Assembly: GCA_900317515.1 (NCBI GenBank)
Contig: ONHA01000007.1
Location: 43,655-107,654 of the forward strand
DNA: 64,000 nt
Direction: 5' to 3'
From: an uncultured Eubacteriales bacterium
GTDB taxonomy: Bacteria > Bacillota > Clostridia > Lachnospirales > Lachnospiraceae
The notes below the pieces were generated by a model. That model saw nothing but the letters and a program-made list of their open reading frames with translations, searched no databases and was not told the origin of the DNA. Position numbers and translations under genes: made by a program. Numbering within the stretch: the first letter of the stretch is position 1; the number at the start of each line of letters is the position of its first letter. This document shows positions 1 to 64,000 of the stretch, in pieces.

Positions 1-793
1 GCGGCTCCTTGTCGAAGACGTCGATGCCGGCAGCTGCGATCGTGCCGTTATCGAGGGCCTCCGCGAGGTCCTTCGCGACCACGACCGGACCGCGGGCCAC
101 GTTGATGAGGATCGCGGACTTCTTCATGAGGGCAAGCTTCTCCGCGTTGATCATGCCGCGGGTGGAGTCGTTAAGCGGGCAGTGGAGCACGACGATGTCG
201 GACTCCCTCAAAAGCTCGTCCTTTGAGACCTGCTCGATATAGGGGGCTGCATTTTCCTTCTTTGTGCGGCTGTTCGCCAGCACGCGGCAGCCGAAGGCGT
301 TGAAGAGCTCAGCGGAGCGGCTTCCGATCTTGCCGAGGCCGATGATGCCGACCGTCTTGCCCTTGAGTTCACTGCCCATGAGACCTGCGAAGGTTTTGCC
401 CTCGCGGCAGCGGGCCTCCACGGCGGACATGTTGCGGAGGAGATTCAGGACCATACCGAGCACGAGCTCCGAGACGGCCTCGTTGGAGTAGCCGGAGGCA
501 TTGCTGACCGCGATGCCTTTTTCTTTTGCCGCGGCGAGCCCCACGTGGTCGACGCCGGTGAAGGCGACGTCGATAAACTTAAGGTTTTCGCAGCTGCCGA
601 TCACCTCGCCCGGCATCGGCATGTTGGCGATGATCATCGCGTCGGCGTCCTTCGCCTCCTCGATCAGGGTGGGGATGTCCGTTGTGCGCGGGAAACAGGC
701 GAAGGTGTGGCCTTTCTCCTCGAAGGGCTTTTTGCGTGCGGCGAGCTCCTCTGCGGAGATGCCGAGAGATTCCATGATGACGATTTTGCTCAT
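1..793 (-). CDS. D-isomer-specific 2-hydroxyacid dehydrogenase (3' end outside window)
   Basis: Only the first ~264 codons are inside the window; the gene runs off the left edge. The start is the ATG at 793-791, after an AAAGGAAG ribosome site. The translation begins MSKIVIMESLGI and has a Rossmann dinucleotide motif GIIGLGKIG near residue 150, then the substrate-binding ARG of INVARGPVVV, both typical of the family. Members reduce 2-keto acids or oxidise D-2-hydroxy acids (phosphoglycerate, glycerate, lactate) with NAD(P)H in the cytosol. The sequence does not show which substrate is used, and the catalytic Glu/His lie in or beyond the cut end. It is transcribed divergently from the sugar symporter and seems to have its own promoter. 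Confidence 0.85.
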   Translation of the reverse strand, partial: MSKIVIMESLGISAEELAARKKPFEEKGHTFACFPRTTDIPTLIEEAKDADAMIIANMPMPGEVIGSCENLKFIDVAFTGVDHVGLAAAKEKGIAVSNASGYSNEAVSELVLGMVLNLLRNMSAVEARCREGKTFAGLMGSELKGKTVGIIGLGKIGSRSAELFNAFGCRVLANSRTKKENAAPYIEQVSKDELLRESDIVVLHCPLNDSTRGMINAEKLALMKKSAILINVARGPVVVAKDLAEALDNGTIAAAGIDVFDKEP

Positions 794-831
794 TTTTCCA
801 TACTTCCTTTCTTCGTTTATGAAGTACCTAT

Positions 832-840
832 ATTGTAGCA
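832..840 (-). promoter_or_regulatory. extended -10 promoter of the hydroxyacid dehydrogenase
   Basis: On the minus strand the bases read TGCTACAAT, an extended -10 element (TGN before TACAAT), about 40 bp upstream of the dehydrogenase ATG. No convincing -35 box lies 17 bp further upstream, which extended -10 promoters can tolerate. Confidence 0.5.
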
Positions 841-963
841 CGTTTTCGGGTAAGGAAATATCAAAATTTGAATAATTTTTCATCGCACAGAAGACGGTTT
901 AAATGTCCGAAAATGCGAATCCGGATGACCGCTTGGGTGAATGATTTTTCCCGTGCATGAAGG

Positions 964-969
964 TATAAT
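964..969 (+). promoter_or_regulatory. -10 box of the symporter/GH2/GH78 operon
   Basis: A perfect TATAAT lies 41 bp upstream of the symporter ATG in the 217-bp divergent intergenic region. The hexamer 17 bp upstream is poor, suggesting an activator-dependent promoter. No LacI-type palindrome is visible here. The rest of 841-963 holds nothing else recognisable. Confidence 0.45.
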
Positions 970-1010
970 AGCGGTAAAGAAAAACGGAACTGCAAAAAGG
1001 AGGATCATCC

Positions 1011-2672
1011 ATGGCGGTCTTTGAAAAAAGCAAACTCTTCGCTTCACCGAAACTGAACACGCGCATCCGCTCCGCCAACGTGCAGAACTCGGAGCGCTGG
1101 TTCGGTTATTTCGTCGGACCCGGCATCATTTACATTTCCTACTATGTGGTCGCAAGCATTTACCTGAATGTCTTCTACACAGACGTCCTGAAGGTCAGCG
1201 GTCTTATGGGCGGCCTCTTCCTCACGATCATGCCGATCCTGTCCAAGATCATTGACGCCGTCACAAACGTCGTGATGGGTCAGATCGTAGAGAGAACCCG
1301 CACCAGGCAGGGCAAGGCCAGACCGTGGCTGTTTGTGGCAGGCCCCCTGCTGGCAGCTGCCGGTATCCTTCTCTATATGGTGCCGAATGCCAGCGATACC
1401 GTGAAGATACTCTGGATCACGCTCAGCTACAACCTGTACTTTGCATTCGCCTTCACGATCTACAACATGAGCCACGGCCTGATGGTCCCGCTCTCCACCA
1501 GAAATACCCGGCAGCGTGATGCTCTGGCCCTCTTCAACAACATGGGAACCAGCATGATCCCCGGCGCACTGGTCTACATACTTGTCCCGCTTCTTCTGCT
1601 GCCGTGGATGGGCGTGGATCAGAGCCGCTGGCTCACCGTGATGAGTATTTTCTCCGCCATCTGTATCCCGGCGGCGCTGCTGGAGTACTATTTTACGAAA
1701 GAACGCATCACCGAGGATGCGCTGGCTGCGGAGAAGGAGATCGAGACGGTTTCCCTCAAAAGACAGCTGGATGCCTGCCTGAAGGACCGTTTCTGGGTTC
1801 TGTACGTCGCATTCTTCTTTGTCTGGCAGATTTACAACACATGGATGGGCGCCAGCCTTGTCTACTACTGCAACTGGGTTCTCGGAACCTACAACGACGG
1901 CTCGACGCAGACGATCCTGAACGCGGTCGGCCAGGCACCTCTCGGGCTCGGCGTCTTCCTCATGTGGCCTCTTGCGAAGCGCATCGGCAAGCGCAAAAGC
2001 ATGCTGCTCGGCATGACCATGTCCTTCGTCGGAGCTCTGATCGGCTGGCTCCAGCCCCATAACATGATGATTGTCATCGTCAGCCTTGTCGTCCGGTCCT
2101 TCGGCCTTCTGCCGACCTACCTCATGGCCTCCATGCAGGCGGACATGCAGGATCACATCGAGTGGAAGAACGGGTTCCGCTGCGATGGCCTGACCGCGTC
2201 GCTCATCTCGGTCGGCGCGACGATCGCCATGGGATTCGGTACCGGCCTCTTCAACCTGGGGCTCGGCGGCCTCGGCTACATTCCGCCGGCGGCAGACGGA
2301 AGCTGGGTTGCGCAGACCGCAACGGTGCAGAATTATTTCATCTTCGGTTACTTCGGTGTGCCGATGTTCACATACCTCATTGTCTTCCTGCTGTTCCTGA
2401 CGTATACTGTAGAAAATGATGTGCCGCAGATGATCGCGGACATCACAGCGCGGCACCGCGCCGAAGCCGAAGCGCAGGGTATCGAATATGTCTCTCCGGA
2501 GGAGAAGGCCGCACTCGAGCAGGCGGAAAATGACCGCATCGCGGAGGAAAACCGCATCAGAGAGCTCAGACTGAAATGCGAGAGGAAGGGCCTTAGCTTC
2601 GACGAGGAGGAGGCAAAATACCAGGCGAAGCTGGCCGAGAAGGCTGCGAAAGCCGCAAAAAAGAAGAAGTAA
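1011..2672 (+). CDS. GPH-family (MFS) sugar:cation symporter with Lys-rich C-terminal tail
   Basis: This is a predicted twelve-helix carrier of the glycoside-pentoside-hexuronide:cation symporter family, which includes MelB, XynB and UidB. The start follows AGGAGG at good spacing. Features include the early cytoplasmic loop RTRTRQGKARPW and multiple hydrophobic segments up to about residue 470. Family members are usually 450-480 residues. This one has 553, because it ends in a highly charged, probably helical tail rich in Ala, Glu and Lys that finishes AAKAAKKKK. It heads an operon with a GH2 glycosidase and a GH78 rhamnosidase, so the likely cargo is a rhamnose- or galactose-containing oligosaccharide or glycoside. 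The substrate is inferred from context only. Confidence 0.85.
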   Translation: MAVFEKSKLFASPKLNTRIRSANVQNSERWFGYFVGPGIIYISYYVVASIYLNVFYTDVLKVSGLMGGLFLTIMPILSKIIDAVTNVVMGQIVERTRTRQGKARPWLFVAGPLLAAAGILLYMVPNASDTVKILWITLSYNLYFAFAFTIYNMSHGLMVPLSTRNTRQRDALALFNNMGTSMIPGALVYILVPLLLLPWMGVDQSRWLTVMSIFSAICIPAALLEYYFTKERITEDALAAEKEIETVSLKRQLDACLKDRFWVLYVAFFFVWQIYNTWMGASLVYYCNWVLGTYNDGSTQTILNAVGQAPLGLGVFLMWPLAKRIGKRKSMLLGMTMSFVGALIGWLQPHNMMIVIVSLVVRSFGLLPTYLMASMQADMQDHIEWKNGFRCDGLTASLISVGATIAMGFGTGLFNLGLGGLGYIPPAADGSWVAQTATVQNYFIFGYFGVPMFTYLIVFLLFLTYTVENDVPQMIADITARHRAEAEAQGIEYVSPEEKAALEQAENDRIAEENRIRELRLKCERKGLSFDEEEAKYQAKLAEKAAKAAKKKK

Positions 2673-2686
2673 TCAAAGCTCGTAAA

Positions 2687-2712
2687 GGGGGCGGCGGCAG
2701 GGCCGCCGCCCC
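2687..2712 (+). terminator. GC-rich intercistronic hairpin between symporter and GH2
   Basis: GGGGCGGCGGC and its complement GCCGCCGCCCC form an almost perfect 11-bp stem with a three-base loop, 15 bp after the symporter stop. No T-run follows, so it is more likely an mRNA-stabilising or weakly attenuating hairpin within an operon than a true terminator. Confidence 0.5.
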
Positions 2713-2738
2713 TCAATGATTCAGGGAGGTATTTCGGT

Positions 2739-5027
2739 ATGAGAAAAACAGCATTTGTGAATGATTGGACCTGCAACGGCAAACCCGTCACGCTTCCGCA
2801 CGACGCCATGATCCATGAAGAGCGCCGGCCGGACGCGAAGAGCGGCAGTGCGGGCGCCTGTTTCCCGGACGGGAAGTATGTCTATGAGAAGACTTTTAAA
2901 CGCCCGGCGAGTGACCATGTGCTGCTTCTCTTTGAGGGCGTCTACAAAAATGCCAGAGTCTTCCTGAACGAAAGGGAAGCCGGCGGCGCAGCCTACGGCT
3001 ACATCCCCTTCTTTGTCAATGCGGACGAGTACCTCGTGGACGGCGAAAACACGATTCGCGTCGAATGCTCCGTGACCCATCCGGATTCCCGCTGGTACTC
3101 GGGCGCGGGCATTTACCGTCCGGTCTGGCTCTACGAGGGGCCGAAGGAGAGCATCGAGCCGGAGAGCGTGAAGATCAGCACCGTGTCATACGATCCGGCG
3201 GTGATCCGGGTCCGGTCGGAGCAGTCCGTGAAGGTCGAAACTGCGGGGGTATCCGGCGAGGGGACCGATTTTGAACTTGCGATCCCGGACGCGAGGCTCT
3301 GGAGCGAGAATGACCCGTATCTCTACACGGCGAATGTCACAAACGGCGCGGACAGCTGTGAGATCCGCTTCGGCATTCGAAAAGTGGAATGGTCAAATCA
3401 GGGGATCTTCATCAACGGAAATGAAACCCTCCTCCGCGGCGGCTGCGTCCACCACGACAACGGTATCCTCGGCGCGGCGGCTTATGACGAGAGCGAATGG
3501 CGCCGCGTAAAGATCATGAAGGATGCGGGCTTCAACGCGATCCGTTCCGCCCACAACCCCTGCTCCCGAGCGATGCTGGAGGCCTGCGACGCACTGGGCG
3601 TTTACATGATGGATGAGAGCTGGGATATGTGGTTCAAGCACAAATCCAAGTATGATTACGCCTCCGAATGGCGCGAACACTATCTCGATGATCTTAAGGC
3701 GATGGTGGACCGCGACTTCAATCACCCCTCCGTCATCATGTACTCGATCGGCAACGAGGTCTCCGAGCCGGCGAAGGAAGAAGGTGTCCGGGTCACGGAG
3801 GAGATGGTGAACTATCTTCACGGACTGGATGACACCAGGGCTGTCACGGCCGGCTTTAACCTGATGATCATGACGAATTCCGCGAACGGCAAGGATCTAT
3901 ATGACGAGAAGGAAGGCGGAACCGACACCAGCGGCGAGAAGAAGCTGCAGGGAATGAACTCCACGGTCTTCAACATGATCACCAATATCGTGGGAACCGG
4001 CATGAACAAGGCTGCCAACTCCAAAAAGGCGGATGCGGCCACATCACCGGCACTCGATAAGCTGGATATCTGCGGCTACAACTACGCCTCCGGGCGTTAT
4101 CCGCAGGAGGGAAAGCTCCATCCCGACCGCGTCATCGTCGGCAGCGAGACCTTCCCGCAGACGATCGCAGAAAACTGGGCGATGGTCAAAAAATATCCCT
4201 ATCTCATCGGTGATTTCATGTGGACCGCCTGGGATTATCTGGGCGAGGCCGGCATCGGCGCCTGGGCCTACACGCCGGACGGCAAGGGCTTCAACAAACC
4301 CTACCCCTGGCTGCTGGCGGATTCCGGCGCAATCGACATTCTGGGCGACGCCAACGCGGAGGCTTATCAGGCCGCAGCGGTCTGGGATAAGCTGGACGCA
4401 CCCGCGATCTGTGTGCAGCCGATCAACCACGATGTAAACCCGGCCAAGATGGTCTGGCGCGGCACGAACGGCATCCCGAGCTGGAGCTGGCGGGGCTGCG
4501 AGGGCAGGAAGGCTGTCGTCGAGGTATTTTTCAACGCGGCGAGAGTCGAGCTTTTCTTAAACGGCAGGAAGGTCGGGGCCTCGAAGGTGAAAGACTGCAA
4601 GGCAGTCTTCAAGGTAAAATATGCGCCGGGCACGCTCGAAGCAGCCGCCTATGATGCCGGTGGGCGCGAGATCGGAAGAAGCAGATTGACCTCGGCCGGC
4701 AATGCCAACATCACGCTCAGGCCGGAGAAGGCTGAGGCGGCACCCGGGGAAGTTGTGTATATCCCGGTCGTGATGGCGGACAGGGACGGAAATGTGGAGT
4801 CCAATGTTGACCGCAAGCTGAAAATATCCGTCGAGGGCGGTGAGCTTCTGGGCTTCGGCAGCGCAAATCCCCGCACGGAGGAGCGCTTCGACAGCGGAGA
4901 GTACACTACCTATTACGGGCGCTCGCTGGCGGCGGTCCGTGCCGGTGAGAGCGGAAGCATCCGCGTTTCTGCAAGTGACTGGATCGAGACGGCGGAGACT
5001 GAGATCAGGATCACGGAGAAGATTTGA
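2739..5027 (+). CDS. glycoside hydrolase family 2 (beta-galactosidase/glucuronidase type)
   Basis: This cytoplasmic retaining beta-glycosidase has no signal peptide. An N-terminal jelly-roll sugar-binding domain covers roughly residues 1-130, followed by an immunoglobulin-like domain and a TIM barrel from about 230 to 540. The predicted acid/base is E340 in YSIGNEVSE and the predicted nucleophile is E470 in VGSETFPQT. The last ~200 residues, starting after the PSWSWRG segment, match the DUF4982 plus Ig-like tail of many Clostridia and Bacteroidetes GH2 enzymes. The 762-residue length is typical of that subgroup. The start follows GGGAGG, and the gene ends one base before the GH78 start, so the two are probably co-translated. 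The family is well supported; specificity (galactoside, glucuronide or other) is not determined. Confidence 0.9.
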   Translation: MRKTAFVNDWTCNGKPVTLPHDAMIHEERRPDAKSGSAGACFPDGKYVYEKTFKRPASDHVLLLFEGVYKNARVFLNEREAGGAAYGYIPFFVNADEYLVDGENTIRVECSVTHPDSRWYSGAGIYRPVWLYEGPKESIEPESVKISTVSYDPAVIRVRSEQSVKVETAGVSGEGTDFELAIPDARLWSENDPYLYTANVTNGADSCEIRFGIRKVEWSNQGIFINGNETLLRGGCVHHDNGILGAAAYDESEWRRVKIMKDAGFNAIRSAHNPCSRAMLEACDALGVYMMDESWDMWFKHKSKYDYASEWREHYLDDLKAMVDRDFNHPSVIMYSIGNEVSEPAKEEGVRVTEEMVNYLHGLDDTRAVTAGFNLMIMTNSANGKDLYDEKEGGTDTSGEKKLQGMNSTVFNMITNIVGTGMNKAANSKKADAATSPALDKLDICGYNYASGRYPQEGKLHPDRVIVGSETFPQTIAENWAMVKKYPYLIGDFMWTAWDYLGEAGIGAWAYTPDGKGFNKPYPWLLADSGAIDILGDANAEAYQAAAVWDKLDAPAICVQPINHDVNPAKMVWRGTNGIPSWSWRGCEGRKAVVEVFFNAARVELFLNGRKVGASKVKDCKAVFKVKYAPGTLEAAAYDAGGREIGRSRLTSAGNANITLRPEKAEAAPGEVVYIPVVMADRDGNVESNVDRKLKISVEGGELLGFGSANPRTEERFDSGEYTTYYGRSLAAVRAGESGSIRVSASDWIETAETEIRITEKI

Positions 5028-5028
5028 A

Positions 5029-7572
5029 ATGAAAGCAACGCACCTTGAAGTCGACTATTTACATGAGCCCCTGGGGCTCGGCAATCCCTACCCGCGTTTC
5101 TACTGGAACTGCGAAGACGGTGTAAGGCAGACGGCGTATCGGATCGTCTGCACCCGCGAGGACGAGACCGTCTGGGACAGCGGAAAAGTGGAGAGTGCCT
5201 CCATGACGCACATCCCCTATGAGGGAAAGGTGCTGAAAAGCCGCGACGCGGTGCAGTGGAGCGTGCAGCTCTGGGATGAAAATGACGAGCCCGGAGAACT
5301 CAGCGAAAGCTCCTTTGAACTGGGGCTCCTTGCGGAAAATGACTGGACCGCAAGCTGGATCAGCGGGGATTACAGGCCGGATCCGAAGCGCCGCTACCCC
5401 GTCGACTGCTTTAAAAAGGAGTTTGCCGCCCGCGGGGAGATCAAAAAGGCGCGGATCTATGCGACAGCCCGCGGCATCTACGATGTGACCGTCAACGGAG
5501 AGCGCATCGAGGATTTTATCCTTGCGCCGGGCTCGACGAACTACAACAAACGGATCCAGGTGCAGACATACGATGTGACGAGGCACATCCGGGAAATGAA
5601 TACCCTTGAACTGCGCCTTGCGGACGGCTGGTTCCGTGGAAGCCTCGCAGCCTACGGGGTGACCAATGTCTTCGGGACGGAGACCAGCCTCCTTGCCCAG
5701 CTTGAGATCACCTACGCCGACGGCCGGAGGGAGACGATCGGGACGGACGGCTCCTTTTGCTGGTCCGACGACGGCCCGGTCCGCTTTGCGGACCTCAAGG
5801 ACGGCGAGGTGTACAACGCCGCGATGAAGCCCTCCTATGCCGGCCGTGCCCGCATTGTCAAGGCTCCGAAAAATGTGAAACTCTGCTCCTCCGACAATGT
5901 GCCCGTGACGGAACACGAGCGCTTTAAGCCGACGCTCCTTCCGGGAAATGTGCTGGATTTCGGCCAGAACATCGCCGGATATCTGGAATTTTGTGTGAAA
6001 GGTCAGAAGGGACAGCGCATCAGGATCGTCTGCTCGGAGCTCTACGATGAAAAAGAGCAGAGAGTGGTCGAAAATGCGCAGGAGACGAAGCCGGCCTCCG
6101 GCTGGACGCAGGTAAAGCTCATCAAAAAGCTCGCCACGGGCAAAATCAGCGGAGAGACCGTCGGCACGCCTCTTCAGGAGATTATTTTTACCTGCTCGGG
6201 GGAGGAGGATCACTACAAGACGTCCTTTGCCGTCTTCGGGTTCCGCTACGCCGAGGTGATCGGAAATGTTCCGGTCGATCCGGAGTATTTTACGGCGATC
6301 GCGGTGTATTCCGATCTTGATGAGACGGGGGATTTCATCTGCTCGGACGAGCGGGTCAATCAGCTGCTTACGAATACCAGGTGGAGCATGAAGGGCAATT
6401 TCCTCGATGTGCCGACGGACTGCCCGACCAGAGAGAGACTCGGCTGGACGGGGGATGCGCAGGTATTTTTCAACACGGGGGCTTACCTCATGAACACCGC
6501 ACCGTTCTTCCGGAAATGGATCCGGGACATGGAGGACGGACAGTATAAGAACGGACTTATCCCGGCAGTTCTGCCCTTAAACGGGGTGGAGATGATGTAC
6601 AAAGCCACCGGGTCCTCCGTGGGCTGGGCGGATGCGGTCTATCTGGTGCCTTACCGCTTCTATAAGCGGTTCGGCGACAGGGAGGTCCTGAAAAAGAGCT
6701 GGCCGATGATGGAGAAGTATGCGGAGCATGTCCTTCAGAACCTGGAGAAGGACGGGCACTACGAGAAGGGCATCCATCTGGGCGAGTGGCTCGAGCCGGA
6801 GGAATTTAAGGACAAGGTCTACGGAAATAAGGCAAAGCACCCGGAGGAGTGCACCGCATATCTCTATCTTACGATGACGACGATGGCTGAGATTGCCGGG
6901 CTGCTGGGCAAACCGGCTGACGCTTATGCGGCAGCGGCGGAGCGGGCGAGGGAAGTTTATTTTCAGTATGCGGAACTCGATACGGACCGGCAGGCGAAGC
7001 TCGTGCGGCCGCTGGCGCTGGGACTCCTTAAGGGCGAGGCAAAAATGAAAGCCCAAAACCGGCTGGTCAGGGCTGTGGAGAACTTCAACTATCGGGTCGG
7101 CACGGGATTTCTGTCCACACCGTTCCTGCTCGGGACTCTGACCGAGGCGGGAGAGGCCGAGACGGCCTACAGGCTGCTCTTAAATACGGAGAAGCCGGGC
7201 TGGCTCTACGAGGTCCTTAAGGGTGCGACCACGATCTGGGAGACCTGGGAGGGCTACACCGGGCGCGGCGGCGACGGGAGCCTCAATCATTATTCGCCGG
7301 GCGCGGTGTGCCAGTGGCTCTTCGACTCCTGCGCGGGGATCCGTGTGGAGGGAGAGAGACATTTTGTGATCGAGCCGGTGCCGGGCGGAACGCTGAGCTT
7401 TGCCGAGGCGGGGTATAAGAGCCTCTACGGCGAGGTGAGGAGCCGGTGGGAGAGGACGCCGGAGGGGATTGCGTACACGATCACGGTTCCGGCCAACTGC
7501 ACGGCGGAGATAAGGCTGCCGGGGAGAGAGACGGAGAGCGTTGCGGCGGGGAGATATGTGCGTATCGCCTGA
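5029..7572 (+). CDS. alpha-L-rhamnosidase, glycoside hydrolase family 78
   Basis: The 847-residue enzyme releases terminal alpha-L-rhamnose from glycosides such as flavonoid conjugates or pectic side chains. The start chosen is the ATG one base after the GH2 stop; the open frame extends further upstream only inside GH2. N-terminal Ig-like and sugar-binding domains (about 1-330) precede an (alpha/alpha)6 barrel. The family motif DCPTRERLGWTGDAQ supplies D464, E469 and D476, and a late GATTIWETWE segment supplies E738. These match the acid and base residues known for GH78. There is no signal peptide, so it acts on imported substrate, consistent with the symporter upstream. Co-operonic GH2 and GH78 suggest a substrate carrying both rhamnose and a beta-linked sugar. 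Confidence 0.93.
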   Translation: MKATHLEVDYLHEPLGLGNPYPRFYWNCEDGVRQTAYRIVCTREDETVWDSGKVESASMTHIPYEGKVLKSRDAVQWSVQLWDENDEPGELSESSFELGLLAENDWTASWISGDYRPDPKRRYPVDCFKKEFAARGEIKKARIYATARGIYDVTVNGERIEDFILAPGSTNYNKRIQVQTYDVTRHIREMNTLELRLADGWFRGSLAAYGVTNVFGTETSLLAQLEITYADGRRETIGTDGSFCWSDDGPVRFADLKDGEVYNAAMKPSYAGRARIVKAPKNVKLCSSDNVPVTEHERFKPTLLPGNVLDFGQNIAGYLEFCVKGQKGQRIRIVCSELYDEKEQRVVENAQETKPASGWTQVKLIKKLATGKISGETVGTPLQEIIFTCSGEEDHYKTSFAVFGFRYAEVIGNVPVDPEYFTAIAVYSDLDETGDFICSDERVNQLLTNTRWSMKGNFLDVPTDCPTRERLGWTGDAQVFFNTGAYLMNTAPFFRKWIRDMEDGQYKNGLIPAVLPLNGVEMMYKATGSSVGWADAVYLVPYRFYKRFGDREVLKKSWPMMEKYAEHVLQNLEKDGHYEKGIHLGEWLEPEEFKDKVYGNKAKHPEECTAYLYLTMTTMAEIAGLLGKPADAYAAAAERAREVYFQYAELDTDRQAKLVRPLALGLLKGEAKMKAQNRLVRAVENFNYRVGTGFLSTPFLLGTLTEAGEAETAYRLLLNTEKPGWLYEVLKGATTIWETWEGYTGRGGDGSLNHYSPGAVCQWLFDSCAGIRVEGERHFVIEPVPGGTLSFAEAGYKSLYGEVRSRWERTPEGIAYTITVPANCTAEIRLPGRETESVAAGRYVRIA

Positions 7573-7593
7573 TTTCGCAGACAGGGACGGTTC

Positions 7594-7684
7594 TTCGCAG
7601 ATGGGGACGGTTCTCCGCGGATGGGGACGGTTCTTCGCAGAGAAGAACCGTCCCCATCCGCGGAGAACCGTCCCCATCCGCGAA
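7594..7684. repeat. GGGGACGGTTCT repeat forming a perfect 36-bp inverted repeat
   Basis: The gap between the convergent GH78 and glmS genes is almost entirely repeat. Three direct copies of GGGACGGTTCT (from 7583, 7603 and 7623) are followed by two inverted copies. Bases 7601-7636 and 7642-7677 are perfect 36-bp complements around a five-base loop, and TTCGC/GCGAA extends the stem after a two-base mismatch. The same core recurs at 35988-36040 and 44005-44127. It would fold as a strong hairpin in either transcript and could act as a bidirectional terminator. The motif resembles REP-type repeats of Clostridia mobilised by RAYT/IS200-like transposases, but no such transposase is in the window. 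Confidence 0.85.
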
Positions 7685-7685
7685 C

Positions 7686-9509
7686 TCACTCTACCGTCAC
7701 CGACTTCGCGAGGTTCTTCGGCTTGTCGATGTCGCAGCCGTTCTCCTTCGCGACGTGGTAGGCGAGGAGCTGGAGCGGGACGATCTCGGTGACCGCCGAG
7801 AACAGCGGGTCCGTGTCCGGGATGAACAGGAGGTCGTCCGCGACCGATATAATCTTCTGGTTGGAGCGGAAGGTCAGCGCGAGGACCTCCGCTCCTCTTG
7901 ATTTCACCTCGACGATGTTGGAGAGGGTCTTCCCCATGATCGCCGGGTTGCAGCAGAGCGCGATGACGGGCGTGTGCTCCTCGATGAGCGCGATCGTCCC
8001 GTGCTTGAGTTCGCCCGCGGCGTAAGCCTCCGAGTGGAGGTAGGAGATCTCCTTCATCTTGAGGGCCCCCTCGAGGGAGACCGCGTAGTCGGTATTCCGG
8101 CCGATGAAGAAGAGGGCCTTACTCGCGTGGTACTTCTTCGCGAGGTCCGGGATCGCGGCATTAAGGTCGATCGTCTGCTGGATCCGTCTCGGCAGGAGCT
8201 GGAGGTCTTTTACGAGGGTTTTGTATTCATTTTCAAGAAGGCCGAGCTTGTCGCCGATGTAGACCGCGAGAAGATAGAGGACCGAGACCTGGGTCGTGTA
8301 GCCCTTGGTGGTCGCGACCGCGATCTCCGGGCCGGCCCATGTGTAGACCGTGTTGTCCGCGAGCTTCGCGACCGTGCTGCCGACCACGTTCACGACCGCG
8401 AGGGTGCGGGCGCCGCGGGCTTTGCACTCTTTGAGCGCCGCGATCGTGTCGGCGGTCTCGCCGGACTGGGAGATCACGATGAGGAGCGTGTGCTCATCGA
8501 TCAGCGGATCGCTGTAGCGGAGCTCGCTCGCGAGCTCTAAAACGACCGGGATATGGGTGAGCCTTTCGAGCGCATATCTGGCCGCGCAGCCCGCGTAGTA
8601 GGCGGAGCCGCAGGCGGTGATGACGATCTGGCGGATCTCACGGAGGTCCTCCGCGGTCAGGGTCAGCTCGTCAAATGCAACCCGCCCGTCCCTGATGCGG
8701 GGAGCGATCGTCGCCTTGACGGCACCGGGCTGCTCCATGATCTCCTTCATCATGAAATGCTCATAGCCGCCCTTCTCGGCCGCCTGAACGTTCCAGGAGA
8801 TGCGGCTGATTTTTTTGTCGATATCCTGGTTCAGACAGTCGAAAATGCGAACCGTATCCCCCGTCAGCTCGGCAAACTCGCCGTCCTCGAGGTAGATGAC
8901 GTTTCTCGTGTGGGCGACCAGGGCGGTGACGTCCGAGGCGAAGAAATTCTCGTGGAGGCCGACCCCCAGGATGAGCGGGCTGGCTTCCCGGACGGCGTAC
9001 ATTTTCCCGGGCTCGTCGGCGCAGATGACGCCGAGGGCGTAGGAGCCCTGGAGCCGGTTCGTGGTCTTGACCAGAGCTTCGTGCATGTCGCCCTTGTAGT
9101 AGAGCTCGATCAGGTGGACGATGACCTCGGTGTCGGTCTCGCTCTCAAAGTGATACCCATCCCGGATGAGCTCCTCGCGGAGGGGCAGGTAATTCTCGAT
9201 GATCCCGTTGTGGACGACCGCAAAGCGGCCGTCGTTCGAGAGGTGCGGGTGGGCATTTTCCTCCGTCGGAGCCCCATGGGTCGCCCAGCGCGTGTGGCCG
9301 ATCCCGGTCACGCCCGGCACGTCGGCCCCGTCGTGGGTCTTCGCGCACAGGTTCGCGATGCGGCCGGTGACCTTGCTGACCGAGATCTTCGATCTGTCCA
9401 TGACCGCGATGCCGGCCGAGTCATAGCCGCGGTACTCCAGTTTCTTTAAGCCGTCAAGTAAGATGGGGGCGGCGCCCTGCACACCCGTGAATCCGACGAT
9501 TCCGCACAT
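7686..9509 (-). CDS. glmS: glutamine--fructose-6-phosphate aminotransferase (isomerizing)
   Basis: GlmS makes glucosamine-6-phosphate from fructose-6-phosphate and glutamine, the first step of peptidoglycan amino-sugar synthesis. The protein starts MCGIVGFTG; Cys2 is the class II amidotransferase nucleophile once Met1 is removed, which fixes the start although the frame is open 24 codons upstream. The N-terminal Ntn amidotransferase domain (~1-230) is followed by two SIS sugar-isomerase domains, with the serine-rich ISQSGETADT loop and the conserved C-terminal AKSVTVE. At 607 residues it has normal length. The SD AAGGAG lies just upstream. The 5' leader carries an ANTAR-type attenuator and a 195-bp inverted-repeat element; the usual Gram-positive glmS ribozyme is not recognisable. 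Confidence 0.97.
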   Translation of the reverse strand: MCGIVGFTGVQGAAPILLDGLKKLEYRGYDSAGIAVMDRSKISVSKVTGRIANLCAKTHDGADVPGVTGIGHTRWATHGAPTEENAHPHLSNDGRFAVVHNGIIENYLPLREELIRDGYHFESETDTEVIVHLIELYYKGDMHEALVKTTNRLQGSYALGVICADEPGKMYAVREASPLILGVGLHENFFASDVTALVAHTRNVIYLEDGEFAELTGDTVRIFDCLNQDIDKKISRISWNVQAAEKGGYEHFMMKEIMEQPGAVKATIAPRIRDGRVAFDELTLTAEDLREIRQIVITACGSAYYAGCAARYALERLTHIPVVLELASELRYSDPLIDEHTLLIVISQSGETADTIAALKECKARGARTLAVVNVVGSTVAKLADNTVYTWAGPEIAVATTKGYTTQVSVLYLLAVYIGDKLGLLENEYKTLVKDLQLLPRRIQQTIDLNAAIPDLAKKYHASKALFFIGRNTDYAVSLEGALKMKEISYLHSEAYAAGELKHGTIALIEEHTPVIALCCNPAIMGKTLSNIVEVKSRGAEVLALTFRSNQKIISVADDLLFIPDTDPLFSAVTEIVPLQLLAYHVAKENGCDIDKPKNLAKSVTVE

Positions 9510-9530
9510 AGTAAACTCCTTATATTGTTG

Positions 9531-9725
9531 ATGATATCGCTGCGGATTGCTCCGTGCTTCGCTTTGCTCGCACTCTCGCAATCCTGCAAAAACTCATCAA
9601 TCGCCCCGCTTGTTCCACGCCGCGTGGCTTTTTGATTCGTTTTTGTTAGCGTCTCGCAAGTCTGTGCACTGATTCTCGTGCGAGCACGAGTCGTGTGCAC
9701 AGACTTGGAGACCAGGCGATATCAT
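9531..9725 (-). mobile_element. 195-bp MITE-like element in the glmS leader
   Basis: This fills most of the 318-bp gap between glmS and asnB. It is bounded by perfect 10-bp terminal inverted repeats, ATGATATCGC at 9531-9540 and GCGATATCAT at 9716-9725. Inside are a 13-bp perfect stem CAAGTCTGTGCAC (9657-9669 with 9695-9707) extended by GTCTC/GAGAC and holding an inner CTCGTGC/GCACGAG stem, a GCCACG/CGTGG hairpin, and a GGATTGC/GCAATCC hairpin. It has no plausible gene. One end abuts the T-run of the attenuator terminator, so it looks inserted between attenuator and glmS, or else is a structured leader. No target-site duplication was identified. Confidence 0.6.
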
Positions 9726-9773
9726 AAAAAAGGCGCCTCTGAGCCCATTGCTCAAAGACGCCGTTGCCTTCAC
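9725..9773 (-). promoter_or_regulatory. ANTAR-type antitermination leader of glmS
   Basis: On the minus strand, AAGGC-AACGGC-GTCTT (9770-9755) forms a stem closing a hexaloop with A at position 1 and G at position 4, the signature of ANTAR-protein RNA targets. Its 3' half is also the 5' half of a 12-bp terminator stem GCGTCTTTGAGC/GCTCAGAGGCGC (9761-9733, five-base loop) followed by a run of T. The two folds exclude each other. The sequence is nearly identical to the first glnN leader. Confidence 0.75.
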
Positions 9774-9782
9774 TGAAAATGA

Positions 9783-9811
9783 ATTTTACAGCAAATTATT
9801 TAATTTGTCAA
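9783..9811 (-). promoter_or_regulatory. sigma-A promoter of glmS
   Basis: Minus strand TTGACA (9811-9806), 17-bp spacer, TAAAAT (9788-9783). The predicted start lies just before the attenuator hexaloop stem, so the leader begins essentially with the regulatory RNA. The spacer end TTTGCTG is shared with the glnN promoter. Confidence 0.85.
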
Positions 9812-9827
9812 CCGCGGAAGGCGGATT

Positions 9828-11411
9828 TTATGTCCCGCTCGCCCCGTAGTTCGCAAGAACCCGGGCCGAAGGATCGTCCACGTTGCACCCCTCCCACGTA
9901 CGGTTGGGCATCCAGAAGTCCGTGATCATCTCCGCCTGGCCGGGATAGTATCTCTCGAAAATTTCCCGGTAGAGGAGGGACTCCTTCGTGAAGGGCCGGG
10001 CGTGGGTGTATTTTTGGCGGAGCGTCTCGAACTCCTCGTCGGTGTAGACCCCGGCGGCGTATTCCTTCAGGTAATCCACCATCGAGTGGCCGACCGCGTC
10101 GGAAAATGCCGCCTTCTCGCGCCAGAGAATACTGTCGGGGAGGATCCCCAGACCGTCGAAGGCGTGGCGGAGGAGGTATTTTCCTTTTCCGTAGGTGTTG
10201 AGCTTCATTTCCGGGTCGAGGGCCATCACGTATTTCACAAAATCAAGATCCCCGAAGGGCACCCGGGCCTCGAGCGAGTTGACCGAGATGCAGCGGTCCG
10301 CGCGGAGCACATCGTACATGTGGAGCTCCCGGACCCGCTTTTCGGCCTCGTCCTGGAAGGCCTCCGCGGAAGGCGCGAAATCGGTGTACTTGTAGCCGAA
10401 GAGCTCGTCCGAGATCTCGCCGGTCAGGAGCACGCGGATGTCGGTCGTCTCGTGGATCGCCTTGCAGACGAGGTACATGCCCATGGAAGCCCGGATCGTG
10501 GTGATGTCGAAGGTCCCGAGGAGCCTGATGAGCTCGGGAAGCGTCGCGATGACCTCCTCCGGGGTCATGTAGACCTCCGTGTGGTCGGCGCCGATAAAGT
10601 CGGCGGCCTCCCGGGCGTATTTGAGGTCGATCGCGTCCTCGCTCATGCCGATCGCGAAGGTTTTGATCGGAGTCTCGCTCTCGCGGGCGGCGATCGCGCA
10701 GACGAGGGAGGAGTCGAGGCCGCCGGAGAGGAGGAAGCCGACCTTCGCGTCGGCTACGAGACGCTTTTTGACGCCGGCTATGAGCTTTTCCCGGATTTTG
10801 CCGCAGGCCGTTTCAAGGTCGTCGCGGCAGACGATATCCGCATGGGAGATGTCCGTATAGGGGATAAAGTATCCGCTTTTATAGTAGTGGCCGGGCGGGA
10901 AGGGCCTGATGCGGCTGCTAAGACCGACCAGGTTCTTCGGCTCGCTGGCGAAGATAATTCCGCCGTTCCCGTCGTACCCGTAGTAGAGCGGCCGGATCCC
11001 GATTGGATCGCGGGCGGCTATGAACTCCTTTGTCCTTCCGTCAAAGAGGATCAGGGCAAATTCAGCGTCGAGCATCGAGAACATGCGGGTCCCGTACTCG
11101 AACCAGAGCGGGAGAATGATCTCGCAGTCGCTGCCGCTCTTAAAAGCATAGCCTTTTTCTTTCAGGGCCTCCCGCTGCGCCTCGAAGCCGTAGAGCTCGC
11201 CGTTGCAGACGACATAGCTTCCGTCCAGCTCGAAGGGCTGCATGCCGGCGCAGGTAAGTCCCATGATCGCGAGGCGATGGAAGCCCATGAGGCCGCAGCC
11301 TGTATCGATGATGCGGCTCTTGTCGGGGCCGCGCGAGACCGTTTCGTCAAAACCTTTTTGAAATTCTGTGAGGTCGGCGGATTCGCCGGACCAGGCCATG
11401 ATTGAACACAT
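9828..11411 (-). CDS. asnB: asparagine synthase, glutamine-hydrolysing (class II amidotransferase)
   Basis: AsnB converts aspartate to asparagine with ATP and the amide of glutamine. The 527-residue protein starts MCSIMAWSGES, with Cys2 as the amidotransferase nucleophile. The N-terminal Ntn domain covers ~1-190. The synthase domain follows, with the ATP pyrophosphatase loop FLLSGGLDSS near residue 230, and later GEISDELFGY and LEARVPFGD, all AsnB hallmarks. It lies 21 bp downstream of the ammonium transporter gene and is probably the last gene of a glnN-amt-asnB operon. A separate promoter for glmS begins right after it. Confidence 0.94.
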   Translation of the reverse strand: MCSIMAWSGESADLTEFQKGFDETVSRGPDKSRIIDTGCGLMGFHRLAIMGLTCAGMQPFELDGSYVVCNGELYGFEAQREALKEKGYAFKSGSDCEIILPLWFEYGTRMFSMLDAEFALILFDGRTKEFIAARDPIGIRPLYYGYDGNGGIIFASEPKNLVGLSSRIRPFPPGHYYKSGYFIPYTDISHADIVCRDDLETACGKIREKLIAGVKKRLVADAKVGFLLSGGLDSSLVCAIAARESETPIKTFAIGMSEDAIDLKYAREAADFIGADHTEVYMTPEEVIATLPELIRLLGTFDITTIRASMGMYLVCKAIHETTDIRVLLTGEISDELFGYKYTDFAPSAEAFQDEAEKRVRELHMYDVLRADRCISVNSLEARVPFGDLDFVKYVMALDPEMKLNTYGKGKYLLRHAFDGLGILPDSILWREKAAFSDAVGHSMVDYLKEYAAGVYTDEEFETLRQKYTHARPFTKESLLYREIFERYYPGQAEMITDFWMPNRTWEGCNVDDPSARVLANYGASGT

Positions 11412-11432
11412 GGTAAGCGCCTTTCATTTTCC

Positions 11433-13157
11433 TTATTCGACATCCTGAAGCGCGTCGTAGCCTTCCTCGCCGGTGCGGACCTTGACGACATTTTCCACGT
11501 CGTAGACGAAGATCTTGCCGTCCCCGATGTGGCCGGTGTAGAGGACCTTCTTGGCGGTCTCGATGACATCGCGCACCGGGATGGCGGAGACGACGATATC
11601 CATCTGCACCTTTGGCCGGAGGTCGGTCTCAACCGCGACGCCGCGGTAATACTCGGTGTGGCCCTTCTGCATGCCGTAGCCCATGACGTGGGAGACGGTC
11701 ATGCCGGTGATGCCGAGACGGGCCATCGCGCTTTTGAGAGCGAAGAGCTTTTCTTCCTTGAAAACGATCTCCACCTTGCTGAATTTGTGTCCGTCGCTTG
11801 CAAAGACAGGTTCTTTCTTAACGGGAACCGCTTCGGCCGGCGGCGTTGTGCCGGTCACGACCGGAACCTGCTCGCCCGTGCCGTATTCGACATAGCTGTC
11901 GACGGCCGGCACAAAATCCGCATAAGCGCTCGGGAGACCGTGTTCGCTGATATCGAGTCCGGTGAGCTCGTCGGCGGGGTCGGCGCGGAGAAAATCGCAT
12001 TTTTTAAGGATCATGAAAAATGCGGACATCGTGACAGCCGCCCAGGCCGCAACGGTGACAAAGCCGAGGAGCTGGAGACCGAGCTGCGTGAAGTCTCCCG
12101 TGTAGAGGAGGCCGTTAAGGCCGGCCGGAGCATCCGGGTTGGCTAGGAGCCCGACCGCAAGGGTACCCCAGATACCGTTTGCACAGTGGACGCCGACTGC
12201 GCCGACCGGATCGTCGATGTGAAGCTTTAAGTCCAGCATCTCGACCGCGACGTCGACCAGAATGCCTGCGACGACGCCGACGATCGCGGCACCGAGCGCG
12301 TCAAACGCGTCGCATCCCGCGGTGACGGCGACAAGGCCGGCGAGGGAGGCGTTTAAGCACATGGAGACGTCCGGTTTGCCGTTCTTGATCCAGGTGTAGA
12401 TCATTGTCGTGCAGGTGGCTACGGAAGGCGCGATGGTCGTCGTGAGGAAAATGGAAGAGAGCTCCGAGGGTGACGTCGCCGCCGCCCCGTTGAAGCCGTA
12501 CCAGCCGAGCCAGAGGATGAACACGCCGAGTGCGCCAAGCGGAATCGAGTGGCCGGGGATTGCGTTTACCTTGGTGACTTTGCCGCTTTTATCGGTCACA
12601 TATTTGCCGATGCGGGGGCCCAGAACCGCTGCGCCGATCAGGGCTGCGATGCCGCCGACCATGTGGATCGCGCAGGAACCGGCGTAATCGTGGAAACCGA
12701 GCTGCGAAAGCCAGCCACCGCCCCAGACCCAGTGCGCTTCGATCGGGTAGATGATGAGGCTGATGAAGCCCGAATAGACGCAGTAGGCGGAGAATTTTGT
12801 CCGCTCCGCCATGGCGCCGGAGACGATCGTGGCAGTCGTCGCGCAGAAGACCAGGTTGAAGACGAAGTAGCTTGCGTCCGTGAAGCCATCCGCAGGGGAG
12901 GCGATAAACTCCCTGAAATGAAGGAACAGGTCAAGATTGGGCCTGCCGATCAGGCCGAAAAACATATCTTCACCCATCATCAGCGTATAGCCGAGAAGTG
13001 AGAACACGACCGTGCCGATGCAGAAGTCCATGAGGTTCTTCATAATGATGTTGCCGGCATTCTTTGCGCGGGTGAAGCCGGTCTCCACCATGGCAAAACC
13101 AGCCTGCATCCAGAAGACAAGTGCGGCACCGATTAAAAACCAGAATTCGACAGTCAT
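11433..13157 (-). CDS. amt: ammonium transporter fused to a PII (GlnB/GlnK) regulatory domain
   Basis: Residues ~1-410 form an eleven-helix Amt channel (FWMQAGFAMVETGFTRAKNAGN near the N-terminus, then GSCAIHMVGGIAALIGA and GVHCANGIWG) that carries ammonium across the membrane. After a linker, residues ~460-574 are a complete PII domain with the T-loop region GHTEYYRGVAV, including the Tyr-Tyr that aligns with the usual modified tyrosine, and the B-loop TGHIGDGKIFV. Separate GlnK trimers normally plug Amt when nitrogen is plentiful; here sensor and channel are one chain. Such fusions occur in some Clostridia and other phyla. It sits between glnN and asnB, in keeping with a role in ammonia assimilation. 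Confidence 0.95.
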   Translation of the reverse strand: MTVEFWFLIGAALVFWMQAGFAMVETGFTRAKNAGNIIMKNLMDFCIGTVVFSLLGYTLMMGEDMFFGLIGRPNLDLFLHFREFIASPADGFTDASYFVFNLVFCATTATIVSGAMAERTKFSAYCVYSGFISLIIYPIEAHWVWGGGWLSQLGFHDYAGSCAIHMVGGIAALIGAAVLGPRIGKYVTDKSGKVTKVNAIPGHSIPLGALGVFILWLGWYGFNGAAATSPSELSSIFLTTTIAPSVATCTTMIYTWIKNGKPDVSMCLNASLAGLVAVTAGCDAFDALGAAIVGVVAGILVDVAVEMLDLKLHIDDPVGAVGVHCANGIWGTLAVGLLANPDAPAGLNGLLYTGDFTQLGLQLLGFVTVAAWAAVTMSAFFMILKKCDFLRADPADELTGLDISEHGLPSAYADFVPAVDSYVEYGTGEQVPVVTGTTPPAEAVPVKKEPVFASDGHKFSKVEIVFKEEKLFALKSAMARLGITGMTVSHVMGYGMQKGHTEYYRGVAVETDLRPKVQMDIVVSAIPVRDVIETAKKVLYTGHIGDGKIFVYDVENVVKVRTGEEGYDALQDVE

Positions 13158-13185
13158 AATAATATACTCCTTTCTAAATATAGGA

Positions 13186-13220
13186 GGGACGGCTCCGGAA
13201 ACCGTGTCCGAAACCGCCCC
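13186..13220 (-). terminator. 13-bp hairpin between glnN and amt
   Basis: In the 81-bp gap, GGGACGGCTCCGG (13186-13198) pairs over all 13 positions (with G-U) with CCGAAACCGCCCC (13208-13220) around a nine-base loop. No T-run follows toward amt, so partial termination or mRNA processing is likelier than full termination. Confidence 0.5.
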
Positions 13221-13238
13221 GGGAAAATAAGAGAAGGC

Positions 13239-15335
13239 TTACTTAACCCCGAAGAGAAGATCCGAATAGGTCGGATACGGCCAGTAGCTCTTAGCCGTGA
13301 GCATCTCCGCCTTGTCGCAGGGGACGCGGAGCTCGCCCATCGCCTGAAGCAGGATGTCTCGTATGAGGGCGGATTCCTCAACGATATCGGCTGCCCCGCC
13401 GACCGTGAGGAGGGCTGCCTCCAGCTCGTCCGTCTTCCCGGCAATCTCATCGATGAGGCCGGTGAGGGTTCTCACGAGGCCGGTCTCATAGCGGCACGGA
13501 AGTTCCGCCGCGACCGCCTTCTTGGCGGCAACCGATCTCGCGGTGTCAGCCGCGAAAGCCTCGATGGCGGGGATGATCTGGGTCCGGGCCATGTCGACCA
13601 TGGTGTTGGCCTCGATCACGACGCTCTTGCAGTAGTTCTCGAGCATGATGTCGCGGCGGGACCGCATCTCCTCGATCGTGAAGACGCCGAGGGAGGTGAG
13701 CATTTTTACATTTTTCTCATCGAGCAGGTGGGGCATGCAGTCGGCGGTCGTACGGTAGTTGAGAAGACCGCGCTCCTCGGTGGCTTCCCGGATCCAGGCA
13801 TCGTCGTAGCCGTTGCCGTTGAAGATGATCCGCTTGTGGTCCCTGATGGTCTTCCTTATCATCTCGTGCAGGGCAGTCTCGAAATCCTCGGCCTTCTCAA
13901 GGCGGTCGGCGTAGATCCGGAGGCTCTCCGCCACGGCTGCGTTCAGCATGATGTTGGCGCAGGCGATGGAGTTGGAGGAGCCGAGCATGCGGAACTCGAA
14001 TTTATTTCCCGTAAATGCAAACGGGGAGGTCCTGTTGCGGTCTGTCGTATCCCTGTTGAACTTGGGCAGGACGTCGACGCCGAGCTTCATCTGGGTCTTC
14101 TTCGTGCCCTCGTAGGGGATGTCCTTCTCGATCGCCTCGAGGACAGCGTTCAGCTCGTCGCCGACGAAGATGGAGATGACGGCCGGCGGCGCCTCGTTCG
14201 CACCGAGACGGTGGTCGTTGCCAGCGGTCGCGACGGAGAGGCGGAGCAGATCCTGGTAATCGTCCACGGCCTTGATGACGGCGCATAAGAAGAGCAGGAA
14301 CTGGGCATTTTCATAGGGAGTCGCGCCCGGGGAGAGCAGGTTCTGGCCGCTGTCCGTCGCGATGGACCAGTTGTTGTGCTTGCCGGAGCCGTTGACGCCC
14401 GCGAACGGCTTCTCGTGGAGCAGGCAGACCAGGCCGTGTTTTGCGGCGACCTTCTGCATGATCTCCATGGTCAGCTGGTTGTGGTCGGTGGCGATGTTGG
14501 TGGTGGTGTAGATCGGGGCGAGCTCGTGCTGGGCCGGCGCAACCTCGTTGTGCTCGGTCTTGGCCAGGATGCCGAGCTTCCAGAGCTCGTCATTTAAGTC
14601 CGCCATGTAGGCCTGGACGCCCGGCTTGATCACGCCGAAGTAGTGGTCGTCCAGCTCCTGACCCTTGGGCGGCTTTGCGCCGAAGAGGGTGCGGCCGGTG
14701 AAGCGGAGGTCCGGGCGCTTGTCGTACATTTCCTTTGTGATGAGGAAATATTCCTGCTCGGGGCCGACCGAGGACACGACGCGCTTTGCGGTGTTATTTC
14801 CGAAAAGGCGCAGGATTCGGAGGGCTTCCTTACTCAGAACTTCCATGGAGCGGAGGAGAGGCGTCTTCTTGTCGAGCGCGGGGCCGCCGTAGGAGCAGAA
14901 GGCGGTCGGGATACAAAGGGACTTGTCCTTGATAAAGGCGTAGGAAGTCGGATCCCAGGCCGTGTAGCCTCTGGCCTCGAAGGTGGCGCGGAGGCCGCCC
15001 GACGGGAAGGAGGAGGCGTCCGGCTCGCCCTTGATGAGCTCCTTGCCGGAGAACTCCATGATGACGCTGCCGTCCGGCGACGGGCTGATGAAGCTGTCGT
15101 GCTTCTCGGCCGTGATGCCGGTGAGCGGCTGGAACCAGTGGGTGAAATGTGTCGCGCCGTGGGACACGGCCCAGTCCTTCATCGCCTGGGCGACGGCGTT
15201 CGCGACGCCGATGTCGAGCTCGCGGCCCTCATCGATGGTCTTTCGGAGGGATGCGTAGACGTCGGCCGGCAGGGTTGAGCGCATGACGCGGTCATCAAAT
15301 ACGAGGCTTCCAAAATATTCCGGTACGGTACTCAT
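13239..15335 (-). CDS. glnN: glutamine synthetase type III
   Basis: This ~700-residue form of glutamine synthetase condenses glutamate and ammonia with ATP. It is typical of Bacteroidetes, cyanobacteria and Clostridia and is unrelated in length to the ~450-residue GSI. Signatures include THWFQPLTG and KHDSFI near the N-terminus, VGPEQEYFLI, the GSGKHNNWS motif of type III enzymes, and NRTSPFAFTGNKFEFR. Two in-frame ATGs exist at 15341 and 15335; the second has better spacing from GGAG. It heads the glnN-amt-asnB unit. Its leader contains two consecutive ANTAR-type attenuators behind a strong promoter, so expression should be tightly tied to nitrogen state. Confidence 0.96.
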   Translation of the reverse strand: MSTVPEYFGSLVFDDRVMRSTLPADVYASLRKTIDEGRELDIGVANAVAQAMKDWAVSHGATHFTHWFQPLTGITAEKHDSFISPSPDGSVIMEFSGKELIKGEPDASSFPSGGLRATFEARGYTAWDPTSYAFIKDKSLCIPTAFCSYGGPALDKKTPLLRSMEVLSKEALRILRLFGNNTAKRVVSSVGPEQEYFLITKEMYDKRPDLRFTGRTLFGAKPPKGQELDDHYFGVIKPGVQAYMADLNDELWKLGILAKTEHNEVAPAQHELAPIYTTTNIATDHNQLTMEIMQKVAAKHGLVCLLHEKPFAGVNGSGKHNNWSIATDSGQNLLSPGATPYENAQFLLFLCAVIKAVDDYQDLLRLSVATAGNDHRLGANEAPPAVISIFVGDELNAVLEAIEKDIPYEGTKKTQMKLGVDVLPKFNRDTTDRNRTSPFAFTGNKFEFRMLGSSNSIACANIMLNAAVAESLRIYADRLEKAEDFETALHEMIRKTIRDHKRIIFNGNGYDDAWIREATEERGLLNYRTTADCMPHLLDEKNVKMLTSLGVFTIEEMRSRRDIMLENYCKSVVIEANTMVDMARTQIIPAIEAFAADTARSVAAKKAVAAELPCRYETGLVRTLTGLIDEIAGKTDELEAALLTVGGAADIVEESALIRDILLQAMGELRVPCDKAEMLTAKSYWPYPTYSDLLFGVK

Positions 15336-15350
15336 TTTCATAATCTCCTT

Positions 15351-15411
15351 TTAAAAAATTAAAGGCAGCGATCCCTTTCGTGGCGGAAACACAAAAGACA
15401 TCGTTGCCTTT
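15351..15411 (-). promoter_or_regulatory. ANTAR-type leader of glnN, gene-proximal copy
   Basis: Minus strand AAAGGC-AACGAT-GTCTTT (15411-15394): a six-pair stem with a hexaloop having A1 and G4. The same bases join a longer, imperfect hairpin AAAGGCA...TGCCTTT (15411-15361) followed by T-rich AATTTTTT, an intrinsic terminator. This is the second attenuator in series before glnN. Confidence 0.7.
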
Positions 15412-15426
15412 ATATTTGATTACCAT

Positions 15427-15477
15427 AAAAAAGAAAAAGCGCCTTCGAGCTCTTCGCTCAAAGACGCCGTTGCCTTT
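15427..15477 (-). promoter_or_regulatory. ANTAR-type leader of glnN, promoter-proximal copy
   Basis: Minus strand AAAGGC-AACGGC-GTCTTT (15477-15460), with A1/G4 hexaloop, overlaps the terminator GCGTCTTTGAGC/GCTCGAAGGCGC (15467-15439, perfect 12 bp with G-U pairs, loop GAAGA) and a long T-run. The first 20 bases are the same as in the glmS leader. Confidence 0.78.
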
Positions 15478-15488
15478 TATGTTTTGGG

Positions 15489-15517
15489 ATTTTACAGCAA
15501 AAAAATTAAGCTGTCAA
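15489..15517 (-). promoter_or_regulatory. sigma-A promoter of glnN
   Basis: Minus strand TTGACA (15517-15512), 17-bp spacer ending TTTGCTG, TAAAAT (15494-15489). It lies about 12 bp before the first attenuator stem and closely resembles the glmS promoter. Confidence 0.87.
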
Positions 15518-15540
15518 CCGTTTTTTACATAAAATTTTTG

Positions 15541-15709
15541 CAACTATTCAGCACCCACCATTCGCAGCCGCTTGAAGCGGCTTGCTCATGTCGACGGTCA
15601 GAGGCGTATCGCGCCTTGGCCGCCACATAAAAAAGCATGGTTCCTGCTCGAAACGCAAGCGTTTCGCCCTTCAAACCACACCTTTTTATGTGGTGCTGAA
15701 CAGTTACAA
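15541..15709 (-). repeat. variable-stem structured element, copy A
   Basis: Ends AACTATTCAGCACC (15542-15555) and GGTGCTGAACAGTT (15692-15705) are complementary with one G-T mismatch. Within, read on the minus strand, a long hairpin has outer arm CCACATAAAAAG/CTTTTTATGTGG (perfect 12 bp) and apex CGAAACGC-TT-GCGTTTCG. Next come AGGCG/CGCCT and AGCCGCT/AGCGGCT hairpins joined by CTCTGACCG and CATGAGCA. Copy B (47571-47735) has the same ends, apex and 3' block but wholly different arm bases that still pair. The element begins about 20 bp after the sstT stop, in sstT orientation. Together with the glnN leader it accounts for the 383-bp gap 15342-15724. Confidence 0.8.
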
Positions 15710-15724
15710 ATTTTTAAAAGATTC

Positions 15725-16951
15725 TCACAATGGGAGCTTTCGTCCCTCTTTTTTCCACTCGAGGAACTCCGCCGTCGCGGTGAAGATCACGTCGCCCGAG
15801 GAATTGAGGGCGGTCTCGAGGGAGTCCTGAATGACGCTCACGATAAAGCCCACGCCGACGATCTGCATCGCGATATCATTGGAAATGCCGAAGAGCGAGC
15901 AGGCAAGCGGAACCAGAAGGAGCGAGCCGCCGGCGACGCCGGAAGCGCCGCAGGCCGAGAAGGTCGCGACGATGCTGAGGAGCAGCGCGACCGGCAGGGA
16001 GACCTCGGCTCCGACCGTGTTGGCGGCGGTCAGCGCAAAGGTGGTGATGACCGCTGCGGCTCCGTCCATGTTGATGGTGGCGCCGAGCGGGATCGAGACC
16101 GAGTACATGTCCTCGTCGAGGCCGAGCTTTTTGCAGAGCTCCAGGTTGACCGGGATGTTGGCGGCCGAGCTTCTGGTGAAGAAGGCGGTGATGCCGCTCT
16201 GGCGGATGCAGGTCAGGATCAGCGGGAACGGGTTGTGCCGGAGCGTGATCCCGACGATCAGCGGGTTGACGACGAAGGCGACGAGCAGCATGGAGACGAC
16301 CAGCACGAGCACCAGCTCGCCGTAGGTGGTGAAGATCTCGAGGCCGCTCGTGGAGACGGAGTCGTAGACGAGACCCATGATACCGAAGGGGGCGCAGCCG
16401 ATGACCCAGCGGACGACCAGGGAGGCCGCGTCCGCGAAGTTCTGCATGGTCTGCTTGGTGTGCTCATAGGCTTCCTTTAACGCCAGTCCGAAAATTACGG
16501 CCCAGAAGAGAATGCCGATATAGTTGGCGTCGATGAGAGCCTTCACCGGGTTTGCGATGATGCTGGTGAGGAGGTTCATGATGACCTCATTCATGCCGCC
16601 GGGCGCCGTGTAGCCCTCCGCGACATCGATGTTGGCCAGCGTCAGGGAGACCGGATGGATGAAATTGACCATAACCGCGACGATGGCCGCGCAGAGCGTG
16701 CTGAAGAGATAGAGGAAGATGACGGTCCTGAACTTGGCCAAGTTGCCGCCCTTCGCGCTCGCGATGGAGGAAGAGACGAGCAGGAAGACCAGGACGGGCG
16801 CGATGCCCTTCAGGGCGCCGACGAAGAGGGAGCCCAGAAGGCTGATCCATGCAAGGCCGGGCACGGTGAGCCCCAAAATGACGCCGACCGCAAGACCGAC
16901 ACAGATTCGTACGATGAGACTCAGTGAATTCCATTTTTTGATAAGCTGCAT
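15725..16951 (-). CDS. sstT: serine/threonine:sodium symporter (SstT-like, DAACS family)
   Basis: This is a 408-residue dicarboxylate/amino-acid:cation symporter with about eight transmembrane helices and re-entrant hairpins. It matches SstT closely in length and motifs: N-terminal NSLSLIVRICVGLAVG, the serine-rich hairpin FLLVSSSIASAKGGN, FFTRSSAANIPVN and LGATINMDGAA in the substrate/Na+ core. It imports serine and threonine with sodium. An AGGAGG-type site precedes the ATG. It sits in the nitrogen block, divergent from gltB, but carries no ANTAR leader of its own. Direct repeats in the upstream region may serve as operator. Confidence 0.9.
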   Translation of the reverse strand: MQLIKKWNSLSLIVRICVGLAVGVILGLTVPGLAWISLLGSLFVGALKGIAPVLVFLLVSSSIASAKGGNLAKFRTVIFLYLFSTLCAAIVAVMVNFIHPVSLTLANIDVAEGYTAPGGMNEVIMNLLTSIIANPVKALIDANYIGILFWAVIFGLALKEAYEHTKQTMQNFADAASLVVRWVIGCAPFGIMGLVYDSVSTSGLEIFTTYGELVLVLVVSMLLVAFVVNPLIVGITLRHNPFPLILTCIRQSGITAFFTRSSAANIPVNLELCKKLGLDEDMYSVSIPLGATINMDGAAAVITTFALTAANTVGAEVSLPVALLLSIVATFSACGASGVAGGSLLLVPLACSLFGISNDIAMQIVGVGFIVSVIQDSLETALNSSGDVIFTATAEFLEWKKEGRKLPL

Positions 16952-16983
16952 AAATGCCTCCTTAAGAATTGTATTTTTCGGTA

Positions 16984-17018
16984 GAATACAGCAGAATACA
17001 GAATACCATTAAAATGGT
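16984..17018 (-). promoter_or_regulatory. putative operator upstream of sstT
   Basis: Three copies of GAATAC (16984, 16994, 17001; minus strand GTATTC) are followed by the palindrome ACCATT-AA-AATGGT at 17005-17018. They sit 33-67 bp upstream of sstT, between the two divergent genes. TATTCT within the repeats could be a -10, but no clear -35 was found. Confidence 0.35.
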
Positions 17019-17083
17019 GTCCATGTCCAGCAATAAAAGGGCGGAAGGAGCATTTGGCGGAACAAAAGCAGAAAAATTTCCTG

Positions 17084-17112
17084 TTGACAAACATATCTGT
17101 AAAGATTATTAT
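17084..17112 (+). promoter_or_regulatory. sigma-A promoter of the gltB operon
   Basis: TTGACA (17084-17089), 17-bp spacer, TATTAT (17107-17112), close to consensus. Transcription should start near 17119, just before the attenuator stem. Confidence 0.88.
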
Positions 17113-17120
17113 GTTTCGAA

Positions 17121-17174
17121 GAGGCAACGGAGTCTCTAATGTATGAAGGCATTAGAGGCTCCGCTGCCTTTTTG
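17121..17174 (+). promoter_or_regulatory. ANTAR-type antitermination leader of gltB
   Basis: GAGGC-AACGGA-GTCTC (17121-17136) is a five-pair stem with an A1/G4 hexaloop. Alternatively the whole segment folds into a long hairpin, AGGCA-CGGAG-CTCTAATG against CATTAGAG-CTCCG-TGCCT (17122-17169), followed by TTTTT: an intrinsic terminator. Because both folds use the same bases, binding of the ANTAR protein to the hexaloop form would allow read-through into gltB and the following genes. Confidence 0.78.
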
Positions 17175-17210
17175 TTTGGAAAAACGGCGGGCCTCGGAAG
17201 GAGGTAAGGT

Positions 17211-20200
17211 ATGAGACAGGGACTTTCATTGTTGAGAGAGCATGATGCCTGCGGCATCGGAGCGGTCGTCAAGATCGACGGCGTCCCGGAGTATTCGGTC
17301 ATGGATGACGCGCTTGCCATCGTGGAGAAGCTGGAGCACCGGGCCGGAAAGGACGCGAGCGGAACGGTCGGTGACGGCGTCGGGATCCTGGTCGGGATTG
17401 CGCATTCATTTTTTAAGAAGGCCGCGAAAGAAGCGGGCCTTTCGATCGGCGAGGCCGGTGAGTACGGGATCGGCATGTTCTTTCTGCCGGAGGACCGCCT
17501 TATGCGCACATTTGCGAAGAGGCTCTTTGAGGTGATCGCGGCAAAGGAGGGCATATCCGTGCTCGGCTGGAGGAAGGTGCCCGTCCACCCGGAGATCCTG
17601 GGCGACCGCGCCAGGGACTGCATGCCGGCAATTCGCCAGTGCTTCCTTAAGAAACCCGAAGGCTGTGAGAAGGGGATCGAGTTCGACAGAAAGCTGTATG
17701 TCGTGCGCCGCGAGTTCGAGCAGAGCTCCGAGGACACCTATGTGTGCTCCCTGTCGTCGCGGACGATCGTCTACAAGGGCATGTTCCTGGTCGGCCAGCT
17801 CCGCCGGTTCTACGAGGACCTTCAGAGCCGCGACTACAGGACGGCGATCGCGATGGTCCACTCACGGTTTTCGACTAACACGCTGCCCAGCTGGGAGAGG
17901 GCTCATCCGTACCGTTTTATCGCCCACAACGGGGAAATAAACACCATACGGGGCAACTATGACCGCATGCTGGCCCGGGAGGAGACCATGCACTCGCCGC
18001 TTCTTGGCAGGGAGAAGGACAAGATCTATCCGGTCATTGCGGGGAGCGGGTCCGATTCGGCCATGCTCGACAATACGCTGGAGTTCCTCTACATGAACGG
18101 CATGGAGCTGCCGCTTGCGATGATGACCCTGATCCCGGAGCCCTGGAAGAACAACCGGTTCATGAGCGAGACCAGGAAGGATTTCTACCACTACTATGCA
18201 ACCATGATGGAGCCGTGGGACGGGCCGGCCGCCATCCTCTTCACGGACGGCGAGCTCTTCGGGGCGACGCTGGACCGCAACGGTCTCCGGCCGTCCAGAT
18301 ACTATATAACGGACGACAATCGTCTCATCCTCTCCTCCGAGGTGGGCGTCCTTGACATCGCCCCGGAGCATATCGTCAGAAAATCGAGGCTCATGCCCGG
18401 AAGAATGCTGCTCGTCGACACGAAGAGGAAACGCATCATCTCGGATGAGGAGTGCAAGGAGTATTATGCCTCCGCCCATCCTTACGGGGAGTGGATCGAC
18501 GCCAATCTGGTGCATTTAAAGGACCTCGCGATCCCGAACCGCCAGGTGCCTGTCCACACCCAGGAAGAACGCGACCGCCTCTACAAGGTCTTTGGCTACA
18601 GCTATGAGGAGGTGCGGACATACATCCTTGAGGCCGCGGCAAACGGTGCGGAGCCGACCGTTTCCATGGGGCACGACGTCCCGCTGGCATCGCTCTCGGA
18701 CTCCTATCCGCTCCTCTACCGCTTCTTCCAGCAGCAGTTCGCCCAGGTCACGAACCCGCCGATCGACTCCCTCCGGGAGAAGATCGTCACGGATACGACC
18801 GTCTACATCGGCTCCGACGGAGACCTTCTCCACGCGGAGAGCGGCAACTGCACGGTCCTCGAGGTGAACAACCCGATCCTGACCGGCGTCGATATGCTGA
18901 AAATACGATCCATGAAGCGGAGCGGCTTCAAAAATGAAACCGTCTCGCTCCTCTACTATAAGCACACCTCCCTCGCGAAGGCGGTCGAACACCTGTATCT
19001 TGCGGTGGACCGGGCCGTGGCCGGCGGGGCCAACATCATCATCCTCTCGGATCGCGGCGTCGACGAGAACCATGTGCCGATCCCGGCACTGCTCGCGGTC
19101 TCGGCGGTGGAGCAGCACCTGGTCCGCACGAGAAAGCGGACGGCCGTCTCGCTGATCCTCGAGAGCGGCGAGGTGAGGGATGTCCACCAGGCGGCCTGCA
19201 TCCTCGGATTCGGGGCCCGGGCGGTCAACCCCTATCTCGCCCACGAGTGCATCGAGGAGCTGATCACGCTGGGGCTTCTCGACAAGGATTCCCACACGGC
19301 GATCGACGATTACAACCAGGCGCTTCTTACCGGGGTCGTGAAGATTGCGGCCAAGATGGGGATCTCCACGATCCAGTCCTACCAGTCCGCGAGGATCTTC
19401 GAGGGGATCGGGCTCGCAAAAGAGGTGATCGACCTTTATTTTGCAGGCATGACCTGCCGGGTCGGCGGCATCGGCGTAAAGGAGATCGAGGAGGGCATCG
19501 CCTACCGGCATGACAGAGCCTTCGATCCGATGGGGCTGCCGATTGATCCGGTCCTCGACAGCAGCGGTTTCCACAATCTGAGGAGCGGCCCGGGCAAGGA
19601 GGACCACCTCTACAGCCCGAAGACCATCGTGCTCCTGCAGCAGGCCTGCCGGACCGGAAATTATGACAAATTCAAGGAGTACAGCAGTCTGGTGGACGAT
19701 TCGAATCACCCGCACACGCTCCGAGGGCTCCTCGATTTCGTGCCGGCGGGGGACCCGGTGGATATCTCCGAGGTTGAGCCGGTGGAGGAGATCGTGAAGC
19801 GCTTCCAGACGGGGGCTATGAGCTACGGCTCCCTCTCCGAGGAGGCCCACGAGACCATCGCGCTCGCGATGAACCGGCTGGGCGGCCGCTCCAACACCGG
19901 TGAAGGCGGCGAGGCCAGCGAGCGGTTCGGCACCGAGAAGAACAGCGCGGTGAAGCAGGTCGCCTCGGGCCGCTTCGGCGTGACGGAGGAGTACCTCCTG
20001 AGCGCGAAGGAGATCCAGATCAAGATGGCCCAGGGCGCAAAGCCCGGCGAGGGCGGCAATCTCCCGGCGAAGAAAGTCTATCCCTGGGTCGCAAAGACCC
20101 GCTGCTCGACGCCGGGCGTGCAGCTTATCTCGCCGCCGCCCCACCACGATATCTACTCCATCGAGGACCTGGCCCAGCTCATCTACGATCTTAAAAATGC

Positions 20201-21740
20201 AAACCGCGCGGCCCGCATCTCCGTCAAGCTGGTCTCGGAAGCCGGCGTCGGCACGATCGCGTCGGGCGTCGCGAAGGCGGGGGCTCAGGTGGTTCTCATT
20301 TCCGGCTATGACGGCGGCACGGGAGCCGCTCCCTACAGCTCGGTCCACAACGCGGGCCTCCCCTGGGAGCTCGGCGTCGCGGAGACCCACCAGGCGCTCA
20401 TCGAGAGCGGCCTCAGATCCCGGGTCAGGATCGAGACGGACGGCAAGCTCATGACCGGCCGGGACGTCGCAATCGCAGCGCTTCTCGGGGCGGAGGAGTA
20501 CGGGTTTGCGACGGCGCCTCTTGTGTCACTCGGCTGCATGATGATGCGGGTTTGCTCGAAGAACACATGCCCGGTCGGGATCGCGACCCAGAACGAGTGC
20601 CTCCGGGCCCGCTTTGCCGGCAAGCCGGAGCACCTAATGAATTTCATGACCTTCATCGCCAGTGAGCTCCGCGAGATCATGGCGTCCCTCGGCTTTAAGA
20701 CCGTGGATGAGATGATAGGCCGCACGGACTGCCTCAAAAAGAGGGAGAGCTTCGCACAGCCGCATGCGCTGACGGTTTCATTTTCAGAGATACTGAAGCC
20801 GGGCTTTGCCCATGCGGAGGAGAACCGGTTTGATCCGAAAAAGAGCTTTGACTTCGGGCTCACAAAGACGCTCGATGAGCGCATTCTCCTGCCGTGGTTT
20901 GAGGAGTCCGTTAAAAGCGGAGAGGAGCGTTCGGAGATCTCGGTCCCGGTGAGCTCCACCGACCGGACCTTCGGGACGATCCTGGGGTCGGAGCTCGTGA
21001 GGAGATACGGGAACAGCCTGAAGGACCTCCCGGAAGACCGCTTCACGGTCAACTGCGAGGGCGGAGGAGGCCAGTCCTTCGGGGCTTTCATCCCCCGCGG
21101 ACTCACGATCAAGCTCATGGGGGACGCGAACGACGGCTTCGGCAAGGGGCTCTCGGGCGGAAAACTTGTCGTGTGCCCGCCGGAAGGAAGCCGGTTTGAG
21201 TCCTCCGAAAACATCATCATCGGAAACGTCGCTCTCTACGGAGCCACCTCGGGCAAAGCCTTCATTGCAGGCGTCGCGGGCGAGCGCTTCCTGGTCCGCA
21301 ACTCGGGCGCAACGGCAGTCGCGGAGGGCTGCGGCGACCACGGGCTCGAGTATATGACCGGGGGCAGAGCGGTGATCCTCGGCAGCACGGGCAAGAACTT
21401 CGCGGCCGGCATGAGCGGCGGCATCGCCTACGTGCTCGACAAAGATCACAGCCTCTACAGAAGGGTCAACAAGGACATGGTCGAGCTCACGGAGGTCCGG
21501 GAGAAATATGATATCGCGGAGCTTAAAAGCATCCTTGCGGAGTACGTCCGGGAGACCGGGTCCGCGCGTGGACGGGCGATCCTGGACAATTTCGATGAGG
21601 AGATCCTGCACTTTAAGAAGGTCGTGGCGCGGGACTACCAGAAGATGATCCGGGCCATCAGCCGGTACGAGGAGCAGGGAATCGACAGGGAAAAGGCGGA
21701 GCTCGAGGCCTTCAGAGAAATGACAGGCACGGCAGTCTGA
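17211..21740 (+). CDS. gltB: glutamate synthase large subunit
   Basis: GOGAT large chain (1509 residues) transfers the amide of glutamine to 2-oxoglutarate. The Ntn amidotransferase domain opens with Cys14 in EHDACGIGAV, so a 13-residue propeptide is predicted. It continues with SRFSTNTLPSWERAHPYRFIAHNGEINT. Central and FMN-binding domains contain GGRSNTGEGGE and PPPHHDIYSIEDLAQLIYDL, the iron-sulfur loop CMMMRVCSKNTCPVGIAT, and the C-terminal beta-helix domain with repeated Gly-rich turns. The start follows AGGAGGT. It is the first gene of a tightly packed operon gltB-gltD-glnA-ANTAR-pyrG-purF-carA, with gaps of at most 28 bp. Confidence 0.98.
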   Translation: MRQGLSLLREHDACGIGAVVKIDGVPEYSVMDDALAIVEKLEHRAGKDASGTVGDGVGILVGIAHSFFKKAAKEAGLSIGEAGEYGIGMFFLPEDRLMRTFAKRLFEVIAAKEGISVLGWRKVPVHPEILGDRARDCMPAIRQCFLKKPEGCEKGIEFDRKLYVVRREFEQSSEDTYVCSLSSRTIVYKGMFLVGQLRRFYEDLQSRDYRTAIAMVHSRFSTNTLPSWERAHPYRFIAHNGEINTIRGNYDRMLAREETMHSPLLGREKDKIYPVIAGSGSDSAMLDNTLEFLYMNGMELPLAMMTLIPEPWKNNRFMSETRKDFYHYYATMMEPWDGPAAILFTDGELFGATLDRNGLRPSRYYITDDNRLILSSEVGVLDIAPEHIVRKSRLMPGRMLLVDTKRKRIISDEECKEYYASAHPYGEWIDANLVHLKDLAIPNRQVPVHTQEERDRLYKVFGYSYEEVRTYILEAAANGAEPTVSMGHDVPLASLSDSYPLLYRFFQQQFAQVTNPPIDSLREKIVTDTTVYIGSDGDLLHAESGNCTVLEVNNPILTGVDMLKIRSMKRSGFKNETVSLLYYKHTSLAKAVEHLYLAVDRAVAGGANIIILSDRGVDENHVPIPALLAVSAVEQHLVRTRKRTAVSLILESGEVRDVHQAACILGFGARAVNPYLAHECIEELITLGLLDKDSHTAIDDYNQALLTGVVKIAAKMGISTIQSYQSARIFEGIGLAKEVIDLYFAGMTCRVGGIGVKEIEEGIAYRHDRAFDPMGLPIDPVLDSSGFHNLRSGPGKEDHLYSPKTIVLLQQACRTGNYDKFKEYSSLVDDSNHPHTLRGLLDFVPAGDPVDISEVEPVEEIVKRFQTGAMSYGSLSEEAHETIALAMNRLGGRSNTGEGGEASERFGTEKNSAVKQVASGRFGVTEEYLLSAKEIQIKMAQGAKPGEGGNLPAKKVYPWVAKTRCSTPGVQLISPPPHHDIYSIEDLAQLIYDLKNANRAARISVKLVSEAGVGTIASGVAKAGAQVVLISGYDGGTGAAPYSSVHNAGLPWELGVAETHQALIESGLRSRVRIETDGKLMTGRDVAIAALLGAEEYGFATAPLVSLGCMMMRVCSKNTCPVGIATQNECLRARFAGKPEHLMNFMTFIASELREIMASLGFKTVDEMIGRTDCLKKRESFAQPHALTVSFSEILKPGFAHAEENRFDPKKSFDFGLTKTLDERILLPWFEESVKSGEERSEISVPVSSTDRTFGTILGSELVRRYGNSLKDLPEDRFTVNCEGGGGQSFGAFIPRGLTIKLMGDANDGFGKGLSGGKLVVCPPEGSRFESSENIIIGNVALYGATSGKAFIAGVAGERFLVRNSGATAVAEGCGDHGLEYMTGGRAVILGSTGKNFAAGMSGGIAYVLDKDHSLYRRVNKDMVELTEVREKYDIAELKSILAEYVRETGSARGRAILDNFDEEILHFKKVVARDYQKMIRAISRYEEQGIDREKAELEAFREMTGTAV

Positions 21741-21768
21741 AAAATGCCGGAAGTCGGGAGGTAATGCC

Positions 21769-23232
21769 ATGGGTAAACAGACAGGCTTTCTTGAATACGA
21801 ACGAATTGAAAATAAAGAAATCCCGGTGAGTGTCCGGATCAGGGGCTACGAGGAATTCCATGCTCAGTCGACCGAGGCGGTGAGAAGAAATCAGGGAGCC
21901 AGATGCATGAACTGCGGCGTTCCCTTCTGCCAGTCGGCCATGCAGCTTTCCGGCATGGTCGTCGGGTGTCCGCTCCACAACCTCATCCCGGAGTGGAACG
22001 ACGCGATCTACCGCGGAGAGGACGCCCACGCGCTCGCGCGTCTCCTCAAGACCAACCGCTTTCCGGAGTTCACCGGGAGAGTGTGTCCGGCCCTCTGTGA
22101 GAAGGCCTGCATCTGCGGGCAGTACGATGACCCGGTCACGGTCAGGGACAACGAGCTCTTCCTCATCGAGAAGGGCTACGAGGAAGGATGGATGAAGGCG
22201 AAGCCGCCGGTCCGCGAGAGCGGAAAGAAGGTAGCGGTCGTCGGCAGCGGTCCCTCGGGCCTCTCCTGCGCGGACGCCTTAAGGCGGCGCGGCCACGCGG
22301 TCACCGTCTACGAGCGGGAGGACCGCATCGGCGGCCTCCTCATGTACGGGATCCCCAACATGAAGTTAGATAAGAGCGTGCTCGCCCGGAGGCAGAAGCT
22401 GATGGAGGAGGAGGGGGTCATTTTCAAAACCGGTGTGAACGTCGGCGGGAAAATGAAACCCGGAAAGCTCCTCAAGGAGTTTGATGCGGTGGTCCTGTGC
22501 TGCGGGTCCAAGCAGCCGAGAGCCCTGGCCGCGGAGGGAATCGAGGGCGCGGAGGGCGTTTACTTCGCGGTGGATTTCCTGAAGGCCGCGACCAGAAATG
22601 TCCTCGGAATCGAGACGCTGCCGGAGACCATGAACGCGAAGGGGCGGAATGTCGTGGTTGTCGGCGGAGGCGACACAGGCAATGACTGCATCGGGACCGT
22701 GATCCGCATGGGCTGCGAGTCCGTGACCGCGCTCGAGATGATGCCGAAGCCGCCCCTTGAGCGGACGGAAAGCAACCCCTGGCCCGAGTGGCCGAAGACC
22801 CTTCGAACCGATTACGGGCATGCGGAGGCGATCGAACTCTTCGGGGCGGACCCGCGGGTCTTTAAAACCACGGTGAAAAAAGTGGGCACGAAGGACGGGC
22901 GCATCTCGGAGATCACGACCGTGGAGGTGAGCTTCGTGAACGGAAAGCTCACGGAGACCCCGGGGAGCGAAAAGGTCTTAAAATGTGACCTTCTCCTCAT
23001 CGCGGCGGGCTTCATCGGGGCGGAAAAGCTCCTGCCTGACTCTCTTGGTCTTCAGATGACCAAACGAGGCGTCGTCGCGACGCCGGAAGGAAAATATGTC
23101 ACCAGTATCCCGGGCGTCTTTGCCGCGGGCGACATGAGAAGGGGACAGAGTCTTGTAGTCTGGGCGCTCGCGGAAGGAAGGGCCTGCGCCGCGGAAGTGG
23201 ATGAGTACCTGATGGGGTACAGAAACAGCTGA
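21769..23232 (+). CDS. gltD: glutamate synthase small subunit
   Basis: The 487-residue flavoprotein passes electrons from NAD(P)H to GltB. The N-terminal iron-sulfur domain has the Cys clusters CMNCGVPFC and CPALCEKACICG. A first dinucleotide motif VAVVGSGPSGLSCADAL (near residue 160) binds FAD, and VVVVGGGDTGNDC (near 300) binds NADPH. GVFAAGDMRRGQSLVVWA closes the FAD site. Length is normal. It follows gltB by 28 bp and precedes glnA by 10 bp, so the GS-GOGAT cycle is encoded in one transcript. Confidence 0.97.
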   Translation: MGKQTGFLEYERIENKEIPVSVRIRGYEEFHAQSTEAVRRNQGARCMNCGVPFCQSAMQLSGMVVGCPLHNLIPEWNDAIYRGEDAHALARLLKTNRFPEFTGRVCPALCEKACICGQYDDPVTVRDNELFLIEKGYEEGWMKAKPPVRESGKKVAVVGSGPSGLSCADALRRRGHAVTVYEREDRIGGLLMYGIPNMKLDKSVLARRQKLMEEEGVIFKTGVNVGGKMKPGKLLKEFDAVVLCCGSKQPRALAAEGIEGAEGVYFAVDFLKAATRNVLGIETLPETMNAKGRNVVVVGGGDTGNDCIGTVIRMGCESVTALEMMPKPPLERTESNPWPEWPKTLRTDYGHAEAIELFGADPRVFKTTVKKVGTKDGRISEITTVEVSFVNGKLTETPGSEKVLKCDLLLIAAGFIGAEKLLPDSLGLQMTKRGVVATPEGKYVTSIPGVFAAGDMRRGQSLVVWALAEGRACAAEVDEYLMGYRNS

Positions 23233-23242
23233 CGGAGGAGCC

Positions 23243-24460
23243 ATGTATTACACGAAAGAGGAAGTAAAGCAGTTTGTCGAGGAGGAGGACGTAAAGTTCA
23301 TACGTCTTGCATTTTCGGATGTGTTCGGGAGGGCCAAAAACGTCTCCATCATGGCCCCCGAGCTCGACCGGGCCTTCCGGGAGGGCATCGCGGTGGATGC
23401 CTGGGCGGTCGCGGGGTTTGAAGGGTTTCCGACGTCGGATATTTTCCTGCACCCGGACCCGGACACGCTGGCGATCCTGCCCTGGCGGCCGGAGCACGGG
23501 CGGGTCGTCCGCATGTACTGCGACATCACCTGGCCGGACGGGACGCCGTTTGTGTGCGATCCGAGGGGTTTCTTACGGAATGCCGTGAAGGAGGCCGCTG
23601 AGAAAGGGTACACGTTCCGCTTCGGGACGGAGCAGGAGTTCTATCTCTTCCGGGACGACGGGGAAAATGAAGAGCTGAAGATCCCCTGCGACAGGGCCGG
23701 CTACATGGACATCGGGCCGGACGACAAGTGTGAAAATATACGCCGGGAGATCTGCATGACGCTGGAGCAGATGGGCATCTATCCGGAGAGCTCCCACCAC
23801 GAGGAGGGACCCGGGCAGAACGAGATCGATTTCCGGTACTGCGAGGCCCTGAAAGCCGCGGATGATGCGATGACCTTCCGGTCGGTCGTGCACGCGATCG
23901 CGAACCGGAACGGGGTGAAGGCGGATTTTGCGCCGAAGCCTCTTGCGGGAAAGCCGGGCAGCGGCATGCACATCAATTTCTCGGTGCGCGCCGGCGGGAA
24001 GGACGTCTGCCTTGAACCGGTCGTCGCGGGGATCCTTAAGTATGTCCGCGAGATGTCTTTATTTTTAAATCCGACTGAGGAATCCTACGAACGGCTCGGC
24101 GGGCTCATGGCCCCGGGCTACATCACCTGGGCGAAGGAGAACCGCTCGGCCCTCATCCGCATCCCGGCAGCCTTCGGGAAATATGAGCGCGGGGAGCTCC
24201 GCTCGCCGGACCCGATGGCGAACCCCTATCTCGCCTTCGGGCTCGTGATCTATGCGGGTCTTGCGGGCCTTGGCGAAAGGCTCACGCCGCCTAAGCCCAT
24301 CGAGGGGAATCTCTACAGGAAGCAGGCAGATGAGCTTTCGGGCCTTAAGAGACTGCCGGGAACGCTTTCCGAAGCGGCGGAGGCTGCCCGGGAGAGCACC
24401 TTTATCGGGGAGCATATGCCGGGAGAGCTTCTTTTGGCCTATCTTGAGAGAGGGAACTGA
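23243..24460 (+). CDS. glnA: short type I-like glutamine synthetase
   Basis: This belongs to the GSI family but has 405 residues, versus 440-470 in most members. The beta-grasp start IRLAFSDVFGRAKN, the metal ligands in FGTEQEFYLF and HHEEGPGQNEIDF, the ATP-site segment KPLAGKPGSGMHINFS and the glutamate-site RSALIRIP are all present, so it should be active. The Tyr loop reads EGNLYRK rather than the usual adenylylation context. The shortening is mainly at the C-terminus, which stops shortly after FIGEHMPGELLLAYLE. It is the second synthetase of the window and lies directly before the ANTAR gene, an arrangement seen in other Clostridia. It may have a regulatory as well as catalytic role, but that is inference. 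Confidence 0.9.
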   Translation: MYYTKEEVKQFVEEEDVKFIRLAFSDVFGRAKNVSIMAPELDRAFREGIAVDAWAVAGFEGFPTSDIFLHPDPDTLAILPWRPEHGRVVRMYCDITWPDGTPFVCDPRGFLRNAVKEAAEKGYTFRFGTEQEFYLFRDDGENEELKIPCDRAGYMDIGPDDKCENIRREICMTLEQMGIYPESSHHEEGPGQNEIDFRYCEALKAADDAMTFRSVVHAIANRNGVKADFAPKPLAGKPGSGMHINFSVRAGGKDVCLEPVVAGILKYVREMSLFLNPTEESYERLGGLMAPGYITWAKENRSALIRIPAAFGKYERGELRSPDPMANPYLAFGLVIYAGLAGLGERLTPPKPIEGNLYRKQADELSGLKRLPGTLSEAAEAARESTFIGEHMPGELLLAYLERGN

Positions 24461-24486
24461 ACACCCAAACGTAAGGAGCGGAAAAT

Positions 24487-25071
24487 ATGGCAACGCCCAT
24501 ACAAACCTACAGTGTGCTGCTGGTCTCGGCAGCCAGAAAAATAAATACCGCGCTTATGTCGTTTCTTCCCGGTGAGAGATTTGACCCGGTAACGGTGGTG
24601 GACACCGCGGCGAGAGCGAGGCGGACCATGGCGGAGAGGGATTATGATTTTATCATCATAAACGGGCCTCTCCCGGACGAGTTCGGCAGAAAGCTCGCGA
24701 TCGACCTCTCCGGCGAGAGCGGCCGGGTGGTGCTTCTCCTGGTCAGGAGCGATGTGTACGAGGAGATCTGCATCGCGATGACGCCCCACGGGGTCCTCGT
24801 GGCCAGAAGACCGATGGACACGGCCATGCTGGGGCAGCTCTTAAACATCATGTGCAGCGTCAGGGAGCGTCTCCGGGGATTTACAAAGAAGACTCTGACT
24901 CTGGAGGAGAAGATGGAGGAGATCAGGCTCGTGAACAAGGCCAAGTGGGCCCTCATCGAATCCTGCCACATGACGGAGGAAGGCGCGCACCGCTACATTC
25001 AGAAGCAGGCGATGGACCAGTGCATCGGCAAGCGGGACGTCGCGAAGAATATTTTAAAGATCTACGGCTGA
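24487..25071 (+). CDS. ANTAR-domain RNA-binding antiterminator with degenerate receiver domain
   Basis: The 194-residue protein has an N-terminal CheY-like fold (~1-120), a short coiled linker and a C-terminal ANTAR domain (~135-194) with [33 protein letters not shown] and [14 protein letters not shown] proteins such as NasR, NasT and EutV bind paired RNA hairpins and prevent termination. The receiver looks non-phosphorylatable: the strand-3 position normally Asp is Asn59 ([10 protein letters not shown]), and the strand-1 acidic pair is replaced in VLLVSAAR. It probably senses something other than phosphorylation, perhaps by protein contact with a glutamine synthetase or PII domain. Five matching leader RNAs in this window (glmS, glnN twice, gltB, dapL) are its likely targets. 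Confidence 0.9.
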
Positions 25072-25081
25072 CGGAGGGAAA

Positions 25082-26683
25082 ATGGCTAAGTACGTTTTTG
25101 TGACCGGAGGCGTCGTGTCCGGTCTCGGCAAGGGAATCACGGCGGCATCGCTGGGGCGGCTCCTTAAGATGCGGGGGCTTCGCGTGGCCTCCCAGAAGCT
25201 CGACCCATACATGAATGTGGATCCGGGGACAATGAGCCCGTTCCAGCACGGGGAGGTCTTCGTGACGGATGACGGGGCGGAGACGGACCTCGATCTCGGG
25301 CACTACGAGCGGTTCATCGACGAAAACCTGACCCGCTACTCAAACCTGACGAGCGGAAAGGTCTACTGGAACGTTTTAAACCGTGAGCGCAAGGGCGAAT
25401 ATCTCGGCCAGACGGTGCAGGTGATCCCGCATATCACGGACGAGATCAAGGATTTCATTTTCAAGGGGGCGGAAAGCTCCGGCGCGGACGTCCTCATCAC
25501 GGAAATCGGGGGCACGGTCGGCGACATCGAGGGGCAGCCCTTCCTCGAAGCTATCCGCCAGGTCTCGCTGGAGGCAGGTCATGAGAACTGCCTCTTTATC
25601 CATGTCACGCTGGTTCCCTACCTTTCCGGCTCGAACGAGCATAAGTCAAAGCCAACCCAGCACTCGGTCAAGGAGCTTCAGTCGCTCGGGATCCACCCGG
25701 ACATCATTGTGACGCGCGTGGACCGGCCGCTGGAGAAGAGCATCAAGGACAAGATCGCGCTCTTCTGCAATGTGAAGAAGGACTGCGTGATTGAAAACAG
25801 AACCCTGGACTGCCTCTACGAGGCCCCGGTCATGCTGCACGAGAACGGTCTCGATGAGGTGGTCTGCCGGGAGCTGGGGCTTTCCGGGGAACTGACCGGC
25901 TACGCGGACTGGAAGGCTATGGTCGACCGCATCCACCACTTAAGGAAACATGTGAAGATCGCGATCGTCGGCAAATATGTGGGGCTCCACGACTCCTACC
26001 TCTCGGTCAGGGAGGCCCTCTACCACGGCGGCTACGAAAATGACGCCGAGGTGGAAGTCCTCTGGATCGACTCCGAGACGCTGACCCCGGACAACATCGG
26101 GGAGATCCTTAAGGAGGCGGACGGAATCCTGGTCCCGGGGGGCTTCGGCGTCCGGGGCATCGAGGGCATGATCCTGGCTTGCTCCTATGCGAGGGAGCAT
26201 GATATCCCGTATTTCGGGATCTGCCTCGGCATGCAGGTCGCGGTGATCGAGTACGCAAGGAACGTTCTGGGGCTTCATGACGCGAACAGCCGGGAGTTTG
26301 ACGAGACGAGCAAGAGCTGCGTGATCGACCTCATGGAAGAGCAGACGAAGGTCCGTCTCAAGGGCGGGACCATGAGACTCGGGGCCTACCCCTGCGCGGT
26401 GACTTCCGGGAGCGCTCTGGAGAGGGCCTACGGGACTCCTGCAATCTCGGAGCGCCACAGACACCGCTTTGAGTACAATAACGCCTACCGCGAGCGGCTC
26501 ACCGCCGCGGGGCTTCTCGTCGCCGGGACCTCCCCGGACGGGACGCTCGTCGAGGCGGTCGAGGCGAGGGGCCGCCGGTTCCACGTCGGAGTCCAGTTCC
26601 ATCCGGAGTTTAAGTCGAGGCCGGATAAGGCGCACCCGCTGTTTAAAGAGTTTGTGAAGGAGTCGATCGGTGAGCATACATGA
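25082..26683 (+). CDS. pyrG: CTP synthase
   Basis: PyrG aminates UTP to CTP with ATP and glutamine. The synthetase half begins [17 protein letters not shown], with the P-loop-like ATP site and [16 protein letters not shown]. The class I glutamine amidotransferase half has the catalytic Cys in [18 protein letters not shown] and the His/Glu pair in [12 protein letters not shown]. At 533 residues the length is typical. The SD GGAGG lies 5 bp before the ATG and 1 bp after the ANTAR stop. The last 14 bases overlap purF. Confidence 0.98.
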
Positions 26684-28100
26684 GGAGTGCGGTGTCTTCG
26701 GCATCGTCGGAAATGCAAACCCCGGCATCGCCCGGGAGGTCTACCACGGGCTCTACGCCCTGCAGCACAGAGGGCAGGAGAGCTGCGGGATCGTGGTGAA
26801 TGACGACGGGGTTTTCATTTCCCATAAGGACAGAGGACTTGTCGGGGAGGTATTTTCGGAAAATGAACTGAGCGCCATGCCCGGCGGCCGTATGGCGATC
26901 GGGCACGTCCGTTACGGGACGACAGGGGGCGGCAGCAGGAGCAACATCCAGCCCATGGTGGTCGCTCACAAGAAGGGGAATCTCGCGCTGGCCCACAACG
27001 GGAACCTGACCAATGCGCTGGAGCTTCGGGATTATCTTGAGTTGTCGGGAGCGATCTTCCACTCGACGAGCGACACGGAGACCATCTGCTACATGATTAC
27101 GAGGGAGCGGCTTAAAACTCCGAGCATCGAGCAGGCGGTGCTCGGGGCGATGCGGTACTTTACGGGTGCCTACAGCCTTGTCATGATGTCCGCGACCAAG
27201 CTTATAGCGGTGCGGGACCGAAAAGGCTTTCGGCCGCTCTGCTACGGAAAAAGGCCGGACGGGAGCTTTGCCGCGGCCTCGGAGAGCTGTGCGCTCGATG
27301 CGGTGGGGGCCTCATTTGTGCGGGATCTCCTGCCGGGGGAGATGCTGGTATTCTCCGCGGACGATCCGGGGAGCGAGCCGGTTTCCTACAGGATGCACTG
27401 CGGAGGGAAGATAAGTCCGTGCATATTTGAGTATATCTATTTTGCGAGGCCGGATTCGCTGATCGACGGGATCTCCGTGCACGAGACCCGCGTGAGGGCC
27501 GGCAGGATCCTGGCGCGGGAGTTTCCGGCGAATGCGGATGTGGTCGTCGGGGTTCCGGACTCGGGGCTCGACGCGGCCATCGGGTACGCGGCGGAGAGCG
27601 GGATACCCTACGAGATCGGGCTTGTGAAAAATAAATACGTCGGGCGGAGCTTCATCGCCCCGTCCGAGGGAGAACGGTCCGACACGGTCAGGATCAAGCT
27701 GAGCCCGGTGCGGAGCGTGCTCGCGGGAAAAAGCGTGGTCCTGATCGACGATTCGATCGTACGGGGGACGACCAGCCGGCGGATCATCGACCTGATCAGG
27801 GAGGCCGGCGCGCGGGAGATCCACCTGAGGGTTTCCGCACCGCCGTTCCGCCATCCCTGCTACTACGGGGTCGACATCGATTCGGAGGAGCATCTCATCG
27901 CGAGCAGGCACTCCGCGGAGGAGATCGCGGAACTCATCGGGGCGGATTCGCTCGGATTTCTTCCGATGGAGAGTCTTACCGAGATGAGCGGGTGCGTATC
28001 TTACTGCAGCGCCTGCTTTGACGGGGAGTATCCGGGCGGGGTACCCGCGGATCCGAGGAAGGACCGGTTTGAGCGGAGGCTGTCGGAGGTTACAACATGA
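26670..28100 (+). CDS. purF: amidophosphoribosyltransferase
   Basis: PurF catalyses the committed step of purine synthesis, PRPP plus glutamine to phosphoribosylamine. The start is a GTG at 26670, eight bases after AAGGAG. It gives a six-residue propeptide before Cys7 ([12 protein letters not shown]), the Ntn nucleophile. The PRPP-binding loop is [17 protein letters not shown]-terminal cysteines (CVSYCSACF) and others suggest the iron-sulfur cluster of the Bacillus-type enzyme. It overlaps pyrG by 14 bp and carA by ATGA, indicating translational coupling. purF here is separated from the other pur genes and grouped with amidotransferases instead. Confidence 0.97.
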
Positions 28101-29185
28101 TCTGGAAGGGAAAAGAACGAAAACTAATCCTCTCCTCGGGGTGTGAATACATAGGATACGGGTTCGGCGCGGATGAGGGGAACCGTGTCGCGGAGCTGGT
28201 CTTCAACACCTCCCCGGTCGGCTATCAGGAGATCCTCTCGGACCCGTCCTACACGGACCAGTTCGTCGTCATGGCCTACCCGCTCATCGGAAACTACGGG
28301 ATCAATGACGATGATTTCGAGACGGCAAGGCCGACCATCGGAGGCTTTGTCGTGAGGGACTATAATGACATGCCCTCGAATTTCAGGAGCAGGCGGACGC
28401 TTGGGGAGACCATGCGGGAACTCGGGATCCCGGGGATCACCGGGGTTGACACGAGGGAGATCGTACGGAAGATCAGACGCGAGGGCACTATGAAAGCCCT
28501 GCTCACAGATGCGGAAATGTCTCTCTCCGAGGGACTGGAGATTCTTGGGGAGACGAATATTCCGCGCGATGCGGTGTCCCGGGTGAGCCGGGCGCATCGG
28601 GAGAATTTTATTTCCATGAATGCGAAATATCATATCGCAGCCGTCGATTTCGGGATGAAGGAAAACATCATCCGCTCATTTCTTGCGCGGGGCGTAAGCG
28701 TGACGGTGTTTCCGTGGAACGTATCTGCGGAGGAAGTCATGAGCGTGCGGCCGGACGGGCTCTTCCTCTCCAACGGGCCCGGCGACCCAAAGGATGTCCC
28801 GGAGGGAGCCGAACTGGTGAGGCGCATGCGCGGGCGATGTCCGATCTTCGGGATCTGCCTCGGCCACCAGATCATCTCGCTCGCCTGCGGCGGCGCGACG
28901 TATAAACTGAAATTCGGCCACAGGGGCGGCAACCATCCGGTGAGGGATCTTCGGACCGGACGGATCGAGATCACCTCCCAGAACCACTCCTATGCGGTCG
29001 ATGAGAAGTCTCTTGCGGGGACCGGGCTTGTGGTGACGCACAGAAACATTCTGGATGGGACTGTCGAGGGGGTCGCGTGCGAAAAGGATCGGATCTTCAG
29101 CGTGCAGTATCACCCTGAGAGCTCGCCGGGGCCGCACGATGCGGCGCATCTGTTTGACGAGTTTTTGGGTCTCATGGGGAGATGA
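28097..29185 (+). CDS. carA: carbamoyl-phosphate synthase small (glutaminase) subunit
   Basis: CarA hydrolyses glutamine and channels ammonia to CarB. The 362-residue protein has the N-terminal CPSase small domain (GYQEILSDPSYTDQFVVM, NYGINDDDFE) and the class I amidotransferase domain with the Cys nucleophile in CPIFGICLGHQI and the His/Glu in VQYHPESSPGPHD. Its ATG overlaps the purF stop (ATGA). A 157-bp gap with unusual pairing elements separates it from carB, whereas all earlier junctions of the operon are 28 bp or less. Confidence 0.97.
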   Translation: MIWKGKERKLILSSGCEYIGYGFGADEGNRVAELVFNTSPVGYQEILSDPSYTDQFVVMAYPLIGNYGINDDDFETARPTIGGFVVRDYNDMPSNFRSRRTLGETMRELGIPGITGVDTREIVRKIRREGTMKALLTDAEMSLSEGLEILGETNIPRDAVSRVSRAHRENFISMNAKYHIAAVDFGMKENIIRSFLARGVSVTVFPWNVSAEEVMSVRPDGLFLSNGPGDPKDVPEGAELVRRMRGRCPIFGICLGHQIISLACGGATYKLKFGHRGGNHPVRDLRTGRIEITSQNHSYAVDEKSLAGTGLVVTHRNILDGTVEGVACEKDRIFSVQYHPESSPGPHDAAHLFDEFLGLMGR

Positions 29186-29232
29186 GAACTGTCTGGAGGA
29201 CTCTTGTGCTGTAAGAGGAGCCGGCTCGTGGC

Positions 29233-29316
29233 GGATACAGTGCCGAAGCGCCGCACGGGGTGCAATGAAATCAGGAGAGGCACTGTATCGGGAGCAAAAT
29301 CGCGTCGGATACAGTG
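29233..29316 (+). promoter_or_regulatory. three-part alternative-pairing region before carB
   Basis: GGATACAGTGCC (29233-29244) is complementary to GGCACTGTATC (29279-29289), which is also complementary to a third segment GGATACAGTG (29307-29316). The middle segment can pair with only one neighbour at a time, giving two exclusive hairpins just upstream of the carB ribosome site. It could be an attenuator-like switch or a decayed inverted-repeat insertion. Confidence 0.5.
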
Positions 29317-29342
29317 ATGCATATCTGCTGAAAGGAAATAAT

Positions 29343-32300
29343 ATGCCCAGAAGAACCGATATAAAGAAAATACTGGTGATCGGCTCCGGCCCCATCGTCA
29401 TCGGACAGGCGGCGGAGTTTGACTATGCGGGGACCCAGGCCTGCCTGGCGCTCAGAGAGGAAGGGTATGAGGTCGTTTTGTGCAACTCGAACCCCGCTAC
29501 GATCATGACGGACAGGTCTGTCGCCGACAGGGTCTACATGGAGCCGCTGACGCTGGAATTCGTCGCGCGTGTCATCCGAACCGAGCGGCCGGACGCGATC
29601 CTGCCGGGAATCGGGGGTCAGACCGGTCTCAACCTGGCTATGCAGCTGGAGAAGAAGGGAATCCTCAAAGAGTGCGGCTGCGAGCTTCTGGGCACGGATT
29701 CGGCCAGCATCGAGATGGCGGAGGACCGGGAGAAATTCCGCGACCTCTGCGTGCGATTGGGGGAGCCTGTACTGCCCTCGATCGTGGTGCATTCTCTCTC
29801 CGAGGGGCGGAAGGCGGCGGAGGAGATCGGCTACCCGGTGGTGCTCAGACCCGCCTTCACGCTCGGCGGCACCGGCGGGGGCTTTGCGGACAGCGAGGGA
29901 GAGCTTGAGGAGCTCCTGGCAGCGGGACTTGATCTCTCGCCGGTGGGTGAAGTCCTCGTGGAGAAGAGCGTCAGGGGTTACAAGGAGATCGAATATGAGG
30001 TGATCCGGGACTCCGCCGACACAGCCATCACCGTCTGCAACATGGAAAATCTGGATCCGGTCGGGATCCACACCGGAGACTCGATCGTGGTGTGCCCGTC
30101 CCAGACGCTGACGGACAGGGAGTACCATATGCTCCGGGACAGCGCTCTGAAGCTCATCCGGGCCCTTCGGGTGGAAGGAGGCTGCAACGTGCAGTTTGCG
30201 CTGGATCCGAAATCATTTCGGTATTATCTCATCGAGGTCAACCCCAGAGTTTCGAGGTCCTCGGCGCTGGCCTCCAAGGCCTCCGGCTACCCGATCGCAC
30301 GGGTCTCCGCCAAGATCGGCGTCGGCTTTACGCTGGACGAGATTCCGCTTGCAAACACGCCGGCCTCATTTGAGCCGGCCCTCGATTACGTTGTGACGAA
30401 GATGGCGCGGTTCCCGTTTGACAAATTCATGGACGCGGATCAGACGCTGGGCACCCAGATGAAGGCGACCGGCGAGACCATGAGCGTCGGGCGGACCTTC
30501 GAGGAAAGCCTTCTTAAGGCCGTGCGGTCGCTCGAGAGCGGGACGATCCACCTGCATCTTGCGAAATTCGATGAGGAGAGCGACGAAAAGCTCCGGGAGC
30601 ACGCAAGGAGAGGATCAGCGGAGAGGATCTACGCGGTGGCGGAGCTCATCCGCCGCGGGACAGATCCGGGGGAGATTGCGGATCTCACCGGGATCGACCG
30701 GTTTTTCCTCGACAAAATCGGAAATATTATAGAAGAGGAGCGGGCTCTCAGCGCACACAGGGGGGACACCGGCGAGCTTCGGCGCGCGAAGCGGATGGGA
30801 TTTTCGGACATCGCAATCGCGGACCTCTGGGGGATGAGCGAGGAGGTGGTGTATGCGCTTCGGAAGGCGGAGGGCATTTTCCCTGTATACAAGATGATCG
30901 ACACATGCGCCTCGGAGTTTGAGAGCTATGTGCCGTATTTCTATTCGACCTACGAGGGGGAAAATGAATCCCTCGTGAAAGCCGGCCCAAAAGTCATCGT
31001 GCTCGGGGCTGGCCCGATCCGGATCGGGCAGGGCGTCGAGTTTGACTACTCCACGGTGCACGCGGTGCAGACGATCCGGGACGCGGGCTACGAGGCCATC
31101 GTGATCAACAACAACCCGGAGACCGTGTCGACGGATTACACGACGGCGAACAAGCTCTATTTTGAGCCGCTGTGCGTCGAGGATGTGATGAACATCATCG
31201 AGCTGGAGAAGCCGGACGGGGTCATCGCGACGCTGGGCGGCCAGACCGCGGTGAACCTGGCGGAGCCGCTTGCAGCCCGGGGCGTCCGGCTCATCGGGAC
31301 CGACTGCGAGGCGATCCGCCGCGCGGAGGACCGCGATCTCTTTGAGAAGCTTCTCATCAGGCTGGGAATTCCGGAACCGGTCGGCACCGCGGTGACCGAT
31401 ATCGAGGAGGGAATCGCCGCGGCGGCCGCCATCGGGTATCCGGTGCTGGTGCGCCCGAGCTTCGTTCTGGGCGGCCGCGCGATGCAGATCGTCTCGAAGG
31501 AGAAGGAACTGCGCCATTATCTTAAGACGGCGGTTGAGATCGACGAGGATAAGCCGGTGCTTGTGGACCGCTACATCAGCGGCAAGGAGCTCGAGGTGGA
31601 TGCGGTTTCGGACGGGGAGGAGGTTTTCATTCCCGGAATCATGGAACTGGTCGAGCGGACGGGAGTTCACTCCGGGGACTCCATCAGCGTATATCCGACC
31701 TTCAGCGTCTCGGAGCGGGTGCTTGAGAAAATCCGCGATTACACGAGGCGGCTGGGGCTTGGGATCGGTATAAAGGGGCTCTTCAATATCCAGTTCATCG
31801 TGGACAGGAATGAGGAGGTTTACATAATTGAAGTAAACCCGAGGTCTTCCCGGACGGTGCCCTTCCTCTCCAAGGCGACCGGGTTTGCGCTGCCGGACAT
31901 GGCGGCGAGGGTGAGCCTCGGGATGTCTCTGAGGGACCAGGGAATCACGGATCTCACACCCGCGCCGGGCGGGAAATGGTTTGTGAAGGTGCCTGTGTTT
32001 TCATTTTCAAAGCTTGCGGGGATGGACGCCTACCTCTCGCCGGAGATGAAATCCACCGGGGAGGCCATCGGTTACGACATGAAGCTTTCGCGGGCGATGT
32101 ACAAGGCGCTCATCGCCTCGGGGATCCGGATGCAGAATTACGGGACGGTGATCTTTACGCTGGCGGACGAGGACAAGGAGGAGGCGCTGCCGCTCGCGAA
32201 ACGCTTCTACGACATGGGGTTCAACATCGAGGCGACCACGATGACCGCGGAGTACATGCGGGAGCATGGGCTTAGGACGAGGCTTCTTCGGAAGCCGAGC

Positions 32301-32516
32301 GAGGGCAGCCAGGAGATCCTCGACTCGATCCGGGCGGGGTACGTGAGCTACGTGGTGAATACGCGCGCGATCCTCTCCGGGGTCCACTACGAGGACGGGG
32401 TGGCGATCCGGCGGTGCGCGAGCGAGCACAGGGTGACGATGTTCACCTCGCTGGACACGGTGCGGGTGCTTCTTGACGTGCTGGAGGAGATGACGATTGG
32501 GGTGAGTGCGATTTGA
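29343..32516 (+). CDS. carB: carbamoyl-phosphate synthase large subunit
   Basis: CarB makes carbamoyl phosphate for pyrimidines and arginine. The start chosen is the ATG after AAAGGA, giving MPRRTDIKKILVIGSGPIVIG; the frame is open further upstream without support. The 1057 residues contain two homologous ATP-grasp halves (second half from VIVLGAGPIRIGQGVEFDY near residue 548), an oligomerisation domain between them, and a C-terminal MGS-like allosteric domain from ~930, which normally binds UMP or IMP. Length and domain order are canonical. Confidence 0.98.
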   Translation: MPRRTDIKKILVIGSGPIVIGQAAEFDYAGTQACLALREEGYEVVLCNSNPATIMTDRSVADRVYMEPLTLEFVARVIRTERPDAILPGIGGQTGLNLAMQLEKKGILKECGCELLGTDSASIEMAEDREKFRDLCVRLGEPVLPSIVVHSLSEGRKAAEEIGYPVVLRPAFTLGGTGGGFADSEGELEELLAAGLDLSPVGEVLVEKSVRGYKEIEYEVIRDSADTAITVCNMENLDPVGIHTGDSIVVCPSQTLTDREYHMLRDSALKLIRALRVEGGCNVQFALDPKSFRYYLIEVNPRVSRSSALASKASGYPIARVSAKIGVGFTLDEIPLANTPASFEPALDYVVTKMARFPFDKFMDADQTLGTQMKATGETMSVGRTFEESLLKAVRSLESGTIHLHLAKFDEESDEKLREHARRGSAERIYAVAELIRRGTDPGEIADLTGIDRFFLDKIGNIIEEERALSAHRGDTGELRRAKRMGFSDIAIADLWGMSEEVVYALRKAEGIFPVYKMIDTCASEFESYVPYFYSTYEGENESLVKAGPKVIVLGAGPIRIGQGVEFDYSTVHAVQTIRDAGYEAIVINNNPETVSTDYTTANKLYFEPLCVEDVMNIIELEKPDGVIATLGGQTAVNLAEPLAARGVRLIGTDCEAIRRAEDRDLFEKLLIRLGIPEPVGTAVTDIEEGIAAAAAIGYPVLVRPSFVLGGRAMQIVSKEKELRHYLKTAVEIDEDKPVLVDRYISGKELEVDAVSDGEEVFIPGIMELVERTGVHSGDSISVYPTFSVSERVLEKIRDYTRRLGLGIGIKGLFNIQFIVDRNEEVYIIEVNPRSSRTVPFLSKATGFALPDMAARVSLGMSLRDQGITDLTPAPGGKWFVKVPVFSFSKLAGMDAYLSPEMKSTGEAIGYDMKLSRAMYKALIASGIRMQNYGTVIFTLADEDKEEALPLAKRFYDMGFNIEATTMTAEYMREHGLRTRLLRKPSEGSQEILDSIRAGYVSYVVNTRAILSGVHYEDGVAIRRCASEHRVTMFTSLDTVRVLLDVLEEMTIGVSAI

Positions 32517-32615
32517 GGGGCAGGCGGCCATGCAGGGAGTGGAAGAAGCCTCTGGCATGGCAACCGCGGTGAATAAGGCGGCGGGCTTTGCCCCTTCGCT
32601 GCGGCATGAAAAGCA

Positions 32616-32644
32616 TTGACAAATGAAAGCCTCCATACTATGAT
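32616..32644 (+). promoter_or_regulatory. sigma-A promoter of dapL
   Basis: TTGACA (32616-32621), 17-bp spacer, TATGAT (32639-32644), ~100 bp after the carB stop. The predicted start is immediately before the ANTAR-type stem. Confidence 0.82.
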
Positions 32645-32651
32645 AGGCAAA

Positions 32652-32705
32652 GAGGCAAGGGAGTCTTATGACGCAACGGCGTCAGAGACTTCTTTTTTAT
32701 TTTTA
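32652..32705 (+). promoter_or_regulatory. ANTAR-type antitermination leader of dapL
   Basis: GAGGC-AAGGGA-GTCTT (32652-32667) is a stem with an A1/G4 hexaloop. Its 3' part also forms the base of a terminator, GGAGTC/GACTTC (32660-32665 with 32687-32692) topped by TGACGC-AACG-GCGTCA and followed by a T-run to 32705. The arrangement matches the glmS, glnN and gltB leaders, although the inner hairpin is more divergent. Confidence 0.7.
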
Positions 32706-32724
32706 GATAACAGGGGGAAATACC

Positions 32725-33945
32725 ATGACACCGATCAACGAAAACTTCGGAAAACTGCCGGGATCCTATCTCTTCTCAACCGTGGCAAAGAAGGTCGCCG
32801 CCTACGCGGCCGCCCACCCGGAAGCAAAAATCATCCGCCTGGGGATCGGCGACGTGACGCAGCCGCTCGTGCCGGCGGTCATTAAGGCGCTCCACGCGGC
32901 GGTAGATGAGATGGGGCGCGCGGAGACATTCAGGGGGTACGCGCCGGATCTTGGGTATTCATTTTTAAGAGAGGCGATCGCGGAAAATGACTTCAAAGCC
33001 CGCGGCTGTGACATCTCCTCCGACGAGATCTTCGTCTCGGACGGGGCCAAGAGCGACTCGGCGAACATCCAGGAGCTCTTCGGGGCGGACGCCGTGATCG
33101 CGGTCTGCGACCCAGTCTACCCGGTCTACGTGGACTCGAACGCGATGGCCGGCCGTTGCGGGGAATATGATACGGAAGCAGGCAGATGGACCCGCGTCAT
33201 CTACATGCCGACGACCGCGGAGAACGGATTCGTGCCGGAGCTTCCGAAGGAGACACCGGACCTTATCTACCTCTGCTCGCCGAACAACCCCACCGGGACC
33301 GCGCTCCGGAAAAATGAACTGCAGAAGTTCGTCGATTACGCGAACGAGGTCGGGGCGGTGATCCTCTTTGACGCGGCCTACGAGGCCTACATCGAGGAGG
33401 CGGATGTCCCGCACTCGATCTACGAGTGCGAGGGCGCGAAGACCTGCGCGATCGAGCTGCGGAGCTTCTCGAAAAATGCCGGTTTCACAGGGCTGCGCTT
33501 AGGGTTCACGGTGGTGCCGAAGGAGCTCGTGCGGGGAGGCGCATCCCTCCATGCCATGTGGGCCCGCCGCCACGGGACAAAGTTCAACGGGGCGCCCTAC
33601 ATCGTCCAGCGGGCGGGCCTTGCGGTCTACACCCCGGAGGGGAAGGCCGAGATCAGGGAGCAGATCGCAGCCTACAAGAAAAATGCCGCCATCATCCGGG
33701 ATGGGCTCACCGCGGCCGGATACACGGTCTTCGGCGGTGTGAATTCGCCGTATCTCTGGCTTAAGACCCCGGAAGGGATGAGCTCCTGGGAGTTCTTCGA
33801 TTGGCTGCTTGAGACGGTTCATATCGTTGGGACGCCCGGCAGCGGGTTCGGGCCGAGCGGAGAGGGGTATTTCCGGCTGACCGCGTTCGGGTCCTTAGAG
33901 AACTCGGTGGAGGCGATGGAGCGGATCAGGAAAGCGCGGGTTTGA
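32725..33945 (+). CDS. dapL: LL-diaminopimelate aminotransferase
   Basis: DapL converts tetrahydrodipicolinate directly to LL-diaminopimelate using glutamate, bypassing the acylated dap pathway for lysine and peptidoglycan. The 406-residue fold type I PLP enzyme starts INENFGKLPGSYLFSTVAKKV, the characteristic DapL opening. It has the SPNNPTGTALRK motif and the PLP lysine in LRSFSKNAGFTGLRLGF. Length is typical. The start follows AGGGGG at good spacing. Its leader places it under the same ANTAR control as the glutamine genes, reasonable because it consumes glutamate nitrogen. Confidence 0.94.
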   Translation: MTPINENFGKLPGSYLFSTVAKKVAAYAAAHPEAKIIRLGIGDVTQPLVPAVIKALHAAVDEMGRAETFRGYAPDLGYSFLREAIAENDFKARGCDISSDEIFVSDGAKSDSANIQELFGADAVIAVCDPVYPVYVDSNAMAGRCGEYDTEAGRWTRVIYMPTTAENGFVPELPKETPDLIYLCSPNNPTGTALRKNELQKFVDYANEVGAVILFDAAYEAYIEEADVPHSIYECEGAKTCAIELRSFSKNAGFTGLRLGFTVVPKELVRGGASLHAMWARRHGTKFNGAPYIVQRAGLAVYTPEGKAEIREQIAAYKKNAAIIRDGLTAAGYTVFGGVNSPYLWLKTPEGMSSWEFFDWLLETVHIVGTPGSGFGPSGEGYFRLTAFGSLENSVEAMERIRKARV

Positions 33946-33970
33946 CAAAAGATTTATGAAATATTATGAT
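33942..33970 (+). promoter_or_regulatory. promoter of the orphan/GH27 pair, embedded in the dapL stop codon
   Basis: TTGACA (33942-33947) overlaps the dapL TGA; a 17-bp spacer leads to TATGAT (33965-33970). It is close to consensus and would start transcription about 45 bp before the next gene. Confidence 0.8.
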
Positions 33971-34003
33971 GTAAAGGGCGGTTCTCCGGGACCGCCCCTT
34001 TAC
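33971..34003 (+). terminator. hairpin directly downstream of the promoter
   Basis: GTAAAGGGCGGT pairs with ACCGCCCCTTTAC (one bulged C) around TCTCCGGG. It could end dapL transcripts, though only a short CTTTAC follows, or act as a 5' stabilising hairpin of the next mRNA. Confidence 0.5.
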
Positions 34004-34023
34004 ATCTATGAGGGGGTGAGCAC

Positions 34024-34656
34024 ATGATGCGAACGGTCAAAACCGGATCCATAAGCTATCTCGAAGTGCTTCACGGAAGCGGCGGCTGGTACTGGGGCAC
34101 CGACTACACGAGCGGCGACCTCTACGAGGCGGAGGAGCTCTATGAGGACAGACACCGGATCAGCAGAAACAGGCTGATCTTTGCGGACCCGTCGGGCCGG
34201 GTCGTCGAGCCGGTCAAAGCGGAAGAGGGGCAGTACTTCGGGCGGCCGGCCTTCTCTGAGGGGCGGTTTATCATACTTCTTGCGGACTTTCCGGCGGGGG
34301 TCATCCGTCTCATGTCCTATGACGATGCGGATGGGGAAGTGCGCGGGATCGTCACGATCCCCCGGACGGAGATCGAGAACTGCTACAATCTCATGCCGGA
34401 GGCGGAGCCCCTCATGCTGACGAGGCAGGCGGACAACAGCTTCGAGGTCGTGTGGCCGGAGAGGGTGAAATTTCCGATCGGCCCGACGGAATCGTTCTGC
34501 TTCAGGGAGGGAGAGCGGTTTTATTTTTCAAAATGGTACGAGGACCCGGACTACCGCGAGGAAGTCGTGGTGAGGGGCTCTGACGGGAGCGTCCTTGAGA
34601 CGTTTCCGGGCGCGATCAACTTTATGGCGAACGGAGAGAAGTGGGTATTGATATGA
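34024..34656 (+). CDS. conserved-looking hypothetical protein, 210 residues
   Basis: I do not recognise a family. The protein is soluble, without signal peptide or membrane segment, rich in aromatic and acidic residues (GGWYWGTDYTSG near residue 20; FREGERFYFSKWY near 165) and seems mostly beta. It has its own strong promoter and a GGGGGTG ribosome site, and its stop overlaps the start of the GH27 gene (ATGA), so the two are translationally coupled. It may act on or bind the same sugar, or be regulatory, but nothing in the sequence decides this. Codon use is like that of its neighbours, so it is a real gene. Confidence 0.75.
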   Translation: MMRTVKTGSISYLEVLHGSGGWYWGTDYTSGDLYEAEELYEDRHRISRNRLIFADPSGRVVEPVKAEEGQYFGRPAFSEGRFIILLADFPAGVIRLMSYDDADGEVRGIVTIPRTEIENCYNLMPEAEPLMLTRQADNSFEVVWPERVKFPIGPTESFCFREGERFYFSKWYEDPDYREEVVVRGSDGSVLETFPGAINFMANGEKWVLI

Positions 34657-35978
34657 AAATGAAAGACATGATTGCCCTGACCCCGCCGATGGGATGGAAC
34701 AGCTGGGACTGCTTCGGGAACGCGGTAAATGAGGAGCAGCTCCTTGCAAACGCACTGTATATGAAGGAACACCTCCTGCCCTGCGGGTGGGAGTATGTCG
34801 TCTGCGACATCCAGTGGAGCGAGCCGACGGCAGGGCAGAAGGAGCCCTACTACGACCCGTTTGCGCACCTGTGCCTCGATGAATACGGGCGGCAGGTGCC
34901 CGCGCCGAACCGATTTCCTTCCGCGGCCGGCGGAAAGGGCTTCAAACCTCTTGCGGATATGATCCATGAGATGGGGCTTAAATTCGGCATCCACATCATG
35001 CGGGGCGTGCCGCGGCTTGCCGTGCATGAGGCGCTTCCCGTGAAGGGGACGAACACGACCTGCGACGAGATCGCTCACCCCTGGTCGGTCTGCCGCTGGA
35101 ACACGGATATGTACGGGGTTGATCATACAAAAGAAGGCGCGCAGGCCTACTACGACTCGATCTTCGAGCTGTATGCCGCGTGGGGCGTCGACTACGTGAA
35201 GGTGGACGACATCTGCAACACGAACGCCTACCCGGACGATCCCTACTCGGCGGAGAAGGAGATCGAGATGATCCGGAAGGCGATTGATAGCTGCGGCCGG
35301 CCGATGGTGCTCTCCTTGAGTCCGGGCCCGGCGGTGATCGAGAAGGCCTGGCATCTTCGGGAAAATGCAAACCTCTGGCGTATCACCGATGACTTCTGGG
35401 ACGACTGGAAGCTTCTTCTCAACATGTTCGAGCGCTGTGAGGTCTGGGAGCGGCAGGTCTCTCCGGGGTGCTGGCCGGACTGCGACATGCTGCCGGTCGG
35501 GAGCCTGCGCCTTAATTACGTGAAATGGGCGGAGAAGCTGGGCGGTCCGGTCAGGACGTGGACAAAGTTCACGGAGAATGAGCAGGTTACAATGATGAGT
35601 TTGTGGTGCATTTTCAGGTCGCCGCTCATGGTCGGGGCGAATCTGCCGGACAACGACGAGTTCACGCTGAAGCTTCTTACAAATCCGGAGATCCTGCGGA
35701 TGCACCGATGCGGAACGGAGGCGCACCAGGTGAGGCGGACGGAGAAGGAGTGCGTCTGGACGAGCCGGGATGCGGAGAACGGAGAAGTGTATCTGGCGCT
35801 CTTTAACCTTGCGGATGAGGAGGCTTACGTGGGTGCGGAGCTCTCTCTGCTCGGGCTTTCCGGGAGCTTTGCCGTGCGGGATCTCTGGGCGCGGGAGGAG
35901 ATCGGGGAGGTTTCCGGCAGGATCGGGTGCTCACTTCCGCCGCACGGGGCGGCGGTGTTTGCGCTGAGACAGTATTGA
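34653..35978 (+). CDS. glycoside hydrolase family 27 (alpha-galactosidase-like)
   Basis: The 441-residue TIM-barrel enzyme opens LTPPMGWNSWDCFGN, the GH27 hallmark. The predicted nucleophile is D185 in YVKVDDI, and the acid/base is probably D246 or its neighbour in WRITDDFWDDW. A beta-sandwich tail follows from about 350. There is no signal peptide. A GTG twelve bases upstream is also in frame, but the ATG overlapping the previous stop fits translational coupling better. Clostridial GH27-like proteins include alpha-galactosidases and related activities, so specificity is open. It lies upstream of an AraC-regulated galactoside uptake system with a GH36 enzyme. Confidence 0.87.
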   Translation: MKMKDMIALTPPMGWNSWDCFGNAVNEEQLLANALYMKEHLLPCGWEYVVCDIQWSEPTAGQKEPYYDPFAHLCLDEYGRQVPAPNRFPSAAGGKGFKPLADMIHEMGLKFGIHIMRGVPRLAVHEALPVKGTNTTCDEIAHPWSVCRWNTDMYGVDHTKEGAQAYYDSIFELYAAWGVDYVKVDDICNTNAYPDDPYSAEKEIEMIRKAIDSCGRPMVLSLSPGPAVIEKAWHLRENANLWRITDDFWDDWKLLLNMFERCEVWERQVSPGCWPDCDMLPVGSLRLNYVKWAEKLGGPVRTWTKFTENEQVTMMSLWCIFRSPLMVGANLPDNDEFTLKLLTNPEILRMHRCGTEAHQVRRTEKECVWTSRDAENGEVYLALFNLADEEAYVGAELSLLGLSGSFAVRDLWAREEIGEVSGRIGCSLPPHGAAVFALRQY

Positions 35979-35987
35979 GATGGATCG

Positions 35988-36040
35988 ACGGAGCTGGGGA
36001 CGGTTATTTTCACTGCGAAAAGAACCGTCCCCAGCTCCGT
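35988..36040. repeat. GGGGACGGTT repeat hairpin after GH27
   Basis: ACGGAGCTGGGGACGGTT pairs with AACCGTCCCCAGCTCCGT, extended by TTTTC/GAAAA with one mismatch around a short loop. It shares the GGGGACGGTT core with the elements at 7594-7684 and 44005-44127 and lies 10 bp after the GH27 stop, where it could terminate transcription. Confidence 0.75.
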
Positions 36041-36089
36041 TGACCCGTCCGAATCTTACAAACTGACAGTTTTATACGACAAAACACGA

Positions 36090-36118
36090 CTGACAGGGAG
36101 GAAAAAGCGTCTTAAAAT
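36090..36118 (+). promoter_or_regulatory. promoter of the AraC regulator
   Basis: CTGACA (36090-36095), 17-bp spacer, TAAAAT (36113-36118), 30 bp before the AraC ATG. Confidence 0.6.
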
Positions 36119-36147
36119 CGTATCGGTAAGTAAAACGGAGGACGAAA

Positions 36148-37026
36148 ATGTCAAAAACGTATCTTTTATACAAGCCGAGCCAAAGGCGTTTTAATGATCT
36201 TCATTTTTGTTTCTGCGGGTACGAGGCCTGTGATCCGCTTCACAGCTTCGGCCCGTCGGTGCGGTCCAACTATCTGATTCATTATATACTGTCAGGCAAG
36301 GGTATCTACAGCGTAGACAACAACGTCTACCATCTTCAGGCCGGCAAAGGGTTCCTGATCGAACCCGGGGTGCAGACATTTTACCAGGCGGACGCGGAGG
36401 AGCCGTGGTCCTACATCTGGGTCGGGTTCGACGGTGAGTTTGCCCCCGAGTTCATGCGGAAGATGGGTCTCGGCGGCGCACATCTGGTCTTTTCATGCCC
36501 CCACGGCAAAGAACTCGAGGACATCGTCTTCGAGATGCTGCGGCATAACCGGGCGCAGGACGCGGACGAGCTCATGATCGAGTCCCTTCTCTACCGGTTT
36601 CTGGCGCAGATGTCCAGGGATGTCTCGGTGGAGGTGCCCGACACGGCGGAGGGCAACGAGTATGTCCGCAAGGCGATCGAGTACATCCAGACCAATTACA
36701 TGCGGCCGATCAGGGTCCATGACATCGCGGAGTATGTCAACATCAACCGCGGCTATCTCTATGCGCTCTTCAAGAAGGAGATGAACATGTCCCCGCAGGA
36801 GTACCTGACAAACCTCAGGCTGACCCGGGCGGCGGAACAGCTCAACACGACCAACACACCGGTGGAGCAGATCGCCCAGGCAAACGGCTACAACGACCCG
36901 GTGGTCTTCTCGAAAGCCTTCAAGAAAATGCACGGCATATCCCCGATCCGCTACCGGCAGGACACGGCAGACAGATCCAGAGATTCCATGAAACTGAAAG
37001 AAAGTGGAAAAGACACATTACAATAA
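36148..37026 (+). CDS. AraC-family transcriptional regulator
   Basis: The 292-residue protein has an N-terminal cupin-like sugar-sensing domain (~20-160; LIHYILSGKGIYSV, GKGFLIEPGVQTFYQAD) and a C-terminal double helix-turn-helix (~185-280; VHDIAEYVNINRGYLYALFK, then IAQANGYNDPVVFSKAFKKM, ending HGISPIRYRQ). This is the MsmR/RafR layout of Firmicute activators for raffinose- and melibiose-type ABC systems. It immediately precedes such an importer and alpha-galactosidase genes, so it most likely activates them on binding an alpha-galactoside. Confidence 0.92.
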   Translation: MSKTYLLYKPSQRRFNDLHFCFCGYEACDPLHSFGPSVRSNYLIHYILSGKGIYSVDNNVYHLQAGKGFLIEPGVQTFYQADAEEPWSYIWVGFDGEFAPEFMRKMGLGGAHLVFSCPHGKELEDIVFEMLRHNRAQDADELMIESLLYRFLAQMSRDVSVEVPDTAEGNEYVRKAIEYIQTNYMRPIRVHDIAEYVNINRGYLYALFKKEMNMSPQEYLTNLRLTRAAEQLNTTNTPVEQIAQANGYNDPVVFSKAFKKMHGISPIRYRQDTADRSRDSMKLKESGKDTLQ

Positions 37027-37101
37027 GACAAATAAATGTGACATAAATAGCTAACGAATATCCATTCTTTTCGACTAAAATCAGCATAGTTGCACAAAAC
37101 A

Positions 37102-37139
37102 CGGCGGGGCTGCCGGATGCAGCCCCGCCGAATTTTTTT
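37102..37139 (+). terminator. intrinsic terminator between AraC gene and ABC operon
   Basis: CGGCGGGGCTGC (37102-37113) pairs perfectly with GCAGCCCCGCCG (37119-37130), loop CGGAT, followed by AATTTTTTT. It ends 17 bp before the binding-protein ATG. It may end the AraC transcript or, if the importer promoter lies near TAAAAT at 37075-37080, be an attenuator in its leader. Confidence 0.75.
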
Positions 37140-37156
37140 AAGAATGGGAGGATGCA

Positions 37157-38539
37157 ATGAAAAAAAGACTTATCGCACTCACACTTACAGGACTTATGGC
37201 TGTTTCGCTCGCTGCATGCGGCGGCGGATCCGGCTCCAGCACCGCACCGGCAGCGACCGCAGGCGGTTCCGAGTCGACAGCGGGCGGTTCCGCAGCGGCC
37301 TCATCTTCCGGCTACACGGTCAGCGAGCTTAAGGTCAACATCTGGGACAACAACCAGAAGGCCGGCCTGCAGCAGATCGCGGACGAGTGGACAGCGGAAT
37401 CAGGCGTCAAGGTCTCGATCGACGTCGTCGACTGGGACAACTACTGGACGCTCCTCGAGGCAGGCGCTTCCGGCGGCCAGATGCCGGACGTCTTCTGGAT
37501 GCACTCCAACACGGCTCAGATGTACATGGAAAATGACCTGCTCCTGAACCTCGACAGCTATATCGAAGCGGACGATACGATCGACCTCTCCAAGTACTAT
37601 GAAGGCGTTGTCAAGCTTTACAACCGCGCCGACAACGGCTCCCAGTATGCGCTGCCGAAGGATCACGACACGATCGCCCTTCTCTACAACAAGGCGCTCT
37701 TCGACAAGTACGGCGTCGAGTATCCGACCGATGACTGGACTTGGGAAGACCTCCAGAAAGCGGCTGCCGCCATCACGGAAGCCGGCAAGGCTGATCAGGT
37801 CTACGGTTTCGCGATGAACACCTCCAACAACCAGGACGGCTGGTACAACATCGTCTACGATTACGGCGCACAGGTCATCACGGATGATCACAAGGGCACC
37901 ACGATCGGCTCCGCCGAGGGCAAGGCTGCCATGGAAATGCTCCGCCAGATCCTCGAAGTCGCGGCTCCGCAGGCGACCGTCGCCGAGACCGGCACAGAGA
38001 ACCTCTTCAAGTCCGGCAAGACGGCCATGATCTCCCAGGGCTCCTGGATGATCAATTCCTTCTACACCGCTGACAACGCCGCAGACTATGCGTGGGCTAT
38101 GCTTCCGTACGCTGACACTAACGGCAACGGCGCCTGCGACAAGGGCGAGCGCTACTCCGCATACAACGGCCTCGGCTGGGCGGCAGCTGCCAACACCAAG
38201 GATCCGAAAGCAGCGTATGACCTGATCTCTTATTTCTGCTCCGAGAAGGCGCAGAAGGAGCAGGCGTCTCTCGGCGTCACCATGGGCGGCATGCTCGGCG
38301 TCTCCGAAGATTTCGCCAATGCGTTCGAGGGCATGGATGTCTCCGCATTCGTCCGCGCTGAGGAAGAGGGTGACCTGTTCTTCCGTCCGTACACCAGAAA
38401 CACGACTGTCTGGGAAGATGCCCTTCAGCAGAACGGCGGCTTCCTTGATGCATGGCTTGATCCGTCGAATCCGGAAACCATGGCAAAGGCCTGCGACAAC
38501 GCCCAGAAGATCATTGAGAATGCAATTGCAGCTGAATAA
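37157..38539 (+). CDS. ABC importer sugar-binding lipoprotein
   Basis: This is a family 1-type extracellular solute-binding protein (460 residues). The lipoprotein signal peptide has the lipobox SLAAC with Cys21 as lipid anchor, followed by a Gly/Ser/Ala-rich linker to ~55. The mature domain has typical features: LKVNIWDNNQKAGLQQIADEW at its start, then MPDVFWMHSNTAQMYM. It lies on the outer face of the membrane and delivers oligosaccharide to the two permeases downstream. A terminator-like hairpin after the gene would let it be made in excess. Neighbouring GH36 and GH27 genes point to raffinose-family or other alpha-galactosides. Confidence 0.93.
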   Translation: MKKRLIALTLTGLMAVSLAACGGGSGSSTAPAATAGGSESTAGGSAAASSSGYTVSELKVNIWDNNQKAGLQQIADEWTAESGVKVSIDVVDWDNYWTLLEAGASGGQMPDVFWMHSNTAQMYMENDLLLNLDSYIEADDTIDLSKYYEGVVKLYNRADNGSQYALPKDHDTIALLYNKALFDKYGVEYPTDDWTWEDLQKAAAAITEAGKADQVYGFAMNTSNNQDGWYNIVYDYGAQVITDDHKGTTIGSAEGKAAMEMLRQILEVAAPQATVAETGTENLFKSGKTAMISQGSWMINSFYTADNAADYAWAMLPYADTNGNGACDKGERYSAYNGLGWAAAANTKDPKAAYDLISYFCSEKAQKEQASLGVTMGGMLGVSEDFANAFEGMDVSAFVRAEEEGDLFFRPYTRNTTVWEDALQQNGGFLDAWLDPSNPETMAKACDNAQKIIENAIAAE

Positions 38540-38573
38540 GCAGCTCATTTTCCGAAATCGGAATGCTTAATTC

Positions 38574-38612
38574 AAGCCGGGCCCCTGGGGTGACCATCGG
38601 CCCGGCTTTTTT
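38574..38612 (+). terminator. partial terminator between binding protein and permease
   Basis: AAGCCGGGCC (38574-38583) pairs with GGCCCGGCTT (38599-38608), followed by TTTTTT. In a continuous operon this placement usually reduces permease expression relative to the binding protein. Confidence 0.8.
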
Positions 38613-38632
38613 CAAGAGTTAAAGGGGGAACT

Positions 38633-39520
38633 ATGAAGCAAAAGATGACAGTGGCCGAGAAGCGGGAGGCGAGATGGGGCTACCTCTTCGTCGCACCGAC
38701 TATGATCGGTCTTATCGTTCTCAATTTCTACCCGTTCTTCAATACGATCTACCAGTCTTTCTGCAAGACCGGTGACTTCGGCCGGGGAAATAAATTTGTC
38801 GGTCTCGTTAACTATCAGGCGGTTCTCACGAAATCCGAAACCTGGCAGGCACTCTGGAACACGATCAAGTACGCAATCATCGAGGTGCCGCTCGGCATCG
38901 TGATCGCGCTCCTGCTCGCGGTTCTCTTAAATAAGAAGATTGCCGGAAAATCGGTTTACCGCACCATTTTCTTCCTGCCGATGGTCTGCGCACCTGCCGC
39001 CGTCGCGATGGTCTGGAAATGGCTCTACAACACGCAGTTCGGTCTTCTCAACAATATTTTCGGCACGAAGATCGCCTGGATCTCGGACCCGAAGATCGCC
39101 TGGATCTCGATCGGCATCATCGGCGTCTGGTCCATCATCGGCTACAACATGGTCCTCTTCATCGGCGGTCTCCAGGAGATCCCGGGAGACTACTATGAGG
39201 CGGCTTCCATCGACGGGGCGACCGGCATCCGAGCATTTTTCCACATCACGCTGCCGCTGCTTTCCCCGACGACATTCTTCATCGTCCAGACCCGTATTAT
39301 CGGCGCGCTGACCATCTTCGACCTGATGTTCATGGTCATGGACAAGACGAATGTGGCGCTGCCGAAGGTCCAGTCCATCGTCTACCTGTTCTATCAGTAC
39401 GCGTTCACGAACGGCGACAAGGGCTACGGAGCTACGATCGTCATGGTTCTTGTCATTTTCATCATGATCATCACGTTCATTCTCCAGAAACTGGAGAAGC
39501 GTGTGGTCTACCACAACTAA
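38633..39520 (+). CDS. ABC sugar importer permease 1 (MalF/MsmF type)
   Basis: The 295-residue membrane protein has six predicted helices. The EAA loop is YEAASIDGATGIRAFFHITLPLLSP (near residue 190), which contacts the ATPase. The opening RWGYLFVAPTMIGLIVLNFYPFF is typical of the MsmF/UgpA group. The start follows AAGGGGG. No ATPase gene is in the cluster, so the importer must share a multitask MsmK/MsmX-type ATPase encoded elsewhere, as is common in Firmicutes. Confidence 0.94.
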   Translation: MKQKMTVAEKREARWGYLFVAPTMIGLIVLNFYPFFNTIYQSFCKTGDFGRGNKFVGLVNYQAVLTKSETWQALWNTIKYAIIEVPLGIVIALLLAVLLNKKIAGKSVYRTIFFLPMVCAPAAVAMVWKWLYNTQFGLLNNIFGTKIAWISDPKIAWISIGIIGVWSIIGYNMVLFIGGLQEIPGDYYEAASIDGATGIRAFFHITLPLLSPTTFFIVQTRIIGALTIFDLMFMVMDKTNVALPKVQSIVYLFYQYAFTNGDKGYGATIVMVLVIFIMIITFILQKLEKRVVYHN

Positions 39521-39537
39521 AGGAAGGAGGATGAAAC

Positions 39538-40380
39538 ATGGAAGGCTACGCAGCTAAGCAGAGAAATATCAAAATCGTGATGCATGTGGTCCTGATCATC
39601 ATGTCCTTCATCATGCTGGTCCCGTTCGCCTGGATGATCCTGACGGCGCTCAAGACCAATCAGGAGGCGATCTCGGTCTCCCCGTTCTATATCCTGCCCC
39701 ACAGCGGCTGGCACTGGGAGAACTTCGGCAAGGTGTGGCAGAGCTACAATTTCATCACGCTCTACAAGAACACCCTGCTCATGATCTTCTGGCGCGTGGT
39801 CTGCGCGGTTCTGACCGCCACGATGGCCGGCTACGCGTTCGGACGCCTGAAGTTCCCGGGAAGGAATTTTCTTTTCTCGCTCATCCTCGTTCAGATGATG
39901 ATCCCGGCACAGATCTTCATTATCCCGCAGTACCTGATGGTTTCCAAGCTTGGCATGCTGAACAGCATGTTCGGCCTGGTCTTCCCGGGTCTCGTGACCG
40001 CGTTCGGTACATACCTCTTAAAGACCGGCTACGAGGGACTGCCCAAGGATCTTGAGGAAGCAGCCATGATCGACGGCTGCAACGTCGGGCAGAGATTCCT
40101 CTTCATCATGATGCCGCTGACGCAGAGCTCGATGGTCTCGCTCGGCATCTTTACCGCGGTCTTCGCGTTCAAGGATCTGATGTGGCCGATGATCGTCTGC
40201 ACGAATGCGGACACGACGACGCTCTCCGCGGGTCTCGCGAAGATGCAGGGCCAGTACGGCTCCGAGTATCCGACCATGATGGCGGCGGCGACGCTGGCGG
40301 TCCTGCCGATGATCGTGATCTACGTGATCTTCCAGAAGCAGTTTGTCGAGGGCATCGCAACCTCCGGCGGAAAGCTTTAA
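39538..40380 (+). CDS. ABC sugar importer permease 2 (MalG/MsmG type)
   Basis: The 280-residue partner permease has six helices. Its EAA loop is LEEAAMIDGCNVGQRFLFIMMPL (near 170), and the C-terminus VEGIATSGGKL is characteristic of the MalG group. An excellent AGGAGG precedes the ATG, 17 bp after permease 1. A hairpin after the gene may partly end the transcript. Confidence 0.95.
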   Translation: MEGYAAKQRNIKIVMHVVLIIMSFIMLVPFAWMILTALKTNQEAISVSPFYILPHSGWHWENFGKVWQSYNFITLYKNTLLMIFWRVVCAVLTATMAGYAFGRLKFPGRNFLFSLILVQMMIPAQIFIIPQYLMVSKLGMLNSMFGLVFPGLVTAFGTYLLKTGYEGLPKDLEEAAMIDGCNVGQRFLFIMMPLTQSSMVSLGIFTAVFAFKDLMWPMIVCTNADTTTLSAGLAKMQGQYGSEYPTMMAAATLAVLPMIVIYVIFQKQFVEGIATSGGKL

Positions 40381-40401
40381 TCTGACGCTATCCGGCACTA
40401 T

Positions 40402-40431
40402 CAGGGCGGCTCTCCGCGGAGAACCGCCCTG
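40402..40431 (+). terminator. hairpin after permease 2
   Basis: CAGGGCGG-TCTCC pairs with GGAGA-CCGCCCTG around GC with a central mismatch, followed only by a weak TTATTTT. Probably a partial terminator or stabilising hairpin inside the operon. Confidence 0.55.
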
Positions 40432-40452
40432 TTATTTTGAAAGGACCTCTGC

Positions 40453-41094
40453 ATGAAGAAAATTGAGCACATCCTGACATACTACTGGCTGTGGATCGTC
40501 GGTATCGGCGGCGGGGCGGTGCTTGCTGTCTACATCCTCTACCATGCATTTTTTACGGTGAAGGAGAACTGGTTCTATGCGGTTCTCGTGAACGTCATGG
40601 AGCCGGACAGCGTCATCGCGGAGCTTAAGGAGGATTTTATTTCCCATGCGGGCTACGACACCTCGGTGAAGAACGTTGTCATAAACGCAAACAGCTACTT
40701 CGACGCCTCAATCAGCGGAGGAACCAATAACAACTATTTCCAGTCGTTCGCAGCCCTCGTCGAGTCAGGAGACCTGGATGCCGTCGTGACGAGTGAGGCG
40801 AACCTCATCGCGGTCGGAGAGGCCGGACGGCTCCTGGATCTTTCCGCGGAGCCTTACGCGGAGCTCTTTCAAGGCTGGGAGAATCGCTTTGTATACTGTA
40901 TACCGTATGATGCGGAGTACAGCACGGATCCCGTGCCGGTCGGGATCGATATCAGCGGCTCGGATCTCACGGAAGTATACGGGCTTTACCCGGACGGAGC
41001 GGTCCTGGGCGTCGGCGCCTACACGAAGCATCCGGAGGAGGTCATAAAGTTTCTCTCGTTTTTAAACGTAAGCCCCACGGGCGGGAAGGAGTGA
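40453..41094 (+). CDS. membrane-anchored extracellular protein, possibly a degenerate solute-binding domain
   Basis: The 213-residue protein has one N-terminal membrane helix (~10-35; WLWIVGIGGGAVLAVYILY) and a predicted external domain. The domain has VVINANSYFDA, SFAALVESGDLDAVVTSEANL and EEVIKFLSFLN, which resemble fragments of periplasmic binding-protein folds, but it is far too short for a complete one. It sits between the importer permeases and a DUF624 gene, one base before the latter, and is clearly in the operon. It could be an accessory subunit of the importer. No established family name is offered. Confidence 0.6.
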   Translation: MKKIEHILTYYWLWIVGIGGGAVLAVYILYHAFFTVKENWFYAVLVNVMEPDSVIAELKEDFISHAGYDTSVKNVVINANSYFDASISGGTNNNYFQSFAALVESGDLDAVVTSEANLIAVGEAGRLLDLSAEPYAELFQGWENRFVYCIPYDAEYSTDPVPVGIDISGSDLTEVYGLYPDGAVLGVGAYTKHPEEVIKFLSFLNVSPTGGKE

Positions 41095-41095
41095 C

Positions 41096-41755
41096 ATGCG
41101 CGAGAAAATAGCGGCATTTCTGGACAACGACAGCGCCTTCGGGCGGGCTATGGGAAAATGCGGACTCCTGATCGGAGCCAACCTCATGTTCCTTGTCTTC
41201 AGCTTCCCGGTGATCACGGCCGGGCCGGCGTTCATCGCGCTTTTTACGATCACGCTGAAGACGCTGCGCGGGCAGGATGTCAGCCCGGTAAAGGAGTTCT
41301 GGCGGGCGTTCAAGGCGAACTTCAGGCAGGGGATGGTCATCTGGCTCATCTTCCTTGTAATCGTGTTTATCGCTGTCACGGATGTCCGTTTTCTCGTGGA
41401 CAGCACGGGTTTTTTGAAGTATTTTAAATATATGGTCTACTTCGTCTCCGGCTTTGCGCTGGTGATCTTCGTGCACCTTCTGCCGGTGACGGCTGCCTTT
41501 AACGGGAAGCTGCCCCGGCTTCTTGCCAATGCGTTTTATTTTGCGGCTAAGAACCCCGCAAGGGCGCTTTTTTGCGCCGCCTTATTTGTCGGGCCGATGA
41601 TCCTGACCTACATGGATCTCAGGAGGCTTCCGCTCTACGCGTTCCTCTGGGTCATGTGCGGGTTTTCACTCGTGGCCCTCGCCATATCAAAATGCCTCAT
41701 AAAGGATTTCAACCGGTTCCTGCCGGAGATCGAGAACGATCCGGAAGAGCCGTAA
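41096..41755 (+). CDS. DUF624 (YesL-like) integral membrane protein
   Basis: The 219-residue protein has five or six predicted helices. It matches the DUF624/YesL family: the N-terminal LLIGANLMFLVFSFPVITAGPAFIA segment, then TLKTLRGQDVSPVKEFWRAFKANFRQG. Family members are almost always next to sugar ABC transporters in Firmicutes, but their function is unknown. The start overlaps the ribosome-site region of the previous gene, so expression is coupled. Confidence 0.85.
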   Translation: MREKIAAFLDNDSAFGRAMGKCGLLIGANLMFLVFSFPVITAGPAFIALFTITLKTLRGQDVSPVKEFWRAFKANFRQGMVIWLIFLVIVFIAVTDVRFLVDSTGFLKYFKYMVYFVSGFALVIFVHLLPVTAAFNGKLPRLLANAFYFAAKNPARALFCAALFVGPMILTYMDLRRLPLYAFLWVMCGFSLVALAISKCLIKDFNRFLPEIENDPEEP

Positions 41756-41773
41756 GCAAAGGAGGATAGAAAA

Positions 41774-43999
41774 ATGCCCATAATCATTCACGAAAAGACC
41801 GGAACATTTCATCTGACGAACGACAGTGTGAGTTACATTTTCCGCATTATGGAAAATGAACAGCTCGAAAACCTTTACTACGGAAAAAAGATCCACGACA
41901 GGGAGGATTTCTCTCATCTCCATGAGGAGGAGATGCGGCCCCAGATGTCGATCTCGGTGCCGGAGCCGTCGCTGCTCTCGATGCACTACACGAGGCAGGA
42001 GTATCCGTCCTACGGGACCGGCGACTACAGGAGTCCCGCGGTATCCGTGCTGCAGGAGAACGGCAGCCGGGTGGTGAACTTCACCTATGATTCCCATGAG
42101 GTTTTCGCGGGGAAGAAGCCGCTTCCCGGGCTTCCGGCGACCTACGTGGAGGAGGATTCCGAGGCGGAGACGCTGGAGGTTCATCTCTCGGACAAGCTGA
42201 CCGGGACGGAGCTCGTGCTTTCCTACACGGTCTTCGCGGATCTGCCAGCGATCGCCCGGCATGCGAGGTTCCGCCAGACAGGAAGTGAGAGCGTGGTCCT
42301 TGAAAAGGCGATGAGCGCCTCGGTTGAATTCCTTGACATGAACTATGAGCTTGTGCAGCTCTCGGGCGCCTGGGCGCGTGAGAGATACGTGCATGTCCGG
42401 AAGCTTGACATGGGGTTCCAGGGGATCCAGGGCCTGGCCGGGACGGCCGGCGGTGCGGAGCAGAACCCGTTTATCGCGCTTAAAAGGCCTGAGACAACGG
42501 AGTTCTCAGGCGAAGTCTACGGCATGAGCCTCGTCTACAGCGGGAATTTCCTGGCGAATGTCGAGGTGTCCACATTTGACATGACGCGCGCGATGCTGGG
42601 AGTGAGTCCGGAGAATTTCGCCTGGAAGCTTGAGACGGGCGAGAGCTTCACGACGCCGGAGGCGGTGCTTGTCTACTCGGATGCGGGGCTTAACGGGATG
42701 AGCCGTGCATTTCACAGGCTCTACGGGCGTCGGCTTGCCCGCGGAAAATGGCGCGATGAGCCCCGGCCGATCCTCCTCAACAACTGGGAGGGGACATATT
42801 TTGATTTTACAGAGGAGAAGCTCCTTGCGATGGCCCGCGAAGCCAAGGAGGCCGGCATCGAACTCTTCGTCCTCGACGACGGCTGGTTCGGCGCGAGAAA
42901 TGACGACTGGGCGGGCCTCGGCGACTGGTACTGCAACCTTGAGAAGATCCCGTCGGGGATCGGCGGCCTCTCGCGGAAGATCGAGGAGATCGGGCTCAAA
43001 TTCGGGCTCTGGTTCGAGCTTGAGATGGTGAATCCGGACAGCGACCTCTTCCGCGCGCACCCGGACTGGGCGATCCATGTGCCCGGGCGCTTCCGGAGCC
43101 ATGCGCGGCACCAGTATGTGCTCGATTACTCGCGGCCGGAGGTGGTCGATTACATCTATGAGATGGTGGCGAAGATCCTTGCGGAGTCGAAGATCTCCTA
43201 CATCAAGTGGGACATGAACCGCTACATGACCGAGCCGTACTCTGTGGGGCTTCCCGCAGACCGGCAGGGCGAGATGATGCACCGCTACATTCTGGGCGTT
43301 TACAGCCTCTATGAGCGGCTGACGACAGCATTCCCGGAGATTTTATTTGAGTCCTGCGCCTCGGGCGGGGCCCGGTTTGACCCGGGGATGCTCTACTACG
43401 CGCCGCAGGCCTGGTGCAGCGACGATACGGACGCCTCGGAGCGCGTGAAGATCCAGTACGGGACGACGTTTGTGTACCCGGTGGTGATGATGGGGTCCCA
43501 CGTCTCGGCGGTGCCGAATCACCAGCTTTTCCGCACGACGCCTCTAAAGACGCGCGGCGCGGTCGCCTCCTTCGGGACATTCGGCTACGAGCTCGTCCTC
43601 GGGAAAATGAAGCCCGAAGAGCTGGCTGTCGTGAAGGATCAGGTCGCGTTCATGAAGAAGTACCGGAGGCTGATCCAGATCGATGGGACGTTCATAAGGC
43701 TCTTAAGTCCGTTTGAACACAATGAGGCGGGCTGGATCGTGGTCTCGGAGGATAAAAGAGAGGCGCTCGGGCTTTATTTCCAGAGACTCAACAAGGTGAA
43801 CGGGTCCTGGGTGCGGTTTAAGCTTGCCGGGCTCGATCCGGACAGGCTCTACACGGTCTCATGGGAGGTGTGCGGAGAGCGGAAGGTTTACGAGGCTTAC
43901 GGCGACGAGCTCATGAGTGTCGGGATCCCGGTGAACCGGGCCGACCTCAGTGCGGAGGGCGGCGATTTTGCGGCGCTGCTCTATGAGATAAAAGGGTGA
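41774..43999 (+). CDS. alpha-galactosidase, glycoside hydrolase family 36
   Basis: This 741-residue cytoplasmic enzyme removes terminal alpha-1,6-galactose from raffinose, stachyose and melibiose. An N-terminal beta-supersandwich (~1-330) is followed by a TIM barrel with LFVLDDGWFG and a C-terminal beta domain. The predicted nucleophile is D480 in YIKWDMNR and the acid/base is D550 in CSDDTD; the 70-residue spacing equals that of the well-studied bacillary AgaA. Length is typical of the large GH36 group. It is the last gene of the uptake operon, following AGGAGG, and is the main catabolic enzyme for the imported sugar. Confidence 0.95.
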   Translation: MPIIIHEKTGTFHLTNDSVSYIFRIMENEQLENLYYGKKIHDREDFSHLHEEEMRPQMSISVPEPSLLSMHYTRQEYPSYGTGDYRSPAVSVLQENGSRVVNFTYDSHEVFAGKKPLPGLPATYVEEDSEAETLEVHLSDKLTGTELVLSYTVFADLPAIARHARFRQTGSESVVLEKAMSASVEFLDMNYELVQLSGAWARERYVHVRKLDMGFQGIQGLAGTAGGAEQNPFIALKRPETTEFSGEVYGMSLVYSGNFLANVEVSTFDMTRAMLGVSPENFAWKLETGESFTTPEAVLVYSDAGLNGMSRAFHRLYGRRLARGKWRDEPRPILLNNWEGTYFDFTEEKLLAMAREAKEAGIELFVLDDGWFGARNDDWAGLGDWYCNLEKIPSGIGGLSRKIEEIGLKFGLWFELEMVNPDSDLFRAHPDWAIHVPGRFRSHARHQYVLDYSRPEVVDYIYEMVAKILAESKISYIKWDMNRYMTEPYSVGLPADRQGEMMHRYILGVYSLYERLTTAFPEILFESCASGGARFDPGMLYYAPQAWCSDDTDASERVKIQYGTTFVYPVVMMGSHVSAVPNHQLFRTTPLKTRGAVASFGTFGYELVLGKMKPEELAVVKDQVAFMKKYRRLIQIDGTFIRLLSPFEHNEAGWIVVSEDKREALGLYFQRLNKVNGSWVRFKLAGLDPDRLYTVSWEVCGERKVYEAYGDELMSVGIPVNRADLSAEGGDFAALLYEIKG

Positions 44000-44004
44000 T
44001 AACA

Positions 44005-44127
44005 GTCAACGTTGCGGGGACGGTTCTTTCGACGGCGAAGGGACCGTCCCCACAACGTTGAAGGGATCGTCCCCACGCCGCCCCAGGGACTGTCCCCACA
44101 ACGTTGAAAGAACCGTCCCCCAAACGG
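44005..44127. repeat. GGGGACGGTTCT repeat cluster
   Basis: Four units of the repeat fill the gap after GH36: one forward GGGGACGGTTCTTTC and three inverted or degenerate units (GGGACCGTCCCC, GGGATCGTCCCC, GGGACTGTCCCC), ending with AAAGAACCGTCCCC. They are separated by the 8-bp palindrome CAACGTTG, present in full or part three times. The outer units pair to form a long hairpin. Same family as 7594-7684 and 35988-36040. Confidence 0.8.
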
Positions 44128-44139
44128 TGAAATCTATGA

Positions 44140-44186
44140 TATAATAAAAGAAAGATGTAACCCCCGCCTGAAAACGGTGTCTCTTA
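44140..44186 (+). promoter_or_regulatory. tandem promoters of the ECF sigma operon
   Basis: A TATAAT at 44140-44145 without a good -35 may be a weak sigma-A promoter. Just downstream, TGTAACC (44156-44162) and TGTCTC (44178-44183) stand with a spacing typical of ECF sigma promoters (GTAAC-17-GTCTC), suggesting the sigma factor transcribes its own operon. Confidence 0.6.
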
Positions 44187-44219
44187 GGATAAGAGGCCCC
44201 TAAAGAAGAGGAAACCTTC

Positions 44220-44774
44220 ATGAATGACAACGATATCATAGACCTGTACTGGGCCAGGTCCGAGCGGGCGATCGCCGAGACCGACGCAAAGTACGGGAAC
44301 TACCTGAAAGCCGTCGCGATGCGGGTCCTTGCGGCCCTCGAGGACGCGGAGGAGAGCGTGAACGACACCTACATGAAAGCCTGGAACGCGATGCCGCCCG
44401 AGCGGCCCTCCGTCCTCCGTCTCTTCCTCGGGAAGATCACGAGGCGGCTCTCCTTAAACCGCCTGCGGGAAAGAAACGCGGCGAAGCGGGGCGGCGGCGA
44501 AGTCCCTGCAGTGCTGGAAGAGCTCGCAGAGTGCGTCCCATCCGGGCAGAACGTGGAAAATGAAATCCTCGCAAAAGAACTTGCCTCCGTCATCGCCGGT
44601 TTCGTCTCGAAGCTCCCTCAGGATGAGCGAAGGATCTTCATCCTCCGGGTCTACGAGCTCATGCCGGTCAGGGAGATCGCGGAGAGACTTTCATTTTCCG
44701 AGAGCAAGGTGAAGACGACCCTGCACCGGACCCGGAAGAAGCTGGCGGAAGTTCTTGAAAGAGAAGGTATGTGA
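44220..44774 (+). CDS. ECF-type RNA polymerase sigma factor
   Basis: The 184-residue sigma-70 family protein has region 2 (~15-80; EDAEESVNDTYMKAWNAMP in the -10 recognition helix) and region 4 (~125-180; LPQDERRIFILRVYELMPVREIAERLSFSESKVKTTLHRTRKKL, a clear helix-turn-helix). Regions 1.1 and 3 are absent, as expected for ECF sigmas. It is followed after one base by a single-pass membrane protein that is probably its anti-sigma factor, then a DUF4349 lipoprotein. The ECF-like promoter just upstream implies autoregulation. The signal is unknown, probably envelope-related. Confidence 0.9.
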   Translation: MNDNDIIDLYWARSERAIAETDAKYGNYLKAVAMRVLAALEDAEESVNDTYMKAWNAMPPERPSVLRLFLGKITRRLSLNRLRERNAAKRGGGEVPAVLEELAECVPSGQNVENEILAKELASVIAGFVSKLPQDERRIFILRVYELMPVREIAERLSFSESKVKTTLHRTRKKLAEVLEREGM

Positions 44775-44775
44775 C

Positions 44776-45432
44776 ATGAATGCAATGGATATCATCATGG
44801 CGGCGGGAAGCATCCGGGATGAGGACATCCTCGACGCGGAGGAGGCCGCGGGCCTTGCGCCTGAACGGGTGACCCCGCTGAAACGAAAGAAGGCCTGGCC
44901 GAAAGCCCTCTATGTGCTCCTGCCGGCGGCAGCCGGGATCGTGCTGATCGTCGGAGCTCTCGGGAACCTTCGCATGGGCAGCAGCGGCGGGGCGGCTCCG
45001 GCACAGGCATTTTCGCAGGCAGCCGCGGCGGAAGCCTCCGAGTATGCCGCCGGAGGGGCAATAAGCGACGCCGACATAAAGCCGGAGGCGGCAGCGGAGG
45101 AGGCACCCGCGGAGGCAGCTCCCGAAGCGAGAGAGGCGGCGATCGACGGTGCGGTCGACAACGGAAAAGCCGGCACGGTCACGACGGAGGGAGCAGTGAG
45201 TGACGCAAAGATGATCTTCCTTGACGGGAAGCTCTACGTTCTGGAGAGCACTCGTGAGGTGCTCGAGTGCGGCATGTACGACTTCACGATTGAGAAGACC
45301 ATCCCGGCAGGCGAGGAACCGACAGAAAACCTGACAGCAAACTTTGAGACAGAAGGCGGCGTGTATCTTGAGGACGGCCGGATCGCGGCATATGCGGACG
45401 GCGTGTGGTATGTGTTCATTTTAAAAGAGTAA
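44776..45432 (+). CDS. probable membrane anti-sigma factor
   Basis: The start used is the ATG one base after the sigma stop; an upstream ATG lies inside the sigma gene. The 218-residue protein has a ~40-residue cytoplasmic segment (AMDIIMAAGSIRDEDILDAEEA), one membrane helix (~45-63; ALYVLLPAAAGIVLIVGAL), a long Ala/Glu-rich low-complexity linker, and a small external domain (~145-218). No zinc-binding HxxxC motif was seen. The assignment as anti-sigma rests on gene order and topology, not on family recognition. Confidence 0.6.
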   Translation: MNAMDIIMAAGSIRDEDILDAEEAAGLAPERVTPLKRKKAWPKALYVLLPAAAGIVLIVGALGNLRMGSSGGAAPAQAFSQAAAAEASEYAAGGAISDADIKPEAAAEEAPAEAAPEAREAAIDGAVDNGKAGTVTTEGAVSDAKMIFLDGKLYVLESTREVLECGMYDFTIEKTIPAGEEPTENLTANFETEGGVYLEDGRIAAYADGVWYVFILKE

Positions 45433-45445
45433 GGAGGTTGGGAAA

Positions 45446-46555
45446 ATGAAAAACGGAACTAAGTTTATCGCAGCAATCATGGCGGCGTCACTCCTTCTTG
45501 CGGGATGCGGTGCAGGCGGCGGCAGCGCCCACTCATCAGCGGCCATGGCGGAGGCGCCGGCCGCGAACTACGAGGCTGGTGCGATCGCGGATGAAGACTA
45601 CGGCTACGCGATGGGAGAGGCGGAAATGAAGGCGGAGGAGACCGCAACGGAAGAGCCGGTCGATCCGGCCAACCCCACTGAACCCGCAGGCAATGAGATC
45701 GACCCGAAATCCCTCAACGAGAAGCTGGTCTACACCTGCGACATCTCCATCGAGACGCTGGAGTTTGACAAAAGCCGGCAGGCTCTTAAGGATTCGATCG
45801 GCAAATTCGGGGGCATCATCTCCTCCGAGTCCACCTGGGACAACGACTACCGCTGGTACTACGACGACAACAGAAAGACAAGCGGAACGCTGACGCTCAC
45901 CATGACGGTCCGCGTCCCCTCGGGGAAATATCAGGATTTCCTCACGTCCCTCGAAGGCATCGGCGGCAAGATCAAGAACCGCTCGATGAATGTCCGGAAC
46001 ATCACGAAGACCTACAACGACCAGACGGTTCTCATCCAGTCTCTTGAGACCCAGGAGAGGCGCCTCAACGAGATGATGGAGAAGGCGGAGACGATCGAGG
46101 ACATGATCGCGGTGGAGGACCGCCTGACCGATGTCCAGACCGAGCTCAACCAGGCGCGCACGCGTCTCTCGACGATGGACACGGACGTCGCCTACTCGAC
46201 GATCAACATCACCCTGACCGAGGTCGTGAAGTACACCAATGTGACCGTGACGCGCACCTTCAGCGAGCGCCTCGCGGCGACCTTCGGGGATTCCTGGGAG
46301 AGCTTTTTAGACTTCCTTGAGGGCCTGCTCTTCTTCCTCATCTACATCCTGCCGTACGCGGTCGTCGCGGCGGTCATCTTCGGCATCGTCTTTGCGGCGA
46401 CGAAGAATGCCCGGGCGAAGGCTAAGGCAAACCGCGAGGCCAGAAAGGCGGAGAAGAGAGAGGTCTCCTTTACCGCCGGGACCGGAAGCGAGCGGAAGCG
46501 CGGACTCTGGCAGAACTCCGGGGAGAAGGAGGAGAAGGACGAGACCAAAGAATAA
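45446..46555 (+). CDS. DUF4349 domain lipoprotein
   Basis: A lipobox LLLAGC (Cys21) is followed by an acidic, Ala-rich linker and the DUF4349 domain (~90-310; LVYTCDISIETLEFDKSRQAL, SGTLTLTMTVRVPSGKY, then a coiled-coil with LETQERRLNEMMEKAETIEDM). A final membrane helix (~285-315) and a basic cytoplasmic tail close the 369 residues. DUF4349 proteins are common beside ECF sigma/anti-sigma pairs in Firmicutes and may form part of the envelope-stress output or sensor. Function is not established. Confidence 0.87.
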   Translation: MKNGTKFIAAIMAASLLLAGCGAGGGSAHSSAAMAEAPAANYEAGAIADEDYGYAMGEAEMKAEETATEEPVDPANPTEPAGNEIDPKSLNEKLVYTCDISIETLEFDKSRQALKDSIGKFGGIISSESTWDNDYRWYYDDNRKTSGTLTLTMTVRVPSGKYQDFLTSLEGIGGKIKNRSMNVRNITKTYNDQTVLIQSLETQERRLNEMMEKAETIEDMIAVEDRLTDVQTELNQARTRLSTMDTDVAYSTINITLTEVVKYTNVTVTRTFSERLAATFGDSWESFLDFLEGLLFFLIYILPYAVVAAVIFGIVFAATKNARAKAKANREARKAEKREVSFTAGTGSERKRGLWQNSGEKEEKDETKE

Positions 46556-46579
46556 AAACATACTCCGCAAAGATTATGA

Positions 46580-46619
46580 AGCCGCCGGCCTTTTTGAGGA
46601 CCGGCGGCTACATTTTTGA
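46580..46619 (+). terminator. intrinsic terminator of the sigma operon
   Basis: AGCCGCCGG (46580-46588) pairs with CCGGCGGCT (46601-46609), followed by ACATTTTTG. Confidence 0.8.
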
Positions 46620-46630
46620 AATTCTGTTGT

Positions 46631-46659
46631 TTGCATTTTTCTTCGTTACAGGATATAGT
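46631..46659 (+). promoter_or_regulatory. promoter of degV
   Basis: TTGCAT (46631-46636), 17-bp spacer, TATAGT (46654-46659), 39 bp before the chosen degV ATG and downstream of the terminator. Confidence 0.7.
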
Positions 46660-46698
46660 CCTCATGTATACAAGTATTACAACGGAGAAAAACACAAA

Positions 46699-47550
46699 AT
46701 GGTACAGATTTTCGGAGACAGCACCTCGGACCTCCCGCAGGCGCTTGTCAAAGGCAACAATATAACGATCATACCGCTCTATGTGACGATGGGCAATTTT
46801 ACCGGCCGGGACGGCCTTGAAGTGACTCCTACCGATATCTTTGAGTGGACCGCCTACAGTGAGGAGATTCCGAAGACGGCGGCATTTTCCCCGGAGGACG
46901 CGGCGAAAGCCCTCATGAAGGCCCGCGAGGCCGGCGACGACGTCGTCTTCATCGGGATCTCGGAGCAGATGTCCTCCTCCTGCAACTCGGTGCGGCTCGG
47001 CGCCCAGGCGATCGACTACGAGGATCATGTGCATGTCGTGGACTCGAAGAACCTCTGCTCGGGCATCGGGATGCTGCTTCTCTACGCGGCGGAGCTGGCC
47101 GAAGCCGGAGAGTCCGCCGCAGTGATCGCGGAGAAGAGCCGGGCGCTTGCAGAACGCGTGCGCTCAAGCTTCATAATCGACACGCTGGATTTCCTCGCGA
47201 AGGGAGGGCGCTGCAGCTCGGCGACGGCCGTGGTCGGAAATGCACTTAAAATCAAGCCCCGCATCATCGTGAAGGACGGGGCAATGTCCGTCGACAAGAA
47301 GTACCGGGGCGACCAGAAGGTGGTGGCAAAGCACTATGTGAAGGACCTGAAAAAGGAGCTTCTCGCGGCGGACCCGCGGTGCGTGTTCCTCGTCCGGGCG
47401 GGGCTTCCCGAGGAGATCTTCGAGGAGGCCGTAAAGACGGTGACGGATCTTAAGCATTTTGAGCATATCTTAACGGCGGAGGCCGGTGCGATCATCTCGA
47501 GCCACTGCGGACCGGGGACGCTGGGCGTATTCTATGTGGAGAAGGCATGA
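46699..47550 (+). CDS. DegV family fatty-acid-binding protein
   Basis: DegV/FakB proteins bind a fatty acid and present it to the kinase FakA. The start chosen (ATG at 46699, 11 bp after GGAG) gives MVQIFGDSTSDLPQ, the standard DegV opening with the conserved DS(T/C)SDL motif; the frame is open upstream but crosses the promoter. Further signatures are IPLYVTMG, FIGISEQMSSSCNSVRLGA (the SS fatty-acid carboxyl-binding loop), DFLAKGGRCS and the C-terminal SSHCGPGTLGVFY. The 283 residues are normal. It is a single-gene unit followed closely by structured element copy B. Confidence 0.92.
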   Translation: MVQIFGDSTSDLPQALVKGNNITIIPLYVTMGNFTGRDGLEVTPTDIFEWTAYSEEIPKTAAFSPEDAAKALMKAREAGDDVVFIGISEQMSSSCNSVRLGAQAIDYEDHVHVVDSKNLCSGIGMLLLYAAELAEAGESAAVIAEKSRALAERVRSSFIIDTLDFLAKGGRCSSATAVVGNALKIKPRIIVKDGAMSVDKKYRGDQKVVAKHYVKDLKKELLAADPRCVFLVRAGLPEEIFEEAVKTVTDLKHFEHILTAEAGAIISSHCGPGTLGVFYVEKA

Positions 47551-47570
47551 GTGATAATGGGGGTTCATTT

Positions 47571-47735
47571 TGTAACTGTTCAGCACCCCGGAAAGAGACC
47601 GTCTTGCGGGTCGGGACGCTTGCGTTTCGACCCGCAAGACGGTCTCTTTTCCGGGGCGGGCAAGGCGCGAAGCGCCTCTGACCGCCTGCATGAGCAAGCC
47701 GCTTTTAGCGGCTGCGAATGGGGGCTGAATAGTTA
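47571..47735 (+). repeat. variable-stem structured element, copy B
   Basis: The left end TGTAACTGTTCAGCACC and right end GGGGCTGAATAGTTA are largely complementary. The variable hairpin 47586-47656 has 28 paired positions (CCCCGGAAAGAGACCG... against ...CGGTCTCTTTTCCGGGG, one bulged T). Its apex, ACGC-TT-GCGT, is shared with copy A. The 3' block has AGGCG-CGAAG-CGCCT, CTCTGACCG, CATGAGCA and AGCCGCT-TTT-AGCGGCT, and is nearly identical to copy A. The element begins about 20 bp after the degV stop, in gene orientation. Confidence 0.82.
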
Positions 47736-47757
47736 TTCATTTTTTAAAAAAAGAGGA

Positions 47758-47787
47758 ATGACAAAACAGCCGGCGGCGTGGTACTAT
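47758..47787 (+). promoter_or_regulatory. probable promoter of the UPF0158 gene
   Basis: ATGACA (47758-47763), 18-bp spacer, TACTAT (47782-47787), 25 bp before the ATG. Moderate match. Confidence 0.5.
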
Positions 47788-47812
47788 TGCTGAAGAAGAA
47801 AGGAGGTGCGGC

Positions 47813-48232
47813 ATGAAGGTAAAACTGATCGAGATACTGGATGCCATGAATTATACGGGCATCGGAGCGCAGTTCCTCTATCATATCGGGACGGAAGAGA
47901 TCGTCATGCTCTCCGACAAGGTCTTCGGTCTCACCCGGAATGAGAAGCTGGAGAAGGATGTGCGGAAGAACCCGGACGATTACATCGACCTTCCGAACGA
48001 ATATGAGATCGACGAGATCGGGATGATGGATACCTACATCGAGAATTTCCCTGAGAGCGAGCTCAAGGAAGAGCTTCGGGATACGCTGGTCGGGAGGAGT
48101 CCTCACCAGAAATTTGAGGAAAAACTGAAGGCAATCGAGCTCTGGGACGACTGGGTACAGTACCGGGCGGGCGAATATGACTGGATTGCCCGCAAATGGG
48201 CAGCCGATAACGGGCTTACGATCGTCGAATAA
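47813..48232 (+). CDS. UPF0158 family protein
   Basis: This 139-residue acidic soluble protein follows AGGAGG. It matches the UPF0158 pattern: an N-terminal segment followed by LPNEYEIDEIGMMDTYIE, then LRDTLVGRSPHQKFEEKLKAIELWDDWVQYRAGEYDWIARKWAADNGL, where the HQKF, DDW and the final W-x-x-x-NG(L/I) positions are conserved. The function is unknown. It lies in its own unit between degV and the acyl carrier protein gene. Confidence 0.8.
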   Translation: MKVKLIEILDAMNYTGIGAQFLYHIGTEEIVMLSDKVFGLTRNEKLEKDVRKNPDDYIDLPNEYEIDEIGMMDTYIENFPESELKEELRDTLVGRSPHQKFEEKLKAIELWDDWVQYRAGEYDWIARKWAADNGLTIVE

Positions 48233-48266
48233 GTACCATTTTCCGGGATTATTTGCGTGATAAGTC

Positions 48267-48294
48267 TTGACAGATTATGTCAGGGATTTATATT
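48267..48294 (+). promoter_or_regulatory. sigma-A promoter of the carrier-protein operon
   Basis: TTGACA (48267-48272), 16-bp spacer, TATATT (48289-48294), 65 bp before the carrier-protein ATG. Confidence 0.75.
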
Positions 48295-48358
48295 CTTATT
48301 ATGCATGTTTCGAAGTGCAATTCGAAAATGTCACATTTACTTGAAAAGGAGGAGCATT

Positions 48359-48586
48359 ATGCTTCAGGAAATCATTGACGTATTGGAACAGTACACGGAC
48401 TATCCGCCCGAAGAGATCAACGAGGATACTACACTCATTGAGGATCTCGAACTCAACTCGTTTGATGTCCTCACCATCGTGAGCGATGTGGAGGATCAGT
48501 ACGGCGTGCATATCTCCGACGAGCAGATCATGGAATTCAAGACAGTCGGCGATATCGAGGAGTTTCTGGAGAAGAACAAGGAATGA
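48359..48586 (+). CDS. stand-alone acyl carrier protein
   Basis: The start is the ATG after AGGAGG, giving 75 residues. The acidic four-helix carrier carries the phosphopantetheine serine as S34 in LELNSFDVLT. The residue before it is Asn rather than the usual Asp, and Phe follows, so it differs from the housekeeping fatty-acid AcpP (DSLD). It overlaps the next gene, an AMP-forming ligase, by four bases (ATGA), implying that the ligase charges this carrier. A specialised acyl or aminoacyl pathway is likely, not bulk fatty-acid synthesis. Confidence 0.87.
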   Translation: MLQEIIDVLEQYTDYPPEEINEDTTLIEDLELNSFDVLTIVSDVEDQYGVHISDEQIMEFKTVGDIEEFLEKNKE

Positions 48587-50109
48587 AAGCATATCCGCGG
48601 TATGAATTAAAACAGATAACGGATCTCAGGCATCTTATGGAACTGCGTGCTGCGGAGACACCGGATGATACAGCCTTCTTCTTTACGGATGATAAGGGCG
48701 TAGTTGTACAGATTTCATGCCGTGCCTTTTATGATGACGTAAGGGCGCTCGGAACGTATCTGCTCTCCGAGGGCTTTAAGGGCGAGCACGTAGGTCTTCT
48801 GGGAGCGAATTCCTATGAGTGGCTTGTCGTATTTTTCGCGCTTACGACCACCGGAAATGTGGCGGTCCCGCTCGATGCCCGCGTCCCGGTACAGCATCTT
48901 ACCCAGATCATGCAGTACGGGGACTCAAGACGTCTCTTTTATTCGGTCGAGTTTGAGCCCGCGATGCCCGCCTTTTCGGGGGCGATTCGGGATTTTGAGG
49001 GATTCCCCTTGAAAGACCTCGGGGAGGCAATCGGCAAAGGCCGCGAAAAGCTTTCGGCGGGCGATGCGTCCTACCGGGATTTTGTCATTGACCGGGAGGC
49101 CATGTGCGCTCTGGTCTACACATCCGGCACGACAGGAACGCCCAAGGGCGTCATGCTGAGCCAGAAAAATATCGCCGCCAACATCAACCAGGCCTGCACG
49201 AACTTCATTCTGGAGGGCAACGGCATGTCCGTGCTCCCGTTCCACCATATGTTCGGGCTGGTCGTCGGCGCGCTCATGGTCTTCAACTACCGCTATCCCT
49301 GCTACATCGTCCGGAATCTCCGGAACATCGCGAGGGATTTCCAGACGGCGAAGCCGGAGTGCCTCTTTGTGGTGCCGATGGTGATCGAATCGTTTGCCAA
49401 GCAGCTGAAAGCGATGGGCAGACGCGCGGGCGGTCAGGTGACTCCGGAGATGGTGAAAGCCTTCACCGGCGGAAATCTCCGCTTTATCATCTGCGGCGGC
49501 GCACCGCTTCAGGCGCAGTATGTGAAACTGTTCCGCAATTTCGGGATCGAGATCCTGAACGGGTACGGGATCACGGAGTGCTCGCCGGTTCTGGCGGTCA
49601 ACAGAAATGAAGACATGTGCGACGGCTCCGTCGGCCCGGTCCTCTTCGGCTGCGAAGTGAAGATCGACGAGGACGGAGAGATCCTGGCCCGCGGCGACAA
49701 CATCATGCTGGGCTACTACAAGGATCCGGAAGCGACAGAGAAGGCGATGCTGGGCGGCTGGTTCCACACGGGGGACCTCGGACACATTGAGGATCATTAC
49801 CTCTTCATCACCGGGCGCACGAAGAACCTCATCATCACATCTTCGGGCGAGAATATTTCCCCGGAGGAGCTGGAGGACAAGCTGCTCCTTGATGCAGCCG
49901 TGGCCGAAGCGATCGTCTACGAGGACAACGGCGCTCTGGCGGTCATGATCTATCCGGAACCCGAGGCGGATGTTCCGGAATGCTACTTTGATGCGCTTGT
50001 CGATAAGATGAACCAAGGAGAGCCTGGTTACCGGGCGATCCGCAAGGTCTCGCTTCGGACGGAACCGTTTGTCCGTAATTCAACGGGAAAAATTATTAGA
50101 AACCTCTGA
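48583..50109 (+). CDS. AMP-forming acyl-CoA/acyl-ACP synthetase (adenylating enzyme)
   Basis: The 508-residue ANL-superfamily enzyme has the P-loop-like motif VYTSGTTGTPKGVML (~residue 180), the A5 motif NGYGITECSPV, GGWFHTGDLGHIE (A7) and the C-terminal catalytic lysine in NSTGKIIRNL. It activates a carboxylic acid to an acyl-adenylate and transfers it to a thiol, here probably the adjacent carrier protein. Resemblance is strongest to long-chain fatty acid ligases, but the substrate cannot be read from sequence. The C-terminus ends directly after the catalytic lysine motif, as is usual. Confidence 0.9.
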   Translation: MKAYPRYELKQITDLRHLMELRAAETPDDTAFFFTDDKGVVVQISCRAFYDDVRALGTYLLSEGFKGEHVGLLGANSYEWLVVFFALTTTGNVAVPLDARVPVQHLTQIMQYGDSRRLFYSVEFEPAMPAFSGAIRDFEGFPLKDLGEAIGKGREKLSAGDASYRDFVIDREAMCALVYTSGTTGTPKGVMLSQKNIAANINQACTNFILEGNGMSVLPFHHMFGLVVGALMVFNYRYPCYIVRNLRNIARDFQTAKPECLFVVPMVIESFAKQLKAMGRRAGGQVTPEMVKAFTGGNLRFIICGGAPLQAQYVKLFRNFGIEILNGYGITECSPVLAVNRNEDMCDGSVGPVLFGCEVKIDEDGEILARGDNIMLGYYKDPEATEKAMLGGWFHTGDLGHIEDHYLFITGRTKNLIITSSGENISPEELEDKLLLDAAVAEAIVYEDNGALAVMIYPEPEADVPECYFDALVDKMNQGEPGYRAIRKVSLRTEPFVRNSTGKIIRNL

Positions 50110-50133
50110 TGGAGGATAGCCGGGAGGCTTCCA

Positions 50134-51861
50134 ATGAACAATAAACTTATACTGCATACGGGCAGTGACCGCCTGGAAACGGAATATGCAGAATATATCA
50201 GGGACAGGGTCGGTGCAGGAATGTGCACCGGCCTTGGTGAACTCGGAGATCTTTCGGAAGTGGAGGAGATCATCTGCATTTTCAGGTATGAATATAAAAA
50301 TGCAGCGCTCCCCGAAGCGGTGGAGGATCTCTTCTTCGAGCGGGCGGGAGAGCTCGCCGAAAAGAAGGTAAAATGTATCGGCTTCGGCGAGCGCTCGGAC
50401 GGTTTTGCCGAGGCCGTCGCGGAGCTTACGGGCATGTGCGGCGTCAGGGCTTCCTACCGTTTTCTGAAGGAATCCTCGCACATATACGCGGAGCATACGG
50501 ACAGGGAAGAAGGGCGCGTCATGTTTGTGAGGGAGCTTATGCCGGAAGAGGCGGAGGCTCACGAGGCAGCGCCGGTTCGGGAGATTCCCGCGAAGGAGGA
50601 AGAGAAGGGTCCGGTTTTCATTTCCGGAGAGGAGATGAAAGAGCCGGAGACGGCCGGGGAGACCCCGGAGAAGGCGGAAGAGCCTGCCGCAGAGCCGGAG
50701 AAGCCTGCGGCTGAGCCGGCTGAGGCGGAAGAGCCTGCGCCGGCCGAAGAGCCTGCAATCAAATCCGGGGACGATGCAACCGGCGGCGAAGCGGTGCCGG
50801 AGTCACCCGCGACCTATATGGATGAGGCGGCTCTCGCGGCAGCCGTACGGGCCGTGATCGCGGAGAGCGAGGAAACAATCAGTCTTGTCACCGACGAGGT
50901 GAGCGCGGAATTCCCGGATGAGGAGGAAGCGGAAGATGAAGAACGGGGCAGAGAATCTGAAGACCATCGCGAAAGCCGGCCTCATGCTGAAAGCGGGGAA
51001 GGCAGCGAAGAAATCATCAGTGAAGCTGACGAAGGATCTCACGAAGAAGATTCTCGGGAAGCTGGCGGAGAGATCGATAACGGCGGGGCTGATTCTTACG
51101 ACGACTGGGATCCTGGGAAAGACAGCCGGAGCGACCGCAAAGGCGGGCAGATCCGCGTCGAAGAGCCTCATGAAGCGGGTGAGAAGGAGCCGGCCGGCGA
51201 GATACTTCCGGAAGAGACGGTTCAGGAAAAACCTGCGCAAGGCGCTGATGCTGTCGGGACATTCTCGTGGGAGCTCAAGAGCGGCGAAGCGCTTAAGAAA
51301 TACATCCGCCGCGCAAACGGAGAAGAACCGTGGCCCGAAGAAGAGCCTGAGCCTGCGCCTGAAAAGCCCCGAAAGGAAACTTCGGCTTCAGAAGGAAAAA
51401 GCTACCGTTTCGTCGACGAATCCGTGACGGAGCCGGAGGAGGCGGCCTATGAGCCTCCGCTCGGACTTTCGGACCTTGAGGCGATGGAGGCCGAGGAGGC
51501 CGCCGAGGAAGTGGACCGCCGGGAGAGAAGGAAAGAGCGCATCGAGCGCGAGGAAGAAGCCGAGGAGGGCATTATTGCCCGCGCGGCGGCCAGAATTCTT
51601 GCATTTTTCAGAGGCAGCCGGGATGAGTCGGAAGACCTCGACTTCGATGACGAAGAGAGAGAGACGAAGCCCGGGAAGGACGGCGAAAAGTCCTTCTTCG
51701 AGAGACTGCGCGAGGATGTAGGCGTCTACGATGAGGACGAGGAGGACACCCCCGCGGAGGAGCCTCAGGGCGATTATGATGAGGATGATGAGGAAGAGTT
51801 CGAGGATGACGCGGATTTTTCCGATTCGTTTGAGGAAGATGAGGATGAAGATGAGTTTTAG
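50134..51861 (+). CDS. large acidic protein of unknown function
   Basis: No family is recognised. Residues ~1-140 look folded and alternate hydrophobic and charged segments (NKLILHTGSDRLETEYAEYI, EEIICIFRYEY). From ~145 to 575 the chain is dominated by Glu, Asp, Ala and Pro in low-complexity runs, ending in an Asp/Glu tail. There is no signal peptide or membrane helix. It follows the ligase by 24 bp after GGGAGG and is followed directly by the DUF3810 gene, so it belongs to the carrier-protein operon. Between ~50935 and 51240 its codon use is poor for this genome while another frame looks well adapted, so this part may be dual-coding or affected by compensating frameshifts. Confidence 0.7.
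   Translation: MNNKLILHTGSDRLETEYAEYIRDRVGAGMCTGLGELGDLSEVEEIICIFRYEYKNAALPEAVEDLFFERAGELAEKKVKCIGFGERSDGFAEAVAELTGMCGVRASYRFLKESSHIYAEHTDREEGRVMFVRELMPEEAEAHEAAPVREIPAKEEEKGPVFISGEEMKEPETAGETPEKAEEPAAEPEKPAAEPAEAEEPAPAEEPAIKSGDDATGGEAVPESPATYMDEAALAAAVRAVIAESEETISLVTDEVSAEFPDEEEAEDEERGRESEDHRESRPHAESGEGSEEIISEADEGSHEEDSREAGGEIDNGGADSYDDWDPGKDSRSDRKGGQIRVEEPHEAGEKEPAGEILPEETVQEKPAQGADAVGTFSWELKSGEALKKYIRRANGEEPWPEEEPEPAPEKPRKETSASEGKSYRFVDESVTEPEEAAYEPPLGLSDLEAMEAEEAAEEVDRRERRKERIEREEEAEEGIIARAAARILAFFRGSRDESEDLDFDDEERETKPGKDGEKSFFERLREDVGVYDEDEEDTPAEEPQGDYDEDDEEEFEDDADFSDSFEEDEDEDEF
50936..51427 (+). CDS. possible nested gene in an alternative frame (basic protein, 163 residues)
   Basis: An ORF in the +1 frame inside the acidic gene starts at an ATG preceded nine bases upstream by AGGAGG. 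It would encode a Lys/Arg-rich protein with amphipathic start KNGAENLKTIAKAGLMLKAG, a weakly hydrophobic stretch (~50-70; SITAGLILTTTGILGKTAGA) and a basic tail. In the first ~77 codons about three-quarters end in G or C by hand count, against about half in the long frame, and the gene norm here is high GC3. Part of the K-richness is a trivial shadow of GAA repeats in the other frame, so the call is tentative. Confidence 0.35.
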   Translation: MKNGAENLKTIAKAGLMLKAGKAAKKSSVKLTKDLTKKILGKLAERSITAGLILTTTGILGKTAGATAKAGRSASKSLMKRVRRSRPARYFRKRRFRKNLRKALMLSGHSRGSSRAAKRLRNTSAAQTEKNRGPKKSLSLRLKSPERKLRLQKEKATVSSTNP

Positions 51862-52912
51862 GCGCGATCTGGTGATTGCCGTACAGACTGCGGCCGCTGC
51901 GCTCGCGCTGAGGCTCGGCGCACAGTTTGCGCCGGGATTCGCTGATTCCTATGCCGGACAGATGAATGCCTTCTGGGTGGGAACACTCGGAAGGCTTTTT
52001 TCAATCTTTCCGTTCTCGGTCTGCGAGTTTGGTCTCTATGTGCTGGTGATCGTTCTGGCCGTAAGCCTCGTCGGCTTTATGGTGAGCCGGGAGGCGAGGA
52101 AGCATTTTCAGGAATTCATCGGGGCGTGCCTCGTGCTGGCAAGCGTGCTCTTCCTCCTCTATGAGGCAAACATAGACATTTACTTCAGCCGGACGCCCTT
52201 CGCGACCGCCTACGGCTACGGCACCGGGAGCTACACGACGGATGAGCTGGCGGACACCGCGGAGATGCTCGCCTCCGAGGTCAACCGGTGGGCACCGCTC
52301 GTTTCGCGCGATAAGGAAGGCGGCATGGTCTGCGGGGAGAATATTGATGTGCGCACCGCGGCCGCCATGGAGGAGCTCGGGGAGACATATCCGATGCTCT
52401 CCGGCTGGTATCCGAAGGCAAAACCGATCAGGTGGTCCTATCTCATGAGCATGACCGACCTTGCGGGCATTTATTTCGCCTTCACGGTCGAGGCCAATTA
52501 CAACCGGGACATGACGGAGTACAATTTTCCGTTTACGATGAGCCATGAGCTCTCCCATGTAAAGGGAGTCCTCCGGGAAAATGAAGCCAACTTCATCGCC
52601 TACTTAAACTGCATGAACGCGAAGGACGCGGACATCCGCTACAGCGGAGCCCTGCTCGGCTGGATCTACTGCGGAAACGAGCTCTACAAGAGGGACACGG
52701 AGCGCTGGCGGGAGATCGCGCTCACACTGTGTGAGGAGGCGAACTACGACCTTACGGAAAACACCGCCTTCTGGGACCGCTACCGGGGAAAGGTCGCGGA
52801 TGCGGCCCAGAATTTCAATGACAGCTACCTGAAGGCGCAGGGGCAGGCGGACGGGAAGGAGAGCTACAACCGTGTCGTGGACCTCATCGTGTCCTATGAA
52901 AAGTCGAAATAA
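51845..52912 (+). CDS. DUF3810 family membrane protein with HExxH motif
   Basis: The start is inside the end of the previous gene; ATGs at 51839, 51845 and 51851 are all in frame, and 51845 has the best-spaced GAGGAAG. The protein (355 residues) has three N-terminal helices (~5-25, 50-75, 85-105) and a large C-terminal domain. This domain has the zinc-metallopeptidase-like motif HELSH in MSHELSHVKGVLRENEANFIAYL, where the downstream ENEAN Glu could be the third ligand. The family is DUF3810, of unknown function. Operon position suggests a link to the carrier-protein system, but this is only context. Confidence 0.85.
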   Translation: MKMSFRRDLVIAVQTAAAALALRLGAQFAPGFADSYAGQMNAFWVGTLGRLFSIFPFSVCEFGLYVLVIVLAVSLVGFMVSREARKHFQEFIGACLVLASVLFLLYEANIDIYFSRTPFATAYGYGTGSYTTDELADTAEMLASEVNRWAPLVSRDKEGGMVCGENIDVRTAAAMEELGETYPMLSGWYPKAKPIRWSYLMSMTDLAGIYFAFTVEANYNRDMTEYNFPFTMSHELSHVKGVLRENEANFIAYLNCMNAKDADIRYSGALLGWIYCGNELYKRDTERWREIALTLCEEANYDLTENTAFWDRYRGKVADAAQNFNDSYLKAQGQADGKESYNRVVDLIVSYEKSK

Positions 52913-52940
52913 AAAGAGGCGTGCCGGGCACGCCTCTTTT
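52912..52940. terminator. bidirectional terminator
   Basis: AAAAGAGGCGTGC and GCACGCCTCTTTT form a perfect 13-bp stem between the convergent DUF3810 and PPIase genes. A-run and T-run on either side serve both strands. Confidence 0.88.
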
Positions 52941-52950
52941 CTTATGAGCT

Positions 52951-53943
52951 TTACGATGCAAAATTGTCCTCGATCACCTGGCAGGCCATGTAGTACTCCA
53001 CATAATAGTGGATGAGGTCGGAAGAGTAGCCGGCGCTTACGGCGGCCTCCTCGCTCTCATAGCCGCCCATCGAGAGCAGGATCATGTCCTCGATCGACTG
53101 GTAGGCGGGGTCTTCCGGGGTGATGTTTTCCTTGTAGAGGATCGCCTTCGCCGTCAGCCATCTGCGGGTGTAGGCTTTCTTCAGGTCCTCGCCCTCGAAA
53201 GCTCCGATCGCCTCGACCGCGTTGTAGATGTCCTGGGGATAGGAGGTGATGATGGATTCGGCGACGATGCTGTTGAAGATTTCGTCCGAGTCGGTCTTGA
53301 TGAGATTGACAAGGACGGTCCAGGTCGTGTTCTTTCCGGCCAGGTCCGGATTGGTGTAATCCTCCGGGAAGAGGCAGTCGAAGACGAGGGTCTCACCCCT
53401 CGTAGCGCCGATGAGGTTCTCCTCGAAGCCGGGGATAAAGGTGTTTGAGCCGACCTTTAAGTCGTAGCCCTCGCCGACCATGCCGTCCCTCGGCTCGGTC
53501 TCACCCTCGATGACGCCGGAGAAGTTGATGTTGGCGATGACGCCCTCGGTGATCACCGCGTCGTCCGGATAGATCTGGGTGACTTCCTTGTACTTTGAGA
53601 GTGTGATGAAGGCATCGGGACCAAGCGTGCTGAAGCTCTCGGGAGAAACGGGAATCGCGTCCGGGGTGATTTCGGGAGCCCCGGGGATCCCCTGTGAGCT
53701 TTCATTGCTATCGGAGCTGCCTTCGGAAGGAACGGATTCGCCGGCCGCAGGCGTTTCGGCAGCGGAGATGGCTGCTGTGGGGCTTTCCGCTGCGGCGGAG
53801 GCCGCCGCACTTTCGGCTGCTGCGGAGTTACCCGGGGACTCCGCGGAGGAGGCGGCGCTTTGGGCTCCCGCGCCGTTTTGACTTCCGCAGCCGGCAAAGA
53901 TGAGCGCGAAAGTCATCATACATACGAACAGCTTTGTTTTCAT
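52951..53943 (-). CDS. FKBP/trigger-factor-like peptidyl-prolyl isomerase lipoprotein
   Basis: The 330-residue exported lipoprotein has a lipobox IFAGC with Cys19. An Ala/Ser/Glu-rich low-complexity linker runs to ~95, then an FKBP-type domain (~115-215) with ANINFSGVIEGE, YDLKVGSNTFIPGFEENLIGATRGE and DCLFPEDYTNPDLAGKNTTW, the trigger-factor PPIase pattern. A helical C-terminal region (~220-330) could be the chaperone part. It would help folding of secreted proteins at the membrane surface. Monocistronic, ending at the shared terminator. Confidence 0.87.
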   Translation of the reverse strand: MKTKLFVCMMTFALIFAGCGSQNGAGAQSAASSAESPGNSAAAESAAASAAAESPTAAISAAETPAAGESVPSEGSSDSNESSQGIPGAPEITPDAIPVSPESFSTLGPDAFITLSKYKEVTQIYPDDAVITEGVIANINFSGVIEGETEPRDGMVGEGYDLKVGSNTFIPGFEENLIGATRGETLVFDCLFPEDYTNPDLAGKNTTWTVLVNLIKTDSDEIFNSIVAESIITSYPQDIYNAVEAIGAFEGEDLKKAYTRRWLTAKAILYKENITPEDPAYQSIEDMILLSMGGYESEEAAVSAGYSSDLIHYYVEYYMACQVIEDNFAS

Positions 53944-54099
53944 GGGTTTTCTCCTTATCTTTAGTAGTGAATTCAGCCCTGTTTTTTTTTATCATAACTG
54001 CTCATCGGGAAAATGGCAAGAAAATAATGTATACAGCGCCTTTACTTTGCCGGAAACAAGGGGTAAAATGTAATGGAGAATGCTCTTTTGGAGGAGAAA

Positions 54100-55365
54100 A
54101 TGGAAGGAATTAAATCTGAGCTGTTTTCATTTTTGAAATGGATCGTCTTAACGCTCATCATCGGAGCGGCGGTCGGTCTCATCATGAGCGGCTTTGCATT
54201 CCTGATCTCCGTGGTGACTTCGTTCCGGCTCGCCCACATGTGGATGCTGCTGCTCCTGCCGGCGGCCGGCTGCGTGATCGTCTTTCTGTATCACAGATTC
54301 GGGCACGAGGTGGACCACGGGACCAACACGGTCATTGAGGCCGTCCGGGAAAACGCGCCCATGCCCTATGAACAGGGGCTTTTAGTGCTTGCGGCAACCG
54401 TGATAACCCACGCGTTCGGCGGTTCGACCGGGCGCGAAGGCGCGGCTCTGCAGCTGGGCGGCAGCGCGGCTTCCCTGATCGGGGATGTCTTAAAGCTCGA
54501 TGAGAAGGACAAGAAAATATTCCTGATGGCGGGCATGAGCGCCGCCTTCGCGGCCCTTTTCGGGACCCCCCTTGCGGCCTCGGTCCTGCCGATGGAGTTC
54601 GTCTCGGTCGGGGAGATGTTCTACCCGGCTCTGGTGCCCTGCGTGCTGGCGTCCTTCACGGCCCACGCGGTGGCGGTGGCGGTCGGAACGGCTTCCCTGT
54701 CGGTTCCCTACGCGGTGGCTTCGGTGCCGAAGCTGTACTCGATCGCATTTCCGAAGGCGATCCTCATCGGCGCTCTGGCAGCCATCGCGGGCATACTTTT
54801 TATCAACGCGCTGCACATCACGGACTCGTATTTTGACCGCTGGTTCAAGGGCAAGCCCTACATCCGCGTGATCGCGGGCGGCGCGGCGGTCGCGGCTCTG
54901 GCTTACCTTCTCGGAACTCAGGACTACTGCGGCTTAAGCTCGCAGGTGATCCACGACTCCTTCGCGGGAAATGCAGCCCCGTACGCATTTCTCCTCAAGA
55001 TCGTCTTCACGTGCCTCACGCTCGAGAGCGGCTTCAAGGGCGGCGAGATCGTGCCCTCCTTCGTGATCGGCGCATCCGTCGGGTGCCTGCTCTCGGGAAT
55101 TCTGGGGCTGCCGGCGGATCTTGCGAGCGCCTGCGGCATGTGCAGCCTCTTCTGCGCGATCACCAACAGCCCGCTCACCTCGCTCATCATCGCGCTGGAG
55201 CTCTTCGGTGCGGAGGGCATGGGCTTCTACGCGGTCGCGGTCGCGGTGGCCTACCGCCTGTCGGGCTACTACGGGGTGTTCGGGTCGCAGAAGATCCATT
55301 TTTCCAAGACGGCTCCCGAGACGGTGGATATCGCCCCGTCCGAGCTTTTTAAGAAACATCATTGA
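54100..55365 (+). CDS. ClC family chloride/fluoride channel or antiporter
   Basis: The start used is the ATG after GGAGGAG; an in-frame ATG 27 bp upstream has a weaker site. The ~421 residues contain ten or more helices with the ClC filter motifs: FGGSTGREGAALQLGGS (GREGx region), a middle hinge GTPLAASVLPMEF with the family's conserved Glu, and GGEIVPSFVIGASVG (equivalent of GxFxP). The cytoplasmic CBS domains are absent. Whether it is a Cl-/H+ or F-/H+ transporter is not certain from these motifs. Confidence 0.88.
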   Translation: MEGIKSELFSFLKWIVLTLIIGAAVGLIMSGFAFLISVVTSFRLAHMWMLLLLPAAGCVIVFLYHRFGHEVDHGTNTVIEAVRENAPMPYEQGLLVLAATVITHAFGGSTGREGAALQLGGSAASLIGDVLKLDEKDKKIFLMAGMSAAFAALFGTPLAASVLPMEFVSVGEMFYPALVPCVLASFTAHAVAVAVGTASLSVPYAVASVPKLYSIAFPKAILIGALAAIAGILFINALHITDSYFDRWFKGKPYIRVIAGGAAVAALAYLLGTQDYCGLSSQVIHDSFAGNAAPYAFLLKIVFTCLTLESGFKGGEIVPSFVIGASVGCLLSGILGLPADLASACGMCSLFCAITNSPLTSLIIALELFGAEGMGFYAVAVAVAYRLSGYYGVFGSQKIHFSKTAPETVDIAPSELFKKHH

Positions 55366-55389
55366 AAATTAATTTATGGAGGTATTATT

Positions 55390-56073
55390 ATGAACTGGAA
55401 CAGAACTGGGCTCAAGAACATGGCAAAGACGGCCCTGAAGGGCAACTTCTGGCTGACGGTGCTGGTCGCATTTATCTTCGCGCTTCCCGGGGCATCCCGG
55501 TCGGTGACGACGGTGAGAGACGGCTATGAGGTGTACACGAACATAAACTACGGAGTCGTGGCGACAGCGGCGGCCGGCGGCGGAACCATCTCGCTGCTTC
55601 TCCGCATTTTCCTCTTTAACCCGCTCGGCGTCGGCTGCAGACGCTTCTTCGTCGAGAACCTCTACAAGCCGGCCGAGGTCGAGTTTGTCAAGGCGGGCTT
55701 TGTGCCGAACTATGTGAATGTCGTGCTTACACTTGCCATCAGGGACATCTTCGTTTTCCTGTGGACGCTGCTTCTCGTGGTTCCGGGCATCATCAAGGCC
55801 TATGAGTACCGCATGGTGGATTTCCTTCTTGCGGATTACCCGGACATGCCCTACAAGGAGGCGCTGGAGCGCTCGAAGCAGATGATGATGGGCGAGAAGA
55901 TGGACGCGTTCATCCTTGACCTCAGCTTTATTCCGTGGTACTTCACGGCGCTCTTTACGTTCGGCCTCTCCTTTATCTTCTATGTCAATCCGTATCAGGC
56001 CGAGACGAACGCGGCGCTCTACGCGGCTCTTCAGGACAAGATGCAGAAAATGTACGGAAACGGTGACATGTAA
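55390..56073 (+). CDS. DUF975 family integral membrane protein
   Basis: The 227-residue protein opens with NRTGLKNMAKTALKGNFWLTVLVAFI, the DUF975 pattern. It has about four to five membrane helices, with conserved FNPLGVGCRRFFVENL, LVVPGIIKAYEYRMVDFLLADYPDM and YKEALERSKQMMMGEK. The function is unknown; the family is widespread in Firmicutes. The stop overlaps the start of the next gene by one base. Confidence 0.9.
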   Translation: MNWNRTGLKNMAKTALKGNFWLTVLVAFIFALPGASRSVTTVRDGYEVYTNINYGVVATAAAGGGTISLLLRIFLFNPLGVGCRRFFVENLYKPAEVEFVKAGFVPNYVNVVLTLAIRDIFVFLWTLLLVVPGIIKAYEYRMVDFLLADYPDMPYKEALERSKQMMMGEKMDAFILDLSFIPWYFTALFTFGLSFIFYVNPYQAETNAALYAALQDKMQKMYGNGDM

Positions 56074-57398
56074 TGAAGCTTCAGAAATCTGTCGTCATAG
56101 AGAATTTTCGGGAAATGATCCGGAAAAAGACAGTCTCCTATGAGGATATGGATCGTGCGGACGCGGTGGAATTTGCCGCGTTTCGTGCGCTTATACCGGA
56201 GCGCTTCCCGCACCTTTGGGAGGCGGCGGAGTACCGGGAGATCGGCCGGGGCGGCATGCTCTTTACGGTAAAGGGCAGATCGGATGCAAAACCCTCCGTC
56301 CTCATGGCCCACTACGACGTGGTGCCGGCGGACCAGGACGGCTGGACATGCGATCCGTTCGGCGCGGAGATGAAGGACGGCCGCATCTACGGGCGCGGCA
56401 CGCTGGATACGAAGGGGACGCTTCTCTCCATCGTGACCGCGGTCGATCAGGCGCTCTCCGAGGGCTGGATCCCGAAAAATGATCTCTACCTGTCCTTCGG
56501 CGCGGAGGAGGAGACCCACGGAGACACCTGCGCAGAGATCGTCGAGACTCTGAAAAATGAAAACATCCGCCCCGCCTTTGTCCTCGACGAGGGCGGCGCA
56601 GTGATCCCGGAAGGAGTTCCGGGGCTCAAGAAGAAGCTTGCGATGGTCGGCATCGCCGAGAAGGGCACCGCCAACTACATGCTGACGGTCCGGGACGCGG
56701 GCGGCCACGCGGCGACCCCGCCGAAGCACACGGCGGTCGGACGGCTGGCCCGGGCCGCGGTGCGGATCGAGGAGCATCCGTTCCCGGCGAGGCTCTCGGC
56801 GCCTGTCAGGAAGATGTTTAAGGAGCTCGCGTCGGAGGCAAATCCGGTTGTCGGGGCTGCATTTTCCAACATCGGGCTCTTTGAGCCGGGCGTGAAGATC
56901 CTCGCGCCGCATCTGGGACCGACTTTCAACGCGATGGTGCGGTCGACGGCGGCGGTCGTGATCTTCGAGGGGGCCTCGGCCTTCAACGTGCTGCCGGACA
57001 AGGCCGCGATGGGGGTCAACGTGCGGATCCTGCCGGGGGAGACGAAGGAGAGTGTGCTTGCTTACCTTAAAAAGGTCGTCGCGGACCCGAAGGTGAGCGT
57101 GGAACTGATCGACGGGACGGACCCGACTCCGGTGTCGGATATCGACTGCGAGGAGTGGCAGCTGCTAAAGAGGGCCGCGAAGGAGACCTGGCCGGATGCC
57201 GGCTTCGGACCTTATATGCTGAACGGGGGCACGGACTCCCGCTTCTACTCGGAGATCGCGGATCATATCTACAAGTTCACCCCGATGGAGATGACCGCGG
57301 CGGAGCGGAAGACGGTCCACGGGGCGAACGAATCCATCTCGATCGATAACCTTTTGACATGCGTGCGCTTCTACGGAAGGCTTGTGCGGGAACTGTGA
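56073..57398 (+). CDS. M20 family metallopeptidase (carboxypeptidase/dipeptidase)
   Basis: The 441-residue cytoplasmic zinc hydrolase has the first metal ligand in LMAHYDVVPAD, the bridging Asp in GRGTLDTKGTLLS, the catalytic Glu-Glu in FGAEEETHGDTC, a dimerisation lid domain (~200-310; GGHAATPPKHTAVGRLA) and a C-terminal His in FYSEIADHIYKFTP. It resembles the YgeY/ArgE/CPG2 group (beta-Ala-Xaa dipeptidase or carboxypeptidase); the substrate is not decided. Its ATG shares the last base of the DUF975 stop, so the two are translationally coupled. Confidence 0.92.
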   Translation: MKLQKSVVIENFREMIRKKTVSYEDMDRADAVEFAAFRALIPERFPHLWEAAEYREIGRGGMLFTVKGRSDAKPSVLMAHYDVVPADQDGWTCDPFGAEMKDGRIYGRGTLDTKGTLLSIVTAVDQALSEGWIPKNDLYLSFGAEEETHGDTCAEIVETLKNENIRPAFVLDEGGAVIPEGVPGLKKKLAMVGIAEKGTANYMLTVRDAGGHAATPPKHTAVGRLARAAVRIEEHPFPARLSAPVRKMFKELASEANPVVGAAFSNIGLFEPGVKILAPHLGPTFNAMVRSTAAVVIFEGASAFNVLPDKAAMGVNVRILPGETKESVLAYLKKVVADPKVSVELIDGTDPTPVSDIDCEEWQLLKRAAKETWPDAGFGPYMLNGGTDSRFYSEIADHIYKFTPMEMTAAERKTVHGANESISIDNLLTCVRFYGRLVREL

Positions 57399-57408
57399 GG
57401 AGACAAGA

Positions 57409-58017
57409 ATGGCAATCATTAAGGAAATAGTGCAGCAGACGCACAACCGCTTCTTAAATATTTTTGAGCTGAAGGTCCGCCGGAAGAACGGCAGCGAGGG
57501 CAGCTACTTCGTTGCCTCCCGGGCGGAGAAGCCGGAGGGTATCGAGTGCGCCCGGCACACGGTGAAGCCGGACGGCGTCATTATCTACGCGGTCACATCG
57601 GACCGCGAGAAAGTACTGCTCGTGAAGCAGTACCGCTACCCGATCGACACGTACGTCTATGAGCTGCCGGCAGGGCTGGTCGATCCGGGGGAGGATTACC
57701 GGACGGCGGCCGTGAGAGAGGTGCATGAGGAGACGGGGCTTCATTTTACGCCGATCGACGTGGATCCGATGTATGAGAAACCCCGCTACATGACCGTCGG
57801 CATGACGGACGAGTGCTGCGCATGCGTCTACGGCTACATCGACGGGGAGCTTTCGACGGACTATATGGAGGCGACCGAGGAGATCGTGCCGCTGCTGGTC
57901 GACCGAGAGGAGGCCGTGAGGATCCTTCGGGAGGAGCGCGTCGCGGCGCCCTGCGCGTACCACATCGAGCGGTTCGCGGTGGAGAAGGAGCCGTTTGCCT
58001 ACATGCAGCAAGGATAA
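57409..58017 (+). CDS. NUDIX hydrolase (ADP-ribose pyrophosphatase type)
   Basis: The start chosen is the ATG after GAGGAGA, giving MAIIKEIVQQTHNRF and 202 residues. The NUDIX box reads GLVDPGEDYRTAAVREVHEETGL, matching G-x5-E-x7-REVxEExGL with the metal-binding glutamates. The N-terminal segment with RHTVKPDGVIIYAV and LVKQYRYPIDTYVYELPAG resembles ADP-ribose pyrophosphatases. It probably cleans up nucleoside diphosphate derivatives. It lies 10 bp after the peptidase gene in the same run. Confidence 0.9.
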   Translation: MAIIKEIVQQTHNRFLNIFELKVRRKNGSEGSYFVASRAEKPEGIECARHTVKPDGVIIYAVTSDREKVLLVKQYRYPIDTYVYELPAGLVDPGEDYRTAAVREVHEETGLHFTPIDVDPMYEKPRYMTVGMTDECCACVYGYIDGELSTDYMEATEEIVPLLVDREEAVRILREERVAAPCAYHIERFAVEKEPFAYMQQG

Positions 58018-58045
58018 AAGCATAAAACATAAAAGGAGAAAGCAG

Positions 58046-59509
58046 ATGGAAAGAAAAATGAAAACATGGCGGCTCATCGCCCTGATACTCGCAGCCGCAC
58101 TGTGCGTGTCTTTGGTGTTCAATGTGAGGGGCGGCGGCAGCGCGGCAAAGCCCGCAGCCGAGTCCGCAGCGGAGGTGAAGGATGCGTCTTCCGCGGCAGA
58201 ATCCGCGGTGCCGACGGAGGCGGCTGCCGAGCCGACCGCGGAACCTGAGACGGCAAAGGAGCCGGTTATCGGGGAGGTGATCGATCCGGGCGATGCGTAC
58301 AAGCTTAAAGAGGTGGTCGTCTTAAGCCGTCACAACATCCGGGCACCGCTCTCGAGCGGCGGCTCGGCCTCTGTCGACATGACGCCTCACAGCTGGATCA
58401 GCTGGACCGGCAATCCCAGCGAGCTCACGCTCAAAGGCGGGATCCTTGAGACCATGATGGGCCAGTATTTCCGGAAATGGCTGGAATCCGAGGAGCTCTT
58501 CCCGGAGAACTACCTGCCTGAGGGCGAGGCGGTCCGCTTCTACGCGAACGCCAAGCAGAGGACGATCGCGACGGCAAGATATTTCCTCTCAGGCATGCTC
58601 CCGACCGCGGGGACCGATGTCGACTGGCGCGTCGAGTTCAATGCGATGGATCCGGTCTTTACCCCCGGTTTTACCTTTATGACGGACAGCTACCGCGAGG
58701 CGGTGCGCAGGGAGATGAACGAGTGCTTTGAGTCCCACAGGGAATCCCTTGAGGAGGCATACAAGTTCCTCTCGGAGGTGATCGACTATAAGAACTCTCC
58801 CGGCTATAAGAGCGGCGATTACGGCGAGCTGGTCACGGACGACCTTGCGCTGACCATCGAGAACGGCGACGAGCCGAAGATGAAGGGGACACTCAAGAAC
58901 TGCAACTCGGTCGCGGACGCCATGGTCCTCCAGTACTACGAGGAGACGGATGATGTGACTGCCGGATTCGGAAGGGCTCTGACCGATGAGGAGTGGGCGA
59001 AGCTTGACGACATCAAGGAAGCCTACAACGAGATCCTCTTTGCCGGTGAGCTGACCTCGGTCAACCTCGCTCATCCGCTCCTTCAGGAGATATCATCCGA
59101 GCTTGCAAATGAAGACCGGACCTTCTCCTTCCTCTGCGGACATGACTCCAACGTGACGAGCGTTCTTGCGGCTCTCGACGTGGAGGACTACGAACTTCCC
59201 GGCGTCATCGAGAGGACGACTCCGATCGGCAACAAGATCGTATTTTCCAAATGGGAAGATGCAGGCGGAGAAGAGTTCGTCTCGGTCCACCTGGTTTACC
59301 AGTCTCTTGATGAGCTTCGTAATATGCTTCCGCTCTCTCTTGATGTGCCGCCGATGGCTTTCCCGCTTCATTTTGAGGGTCTTGCTGCAAACGCGGACGG
59401 CCTCTACGGGTATGATGAGCTGCAGGCACACTTTGCGGAGAAAATAAAAGAATACGATGAACAACAGGCAGAATACACCGACACGGCAGAAGTAAAGGAA
59501 GCCGCATAA
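58046..59509 (+). CDS. exported histidine-type acid phosphatase
   Basis: The start follows AAAGGAG and gives 487 residues. An N-terminal membrane anchor or signal (~10-27; LIALILAAALCVSLVF) is followed by an Ala/Glu-rich linker to ~80 and a histidine phosphatase domain of the acid phosphatase/glucose-1-phosphatase branch. The catalytic motif is LSRHNIRAP, with Asn where RHGxRxP normally has Gly, and the late HD motif is in FLCGHDSNVTSVL. It should hydrolyse phosphate esters (sugar phosphates, possibly phytate) outside the cell. The C-terminal tail is charged and probably disordered. Confidence 0.88.
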   Translation: MERKMKTWRLIALILAAALCVSLVFNVRGGGSAAKPAAESAAEVKDASSAAESAVPTEAAAEPTAEPETAKEPVIGEVIDPGDAYKLKEVVVLSRHNIRAPLSSGGSASVDMTPHSWISWTGNPSELTLKGGILETMMGQYFRKWLESEELFPENYLPEGEAVRFYANAKQRTIATARYFLSGMLPTAGTDVDWRVEFNAMDPVFTPGFTFMTDSYREAVRREMNECFESHRESLEEAYKFLSEVIDYKNSPGYKSGDYGELVTDDLALTIENGDEPKMKGTLKNCNSVADAMVLQYYEETDDVTAGFGRALTDEEWAKLDDIKEAYNEILFAGELTSVNLAHPLLQEISSELANEDRTFSFLCGHDSNVTSVLAALDVEDYELPGVIERTTPIGNKIVFSKWEDAGGEEFVSVHLVYQSLDELRNMLPLSLDVPPMAFPLHFEGLAANADGLYGYDELQAHFAEKIKEYDEQQAEYTDTAEVKEAA

Positions 59510-59519
59510 AGAGCGGTCA

Positions 59520-59553
59520 GGGGGGAGTACAATACTCCCCCTTGAATTTTTTT
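59520..59553 (+). terminator. intrinsic terminator after the phosphatase gene
   Basis: GGGGGAGTA (59521-59529) pairs perfectly with TACTCCCCC (59533-59541), loop CAA, followed by TTGAATTTTTTTT. Confidence 0.88.
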
Positions 59554-59570
59554 TCCGGACGGTTTATACT
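59542..59570 (+). promoter_or_regulatory. promoter of tyrS, overlapping the upstream terminator
   Basis: TTGAAT (59542-59547), 17-bp spacer made largely of the terminator T-run, TATACT (59565-59570). Confidence 0.78.
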
Positions 59571-59594
59571 GTGCCAAGACACGCAAAGAAGATG

Positions 59595-59637
59595 TGACCG
59601 TGACCCGGCAGTGCCGGTGACTCCTTGAAGTCGGTCA
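59595..59637 (+). ncRNA. small three-way junction in the tyrS leader
   Basis: TGACCG (59595-59600) pairs with CGGTCA (59632-59637). Inside are two hairpins, CCGGC-AGT-GCCGG and GACT-CCTTGA-AGTC. The whole would sit about 25 bases after the transcription start and 23 before the ATG. No T-box motif was seen. It may be a small regulatory fold or chance. Confidence 0.35.
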
Positions 59638-59660
59638 ATAACGGTAAGGAGAAAAGAATT

Positions 59661-60884
59661 ATGGGTATCTATGAAGAATTGAAGGCACGCGGCCTCATCG
59701 CCCAGGTGACGGACGAGGACCAGGTCCGGGAGATGCTGAACAACGGAAAGGCGGTGTTCTACATCGGGTTTGACCCGACGGCGGACAGCCTCCATGTCGG
59801 CCATTTCATGGCGCTCTGCCTCATGAAGAGACTGCAGATGGCAGGCAACAAGCCGATCGCGCTCTTAGGCGGCGGCACGGGCATGATCGGTGACCCGTCC
59901 GGACGCACGGACCTCCGCAAGGTCCTGACGAAGGAGACGATCCAGCACAACATCGACTGCTTCAAGGAGCAGATGAGCCGCTTTATCGACTTTTCCGAGG
60001 GAAAAGCCCTCATGGTCAACAATGCCGACTGGCTGCTGGACCTCAACTATGTCGAGTTCCTGCGCGAGATCGGTTCGTGCTTCTCGGTCAACAACATGCT
60101 GAGAGCAGAGTGCTACAAGCAGCGCATGGAGAAGGGCCTCACCTTCCTTGAGTTCAACTACATGGTGATGCAGGGCTATGATTTCCTGAGACTCTACCAG
60201 GATTACGGCTGCAACTTCGAGTTCGGCGGCGATGACCAGTGGTCCAACATGCTGGCCGGCACCGAGCTGATCAGAAAGAAGCTCGGCAAGGATGCGCACG
60301 CGATGACGATCACGCTGCTTCTCAACTCCGAGGGCAAGAAGATGGGCAAGACCGCCTCGGGCGCCGTCTGGCTCGATCCGAAGAAGACCACGCCGTACGA
60401 GTTCTACCAGTACTGGCGCAATGTCGGCGACGCGGACGTCCTCAAGTGCATCCGCATGCTGACCTTCCTCCCGCTCGAGGAGATCGATGCGATGGACAAG
60501 TGGGAAGGCGCCGAGCTGAACCGTGCCAAGGAGATCCTCGCCTACGAGCTGACCGCCCTCGTCCACGGCAAGGAGGAGGCCGAGAAGGCCCAGGCTGCCG
60601 CGAGAGCCCTTTTCGCCGGCGGCGCGGATGCGGAGATTCCGACCACCGTGCTCCACGATGAGGATTTCGAGGGCGATGAGATCGGCGTCATCAAGGCGCT
60701 TGTCATGGCCGGCCTCTGCGGCTCGAACGGCGAAGCCCGCCGTGCGATCCAGCAGAACGGCGTCAGCATCGGCGACACAAAGGTGACAGATGTCTTCGCC
60801 AGGATCAAAAAGGATGAGATCGCGAAGGGAGACACGGTGCTCCGCCGCGGCAAGAAGAATTTCAGAAAGCTGGTTGTGGAATAA
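59661..60884 (+). CDS. tyrS: tyrosyl-tRNA synthetase
   Basis: The start after AAGGAG gives MGIYEELKARGLIAQVTDE and 407 residues, the normal bacterial length. The class I signature HIGH appears as HVGH in DPTADSLHVGHFMALC. The tyrosine-binding EFNYMVMQGYDF follows, and KMSKS appears as KMGKT. An S4 RNA-binding domain ends the protein (~340-407; GSNGEARRAIQQNGVSIGDTKV). It charges tRNA-Tyr. It is monocistronic behind its own promoter, and no T-box leader is recognisable. Confidence 0.97.
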   Translation: MGIYEELKARGLIAQVTDEDQVREMLNNGKAVFYIGFDPTADSLHVGHFMALCLMKRLQMAGNKPIALLGGGTGMIGDPSGRTDLRKVLTKETIQHNIDCFKEQMSRFIDFSEGKALMVNNADWLLDLNYVEFLREIGSCFSVNNMLRAECYKQRMEKGLTFLEFNYMVMQGYDFLRLYQDYGCNFEFGGDDQWSNMLAGTELIRKKLGKDAHAMTITLLLNSEGKKMGKTASGAVWLDPKKTTPYEFYQYWRNVGDADVLKCIRMLTFLPLEEIDAMDKWEGAELNRAKEILAYELTALVHGKEEAEKAQAAARALFAGGADAEIPTTVLHDEDFEGDEIGVIKALVMAGLCGSNGEARRAIQQNGVSIGDTKVTDVFARIKKDEIAKGDTVLRRGKKNFRKLVVE

Positions 60885-60904
60885 ACCGGCGGAAGTGTTT
60901 TACG

Positions 60905-60924
60905 GCGGGGCCTTCGGGCCCCGC
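60905..60924 (+). terminator. UUCG tetraloop hairpin after tyrS
   Basis: GCGGGGCC-TTCG-GGCCCCGC is a perfect 8-bp stem with an extra-stable tetraloop. An A-run, not a T-run, follows on the plus strand, so termination is uncertain; it may delimit or stabilise mRNA ends. Confidence 0.6.
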
Positions 60925-60944
60925 AAAAAGGAAGAGGTATTGCT

Positions 60945-62138
60945 ATGATTTCCGAAAAAATGAAAGGTTACGTGAAGAACAGCTCCGCGATCCGCGCGAT
61001 GTTTGAGGAAGGCAAGAAGATGGCCGCCATCTACGGTAAGGACCATGTCTATGATTTCAGCCTCGGAAACCCGAACGTCGCGGCTCCGGACGAGGTTAAG
61101 CAGGCGATCATCGACGTCGTCACGAATGAGGATCCGGTCCTCGTGCACGGCTACATGAACAACTCCGGCTACGAGGATGTCCGCGAGACGATCGCAGAGC
61201 ATTTGAACGGGCTCTACGGCACAAAGTATGCCGCGGGGAACCTCCTTATGACCGTTGGCGCGGCGGGCGGCATGAATGTATTTTTCAAGACGATCCTGAA
61301 CCCGGGCGACGAGGTCGTGACCTTCACGCCGTATTTCGGAGAGTACCGCTCCTACACGGCAAACTACGACGGAAAGCTCATCGAGGTTCCGTGCGATCCG
61401 GTCACCTTTGAGCCGGATGTCAAAGCGCTCGAAGCCGCCCTTACCCCGCTCACGAAGATCGTGATCGTGAACTCCCCGAACAACCCGACGGGTGCGGTCT
61501 ACTCGAAGGAGTGCCTTGAGGCCCTCGCTGCCGTGCTTGAGAAGAAGGAGAAGGAATTTAACACCTCGATCTACCTCTTCTCCGACGAGCCCTACAGGGA
61601 GATCGTCTTCGGGGATACCGAGGTTCCGTGGATCCCGTCGATCTACCAAAACACGGTCGTCGGCTACTCCTACTCGAAATCCCTCTCGCTTCCGGGCGAG
61701 CGCATCGGCTTCCTCGTCATGCCGTCGGAGATCGACGATTTCGCCGATGTGACGGCAGCGGCCAACACCGCGAACCGTATCCTCGGCTTCGTCAACGCGC
61801 CGTCCCTCATGCAGAGAGTCGCGGCGAAGTGCGTGAACGCGAAGACCGACGTCGCCTACTACGCGAAGAACCGTCAGATGCTCACCGAGGGGCTTAAGGC
61901 TGCAGGCTACACATTTGTCGAGCCGCAGGGCGCCTTCTACCTCTGGCTGAAGTCTCCGGAACCGGACGAGAAAGCCTTCGTCGCGAAAGCGAAGGAGAGG
62001 CAGATCCTGATCGTCCCGGGTTCCTCCTTCGGCTGCGCAGGCTGGGTCCGCATCGCTTACTGTGTCTCGAACGAGACCGTCAAAAATGCCCTTCCGGGCT
62101 TTATGGAGATCGCAAAAGAGTATGGGCTGGGAGAATAA
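60945..62138 (+). CDS. class I/II PLP-dependent aminotransferase
   Basis: The 397-residue fold type I enzyme has the opening SSAIRAMFEEGKKMAAIYG, the motif VNSPNNPTGAVYS, SDEPYREIVF with the PLP-binding Asp and Tyr, the PLP lysine in GYSYSKSLSLPGERIG, and the substrate Arg near the end (GWVRIAYCVS). It probably transaminates aspartate or a related amino acid. Family annotation is usually only pyridoxal phosphate-dependent aminotransferase. It overlaps the following histidinol-phosphate aminotransferase-like gene by 17 bp. Confidence 0.9.
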   Translation: MISEKMKGYVKNSSAIRAMFEEGKKMAAIYGKDHVYDFSLGNPNVAAPDEVKQAIIDVVTNEDPVLVHGYMNNSGYEDVRETIAEHLNGLYGTKYAAGNLLMTVGAAGGMNVFFKTILNPGDEVVTFTPYFGEYRSYTANYDGKLIEVPCDPVTFEPDVKALEAALTPLTKIVIVNSPNNPTGAVYSKECLEALAAVLEKKEKEFNTSIYLFSDEPYREIVFGDTEVPWIPSIYQNTVVGYSYSKSLSLPGERIGFLVMPSEIDDFADVTAAANTANRILGFVNAPSLMQRVAAKCVNAKTDVAYYAKNRQMLTEGLKAAGYTFVEPQGAFYLWLKSPEPDEKAFVAKAKERQILIVPGSSFGCAGWVRIAYCVSNETVKNALPGFMEIAKEYGLGE

Positions 62139-63174
62139 TGTCCGAAAAGTTGTCCCCTACACGCCGGGTGAACAGCCGCGCGTAAAGGACATCGTCAAAT
62201 TAAACACAAATGAAAACCCCTATCCGCCCTCACCCCGGGTCGCGGAGGCCCTGAAGGAGCTCTCCGTGAACGACCTTCGGCTCTACCCGGACCCGAAGGC
62301 GGAAGTGCTGGTGTCCGCGGTCGCGAGAGCCTACGGGCTTAAGGAGAGTGAGGTCTTCGTCGGGGTCGGCTCCGACGATGTGCTTGCGATGCTCTTTATG
62401 ACATTTTTCAACAGCGAGGAGAAAGTCATTTTCCCGGACATCACCTACAGCTTCTACGACGTCTGGGCGGAGATGCTGCGGATCCCCTACGAGACGATTC
62501 CGCTCGATGAGCATTTTAAGATCGTGCCGGGGGACTATAAGCGGCCGAACGGCGGCATCGTGTTCCCGAACCCGAACGCACCGACCGGTGCGCTCCTGCC
62601 GCTCTCCGCGGTGGAGGAGATCGTCGCGGCGAACCCGGATTCGGTGGTGATCGTGGACGAGGCCTACATCGATTTCGGCGGGGTCTCCGCGCTGCCGCTC
62701 ATCCGTAAGTACGACAATGTGGTCATTGCCCAGACCTTCTCCAAGTCGAGATCCATGGCGGGGCTCCGCGTCGGCTTCGCGATGGGAAATGAAAAGCTCA
62801 TCAAGTACTTAAACGATGTAAAGTACAGTTTCAACTCCTACACGATGAACCGGCCGGCGCTCATCCTGGGCGCGGCGGAGGTCTCGGACACGGAGCACTT
62901 CCGGGAGAACTGCGCAAAGATCATGCGGACCCGGGAGGAGAGCGAGAGGCGCTTTGCCGAGCTTGGGTTCATTTTCGAGCCCTCGAGCTCCAACTTCGTC
63001 TTTGTGACGCATCCGCGCGTCCCGGCGAAGAAGATCTTTGATTATCTGAAAGAAAAACACATCTTTGTGCGCTGGTTTGACAAGCCTCGTATCAGCAATT
63101 ATCTCCGGGTCACGATCGGAACAGACGCGGAGATGGACAGATTATTTGAGGCTCTGAAGGAGGTTATCGGATAA
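62122..63174 (+). CDS. hisC: histidinol-phosphate aminotransferase-like enzyme
   Basis: The start is the ATG at 62122 inside the previous gene (MGWENNVRKVVPYTPGEQP); the open frame upstream lies wholly within that gene. The 350 residues match HisC: KLNTNENPYPPSP near the N-terminus, VFVGVGSDDVL, VVIVDEAYIDF, and the PLP lysine in QTFSKSRSMAGLRVGF. It transfers an amino group to imidazole-acetol phosphate in histidine synthesis, or acts on aromatic keto acids; no other his genes are near. It abuts the export protein gene without a gap. Confidence 0.88.
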   Translation: MGWENNVRKVVPYTPGEQPRVKDIVKLNTNENPYPPSPRVAEALKELSVNDLRLYPDPKAEVLVSAVARAYGLKESEVFVGVGSDDVLAMLFMTFFNSEEKVIFPDITYSFYDVWAEMLRIPYETIPLDEHFKIVPGDYKRPNGGIVFPNPNAPTGALLPLSAVEEIVAANPDSVVIVDEAYIDFGGVSALPLIRKYDNVVIAQTFSKSRSMAGLRVGFAMGNEKLIKYLNDVKYSFNSYTMNRPALILGAAEVSDTEHFRENCAKIMRTREESERRFAELGFIFEPSSSNFVFVTHPRVPAKKIFDYLKEKHIFVRWFDKPRISNYLRVTIGTDAEMDRLFEALKEVIG

Positions 63175-63663
63175 ATGACAGTTGTTGTGGATTGGGTGCA
63201 GGCTCATCTCGGGTTTCTTCCGCCGCAGATTCTGGTCGTGATCGTCTCGATGCTGCCGGTCATTGAGCTCCGCGGAGGAATCCCGCTCGCGCGGCTCCTC
63301 ATGCTGCCGCTCTGGCAGGCGATCGTTTTCTCGGCGATCGGCAATATCCTGCCGATCCCGTTCATCCTGCTCTTTGTGGAGAAGGTGTTTGACTGGCTTC
63401 GGCCGACGAAGCTGTTCGGGCCGCTTGTTGAAAAGCTTGAGAAGAGGGCACTCTCCAAGTCGGACGGCATCAAGAAGGCCGAGTTCTGGGGCCTTGCGCT
63501 CTTCGTCGGGATCCCGCTTCCGGGGACCGGCGGCTGGACCGGCTCGCTTGCGGCCTCGCTCCTCAAGATCGATATCAAGAAGGCCTCGCTGGCGATTCTT
63601 CTCGGGATTGCGATCGCCTCGACGATCATATCGCTGATTTCGTATGGCGTGTTTGCAATGTAA
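63175..63663 (+). CDS. small multidrug export family membrane protein (COG2426)
   Basis: The 162-residue protein has four or five membrane helices with conserved MLPVIELRGGIPLARLL, FILLFVEKVFDWL and LFVGIPLPGTGGWTGSLAASLL, the pattern of the putative small multidrug export (Sm_multidrug_ex) family. Transport substrates are unproven. The ATG directly follows the hisC stop, so it is co-translated with the aminotransferases. It is the last gene with the GC-rich codon use typical of the window. Confidence 0.85.
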   Translation: MTVVVDWVQAHLGFLPPQILVVIVSMLPVIELRGGIPLARLLMLPLWQAIVFSAIGNILPIPFILLFVEKVFDWLRPTKLFGPLVEKLEKRALSKSDGIKKAEFWGLALFVGIPLPGTGGWTGSLAASLLKIDIKKASLAILLGIAIASTIISLISYGVFAM

Positions 63664-63696
63664 ACCGGAATGCGGACGATATCGGGAGGCAGCTCT

Positions 63697-63783
63697 ATGA
63701 ACTTTTTTGCTTTCATCCTGCGCCTTACGCAGCGGAGAAACAATCAGAATCCGCTACAGGGTGGGAAAGCCCTATATTTTTGA
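63697..63783 (+). CDS. possible small protein, 28 residues
   Basis: A short frame with a good ribosome site (GGGAGG, 7 bp spacing) encodes MNFFAFILRLTQRRNNQ and 11 more residues: a hydrophobic start followed by basic residues. No family is recognised; it could be a small membrane peptide or a remnant. The surrounding 63664-63895 is AT-richer and otherwise holds only a weak hairpin GTGCGA/TCGCAC (63818-63838) and the operator below. Confidence 0.25.
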   Translation: MNFFAFILRLTQRRNNQNPLQGGKALYF

Positions 63784-63866
63784 GAGGGATACATCCGGAC
63801 GGGATGAATAGAGAAATGTGCGAAAAGGGGCTGTCGCACTATTTTAGGTTATAGTTTGCTTGTTGC

Positions 63867-63880
63867 GGAAAACGTTTTCC
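63867..63880. promoter_or_regulatory. LacI/GalR-type operator (or CcpA cre site)
   Basis: GGAAAACGTTTTCC is a perfect 14-bp palindrome with a central CG, typical of LacI-family operators such as MalR sites and cre. It lies 15 bp before the GH13 ATG. A TATAGT at 63850-63855 would be the -10, so bound repressor would cover the start site. Confidence 0.75.
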
Positions 63881-63895
63881 TAAAGGAGAATTATA

Positions 63896-64000
63896 ATGGA
63901 CAGAAGTGCCATATATCACAGAATGTCAGAACAGTACTGCTATTGTCTAGATAATGACCACCTGATAATCAATATCAAAACAGGATATGATGTCGATAAA
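63896..64000 (+). CDS. alpha-amylase family (GH13) enzyme, N-terminal fragment
   Basis: Only 35 codons are in the window: MDRSAIYHRMSEQYCYCLDN and onward. This resembles the N-terminal carbohydrate-binding domain of cytoplasmic neopullulanase/cyclomaltodextrinase-type GH13 enzymes, which typically begin M-x-R-x-A-I-Y-H-R. It follows AAAGGAG. Codons are clearly AT-richer (AGA, AGT, ATA, CTA, AAT) than elsewhere in the window. The operator just upstream fits maltodextrin regulation. Confidence 0.65.
   Translation, partial: MDRSAIYHRMSEQYCYCLDNDHLIINIKTGYDVDK

Follow-up and report, generated by a model that had tools for sequence, protein, structure and literature searches.

The EFAR repeat of enterococci is reportedly ~170 bp long and carries stem-loops. 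A passage of PMC3733652 names EFAR as a MITE, and bcr1 of Bacillus cereus is portrayed, in portions of PMC3446304 and PMC2267715, as a MITE-like repeat (147-167 bp in a table) with a conserved predicted structure. IS66 elements, according to a section of PMC11946415, have 8-bp repeats and ends beginning GTAAGCG, and the consensus of the orphan Clostridiales-1 RNA (RF01699, an RNA listed in PMC2864571) combines an outer stem with a long variable arm bearing GCUUGC and an aUGAGcA..UgCGAAu hairpin. In open papers, PMC2229807 and PMC10969869 among them, we recognised no description of the element reported here, although its absence from them is not proven. Our best reading, to which we give a probability of about 0.6, is that it is an IS66-mobilised, non-autonomous element of ~165 bp with a strand-specific structured cargo, a mobile relative of Clostridiales-1 RNA that is selected for its shape.

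The window (the whole 64,000-nucleotide stretch of DNA that was analysed) holds two copies, A and B, both present as first described, with the termini, the ACGC-TT-GCGT apex, two small hairpins and unlike long arms. On what we term the arm-first strand (minus for copy A, plus for copy B), the order of parts is a terminal repeat of the GTAACTRTTCAGCACC type, the long arm (apex GCTTGC), hairpin H2, hairpin H1 and a second terminal repeat. The ends of both copies were set from their perfect 8-bp duplications, as follows:

15540..15707, minus strand: copy A, whole element (arm-first strand = minus; R1 165.0 bits, E 5.8e-44; R2 116.4 bits)
15532..15539, no strand: 8-bp target duplication AAATTTTT, one side of copy A, 8/8 identical (read from the sequence)
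15708..15715, no strand: 8-bp target duplication AAATTTTT, other side of copy A (read from the sequence)
15692..15707, minus strand: copy A terminal repeat GTAACTGTTCAGCACC, 5' end of the arm-first strand (sequence comparison)
15623..15693, minus strand: copy A long variable arm hairpin, apex GCTTGC (inverted-repeat search and fold)
15592..15624, minus strand: copy A hairpin H2, GGCGGCCAAGG..CUCUGACCG (folds; limits by eye)
15558..15591, minus strand: copy A hairpin H1 with ATGAGCA..TGCGAAT (sequence, alignment and R1; limits by eye)
15540..15555, minus strand: copy A terminal repeat, 3' end of the arm-first strand; the plus strand reads GCAACTATTCAGCACC
47572..47735, plus strand: copy B, whole element (R1 155.7 bits, E 2.3e-41; the R1 match ends one base later)
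47564..47571, no strand: 8-bp target duplication TTCATTTT, left of copy B (read from the sequence)
47736..47743, no strand: 8-bp target duplication TTCATTTT, right of copy B (read from the sequence)
47586..47656, plus strand: copy B long arm hairpin, a nearly perfect palindrome (fold of the whole copy, -118.9 kcal/mol; limits by eye)
47657..47687, plus strand: copy B hairpin H2 (fold and R1; limits by eye)
47688..47722, plus strand: copy B hairpin H1 with ATGAGCA..TGCGAAT (sequence and R1; limits by eye)

Copy B lacks the terminal C of its right end, and because of this lost base its duplication reached only 5/8 in the automatic flank scoring. Two models were used for searches: R1, whose training set included copies A and B, and R2, built from copies of other genera only, which R1 had found and aligned; R2 recovers A and B at E values of 8.9e-27 and 6.9e-23. 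Arm-first RNA fold energies are -90.4 (A) and -118.9 (B) kcal/mol (z of -9.9 and -13.4 against dinucleotide shuffles), and the opposite strand of copy A gives -69.0 kcal/mol (z -6.9). The sequence, the model scores and these z values all confirm the original prediction of conserved ends, apex and two small hairpins around unlike long arms. A weak R1 match elsewhere in the window (31373-31478, plus strand; 9.2 bits, E 0.98) is probably due to chance.

The element is widespread. Its own genome (G000) contains 36 DNA matches and 52 R1 rows, which a hand count resolved into 34 distinct places (five of these within two tandem arrays), the remaining 18 rows being opposite-strand echoes of places already counted. 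R1 matches occur in 18 of the 42 genomes of the genus, with at least 68 in one congener (G016), in which the DNA query gave no match among the best 13 of 57 candidates. Across the family, at least 26 of 299 genomes have a match (at most 9 candidates were scored per genome), and a distant copy lies in an Oribacterium MAG (L085; R2 E 3.1e-14). The model search of the genome and of Lachnospiraceae called for at the outset thus returned many copies instead of only two, with the fold conserved in relatives. Pattern matches in Marinobacter (2), Methylomonas, Erythrobacteraceae, Chthonomonadaceae and Oscillospiraceae were dismissed as chance after inspection of ~450 bases around each; viral contigs gave 0 matches to one exact pattern, and plasmids and phages gave no match to copy B in a distant-mode search.

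Several copies are rearranged or adjoin other features. In tandem arrays, units of ~81 bp consist of the H1-H2 block, the last being one full copy with its arm (G000:C43:51280-51633; L020, L021, L025), or units of ~62 bp of the H1 block adjoin a full copy (G000:C25:69046-69395; L018, L027, L030); similar partial duplications flank copies L165 and L170 of G016. A G016-type copy, 91% identical, lies within the window's own genome (G000:C63:2453-2617; L242) and may reflect transfer between species. Very short derivatives keep both ends with the interior deleted (L028, 76 bp; G000:C21:9167-9210, 44 bp; L045, 68 bp). Many contigs of G031 carry a terminal repeat no more than ~40-90 bases from an end, as if assembly had broken at abundant copies. 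A ZMP/ZTP riboswitch (L269, 1667-1760) adjoins one copy, and a T-box-like match just below its gathering score (L029, 1715-1953) adjoins another.

That A and B are non-autonomous transposable elements is well supported at the level of sequence by their ends of ~16 bp and perfect 8-bp duplications, as the original prediction had proposed among its possibilities. When flank lengths from 4 to 12 were tried, identity between the two flanks was maximal at 8 bp (0.586 vs 0.363 with swapped partners), with perfect 8-bp flanks in 7 of 35 rows, a set that includes a few spurious pairings. A chance origin of the terminal repeat was rejected, the reversed-pattern control giving 0 in 42 genomes. A region of G009 orthologous to one G016 insertion aligns without the element and is a probable empty site, although the alignment has diverged. 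The likely mobiliser is suggested by another congener (G027), which has four intact 1,967-bp elements, each with a 483-amino-acid PF03050 transposase and ends GTAACTGTTCAGAACCCC; these ends (GTAACTGTTCAGAACC) differ by one base from those of the 165-bp element (15/16 shared), and perfect 8-bp duplications were seen by eye at three of the four (L067, L071 and L073, not L069). From the shared ends and the duplication length, we infer that the mobilising transposase is of the IS66 family; such a transposase would move any DNA bearing these ends. No PF03050 match was found in the window's own genome (a draft of 79 contigs), nor a PF03050 transposase in G016, and the G027 transposase had matches in 4 of 42 genus genomes, near-identical only in G027 itself and at most 38% elsewhere, leaving 38 of the 42 with no L067-like transposase; these absences are not final, because the genomes are drafts. 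In other genera, transposase pieces 83-96% alike occur in two of the 24 element-bearing genomes (G118 and G324), with matching ends at three of the four loci concerned (L313, L315 and L316, with 1, 2 and 0 mismatches; none at L314). Two genomes also carry MITEs of other families that share this type of end (G019, at L217, L225 and L233; G001, at L210 and L218; ~123 and ~132 bp), which have 8-bp duplications by eye and interiors unrelated to the 165-bp element.

Between these ends the fold is kept while its letters are exchanged. When 34 copies were aligned by sequence, both sides had changed in 39 of 55 pairs, 94.0% of cells were paired (82.4% when shuffled) and the covariation score was 0.385 (0.164 shuffled, 0.056-0.092 slid). 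Copies outside model building, from the own genus and other genera (61 sense rows in 38 clusters of <80% identity), were 92.8% paired against 61.8% over 200 shuffles (maximum 64.1%), and 19 copies of other genera (alignment A4) were 91.2% paired against 59.5% shuffled and 38-48% slid; both results lean towards the R1 structure, to which their alignments had been fitted. Mobility and covariation were both demonstrated, then, by comparing sequences. The stem had been described as fully exchanged, which holds for A against B alone and not in general: their arms are the two ends of a series linked by other copies in the same genome, with paired changes between the intermediates. In ten copies with decayed outer ends (a class that, in alignment A2, includes the ortholog pair L009 and L038; L026 and L050, whose ends are truncated, were left out of A2), the outer stem was 48.7% paired against 86.5%, and the arms still 93.0% against 93.7%. 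Same-site copies in sister genomes were mostly no better conserved than their flanks (element 0.951, flanks 0.935 and 0.944 for L009/L038; element 0.932, flanks 0.959 and 0.955 for L034/L035; element 0.988-1.0, flanks 0.992-1.0 for four further pairs). Two other pairs gave 0.912 for the element vs 0.767 and 0.732 for the flanks (L032/L033, with duplications that differ between the two) and 0.988 vs 0.872 and 0.758 (L031/L043, both in one genome).

The fold is also strand-specific. With the structure derived from Watson-Crick pairs only to avoid circularity (61 of 66 pairs used), G.U exceeded A.C in the arm (63 vs 21), with near parity in the terminal stem (22:20) and in H1/H2 (12:13). An alignment-free count of isolated mismatches in 68 arms gave 48 G.T, 18 A.C and 56 others (from 77 rows, less the duplicates L038, L043, L189a-c and L195, the poor L194, and L182 and L183, whose arms are too short). 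The excess weakened with clustering: G.T:A.C was 37:11 in 44 clusters of <90% identity (p 0.0002), 22:5 in 27 clusters of <80% (p 0.0015; 24 other mismatches, as frequent), 13:4 when these 27 were counted by rows (p 0.049) and 11:3 in 15 clusters of <70% (p 0.057). With RNA parameters, the arm-first strand was more stable than its complement in 57 of the 64 clusters formed by 135 copies. In H1, a tandem G.A motif, strictly defined with two outer and four inner pairs, occurred in 34 of 64 clusters, with 0 on the other strand and a mean of 1.45 in shuffled halves, and AUGAGCA..UGCGAAU, each side being allowed one mismatch, in 28 of 64, again with 0 on the other strand; it is present in A and B. 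A looser G.A pattern (59/64 clusters) was dropped, its control having matched 20 of 64 shuffled halves. The strand evidence reverses the order of parts that a retron-like reading, weighed from general knowledge, would need, and that reading was set aside for this reason.

The strand is better settled than the chemistry. Shape is probably selected on one strand as RNA, the molecule in which the fold would act; the predicted arm loops, GCTTGC in 48 of 68 arms, make the apex mostly G[CUUG]C, and tetraloops of the CUUG type are classic in RNA. Alternatively, one strand could be under selection for its fold as single-stranded DNA, such as in a transposition or replication intermediate, a reading that we consider unlikely even though it would suit strand specificity without bias relative to genes. 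DNA energies prefer the arm-first strand as well (60/64 clusters), and C(GNA)G loops, found in 38 of 61 H2 and 36 of 64 H1 hairpins, are of the type that part of PMC4686876 ascribes to extraordinarily stable DNA mini-hairpins. Against it, the 8-bp duplications and IS66 ends would point to double-stranded cut-and-join transposition, and intermediates score with an Rfam RNA model, although that model also rests on DNA sequence.

Another reading, quite improbable in our judgement, is that the element persists because it serves the genes ahead of it as a transcription terminator or at the 3' end of their mRNA. Copies A and B do follow a stop codon in the same orientation, as the original prediction stated, at 17 and 21 nt (L199, with a run of N, was left out of this stop-codon-distance set). 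In general, the distance to gene 3' ends is short (median 20 nt; up to 30 nt in 56 of 105) and that to 5' ends long (median 89 nt; up to 30 nt in 24 of 117). These contexts are open reading frames scored by codon usage, not annotation, and such closeness to stop codons is also expected from harm avoidance. TTTT occurs in the 3' arms of 35 of 62 clusters with the apex found (AAAA in 13), yet the arms of L009, L020 and L046 have, by eye, no run of four T; L003 and L007 stand, by eye, behind terminator-like hairpins. Genome-wide, the shared orientation did not hold: relative to tandem genes there were 38 co-oriented and 33 anti-oriented copies (p 0.64; of 135 copies, 100 were usable, an ORF call crossed 17, one side had no gene call in 13, and 5 were too far). 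From a first copy set, the arm-first strand had seemed to be that of the mRNA (24:11, p 0.041; 18:9, p 0.12, with stricter gene calls), a reading abandoned because the bias vanished with 135 copies. A cis role in the upstream gene's mRNA is consequently not supported in general. The originally proposed structured RNA gains from the strand-specific covarying fold and from intermediates that match Clostridiales-1 RNA, and its processing from mRNA 3' ends is weakened because the orientation bias is missing.

The least probable of these explanations is an ordinary MITE in which arm-to-arm template switching during replication preserves the pairing of the long palindromes, without selection on the folded product. 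Perfect arms in L185 (28 bp) and L193 (27 bp) fit this explanation, as does copy B, nearly perfect, whose arm pairs at 29 of 34 positions against 25-26 of 35 in its sisters. However, the perfect run from the apex has a median of 3 bp (125 copies), the 3' arm of copy B is not clearly more changed than the 5' arm (29/35 vs 28-29/32 identical to the sisters), and template switching alone does not predict the arm-only G.U excess, the strand-specific tandem G.A or the family-wide fold. The barcode-like element with rewritten arms that had also been entertained is not needed, the arms forming a continuum with paired changes. Under the selected-shape reading that we prefer, the cargo would comprise the terminal stem, the long arm with its mostly G[CUUG]C apex, H2, and H1 with the tandem G.A motif; stems would change by paired substitutions, perhaps also when one arm is copied from its partner, and since selection would act on shape, such paired drift could go on until any likeness between two copies is lost to view, with the apex, the G.A motif and the ends staying as they are. 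That a host protein binds H1 is a plausible guess.

The window also contains a candidate relative of the element:

9535..9721, minus strand: Clostridiales-1 RNA (RF01699), proposed distant relative (87.2 bits, gathering 48)

By eye, this RNA sits just upstream of a reading frame starting MCGIVGFTG. The element and RF01699 have in common the outer stem, the GCUUGC arm apex and the AUGAGCA..UGCGAAU hairpin. Among loci of other genera found with R1, 11 of 20 matched RF01699 in register on the same strand, the best at 43.8 bits (E 2.3e-6), below the gathering score of 48; this locus (L254) matches R1 as well (57.4 bits) and still has IS66-like ends. Two further sets gave RF01699 matches in register at 0 of 3 loci (two of the own genus) and 0 of 18 (16 of the own genus), and copies A and B were not listed in the Rfam search of the window. 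Sub-gathering miRNA matches of Rfam models at the tested loci were put down to chance similarity of long hairpins. R2 gave no match to the window's Clostridiales-1 RNA with default filters and 25.4 bits over 451 bases with filters off (arm in register, H1 not); R1 gave 14.0 bits. Because the tested own-genus copies lack an RF01699 match, the element is a relative of the family and not formally a member. More tentatively, at somewhat less than even odds, Clostridiales-1 may be one branch of a family-wide group of mobile, strand-specific structured elements in Lachnospiraceae, in which shape is inherited and every long stem is replaceable, the apex, tandem G.A motif and IS66 ends enable folding and moving, and members without ends are settled descendants kept by their hosts.

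If true, an orphan RNA family would acquire a genomic context in the form of a transposable element and its likely mobiliser, and through this a first testable idea of its purpose. The many copies that keep the fold with their stem letters replaced also constitute a natural experiment in which selection on RNA, single-stranded DNA and double-stranded ends can be told apart within one element. Compared with known systems, the element differs from Clostridiales-1 RNA, in which a further hairpin lies on the 3' side and nothing corresponds to H2; the passage of PMC2864571 on that RNA makes no mention of mobility. It resembles an IS66-family MITE in its 8-bp duplication, its ends starting GTAA and the ends that it has in common with a PF03050 element, and is unlike one in that these ends read GTAACTRTTCAG rather than the GTAAGCG of the IS66 section cited above, in a genome without a found transposase. 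EFAR is alike in length and stem-loops, and is likened here by description, not by sequence. Likened by description too is bcr1, which, in the portions cited at the outset, is likewise MITE-like, has a conserved predicted structure and often lies in UTRs or operon gaps.
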